Below are positions 1 to 17,331 of a stretch of 17,331 bases of DNA, one piece after another (the first letter of the stretch is position 1; every line of letters begins with the position of its first letter). The notes beneath the pieces are model-generated. The model worked only from the letters and a program-made list of their open reading frames with translations, did no database searches and was not told the origin of the DNA. The translations under genes and the position numbers were made by a program. The stretch covers positions 1-17,331 of the forward strand of contig CAJWGQ010000043.1 of NCBI GenBank assembly GCA_913041025.1, in the 5' to 3' direction. This stretch comes from an uncultured Gammaproteobacteria bacterium. GTDB taxonomy: Bacteria > Pseudomonadota > Gammaproteobacteria > Pseudomonadales > Azotimanducaceae_A.

Positions 1-191
1 GTGTTCAGGCATCCCGTTGGGTATTCTGTGAGGATTCTAAAATATTAGAGGAATTCAAGAATGCTAACTCTGAATACTTGGCGGTTGATGGTGGTGGCTA
101 TCTGACTTATTTAGCGCCTTCTAAAGTTAACTTACAGTTGGCTGAGGAGCGCTGGCCGGATGTGAGATTCTTGGAAACACGTGAACACTAA
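1..191 (+). CDS. 3' end of an unrecognised protein (partial, left edge)
   Basis: An open frame (codons beginning at base 3) enters from the left edge and stops at TAA 189-191, giving about 62 C-terminal residues. The visible part is soluble-looking and acidic, with a glycine run followed by an aromatic stretch ([12 protein letters not shown]) and the ending RFLETREH. I do not recognise the family. It ends 38 bases before the SirB1-like gene on the same strand, so the two may be cotranscribed. Codon use looks like that of its neighbours. That it is coding rests on the open frame and ordinary amino-acid composition; no function can be assigned from this fragment. Confidence 0.55.
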
Positions 192-229
192 CTACTGGGT
201 TTTAGTGTAAGAAGAGGAATATTTTTGTT

Positions 230-988
230 ATGGATATTATTGATGTCGCAGGAAAAACTGAGATGGAATTGGCGCTTATTGTCAGTCGTTTCATCGAACC
301 GGCTTCTGATCACGAGGTTTTTTTAACGCAATATTCGGAATTTACTGCGATGGTTCGCGAAAGAATCGATGGAACTAGTTCTCTAGATCTATTCTTGGAA
401 GAGTATGGCAAGACTGGTTTTGTCCAGGAGCAATCGGTAGAAATGCAAATTTGGCACAGCGATGTTGTGCGTGTTTTTGAGGACAAAAAGGGAATACCAA
501 TTAGTCTTGGCGTGTTATTGATCGAAACAGCAAATCGTTGTGGCTTTACTGCTAAAGGAGTGAACTATCCCGGCCATTATCTTGTACACATAAACGAGCA
601 GTTGGTCGATCCGGTAAGTCTAAGAAAATTAGATCCTGGGCAAATGGATGAAAAGTCTCAAGATCAGACTGGATTACTAGCACCCGTTGCGCCGGTAGTC
701 ACGTTTTTAAGAATGTTGAACAACCTTAAAGCGTTGCAATCTCGCGATCAGAATTGGGCTGAGTGTATAGAGCTGGTAGATATGCAGTTGAGTGTTTCTC
801 AGGGAAATGATCGGTTGAAAGCTTCGTTGATGTTTGAAAAAGGAGAGTTCTGGACAAAAATGGAAGTTTACTTGATGGCCCGAGAAAACTTTTTAGAGGC
901 AGCTCGGCTTAGTGGCGACAAAGAGTTTATCGAACAATGTGAAGCTCGGGTGATATCAGTTTCAAACTTTGAACAAGTGGTCCATTGA
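230..988 (+). CDS. SirB1-family transglutaminase-like / TPR protein
   Basis: A 252-residue protein of the SirB1 (transglutaminase-like plus tetratricopeptide) family. Residues about 75-130 carry the family core: an EDKKGIPISLG stretch matching the usual R-x-G-I-P-I-S-L motif, then the VNYPGHYLVH segment with the conserved PGH histidine, then the LVDP aspartate. The second half (about 155-245) is helical and TPR-like. The cysteine of true transglutaminases is replaced by serine at the GIPIS position, as is usual here, so enzymatic activity is doubtful. No signal peptide is visible, so it is probably cytoplasmic. ATG at 230 is preceded by a good ribosome site (GAAGAGGA, 211-218). The gene converges on fabY with one base between the stop codons. 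The cellular role of this family is not well established; the name comes from a supposed link to invasion regulation in Salmonella. Confidence 0.8.
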   Translation: MDIIDVAGKTEMELALIVSRFIEPASDHEVFLTQYSEFTAMVRERIDGTSSLDLFLEEYGKTGFVQEQSVEMQIWHSDVVRVFEDKKGIPISLGVLLIETANRCGFTAKGVNYPGHYLVHINEQLVDPVSLRKLDPGQMDEKSQDQTGLLAPVAPVVTFLRMLNNLKALQSRDQNWAECIELVDMQLSVSQGNDRLKASLMFEKGEFWTKMEVYLMARENFLEAARLSGDKEFIEQCEARVISVSNFEQVVH

Positions 989-989
989 G

Positions 990-2864
990 TTATGCGTCAG
1001 ATAGATCGCCGTAGGGGTTATCTATATCTAGGCTGACGCTCTCTCTGAACCCTGGTATGACTATCTCCTTAGGGGAAATAGATAGTTCCTCGCCATCCAC
1101 TACGCCCTCGCCAAATTGATAGATTGGCTTGGTGTCAAGGTCATCAGCTCTCAGGTTATAGTTTTCTGCGGCTTCCTGTATTTTTTCTGACCGTTTTTTG
1201 TGCGCGGTTAAATCCTTTGTGCCCCACCTTTTTTTAAGAAGCTCTTCAGTTTTTGACGGGGATACAAAAAATCCGGTGGCATTGTTTCCTCCAAATCCTT
1301 TTGAATTTACGAATCCAACTGGCATAGACGATGGATCGATTTCGATATCGTCGAAGGGTAACTGGAGGTGACTATCGTGTACGTCTTCCGCAATGTGGTC
1401 TATCGTTTTGATTCCAGGGAATAGTCCATCCTCCCATGTTCCTAGTATCGCGCTTAGTTGGTCTCCACCGGCTGGCGCCATTGAGTGGCCTACATAGCAC
1501 TTAACCGCTCCTGTTAACCAAGATTCGATGCCGAAAGTCTTGGCCAACTCATTGAGTATGTGAGATTCGGTCACTCGATTCTGGGGTGTGCCTGTCCCAT
1601 GAGCTTGCATAAAAGATCCGTTCTTAAGAACTTCCTCTCCTAATAAATTTTTGGCAGATGCCATGGCTTTTGCCACAGTTAGGTAGTTACCAATGCCGGG
1701 TCCCGGAATGGATTTTTTGTAGCCATCTGCGTGAACGAAAACATCAGGGACAGAACCAAGTATTCTCGCTCCAGATTCTAGAGCTAACTGATCATCCATT
1801 AGCACCAGCCAAATGGATGCTTCGGCGCAAGTGAATCCAGCATTCGAGGAAAATGGTCTGCAAGCTCGGCGATTGTCACAAACATCCGAGTCATCCAAGG
1901 CCTTTAGCTCTTCGTCTTCGGCTAGAGCACCCATGACACGGTAGCCTTCAATGACATGCGGAACGACTGGAGCTTCGCTGTTCCCCACAACAACAATTCG
2001 CTTGTTCCCAGAACGGATATCCTCGACAGCTCGTTTCACGTTATATAGAAAAGTTGCGCAAGCTCCTATGATGCCTGCTGTCTCTCCAACAGAGCCTAAG
2101 ACGTAAGCATTAACGAAATCCCCAGGCATTTCGGGGAGCCCCAAGGCGCAATGCTTGGATGTTGGCCTACGGCCGGCAAGTGGGTTTTGTAAAAGACCGC
2201 CATAGGCGTCATTGTCGAGCTGACCCATGGCGCTTCCCGAGTAAACTGCTATTTCGTCGGGTTTAACTAAATTTCTTATTTCTTCCACTTCAAAGCCAGT
2301 TGACTGGATAGCATCTGAAGCGCCGTAAACGGTCAACTGCAGTCCCCTGGGATGGCTTCTACTAGCATATAGCGCGGCCGGATCGAACCCAGAGGGAACT
2401 TGTCCTGCACTCGTAACTTTTGAAACCCTTTCATCGGGCAGCAGGACATTCAATGATTCTGCACAAACTATTTGGGTTTCCTTGTCATTAATCCTTGTAA
2501 GAGACCAATTGTTGGGGATGGTTTCGGGGAGCTGCTTCGTCGGTATTTTGAACGAAATTGATTTGGCGTCAGTATCTTTTAATGTTGCTGAGGATTGCCA
2601 ATGAACTGCATCAGGATCAAAAATCTCGATCTTTCTAATTAATGTGTGATCCTTTATGTGCTGTCTGACGGTCGAGTCCTGACTATTACCATCCAGTCTC
2701 ATTAGTTTGGCCAGACTAGCAAAAGTTGTATCCTGCTTTTGTTGACCAAGTTTATCTATAACAAGACGCCTATAAGCGTGATGAAAGGAAGCCCGACCCG
2801 CAGGGTTGACTCCTCCGAAGCCCACCATTACCGGGAGAGGGGAATTGCTACTGAGATTTTTCAA
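990..2864 (-). CDS. fabY: FabY-type beta-ketoacyl-ACP synthase
   Basis: A 624-residue condensing enzyme much longer than FabB or FabF (about 410 residues). Its opening, LPVMVGFGGVNPAGRASFHH (10-29), and its length match the FabY family. FabY of Pseudomonas aeruginosa is known to condense acetyl-CoA with malonyl-ACP to start fatty acid synthesis. The full Cys-His-His triad is visible: Cys269 in GACATF, His422 in AHGTGT and His460 in VKCYVGH with Lys455. The glycine motif GFGGNNA lies at 523-529. The start is TTG at 2864, overlapping the thiolase stop (TTGA), with GGAGAGGT at 2866-2873 as ribosome site inside the thiolase gene, so translation is probably coupled. Residues about 35-160 and the last 80 or so lie outside the core fold. 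With the divergent carboxylase it suggests a local chain-initiation module. The family call is firm; the exact primer substrate is inferred. Confidence 0.88.
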   Translation of the reverse strand: MKNLSSNSPLPVMVGFGGVNPAGRASFHHAYRRLVIDKLGQQKQDTTFASLAKLMRLDGNSQDSTVRQHIKDHTLIRKIEIFDPDAVHWQSSATLKDTDAKSISFKIPTKQLPETIPNNWSLTRINDKETQIVCAESLNVLLPDERVSKVTSAGQVPSGFDPAALYASRSHPRGLQLTVYGASDAIQSTGFEVEEIRNLVKPDEIAVYSGSAMGQLDNDAYGGLLQNPLAGRRPTSKHCALGLPEMPGDFVNAYVLGSVGETAGIIGACATFLYNVKRAVEDIRSGNKRIVVVGNSEAPVVPHVIEGYRVMGALAEDEELKALDDSDVCDNRRACRPFSSNAGFTCAEASIWLVLMDDQLALESGARILGSVPDVFVHADGYKKSIPGPGIGNYLTVAKAMASAKNLLGEEVLKNGSFMQAHGTGTPQNRVTESHILNELAKTFGIESWLTGAVKCYVGHSMAPAGGDQLSAILGTWEDGLFPGIKTIDHIAEDVHDSHLQLPFDDIEIDPSSMPVGFVNSKGFGGNNATGFFVSPSKTEELLKKRWGTKDLTAHKKRSEKIQEAAENYNLRADDLDTKPIYQFGEGVVDGEELSISPKEIVIPGFRESVSLDIDNPYGDLSDA

Positions 2865-4021
2865 GACCTCTCCAGTGCTATGGCTGTTGCTTCGCCGCCT
2901 CCAATACAGAGCGCCGCTACCCCCCTCTTCTTATCTAATCGCTTCATCGCGTGTGCGAGAGTGACTACCAGCCGACTGCCGGTGGATCCTATAGGATGGC
3001 CTTGAGCGCAGGCGCCACCATATAAATTTACCTTAGCTGGATCGAGGTTTAACTCTTGAATAGCAAGCATCGTTACCATCGCAAAGGCCTCGTTTATCTC
3101 GAAGAGTTCGACATCATCGATGTTCCAGTCAATTTTCGTCAGGAGGTTTTGTATCGCGCCCACTGGAGCAATGGTGAATTCAGAAGGATGAATTGAATGA
3201 GTACAATGCCCAACAATTCTTGCCAAGGGCTCCACCGTTAGATTTTGTTCATCAGAGGTGAGGACTAACGAGGAAGCCCCATCAGATATTGATGAGGAGT
3301 TAGCCGCTGTTATCGTGCCATCTGTTTTAAACGCCGGGCGCAGGGATGGTATTTTCTCGAGTTTTGCTCTGCCTGGTTGTTCGTCATTTGTTATTCGGTT
3401 CTCTCCGATTGAGATCGGTTCGATCTCAGATTCTAATAATTTATTTTCGATTGCGTCTCTTGCTTTGATTACCGAGTTTGTTGCGTAATCGTCCATATCT
3501 TTTCGGGTGAGCTGAAATTCATCCGCTGTATTTTGGGCGAAAGAGCCCATTGAACCGCCAGTCTCGGCATCCTCTAAACCATCTAAGAAAAGCGCGTCTT
3601 GCATTTGTTGATGACCCATTCGTAAACCTGATCTGGCCTTTTGTACCAAATAGGGGGCGTTGCTCATGCTTTCCATACCGCCTGCAATAATTGTGGTGCC
3701 ACTATCAGCTTTAATCAGATCGGTAGCCAACATAATGGCTTTCATGCCAGAGCCGCAAACCTTATTGACCGTCGTCGCGCCGCACGAGTCAGGTAATCCT
3801 GCATTTCGCATGGCCTGTCTCGCGGGAGCTTGTTTGAGTCCGGCGCTCACCACATTGCCCATAATTACTTCATCGATCTGTGAATCTTGAACTGAAGCGC
3901 GTTCTATAGAGGCTCTTATAGAATGTGCCCCGAGTTCTGGCGCGCTTAAAGAAGACAGTGCGCCCTGAAAACTCCCCACCGGTGTTCTTGCTGCACTAGC
4001 GATATATACCTGTTTACTCAA
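2861..4021 (-). CDS. Acetyl-CoA acyltransferase (thiolase)
   Basis: A 386-residue thiolase of normal length, joining two acetyl-CoA to acetoacetyl-CoA or cleaving 3-ketoacyl-CoA. All catalytic elements are present: nucleophile Cys89 in NKVCGSGMKA, the NEAFA motif at 310-314, His342 in CAQGHPIG, and the second cysteine Cys372 in LCIGGGEA. The N-terminus (VYIASAARTPVGSF) lines up with the family start and forces initiation at TTG 4021; the ribosome site GAGGTGA sits at 4025-4031. It lies 75 bases downstream of moaB and overlaps fabY by 4 bases. The short-chain biosynthetic type (PhaA/AtoB-like) fits the sequence best, but chain length and direction cannot be read from it. Next to fabY and the carboxylase it could manage the acetyl-CoA pool. 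A weak possible -10 box (TAGAAT on the minus strand, 4054-4059) lies in the gap to moaB. Confidence 0.92.
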   Translation of the reverse strand: MSKQVYIASAARTPVGSFQGALSSLSAPELGAHSIRASIERASVQDSQIDEVIMGNVVSAGLKQAPARQAMRNAGLPDSCGATTVNKVCGSGMKAIMLATDLIKADSGTTIIAGGMESMSNAPYLVQKARSGLRMGHQQMQDALFLDGLEDAETGGSMGSFAQNTADEFQLTRKDMDDYATNSVIKARDAIENKLLESEIEPISIGENRITNDEQPGRAKLEKIPSLRPAFKTDGTITAANSSSISDGASSLVLTSDEQNLTVEPLARIVGHCTHSIHPSEFTIAPVGAIQNLLTKIDWNIDDVELFEINEAFAMVTMLAIQELNLDPAKVNLYGGACAQGHPIGSTGSRLVVTLAHAMKRLDKKRGVAALCIGGGEATAIALERS

Positions 4022-4024
4022 GGT

Positions 4025-4033
4025 TCACCTCTT
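4025..4033 (-). promoter_or_regulatory. Ribosome binding site deciding the thiolase TTG start
   Basis: On the minus strand, AAGAGGTGA lies three bases upstream of TTG at 4019-4021. This strong Shine-Dalgarno match, together with the conserved thiolase N-terminus directly after it, supports the TTG start. Confidence 0.7.
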
Positions 4034-4096
4034 AGTTTAACTGTATTGATTAGATTCTAATGTTCTATGCCATGAAGAGCCAGCATCTGGAGTTGT

Positions 4097-4615
4097 TCAG
4101 TTTAAACGGTGCTCTTTAAACCGTGGAATCAGCTCGGCGAAGTTGCAAGGTTTGAAATTGATATCCAGTTGATTTTTCAGTATTTGTTGCCACGCCGTTT
4201 TGACAGCGTTTGAACTGCCTGGCAGGGAAAAAATCAGAGTACCATTTGCAATGCCGGCGACAGCTCTAGACTGGATTGTCGACGAGCCGATTTCCTTAAA
4301 AGAGATTTGTCTAAATAGCTCACCGAAGCCATCGATTGTTTTATCGAATAAGGGCTCCAACGCTTCTGGGGTACTGTCCCGACCCGTAAAACCTGTACCG
4401 CCGGTCGTAATGATGACTTGTATGCTTTGGTTTGCGATCCATAGCGAAGCTTTAGATCTGATTTCGTAAATATCGTCCTTTACTAGTTGTCTTTCGTTTA
4501 TCGAATGGCCAGCAGAAATGGCAAGCTGTTCTAAGATAGAGCCAGACTTGTCCTCTTCGATGCTGCGGGTATCTGAAATCGTCAGTAAGGCGACTGAAAG
4601 GGAATTAAGATCCAA
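4097..4615 (-). CDS. moaB: MoaB-family molybdenum cofactor protein
   Basis: A 172-residue member of the MoaB/MogA family, whose members bind molybdopterin and adenylate it or assist its synthesis; the role of MoaB in E. coli is not settled. The family signatures are ISDTR at the N-terminus, TTGGTGFTGRD (70-80) and LPGSSNAVKTA (131-141). The usual LPGSP proline is serine here. An in-frame TGA four codons upstream and no ATG force TTG at 4615 as the start. It is the first gene of the leftward group and diverges from the carboxylase across 129 bases. It is the only molybdenum-cofactor gene here, so its place upstream of thiolase and fabY may be incidental. MogA is the alternative, but length and sequence favour MoaB. 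Confidence 0.88.
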   Translation of the reverse strand: MDLNSLSVALLTISDTRSIEEDKSGSILEQLAISAGHSINERQLVKDDIYEIRSKASLWIANQSIQVIITTGGTGFTGRDSTPEALEPLFDKTIDGFGELFRQISFKEIGSSTIQSRAVAGIANGTLIFSLPGSSNAVKTAWQQILKNQLDINFKPCNFAELIPRFKEHRLN

Positions 4616-4704
4616 TTGAGATTCTCAGGTTATGGGTTATACCTAAGTCATCATACAACAATTTAAGCGTTACGTTTTAGAGGATCTGTATTTTAACTGT
4701 CGGA

Positions 4705-4733
4705 TTGATAATCAGGCTGCAAGTGGCTAGAGT
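4705..4733 (+). promoter_or_regulatory. Candidate sigma-70 promoter before the carboxylase
   Basis: TTGATA (4705-4710) and TAGAGT (4728-4733) are separated by exactly 17 bases and match the consensus at 5/6 and 4/6. Transcription would begin near 4740, only a few bases before the TTG at 4745. Either the mRNA is nearly leaderless or the true start codon lies further in. Pattern match only. Confidence 0.35.
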
Positions 4734-4744
4734 AGCGTTTTGTT

Positions 4745-7700
4745 TTGTTCATTCTAGAAACGTTGCAGAAACAGCTCATAGAAGGGGATCGGCTGTTCTT
4801 AATAGCCGAAAATTTAGCGAAAGATTTCTCTCTTTTCCCTCAACAGTCCAGGGAAACCGAACCCGTGCCCGGACTTCTGTCCGATTCGGTGATCAGAGGG
4901 GAAATAGAGTCACTATCTAAGATAGATATTGATTCCTATATACAACGTGTTCTTGCTAATGCAGAAGATCAATCGCGGATTGCCGCGCCGAAAATAATTC
5001 GTCAACTCGGACGTGTCTTGGAAGAGAAGAGTTTGGGTCCTTACTATCAAGCGATACTCGACTTAGCCTTTCCCGAAGGAGAGACCCGTAGAGTCGGTTT
5101 TATGGCTCAAGATAGATCTAAAGATCTAGGGGTCTGGATGCCAGAACATCATCTTGAGGCCGCTAAGTTTGTGGAGATCTGCTCTACACAGTCAATACCT
5201 ATTGTGACATTTATGGACACGCCAGGAGCAGATGCAAAGCAAGAAGCAAACGAACAAAACCAAGCGCACAGTATTTCTCGACTGATAGCGGAAATGAGTA
5301 ACGTGGATGTTCCCAATATCGGGGTTATATATGGTCTTGGATATTCAGGTGGGGCAATACCGCTAGCGTCAAGTAATACGATCCTGTCACTAAAAGACGC
5401 TGTGTTCAGTACTATTCAACCTGGGGCGTTAGCCAACATTGTCAGGCGATTGAATCTGTCTTGGCAAGAGTGTGCACAATACGTTGGTTTGTCTGCATAT
5501 GAATTGTATGGCCAGGGTAATATTGATGGAGTGGTAGATTATAGTCCTGCGGAGAAGCCGTCGACGCTAGACAATTTGCGTTTAGCAATTGTGGGATCTA
5601 TCTCAAATGTAGAAGGTAGGGTGAAAGAATTTGTCTCAGAGAATCCTTACATTCTTGACCATTATAGGCAAAGCCTGACTCGTTACCTCAACCCCTCTAA
5701 AAGTTTGCTCGCAATGCAAACAAGCGCTTCGCTTAAATTAACTAAGAATCCTACCGAGTACCTCAACGTGTTCGGCGTTGCCTATAGATATTTACGGTAT
5801 CTTCAAGTCCGGAAGAGGATAAAGGCGACTAGCACTTCGCAGTATGGTCGTCTAGCGGCCTTGGAGTTGCCTGCGGGAGATCTTAAAAGAAGAACAGATC
5901 TTGAACGCAGGCAAAAATTTCTAAGCTGGATTCAAGACCCGGACAAGGTGATTTACGATGACACCTTGTTAAAGGCCTGGCGGAATTACCAGGATAAAAA
6001 ACAAGCCCTAAATGAAGATCGCGGACGCATAAAGCTACTTATATTTGGAGAGCCCAGACAGAATTACGAAACGGCCAGATTTGAATTGATCTCCTGTTTG
6101 CTCGCTTTTTTGTATAACCGTTGGAAGAACGAAGCGAGCAGTAACCTTGAGGTACTGATTAATTATCTGAGAAATTTTGAAGATACAAAATTAATACTGA
6201 AGGTCAGTGATATTGAAAACCCTATTGAGGTAATTAAGAGCATCTGTGCTCAGGATGATCTGCGGGAAGAGCTGCGTGAGCGATTTTCTTATCAAGGCAG
6301 AGCACTTTTAAACCCTGAAGACCTCGAAGATCGAGGTGAAAATCAGTTGGCTAAACAGCTAGCTTCAGAACTTAATGTTGCTATAACGGGCTCGGTTTTT
6401 TCTCTTGTATCCAACGAATTGCAATCATCAATTCAGTCTAACAGGGCTCTTTTAAATGAGAGAGTTCCTCATCTAGTTGGATCGATTGATGAAGCAACTA
6501 AAGGTGAAGATGAGTCTGCAGTTAACGTTCTGGATGTTTTGTTAGATGAAGAGCTAAGAGAGGACATTGTTGCCGAATGTAGGAACCTCTTAATATTTGA
6601 TTCGGTTTATAACCAGGTCGTTGCGAATTTGGACGATATTGCCTCTGAAGCACAAAGTGCCCAGAGTTTATCGAAAGAGGCTCTGGCGCAGCTAATACGC
6701 TCGGCAGTAGCTGAATCAGAGGGTGATGATCAAGCACCTAATAATAGTTCGGCGTTGGCCCATTTTTTTGATTGGTATGAACGTTTACTAAAAATGCCGA
6801 AGGCTTCGTTATTCTTTACTGGGGTAGAGGAGTGGAAGAAGGCTAATTTTCCGCACATTGCAGACGCGCTATTCGTTGTGGTTACGCATATTTTTCAGAA
6901 TTTGGTCACCTCATATATCCAATCTGAGCGTGAAAACAAAGTTTATCAAGGCCGGATTGCCCCAAGATTGATTGGCCGCAGGAAAGATTTCTGGAATCGC
7001 TTGAACATTGCATATAGTGATCTATTGATGCAAAAACGACTAGTGGAAGAACGACGACGAAATCCGTTTTCCTACAAAGACATAATTGATAGATATTTTG
7101 ATAACTGGGAAGATCGTTATGAAGACCTCTTAAGTACGGACCCATGTTCTTTTCCAGGTTTTCGTCAATCGATCGAATCGGCGCTTAATAAGGAGGTGCC
7201 GCCTTGTGGGGTTGTAGCAGGGATAGCGGATTTTAAATCCTCGAAAAACGTGAAGGTCGGGGTTTTGTTATCTAACGTTTCCTTCCAAGCAGGCTCCTTC
7301 GATATGGCGAGTGCAGAGAAGTTCTGCAAGCTTTTGGTCGAATGTGCCGAGCAGCATATGCCCGTAGTGTGTTTTATATCTTCTGGCGGTATGCAGACGA
7401 AAGAGGGTGCCGGGGCACTGTTTTCAATGGCAGCCGTTAACGACCGTATTACTCGATTTGTTAGAGATCATGATCTTCCTGTTATCGTGTTTGGGTATGG
7501 TGATTGTACCGGTGGGGCCCAGGCGAGCTTTGTGACTCATCCTCTGGTACAAACTTATTATTTTTCTGGGACAAATATGCCTTTTGCTGGCCAAATTGTG
7601 GTCCCGTCAAACTTGCCTTTAAAGTCGACGTTATCAAATTATTTGTTTTTAAATAAAGGCAGTATGCAAGGACTTGTTGAGCATCCTTTCCAAGACGGAT

Positions 7701-9598
7701 TAGATGAGGTGATGCGACAAATAGACCCAACGATCCCGTTGCCTAGTGAAAGCGTGGAGACTGTTGTTGAAAAGGTGCTCTCGGGCGGAGTTGCAGAATT
7801 TAGGCCTGTGGTGGTTGCCCATCAAAATCGTTACACCGACGCAGAACTGATTCGGCCTACAAAAAGAGTCTTGATACACGGCAGAGGTTGTACCGCAGTC
7901 AAATTGATTACAGCAGCTCATAACATGGGACTAGAAATCGTATTAGTCCAAAGTGATCCTGACATGCAGTCGGTTGCGGTTGATTTGCTTAACGAAGAAG
8001 ACACGGTTGTATGCATTGGTGGTAATACGCCAGACGAAAGTTATTTGAATGCGTTGAGTGTGTTAAATGTTGCCGAAAATGAAGGAACTGATTCGCTTCA
8101 TCCAGGGATTGGTTTCCTCTCTGAAAATTCCTCTTTCGCAGAATTGATAAGAAGTCATGGGATAAATTTCATTGGGCCACCTGTTTCTAGCATGGAAACG
8201 ATGGGCAATAAATCCAATGCGATTAACACAGCAATGAGCTTGGCGGTGCCTGTTGTACCAGGTAGTCATGGAATATTGACCAGCGTAGAAAAAGCATCAG
8301 AGGTTGCCAATAGAATTGGTTATCCCGTACTTATAAAAGCTGTTCACGGAGGAGGGGGAAAGGGTATCCAGGTCGTCGAGGAAGAGGCGGAATTGTTTGA
8401 GCTTTTCCATAGAGTTGCGGCAGAAGCTAGAAGCGCCTTCGGTAATGGCGACGTATACATAGAAAAATATGTAACTTCTCTCAGGCACATAGAAGTTCAA
8501 TTGTTGAGGGATACTCAAGGATCGACAAAAGTTTTGGGAATAAGAGATTGCAGCGTCCAGAGAGATAAACAAAAGGTTCTTGAGGAATCTGGGTCCACGA
8601 TGCTGCCCGCTCATCTAGAGGAGTCGGTTATACAATCGACCCGAAAAATTGCGGATGAGGTCGGTTATATAGGGGCTGGCACGGTCGAATTTATCTACGA
8701 TTTGAAATCAGAAGCGATTTATTTTATGGAGATGAACACTCGTCTTCAGGTCGAGCATCCGGTCACCGAGTTAGTTTCTGGTGTGGAAATTGTTGGCGAA
8801 CAGTTTCGTATAGCAAGCGGGCAATCAATAGCTGATTTGCAAGAAAAACAGAAAGGATATGCTATAGAGGTCAGAGTAACGGCGGAATTAATAGAAAAAG
8901 ATTCTGAAGGAAGTTTGAATTTTAAACCACAACCGGGCCGGATTTCTGATTGCAATTTTCCTGATCAAAAAAACATACAAGTCATCTCCACCGCCGGAGC
9001 GGGGAAGGAAGTTTCACCCTATTACGACAGTTTATTGGCTCAAGTGATAGTCCATTCGGATACTCGAGAAAATGCGATCGTTGAACTCATCGATTATCTA
9101 GAAAGAGTTAGATTGACTGGGATAAGCACGAATATTCCTCTGTTGAAATTGGTTTTAAAGGACAAGGTTTTTAGAGACGGGAATTATGATACGGGCTATT
9201 TGTTAGAGCTGCTCGAACGTACTGATGTGGAGGAGCTAATCTCTGAGACGGTAGATGCTGCCGGCGCGTCTGAAAGCGCTATTGGTAGCGAGAACATAGT
9301 GATCGAAGGAACGAACGAACTTAAAGTGCTATCGCCTTCTAGCGCAATTTTCTATAGTACTCCCTCTCCATCGGAACCAGACTATATAAATGTGGGGGAT
9401 CGGATAGAGCTACAAACTACTTTATGCCAGCTCGAGGCGATGAAGATATTCTCGCCCTTGAAACTGGGTGATTTTAACCAAGGTAGTCAGCTATATGATC
9501 CTTCTGTAGAGTATGAAGTAACTCGCATTAATATTAGATCCGGTCAGCAAGTTAATCCGGGAGATTTACTCTTTGTTATTCGTCCTATTGAGCAGTAA
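4745..9598 (+). CDS. Single-chain biotin-dependent acyl-CoA carboxylase (CT-alpha / CT-beta / BC / BCCP fusion)
   Basis: One 1617-residue chain holding every part of an acyl-CoA carboxylase. Residues about 90-275 resemble AccA, with TFMDTPGADA near 153 and GYSGGA near 200. Residues about 280-815 are charged, mostly helical and unrecognised. Residues about 815-985 resemble AccD, with ISSGGMQTKEGAG near 880 and GDCTGGAQASF near 920, but no CxxC zinc finger is visible. Biotin carboxylase spans about 1040-1485: Lys1198 and loop GGGGKG (1202-1207), EMNTRLQVEHP (1329-1339), and the EVRVTAE arginine. The biotinyl domain ends the chain with EAMKI, Lys1567 being the predicted biotin site. It would use ATP and bicarbonate to make malonyl-CoA or another 2-carboxyacyl-CoA in the cytoplasm; the acyl substrate is unknown. 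TTG 4745 is the first possible start after an in-frame stop at 4733 and is uncertain, since no good ribosome site is seen. I recall multidomain acetyl-CoA carboxylases annotated in some marine gammaproteobacteria, so this may belong to a known but poorly characterised family. Confidence 0.85.
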   Translation: MFILETLQKQLIEGDRLFLIAENLAKDFSLFPQQSRETEPVPGLLSDSVIRGEIESLSKIDIDSYIQRVLANAEDQSRIAAPKIIRQLGRVLEEKSLGPYYQAILDLAFPEGETRRVGFMAQDRSKDLGVWMPEHHLEAAKFVEICSTQSIPIVTFMDTPGADAKQEANEQNQAHSISRLIAEMSNVDVPNIGVIYGLGYSGGAIPLASSNTILSLKDAVFSTIQPGALANIVRRLNLSWQECAQYVGLSAYELYGQGNIDGVVDYSPAEKPSTLDNLRLAIVGSISNVEGRVKEFVSENPYILDHYRQSLTRYLNPSKSLLAMQTSASLKLTKNPTEYLNVFGVAYRYLRYLQVRKRIKATSTSQYGRLAALELPAGDLKRRTDLERRQKFLSWIQDPDKVIYDDTLLKAWRNYQDKKQALNEDRGRIKLLIFGEPRQNYETARFELISCLLAFLYNRWKNEASSNLEVLINYLRNFEDTKLILKVSDIENPIEVIKSICAQDDLREELRERFSYQGRALLNPEDLEDRGENQLAKQLASELNVAITGSVFSLVSNELQSSIQSNRALLNERVPHLVGSIDEATKGEDESAVNVLDVLLDEELREDIVAECRNLLIFDSVYNQVVANLDDIASEAQSAQSLSKEALAQLIRSAVAESEGDDQAPNNSSALAHFFDWYERLLKMPKASLFFTGVEEWKKANFPHIADALFVVVTHIFQNLVTSYIQSERENKVYQGRIAPRLIGRRKDFWNRLNIAYSDLLMQKRLVEERRRNPFSYKDIIDRYFDNWEDRYEDLLSTDPCSFPGFRQSIESALNKEVPPCGVVAGIADFKSSKNVKVGVLLSNVSFQAGSFDMASAEKFCKLLVECAEQHMPVVCFISSGGMQTKEGAGALFSMAAVNDRITRFVRDHDLPVIVFGYGDCTGGAQASFVTHPLVQTYYFSGTNMPFAGQIVVPSNLPLKSTLSNYLFLNKGSMQGLVEHPFQDGLDEVMRQIDPTIPLPSESVETVVEKVLSGGVAEFRPVVVAHQNRYTDAELIRPTKRVLIHGRGCTAVKLITAAHNMGLEIVLVQSDPDMQSVAVDLLNEEDTVVCIGGNTPDESYLNALSVLNVAENEGTDSLHPGIGFLSENSSFAELIRSHGINFIGPPVSSMETMGNKSNAINTAMSLAVPVVPGSHGILTSVEKASEVANRIGYPVLIKAVHGGGGKGIQVVEEEAELFELFHRVAAEARSAFGNGDVYIEKYVTSLRHIEVQLLRDTQGSTKVLGIRDCSVQRDKQKVLEESGSTMLPAHLEESVIQSTRKIADEVGYIGAGTVEFIYDLKSEAIYFMEMNTRLQVEHPVTELVSGVEIVGEQFRIASGQSIADLQEKQKGYAIEVRVTAELIEKDSEGSLNFKPQPGRISDCNFPDQKNIQVISTAGAGKEVSPYYDSLLAQVIVHSDTRENAIVELIDYLERVRLTGISTNIPLLKLVLKDKVFRDGNYDTGYLLELLERTDVEELISETVDAAGASESAIGSENIVIEGTNELKVLSPSSAIFYSTPSPSEPDYINVGDRIELQTTLCQLEAMKIFSPLKLGDFNQGSQLYDPSVEYEVTRINIRSGQQVNPGDLLFVIRPIEQ

Positions 9599-9652
9599 AC
9601 GAGTTGCTCGAAATCCGTTCTTAATTGTTTCTAAGATTGACTTGTTTAGAGG

Positions 9653-10114
9653 ATGAAATCTTTCAGAGCATTCGCAGTCAGAGATTCGGTGATTTTTCTA
9701 GTCACGCTGCTATTTTGGCAGAACCTAAGCGATACCTATCTTTTTCATAGCATAGCTGGGCTACTAGCTGGGCTCTGCGCTTTTTTGTTCCACGAGTGGG
9801 GTCATTTGTTGGGCGCTTATCTTTCGAAAGCAGTGGTGCACCCGGCGCCCTCGCTATTTTCTCCACTGTTGTTCGACTTGGATTCTCAGAAAAATACTAG
9901 ACGACAATTTCTGTATGTAAGTGGCACAGGATTCATAGCGACGAGTCTGTTTTTGTTTGTTTTTTGCTCTGTGTTGCCTTTGAACTTGTTTGCTGGCAAG
10001 TTGGCAATCTATATAGGGTTGGCGTTGGCTGCACTCACAGTTTTTATCGAGTTTCCAATTGCGTGGATCGTTTATAGAAGACATAAAATCCCGAGGGTTG
10101 AGATCTTTAGGTAA
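9653..10114 (+). CDS. Small membrane protein with HEWGH metalloprotease-like motif
   Basis: A 153-residue hydrophobic protein with about four membrane segments (roughly 13-30, 33-56, 87-108 and 113-141). Segment two ends in FHEWGHLLGAYL, an HExxH zinc motif at 47-51 inside the membrane, as in M50/site-2 proteases. A GTGF stretch begins segment three. The third M50 element, an NxxPxxDG-like motif giving the last zinc ligand, is not seen; segment four has only FIEFP. It could be a minimal or degenerate M50-like protease, or a membrane protein binding metal for another reason. ATG at 9653 directly abuts TAGAGG, an unusually short spacing, so the start is not fully certain. It follows the carboxylase by 54 bases on the same strand, possibly cotranscribed, and converges on the TauE gene with a 12-base gap. 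Function unknown. Confidence 0.65.
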   Translation: MKSFRAFAVRDSVIFLVTLLFWQNLSDTYLFHSIAGLLAGLCAFLFHEWGHLLGAYLSKAVVHPAPSLFSPLLFDLDSQKNTRRQFLYVSGTGFIATSLFLFVFCSVLPLNLFAGKLAIYIGLALAALTVFIEFPIAWIVYRRHKIPRVEIFR

Positions 10115-10126
10115 CAAAAGCTTTAT

Positions 10127-10927
10127 TCAGACAGCTAGCAAGTACGTGCCTTGCACTATGCAGATGAAAGAAACTCCTGTTATCAGTTTATTTGTATACC
10201 TCGTAAATGAAGTTTCGTTCCAGTTAGCCAATATTGTTGTCCCCATCCGTGTGCCCATGATCGCAAGAATAGCTGCTACGCCGAGTAACCAGCTGGGAAA
10301 GTGATTATTGATACTAACGAGTGAGATGTAGAAAATGCACTTGAACAAGTGGCTTATCGTTTGAGACAGAGCTTTATTGGCGACTATTTCAAACCGAGAA
10401 AGCTTTGAGTTTTGATAAAAAACATCAAGAGCAGGGCCTGAAACACCCGCTAGCAGTTGCAGACTGGTCATCATAAATCCAGCGCCTATCGCCGAGTTTT
10501 TGTTTCTAATATCGAGGTGCCAAAACTTCAATGCCAATTTCATGAGGTTAGGAAATAGACCTAGCATTATCAAGACATAGGCTTTTTCTGGAGCGAAGCT
10601 AATCAATGTGAAGGTAATAAGTGCTACAAGAGAACCCGCAAAATAGTACAGATTAATCTCAGTGATAATGTGTGATCTAAGAATGAAGCATCTCGAGCCA
10701 TTAGCGGTAAGCTGAACCAAGCCGTGAAGTACCATGGCAACTGGTACAGAATAGAGGGACAGCAATACGAACATCAAAACCAAACCGCCTGCCATCCCGA
10801 AAACACCGGAAAGCACGCTGGTCAAAAAAATCGTTACCAGTGTCGCTATGTAAATCAATGAGTCGTCTTTTGAATTTGTGAAAATTACTACTAGAATGAT
10901 TGTAATAAATGAAAAAATAGAAAACAT
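10127..10927 (-). CDS. TauE/SafE-family sulfite/anion exporter-like permease
   Basis: A 266-residue polytopic membrane protein with about eight hydrophobic segments. It has the duplicated TauE/SafE plan: GVFGMAGGL (41-49) in the first half and LAGVSGPALD (159-168) in the second, then GTRMGTTI (225-232) near the end. Members export or import sulfite, sulfoacetate and other small organic or sulfur anions; the substrate here is unknown. ATG 10927 lies only two bases from the ATG of the divergent LysR gene, and no clear ribosome site precedes it. A later start, such as the TTG at residue 24, is possible but would shorten the first membrane segment. A divergent LysR partner usually regulates such a transporter, so its ligand may be the transported anion. 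The family call is good; the function is inferred. Confidence 0.82.
   Translation of the reverse strand: MFSIFSFITIILVVIFTNSKDDSLIYIATLVTIFLTSVLSGVFGMAGGLVLMFVLLSLYSVPVAMVLHGLVQLTANGSRCFILRSHIITEINLYYFAGSLVALITFTLISFAPEKAYVLIMLGLFPNLMKLALKFWHLDIRNKNSAIGAGFMMTSLQLLAGVSGPALDVFYQNSKLSRFEIVANKALSQTISHLFKCIFYISLVSINNHFPSWLLGVAAILAIMGTRMGTTILANWNETSFTRYTNKLITGVSFICIVQGTYLLAV
10870..10897 (+). promoter_or_regulatory. Candidate promoter for the LysR gene, inside tauE
   Basis: TTGAAT (10870-10875) and TAGAAT (10892-10897) are spaced by 16 bases and match the sigma-70 consensus at 4/6 and 5/6. Transcription would begin near 10904, about 26 bases before the LysR ATG. The site lies within the 5' coding part of the opposing exporter gene, as it must given the 2-base gap. 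Confidence 0.35.
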
Positions 10928-10929
10928 CT

Positions 10930-11787
10930 ATGCTTGAGAACTTAGAGACGCTGATCACATTGTCGAAAGAAGGAACCATGGTTGAAGCGAGTACAACGTT
11001 GAATATTTCGCAATCTGCGGTGAGTAAGCGAATTGCCGCATTAGAGACTTATTATGATCGAGAACTAATACAGAGGCATGGGCGAAGGGTCGTTTTGACT
11101 CATCATGGGACTCGTTTGATAGAGCGAGTGACTCCTTTGTTGTCAGAGTTAAGGAGTGTTTTTTTAGAAGACAATACACTTAGGAGAGGCAAACTGATTC
11201 TCGGTGTGTCAGAAGCTATATTAACCAGTTGGGGAGCGGATTTATTTGCAAAGGTCAGGGAGAGACTTCCTAGTATTGAGCTTGAATTTCATGCTCAGCG
11301 ATCGCCGGTGGTTTTGGATCGTCTACGATCCGGCGAGTATATGGTGGGGATTTGCACCGGTAGTTCGGACTCTGATCTTGATTTGGTCAGTGAACTAATA
11401 ATGGAAGAGCAAATGGTGATTATCCCGTCCGCATTAAAGAAGTTTAAATATCAGGTGGGAGATTCGCTTGATGTCATCACCATCGAATCGCGCAGTGGCG
11501 CTTGGGCTTCGATTGAAGAGTCCATGCAGAATCTGAATTTGAAGAGAGTGTCCTCTTTAGAATCTTTTTTCTCTGTTGCTCAGATGGCGATTGCTGGTTT
11601 TGGGCATGGTCTCGTCCCGGTTGGAGTCGCAAGAACTTTGGCAGTCCCAGATAAGAGACTGTTTAAGTTGAGCGGTTCAAGGCTGACGCGACCGGTTAGA
11701 TTTGTGGCTAGAAAATCAATTTTTTCCCAGGAATTAGTGAAAAGTTTCTATGCGGAGGTCACTTCGATCGCTTCGTCACTGGAATGA
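10930..11787 (+). CDS. LysR-family transcriptional regulator
   Basis: A 285-residue LysR-type regulator. The N-terminal winged helix-turn-helix is clear: MVEASTTLNISQSAVSKRIA (17-36), followed by LETYYDRELIQRHGRRVVLT with the usual wing. Residues about 90-285 form the periplasmic-binding-protein-like effector domain, including the conserved GHGLVPVG turn near 224-231. ATG 10930 fits the family start. It diverges from the TauE/SafE exporter with two bases between start codons, so any operator must lie inside one or both coding regions. Autorepression and control of the exporter are the usual LysR pattern and are inferred here. The effector is unknown. Its last 40 bases overlap the 3' end of hemH on the other strand. 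Confidence 0.9.
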   Translation: MLENLETLITLSKEGTMVEASTTLNISQSAVSKRIAALETYYDRELIQRHGRRVVLTHHGTRLIERVTPLLSELRSVFLEDNTLRRGKLILGVSEAILTSWGADLFAKVRERLPSIELEFHAQRSPVVLDRLRSGEYMVGICTGSSDSDLDLVSELIMEEQMVIIPSALKKFKYQVGDSLDVITIESRSGAWASIEESMQNLNLKRVSSLESFFSVAQMAIAGFGHGLVPVGVARTLAVPDKRLFKLSGSRLTRPVRFVARKSIFSQELVKSFYAEVTSIASSLE

Positions 11788-12782
11788 CCAATCAGTAATT
11801 CGCCCAGGCCGTCTATCCAATCAGCTCGGTCGTTCAAACAGGGTACTAAGGTTAAATTATGACCGCCGGCCTTGATGAAAGTTTCTTGTCCGCGATCACC
11901 GATTTCTTCCAAGGTTTCCAAGTTATCAGCGACGAAACTAGGACAAGCCACGACTAATTGCTTTACTCCGTTTTTAGCTAAAGAAATCAATGTTTTCTCT
12001 GTAGAAGGCGTAAGCCAAGGGACTGGACCGAGCTTTGATTGAAAGCTCGTACTGTACTTCGTTTTTGAAATATTCAGAGCAAGGGAAATAAGGTCAGAGG
12101 TTTTAATACACTGATGGCGATAGCAGTTGCCGTTTGTGCTGGTCCCTAGAAGACAACAATCTGGACTAGATAGACAGTGCTTGCCGGAAGGGTCCGAGTT
12201 TTTTATCTGGCTTTCTGGAAGGCTATGGTAACTAAAAAGCAGGTGGTCGAACTGTTCAGGTAAATTCTCAGCGATTACTTTTGCTGACGACTTAACGAAT
12301 GCCTCGTTTGAATAGAAAGGCGGAATTACCGACAGATTTGCTTTTTCTTGATTTTCTTCGACGACCTTGTTGATTGTTGTGGTGACGGTTGCATCGCAGA
12401 ACTGAGGATAAAGTGGTAGGACCTTGATATTTTGGACATTTCGTCTTTCGAAGGAAGATAGGGCTTCTGAAATGCTTGGACGACCATAACGCATTGCAAC
12501 TTCTACTTTAATACCAAATTGTTCTTCCAGTTTTCTACCTAAGTTTTGGCTAAAGAATAAAAGAGGAGAACCGGTATCCATCCATATTTTTTTGTAGGCC
12601 TCGGAAGTTGATTTGGGACGAAAGGGTAAAATGAAACCACTTACGATCATTTTGCGAGCAAGCCAGGGAAGGTTAATCACATAAGGATCCATTAAAAATT
12701 CACCCAGATACCGTCTTACATCCTTGGTCGAATATGAATCTGGGCTCCCCAGGTTAATAAGTAAAAAGCCTGTTTTTTCCAA
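11748..12782 (-). CDS. hemH: Ferrochelatase with cysteine-rich insert
   Basis: A 344-residue ferrochelatase, which inserts Fe(II) into protoporphyrin IX in the last step of protoheme synthesis. It starts with the family signature TGFLLINLGSPDS. The metal-binding histidine is His186 in SYHSLPE, and Glu289 sits in the conserved NLETLEEIGD. PLYPQF (123-128) is also typical. Residues 203-225 carry five cysteines (203, 209, 210, 220, 225) just after the active-site loop. This pattern resembles ferrochelatases of other phyla that may bind a [2Fe-2S] cluster; E. coli HemH lacks it. The start is TTG at 12782, forced because no ATG lies upstream in frame. A good sigma-70-like promoter (12813-12841) precedes it. 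The gene diverges from hisH and overlaps the LysR gene by 40 bases at its 3' end. Confidence 0.93.
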   Translation of the reverse strand: MEKTGFLLINLGSPDSYSTKDVRRYLGEFLMDPYVINLPWLARKMIVSGFILPFRPKSTSEAYKKIWMDTGSPLLFFSQNLGRKLEEQFGIKVEVAMRYGRPSISEALSSFERRNVQNIKVLPLYPQFCDATVTTTINKVVEENQEKANLSVIPPFYSNEAFVKSSAKVIAENLPEQFDHLLFSYHSLPESQIKNSDPSGKHCLSSPDCCLLGTSTNGNCYRHQCIKTSDLISLALNISKTKYSTSFQSKLGPVPWLTPSTEKTLISLAKNGVKQLVVACPSFVADNLETLEEIGDRGQETFIKAGGHNLTLVPCLNDRADWIDGLGELLIGHSSDEAIEVTSA

Positions 12783-12812
12783 AGTACTCGTAGTTCTTAA
12801 TTGTGTAGTGAG

Positions 12813-12841
12813 ATAATATCTTGCGCTCTTATCACAATCAA
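12813..12841 (-). promoter_or_regulatory. Candidate sigma-70 promoter for hemH
   Basis: On the minus strand TTGATT (12836-12841) and TATTAT (12813-12818) are spaced by exactly 17 bases and match the consensus at 4/6 and 5/6. Transcription would begin near 12806, giving a leader of about 24 bases before the TTG start. It fills much of the 70-base gap between hemH and hisH. Confidence 0.5.
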
Positions 12842-12852
12842 AATATTGAATA

Positions 12853-13464
12853 GTGTTAGTAATCGTTGACTACCAGGCTGGGAATTTAAAGAGCGTTGAA
12901 AGAGCTTGCGCCGAAGTAGGAGTGGAAGCACTAGTCTCCGGCGATCCTGAAAAGATTCGTCAGGCAAGTAGGCTCATTTTCCCTGGTGTTGGAGCAGCGG
13001 GTGCGGCAATGGCCAGTTTGCAAGAGGCAGGAATTGATGAAGCTATCAGGGAGTTCTTTAACTTGGGCAGGCCCATTTTAGGGATCTGTTTGGGTTTGCA
13101 AATTTCGTTGAATTACTCAGAGGAGAACCAAACCAAGACATTGGATTTGGTTTCAGGCGAAGTCAAAAAATTTAGCTTGAAAGAAACCGGGTTGAAAATT
13201 CCCCATATGGGCTGGAACACCGTTAATATTCTTCAGCAACACCCTGTTCTTGATGGCATTGAGCCTCGAGACGAATTCTATTTTGTTCACAGTTACTATG
13301 CAGTTCCAGCAAAGAAGGAATCCGTATACGCAATAACCGACTACGAGGATCAGTTCGCCTCTGTCATAGCCAAAGACAATCTCATAGCAACTCAATTTCA
13401 TCCCGAAAAAAGTGGGCGAGTCGGCCTGCGGTTATTGAGTAACTTCCTTCGGTGGCAGGTCTGA
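12853..13464 (+). CDS. hisH: Imidazole glycerol phosphate synthase, glutamine amidotransferase subunit
   Basis: A 203-residue class I glutamine amidotransferase, HisH. It releases ammonia from glutamine and passes it to HisF to make imidazole glycerol phosphate and AICAR in histidine synthesis. The triad is complete: Cys79 in GICLGLQ, His183 and Glu185 in [13 protein letters not shown] (45-49) carries the family oxyanion loop. The start is GTG at 12853, with an in-frame TGA two codons upstream; no clear ribosome site is seen. The opening IVDYQAGNL has glutamine where the common proteobacterial form has glycine (DYGAGN), and with HMGWN and FYFVHSYY it looks like a divergent clade. It overlaps hisF by one base (TGATG), so translation is probably coupled. 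Confidence 0.93.
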
Positions 13465-14243
13465 TGCTGAGTAAAAGAGTGATAGCTTGTTTAGACGTTC
13501 GAGATGGGAAGCTTGCTAAAAGCATTAAATTTGTTAATACCAAAGACATAGGCGACCCGGTCGAAAAAGCCAGAGAGTACTACCTAGATGGTTTAGACGA
13601 ACTTGTCTTTTACGATATTACCGCCTCGAGCGACCACCGAAAGATCATGCTTGATGTTGTGGACGCCGTAGCTTCGCAGGTGTTCATTCCGTTGTCCGTT
13701 GGTGGAGGTATAAGATCTGTTGCTGATGCGACCGATTTGAGGCTTGCCGGTGCAGAGAAGATAAATGTCAATTCCGCTGCGGTTTTGAACCCAGCTCTAA
13801 TCAGTGATTGTGCCGAAAAAATTGGTAACCAGAACGTAGTGCTGTCGATGGATATCCGTCAGACAACGCCAACAAAGGAATGCCCATCAGGTTACGAAAT
13901 TGTCATAGAAGGCGGAAGAAAACCCATGAATATGGATGCGTTAGCTTGGGCGATTGAGGGCCAAAGATTGGGTGCGGGCGAGTTGGTAGTTAATTCCATT
14001 GACGCGGACGGCACGAAAGAGGGGTACGAGCTCGTCCTGACGAGGATGATCTCAGAAGCAGTCAGCATTCCTGTTATCGCATCTGGTGGTGCTGGTACTC
14101 CGGCACACCTTTATGAAGTATTAGAGGAGGGAAAGGCTGATGCGGCGTTAGTGGCCTCAATGGTGCATTATGGTGAATACAGTGTAAGTGGCATCAAACG
14201 TTATTTAGATGATCGAGGTCTTAAGATCCGCATGTCCTGGTGA
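13464..14243 (+). CDS. hisF: Imidazole glycerol phosphate synthase, cyclase subunit
   Basis: A 259-residue (beta/alpha)8-barrel cyclase that partners HisH. The catalytic aspartates are at the canonical places, Asp11 (ACLDV) and Asp130 (LSMDIR). Phosphate-binding loops are visible at SVGGGIRS (78-85), [11 protein letters not shown] (180-190) and IASGGAGTP (205-213). I place the start at ATG 13464, overlapping the hisH stop as TGATG, with GGCAGGT upstream as ribosome site. A GTG at 13452 would add four residues that the family lacks. The segment GKLAKSIKF replaces the usual GRVVKGVKF, and [11 protein letters not shown] replaces the common AASIFHFGEY. I associate both with a non-enteric HisF clade. 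WbuZ-like paralogues of sugar amidation are less likely, because CLDV and FVN are kept. hisA, hisB and hisI are not adjacent. Confidence 0.92.
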
Positions 14244-14273
14244 CTTTGGGTCGGCCAGATCGGTGAGGGTGGA

Positions 14274-15245
14274 ATGAAAGCAATAGTAGTAGAACAAGAC
14301 AGACTGGTTTGGCAAGAGATTGGAATCGAGTCATGTGGCCCTGGAGAAGTAAGGATAAAGGTTGCGGCGACCGCTGTGAATCGAGCTGACCTAGCACAAA
14401 GATCTGGGGGTTACCCTCCACCAGCTGGGGCGTCGCCTATATTAGGCTTGGAATGCTCTGGTGAAGTTATTGAAATTGGAGAAGAAGTACGACGAGTAAA
14501 GGTTGGAGATAGAGTATGCGCTCTATTAGCTGGAGGTGGCTACGCTGAAGAGGTGGTAGTGCCTGCGGGTCAGGTTTTAAAAGTCCCGGCTGGTTTATCC
14601 TTAATCGAGGCCGCTTCCGTTCCAGAGGTTTATGCGACTGCTTACCTTAATTTATACATGGAGGGCAGAGCTTCGATAGGAGAGAAAGTGTTACTCCATG
14701 CAGGCGCAAGCGGCGTCGGGACAGCAGCCATTCAACTTTTGAAATTTTCCCATAACCCTTGTTTTGTGACGGTGGGCAATAGTGACAAGCTCAGACGATG
14801 TGTCGAGCTGGGTGCTGATTCGGGGTTTGTAAGACATAACGGATCTTTCGCAAAAACCGTCTTAGACTGGGCTGGTTCCGCTGGCGTGAACGTGGTGCTT
14901 GACCCAGTCGGTGCTAGTTATATGGAGGATAATCTCTCCTGTTTAACTACGGGAGGACGATTAGTAATTATTGGTTTGCTTGGAGGCCAAAAGACAGATG
15001 TGAACTTAGGATTGTTGATGATGAAGCGCATTTCCGTTATTGGTTCCACGCTGCGCGGGAGGCCAATCGCCGAAAAATCGAGAATTATGGATGAATTAAA
15101 AGAAAATCTCTGGCCTCGCTTAGAGTCGGGAGAAATTAAGCCGATTATCGAAGCAGTCTTACCTGTGACGGAGGCTGAAAAAGCTCATGAATTGATTGCT
15201 GGTAACGAGACCTTTGGCAAGGTGGTGCTCGAGGTATCTGGCTAA
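14274..15245 (+). CDS. PIG3-like NAD(P)H quinone oxidoreductase
   Basis: A 323-residue medium-chain reductase without catalytic zinc, of the quinone oxidoreductase (Qor/PIG3, TP53I3-like) group. The stretch NRADLAQRSGGYPPPAGAS (36-54) is typical of the PIG3 branch. It is followed by GLECSGEV, the Rossmann loop AGASGVGTAAIQ (143-154) for NAD(P)H, and GGRLVIIGLLGG (227-238). It would reduce quinones with NADPH in the cytoplasm; the physiological substrate is unknown. ATG 14274 is preceded by a purine-rich site (GAGGGTGGA). It follows hisF by 30 bases on the same strand, so it may be read with hisHF, although nothing links it to histidine synthesis. It converges on valS with a 14-base gap and no clear terminator. 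Confidence 0.88.
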   Translation: MKAIVVEQDRLVWQEIGIESCGPGEVRIKVAATAVNRADLAQRSGGYPPPAGASPILGLECSGEVIEIGEEVRRVKVGDRVCALLAGGGYAEEVVVPAGQVLKVPAGLSLIEAASVPEVYATAYLNLYMEGRASIGEKVLLHAGASGVGTAAIQLLKFSHNPCFVTVGNSDKLRRCVELGADSGFVRHNGSFAKTVLDWAGSAGVNVVLDPVGASYMEDNLSCLTTGGRLVIIGLLGGQKTDVNLGLLMMKRISVIGSTLRGRPIAEKSRIMDELKENLWPRLESGEIKPIIEAVLPVTEAEKAHELIAGNETFGKVVLEVSG

Positions 15246-15259
15246 TTAATCAGGAAGTT

Positions 15260-17331
15260 CTAACTTAATTTTTCGAGCTTTGTGGTTTGTTCTCGTAACA
15301 CTTCTCTTTCCGAGATCATTTTTTCAAGCTTCATTTTTTCTTTCGCGACCACATCCGATGGGGCGTTATCGATAAATTTTTGGTTTGAAAGTTTGCTCTC
15401 TATGCGGGTTATTTCCTTATTGTTCTTGTCAAGTTCCTTGTTGAGTCTGGCTAATTCGGATTTAAGATCAATAAGGCCAGACAGGGGGACCATTAATTTT
15501 AGATCCTCGATCAAAGCAAGCGCATGAGGAGGGGCTTCTTCATTAGCTTCGAGCCATTGAATAGATTCGAGATTAGCTGCTCTTATTAACAGCGAATTAG
15601 AATTGTTCACGAACTCTCGGTCTTTGTTTGAACCGTTTTGTAGGAGTACTTGAATTTTTGTGGAGGGTTTTATTTTTGATTCGCCGCGGATGTTTCTAAC
15701 ACCCGTTACGACTTTCTTTAACCACTCAATTTCAGCATAAGCCTCTTTGTTGATTTGAAAATCAGCTTGTGCCGGAAAATCTTGAAGCATGATGGTCGTT
15801 TCTTCGTTGCCTAATTTCGGAGCGACAATCGTCCAAATTTTTTCTGTGATGAATGGCATTACCGGGTGTGTCAGTCTTAATGTTCTCTCCAATATCTCCA
15901 GCATGCTCCTTTGTGTGGCATGAATCACTGATGCATCTTGATTTTCGTCCCACAAAATGGTTTTGCTGAACTCGATGCACCAATCGCAGTATTCGTGCCA
16001 AATAAATTCATAAAGATGATTGGCGTACATATCGAACCGATAAGTTTCTAACGCATATTCACAGTCTTGAACAAGTTGTTGTGCTTTGGTGGAGATCCAG
16101 CCATCTACAGTCGTGTCGGTCTTTTGGTCTTGGTTATGGATATAGTTTTCCGTATTGGTTAAAACGAAACGAGCTGCATTCCATAGTTTGTTGCAGAAAT
16201 TCCGATACCCTTCTAGTCTCTTTGTGTCGAATCGTGAGTCTTTTCCAGTGGTGGCTAAAGATGCGAACGTGAACCGAAGCGCATCGGTTCCATAAGCTTC
16301 AATTCCCTCAGGAAATTCTTGTTTGGTGGATTTTTCGATCCGCTTCGCCATTTGAGGTTGAGTGAGGTTGCTTGTTCTTTTGTCGACAAGTGCCTCTAGG
16401 TCGATGCCATCTATGAAGTCTAAAGGATCTAGGCCATTTCCTTTTGTCTTCGACATTTTATGCCCATCCGCGTCTCGTATGATGCCGTGTATATAGACTG
16501 TTTCGAAGGGCACTTTTTTGGTGAAGTGAAGCGTCATCATGATCATTCTTGCTACCCAGAAAAAGATAATGTCATGGCCAGTTATCAAAGTGCTGGAGGG
16601 CAGGAAATGCTTTAGATCATCGGTTTCTTGAGGCCATCCCATAGTAGCAAACGGCCATAGAGCAGAGGAAAACCAGGTTTCGAGCACGTCACCATCTTGC
16701 CTTAGAGGTAAGGACGATTCTAAACCGTATTTCTCACGTGCCTCTTTTTCTGTTTTTGCTACGTATATATTTCCTTCGGAGTCGTAATAGGCTGGGATTT
16801 GATGCCCCCACCATTGCTGACGACTGATACACCAGTCCTGTATGTTGTTCATCCAGGAAAAGTAAACGTTTTCATATTGTTTTGGTACGAAACGCACTTC
16901 CCCCTTTTTGACAGCGTCGATTGCTGGTGAGGCGAGCGGCTGAATTTTAACAAACCACTGGTCAGTCAATAGGGGTTCAATAATAGATTCTGAGCGGTCA
17001 CCTCTCGGCACCATCAATGAGTGATCGTCAATTGATTCCAACAAACCGGTTTTTTCTAGATCCTCTATGATCTTTTCTCTGGCTTCGAATCGATCCAGCC
17101 CTTGGTATGCCTTCGGTGCGTTCTCATTAATTTGCGCGGTTTCTGTCAGGATGCTGATTAAGGGGAGATCATGTCGAGCGCCTACTTCGTAGTCATTGAA
17201 GTCATGCCCTGGGGTTATCTTGACGCAACCAGTTCCAAATTCTGGGTCTACGTATTGATCTGAGATAATCGGTATTGTTCTTGAGCAAAGCGGGAGCTCG
17301 ACAGAAGTTCCAATTAGGTTGGTATAGCGCT
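15260..17331 (-). CDS. valS: Valyl-tRNA synthetase (partial, 5' end beyond right edge)
   Basis: About 690 C-terminal residues of ValRS, which charges tRNA-Val. The frame stays open to the right edge. The upstream part encodes the editing-domain segment DPEFGTGCVKITPGHDFNDY and the LDRFEAREKI stretch, so an apparent TTG start near 17044 is internal. Then follow WCISRQQWWGHQIPAYY, the TWFSSALWPF block, and HKMSKTKGN, a KMSKS-type ATP loop with threonine for the second serine (coded near 16435-16460). The anticodon-binding helical domain comes next. The protein ends in the leucine-, lysine- and glutamate-rich coiled coil typical of ValRS (about 15262-15480) that contacts the tRNA. The HIGH motif and the first 240 or so residues are outside the window. 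It is transcribed toward the quinone oxidoreductase gene. Confidence 0.96.
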   Translation of the reverse strand, partial: RYTNLIGTSVELPLCSRTIPIISDQYVDPEFGTGCVKITPGHDFNDYEVGARHDLPLISILTETAQINENAPKAYQGLDRFEAREKIIEDLEKTGLLESIDDHSLMVPRGDRSESIIEPLLTDQWFVKIQPLASPAIDAVKKGEVRFVPKQYENVYFSWMNNIQDWCISRQQWWGHQIPAYYDSEGNIYVAKTEKEAREKYGLESSLPLRQDGDVLETWFSSALWPFATMGWPQETDDLKHFLPSSTLITGHDIIFFWVARMIMMTLHFTKKVPFETVYIHGIIRDADGHKMSKTKGNGLDPLDFIDGIDLEALVDKRTSNLTQPQMAKRIEKSTKQEFPEGIEAYGTDALRFTFASLATTGKDSRFDTKRLEGYRNFCNKLWNAARFVLTNTENYIHNQDQKTDTTVDGWISTKAQQLVQDCEYALETYRFDMYANHLYEFIWHEYCDWCIEFSKTILWDENQDASVIHATQRSMLEILERTLRLTHPVMPFITEKIWTIVAPKLGNEETTIMLQDFPAQADFQINKEAYAEIEWLKKVVTGVRNIRGESKIKPSTKIQVLLQNGSNKDREFVNNSNSLLIRAANLESIQWLEANEEAPPHALALIEDLKLMVPLSGLIDLKSELARLNKELDKNNKEITRIESKLSNQKFIDNAPSDVVAKEKMKLEKMISEREVLREQTTKLEKLS

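Follow-up and report, generated by a model that had tools for sequence, protein, structure and literature searches.

The window analysed here is a stretch of 17,331 nucleotides from an uncultured, probably marine gammaproteobacterium, and it contains an open frame of 1617 codons (4745..9598, +), an accS-type gene predicted to encode a single-chain acetyl-CoA carboxylase (ACC) with the order AccA-spacer-AccD-BC-BCCP. The TTG at 4763 (1611 codons) seems a more likely start than 4745, because the first residue of the homologue P0002 falls opposite codon 7. Domain searches place an AccA-like part (ACCA at residues 125-265), an AccD-like part (accD at 786-952), a biotin carboxylase (BC; all three of its domains, at 1039-1486) and a biotinyl domain (matches up to residue 1612) on one chain, with a helical spacer between the first two, in agreement with an earlier note on this DNA, which had read the four units in that order in a single frame. 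Scores for accD, BCCP and the Pfam biotinyl family stay under the curated cut-offs, and each of these assignments is backed by the match of the whole chain to PDB 9kkm.

The BC (AccC-like) domain (7862..9214, +; residues 1040-1490) is identical to E. coli AccC at 17 of the 19 positions tested by alignment to the E. coli K-12 genes, including K116, K159, H209, K238, E276, E288, N290, R292, E296 and R338 (E. coli numbering). The two differences are H236, replaced by K1275, and I287, replaced by M1328. In the biotinyl (AccB-like) domain (9326..9586, +; residues 1528-1614), alignment with E. coli AccB K122 identifies K1567, in the motif EAMKI, as the biotin-accepting lysine (codon at 9443..9445, +). 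We take the ten BC residues named above, the Gly-Gly pairs of the carboxyltransferase (CT) halves and the biotinyl lysine to be catalytic; all are kept in 131 or 132 of 132 sequences, a set of 121 proteins and 11 loci that includes some near-copies. At the position of K1275 the same set has K in 124 sequences and N in 8, and the residue following the biotinyl lysine may be I, M, L or V.

The CT-alpha (AccA-like) match (5117..5539, +; residues 125-265) contains G202-G203, the counterpart by alignment of G206-G207 in E. coli AccA, and two residues before this pair stands Y200, where the E. coli protein has glycine. Family models run on the first CT half gave 115.8 bits for AccA_sub and 40.5 bits for mmdA, all under cut-off. 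The CT-beta (AccD-like) part (7100..7744, +; residues 786-1000) holds the pairs G881-G882 and G923-G924, the second of which aligns with G204-G205 of E. coli AccD. Its match to the accD model is weak (44 bits), and the zinc-finger cysteines of E. coli K-12 AccD (C27, C30, C46 and C49) align to gaps in the window chain. In a search with a CT model, ACC carboxyltransferase chains matched by fold over model residues ~55-369, and the model aligned to 9kkm as far as model residue 1017.

Between the two halves lies a mostly helical spacer (5645..7099, +; residues 301-785) in which no Pfam family passes its cut-off (best E 0.083). With residues 266-785 as query, the sole PDB sequence match below E 0.4 was 9kkm; the fold search took the CT model whole rather than the spacer alone, which leaves room for a known fold confined to the spacer. 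Within it lies an insert of ~100 residues, predicted to be helical (6185..6499, +; around residues 481-585), which the close homologues carry as well. This insert is absent from all seven aligned loci of Shewanella, Parashewanella, Psychromonas and Chromatiales, and the match to 9kkm shows a gap at 480-588. In a scripted alignment, the stretch corresponding to residues 472-595 is 24 residues long in six of these seven loci and 29 in the seventh, that of Chromatiales; the other values among the 12 commonest lengths, which cover 128 of the 132 sequences, are 119-136, and locus L003 reaches 141. A tree of 29 rows sets the long forms apart from the short ones, but its support is weak (72/38) and it carries a warning of long branches, and nothing is concluded from it.

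Upstream of the accS-type gene, and divergent from it, lie moaB, a thiolase gene of the acetyl-CoA C-acyltransferase family (2861..4021, -; context, not part of the enzyme) and a beta-ketoacyl synthase gene (990..2864, -) whose 624-residue product aligns with PDB 4cw4 from residue 6 to residue 621 (E 1.8e-187). A 4cw4-like ketosynthase is probably of the FabY class, the enzyme with which Pseudomonas aeruginosa initiates fatty acid synthesis. The ketosynthase and thiolase genes overlap by 4 bases and probably form one operon divergent from accS. Loci L001, L002 and L004 keep the moaB, thiolase and ketosynthase genes together, the end of the locus truncating the ketosynthase in L002; L003 keeps the thiolase and the ketosynthase, without a moaB match. 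L005-L011 yielded no neighbour in common with the window. Downstream, 54 bases 3' of accS, a frame of 153 residues (9653-10114, +) has no Pfam or NCBIfam match, and among L001-L011 it recurs only in L001, where 37 residues of it are present before the contig stops. Farther on, in the same direction as accS, stands a gene for a LysR-family regulator (10930..11787, +; again context), kept at 58-75% identity in L002, L003 and L004, for which no solved structure was matched at E 1e-10. Its frame overlaps that of hemH (11748-12782, -) tail to tail by 40 bases. The LysR protein may regulate accS, and its gene resembles a second LysR arrangement mentioned in one study (PMC11602165); the gene divergent to accS in the window is moaB, not LysR.

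The chain matches, at 1,686 bits, PDB 9kkm/9w4a, 'Acetyl-CoA carboxylase multifunctional enzyme AccADCB', titled as the holoenzyme dimer of Shewanella oneidensis. The accS gene of this species, SO_0840, with a product of 1517 aa, has been published (PMC4793157, PMC10470608, PMC11602165), and we infer that 9kkm is the SO_0840 product, since the organism, the name and the length (1517) agree. S. oneidensis has a further AccB homologue, SO_0511, according to PMC4793157, and SO0840 was one of two biotinylated proteins in a control strain described in PMC10470608. PMC11602165 states that the AccS domain order differs from that of eukaryotic ACC, that the LysR protein AccR activates accS expression, and that cells without AccR grow more slowly unless they are given accS or the E. 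coli genes accA, accD and accBC in combination; the E. coli genes make up for a shortage of AccS. Genetics supports acetyl-CoA as the substrate of S. oneidensis AccS. No paper on structure 9kkm was found in the literature searched, which mostly leaves out subscription papers; in PMC9803151 the string 'accADCB' is a list of gene names, and passages on butuanimides make no mention of a fused ACC.

Chains of this kind are numerous. A protein search scored 7,993 candidates, of which 1,408 had E up to 1e-3, and the best 120 of these 1,408 matches are 63-92% identical to the window chain, have lengths of 1564-1671 and share its core Pfam set, so that homologues of the same order, which the earlier note had proposed to look for, do exist; matches beyond the 120 may include other carboxylases. 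One relative, L001, is 92% identical over residues 1-1617. A probe with the spacer (residues 301-832) found it in 5 of 274 genomes from the class of a Shewanella and in 25 of 194 genomes from the order of the 92% relative, the centre genome included in each count.

Stand-alone acc genes were sought in 38 carrier genomes, picked for having the fused chain (10 + 28) and of unstated completeness; the L002 genome lay outside this search. Both accA and accD were under the family cut-off in 34 of the 38, and accA passed in four (1/10 and 3/28), the same four in which accD passed. These cut-offs are strict, being passed in 7/14 and 6/14 widely spread control genomes, and divergent separate subunits could escape them; the accA model passes in 259 of the 274 genomes of the class. 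The best sub-cut-off matches in the accA searches were the fused chains themselves (60.7-84.7 bits). With the accD model, by contrast, certain frames of 515-597 aa equalled or outscored the fused chains (in G003, at 66.7 bits, and in G153 and G266), and by their length these are probably PccB-type CTs. Stand-alone accB passed in 8 of 10 carriers and accC in 5 of 10, a redundancy that identity with AccS leaves unexplained. Four Shewanella genomes (G004, G006, G009 and G010) have stand-alone accB and accC above cut-off, and accA and accD not. G177, G289, G329 and G007 have a fused chain alongside ordinary accA and accD; the spacers of the G289 and G329 chains are just 26-27% identical to the window's, and perhaps these two represent a second subfamily with another role.

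On the strength of the domain order, the whole-chain homology to a solved enzyme, the intact catalytic positions and the sub-cut-off stand-alone accA and accD in 34/38 carriers, the window gene is very probably the orthologue of Shewanella accS, encoding a complete single-chain acetyl-CoA carboxylase that makes malonyl-CoA for fatty acid synthesis. Against this identification stand a CT part just 45-49% identical to those of the seven short chains (Shewanella, Psychromonas, Parashewanella and Chromatiales), the lack of a divergent LysR gene, the four carriers with ordinary accA and accD, and the replacement of H236 and I287 in the BC domain. Those four carriers also indicate that fatty acid synthesis may not in every case depend on the fused chain, and they lend something to a different proposal, that the chain carboxylates propionyl- or longer acyl-CoA while other enzymes serve fatty acid synthesis; so do the frames of ~515-600 aa with weak accA/accD matches found in many carriers, which by length are probably PccB-type CTs. 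We regard such a substrate as improbable, considering that the AccA models outscore the mmdA model on the first CT half, that the orthologue serves S. oneidensis as its ACC, and that 34 of the 38 carriers would otherwise be left with no recognised ACC carboxyltransferase.

Two further accounts carry hardly any weight. Separate acc genes might have been joined by an assembly or frame artefact, and the comparison did cover a single assembly of its genome; this account is already refuted by independent records with the same order and length, namely the 92% relative, the 120 listed of 1,408 matches and the solved structure. Equally, there is next to no likelihood that the chain is a degenerate or regulatory remnant of an ACC that is no longer catalytic. 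The changes to K1275 and M1328 and the weak accD match could be read in that direction, but the chain retains the ten BC residues, the Gly-Gly pairs of its CT halves and the biotinyl lysine, and lysine is the common residue at position 1275 across the 132 sequences.

The activity, substrate, biotinylation and dimer state that we infer for the window protein would follow by analogy with the S. oneidensis enzyme. The BC domain would use ATP and bicarbonate to carboxylate biotin on K1567, and the biotinyl domain would ferry the carboxyl group to a CT site built from the AccA-like and AccD-like folds, where it would be passed to acetyl-CoA to give malonyl-CoA. Two such chains would probably dimerise in the manner seen for S. 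oneidensis, and the long helical spacer may let CT folds that are distant in sequence meet. The earlier note had drawn from the order of the units an unusual holoenzyme acting on an unknown substrate. The first of these does not hold, as exactly this order is already known from S. oneidensis AccS/AccADCB (9kkm/9w4a; accS), a well-characterised enzyme and hence the outcome that the note itself had named as counting against it. The unknown substrate was likewise rejected as the best reading: the orthologue is an ACC, 34/38 carriers have no accA or accD above cut-off, and acetyl-CoA is on both grounds the most likely substrate.

The neighbouring ketosynthase fits a role in fatty acid synthesis, and shared ancestry alone may explain the linkage. 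The ketosynthase is present in 24 of the 38 carriers and, judged by coordinates, lies within ~6 kb of the fused gene in nine of them, whose fused frames all measure 1617-1665 aa. One may speculate that in relatives of this organism the long-form AccS, the divergent FabY-class ketosynthase and the thiolase make up a dedicated fatty-acid-initiation locus, the insert docking to, or being regulated by, a partner absent in Shewanella, so that malonyl-CoA supply is coupled to FabY priming. The pair adjoining the fused gene in 9/38 carriers, all long forms, supports such a locus; it is weakened by other long forms that have the ketosynthase elsewhere (G303, G318, G384, G412 and G458) or give no match to it (G016 and G355), and on balance we consider it unlikely.

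As fused ACCs demonstrate, a single chain can unite the four bacterial units in working form, in an order foreign to eukaryotes and to PccB-type enzymes. This order bears on the evolution and assembly of ACC, a point already made with S. oneidensis AccS; for this enzyme, which catalyses the opening step of fat synthesis, a single chain in place of four proteins is unusual, yet already described and structurally solved in Shewanella. What the window adds is a longer AccS form and a neighbouring ketosynthase, a useful comparison rather than a new kind of enzyme. With S. oneidensis AccS/AccADCB it shares the single chain, the order A-spacer-D-C-B and homology over the whole length, spacer included; it differs in being ~100 residues longer, with the insert as the main gap, and in having other neighbours, without a divergent LysR gene such as accR in Shewanella. 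The four-subunit ACC of E. coli (AccA, AccB, AccC and AccD) has the same four units, with a BC 40% identical to the window's and an AccB stretch before the biotinyl site that reads FYRTPSP against FYSTPSP here; unlike it, the window enzyme is one chain and lacks a counterpart of the AccD zinc-finger cysteines. Eukaryotic ACC is also one polypeptide with BC, BCCP and CT, but its order has BC first and CT last, which the window chain does not follow. In PccB/AccD5-type fused CTs and in the single-chain long-chain acyl-CoA carboxylase (PDB 4rcn), the AccD-like half comes first and the AccA-like half directly adjoins it. Their CT folds align with the window model, whereas the order of the halves is reversed in the window chain, with the AccD-like half ~520 residues after the AccA-like half and the long spacer between; the earlier note had rightly drawn both contrasts, with the eukaryotic and with the PccB-type enzymes.
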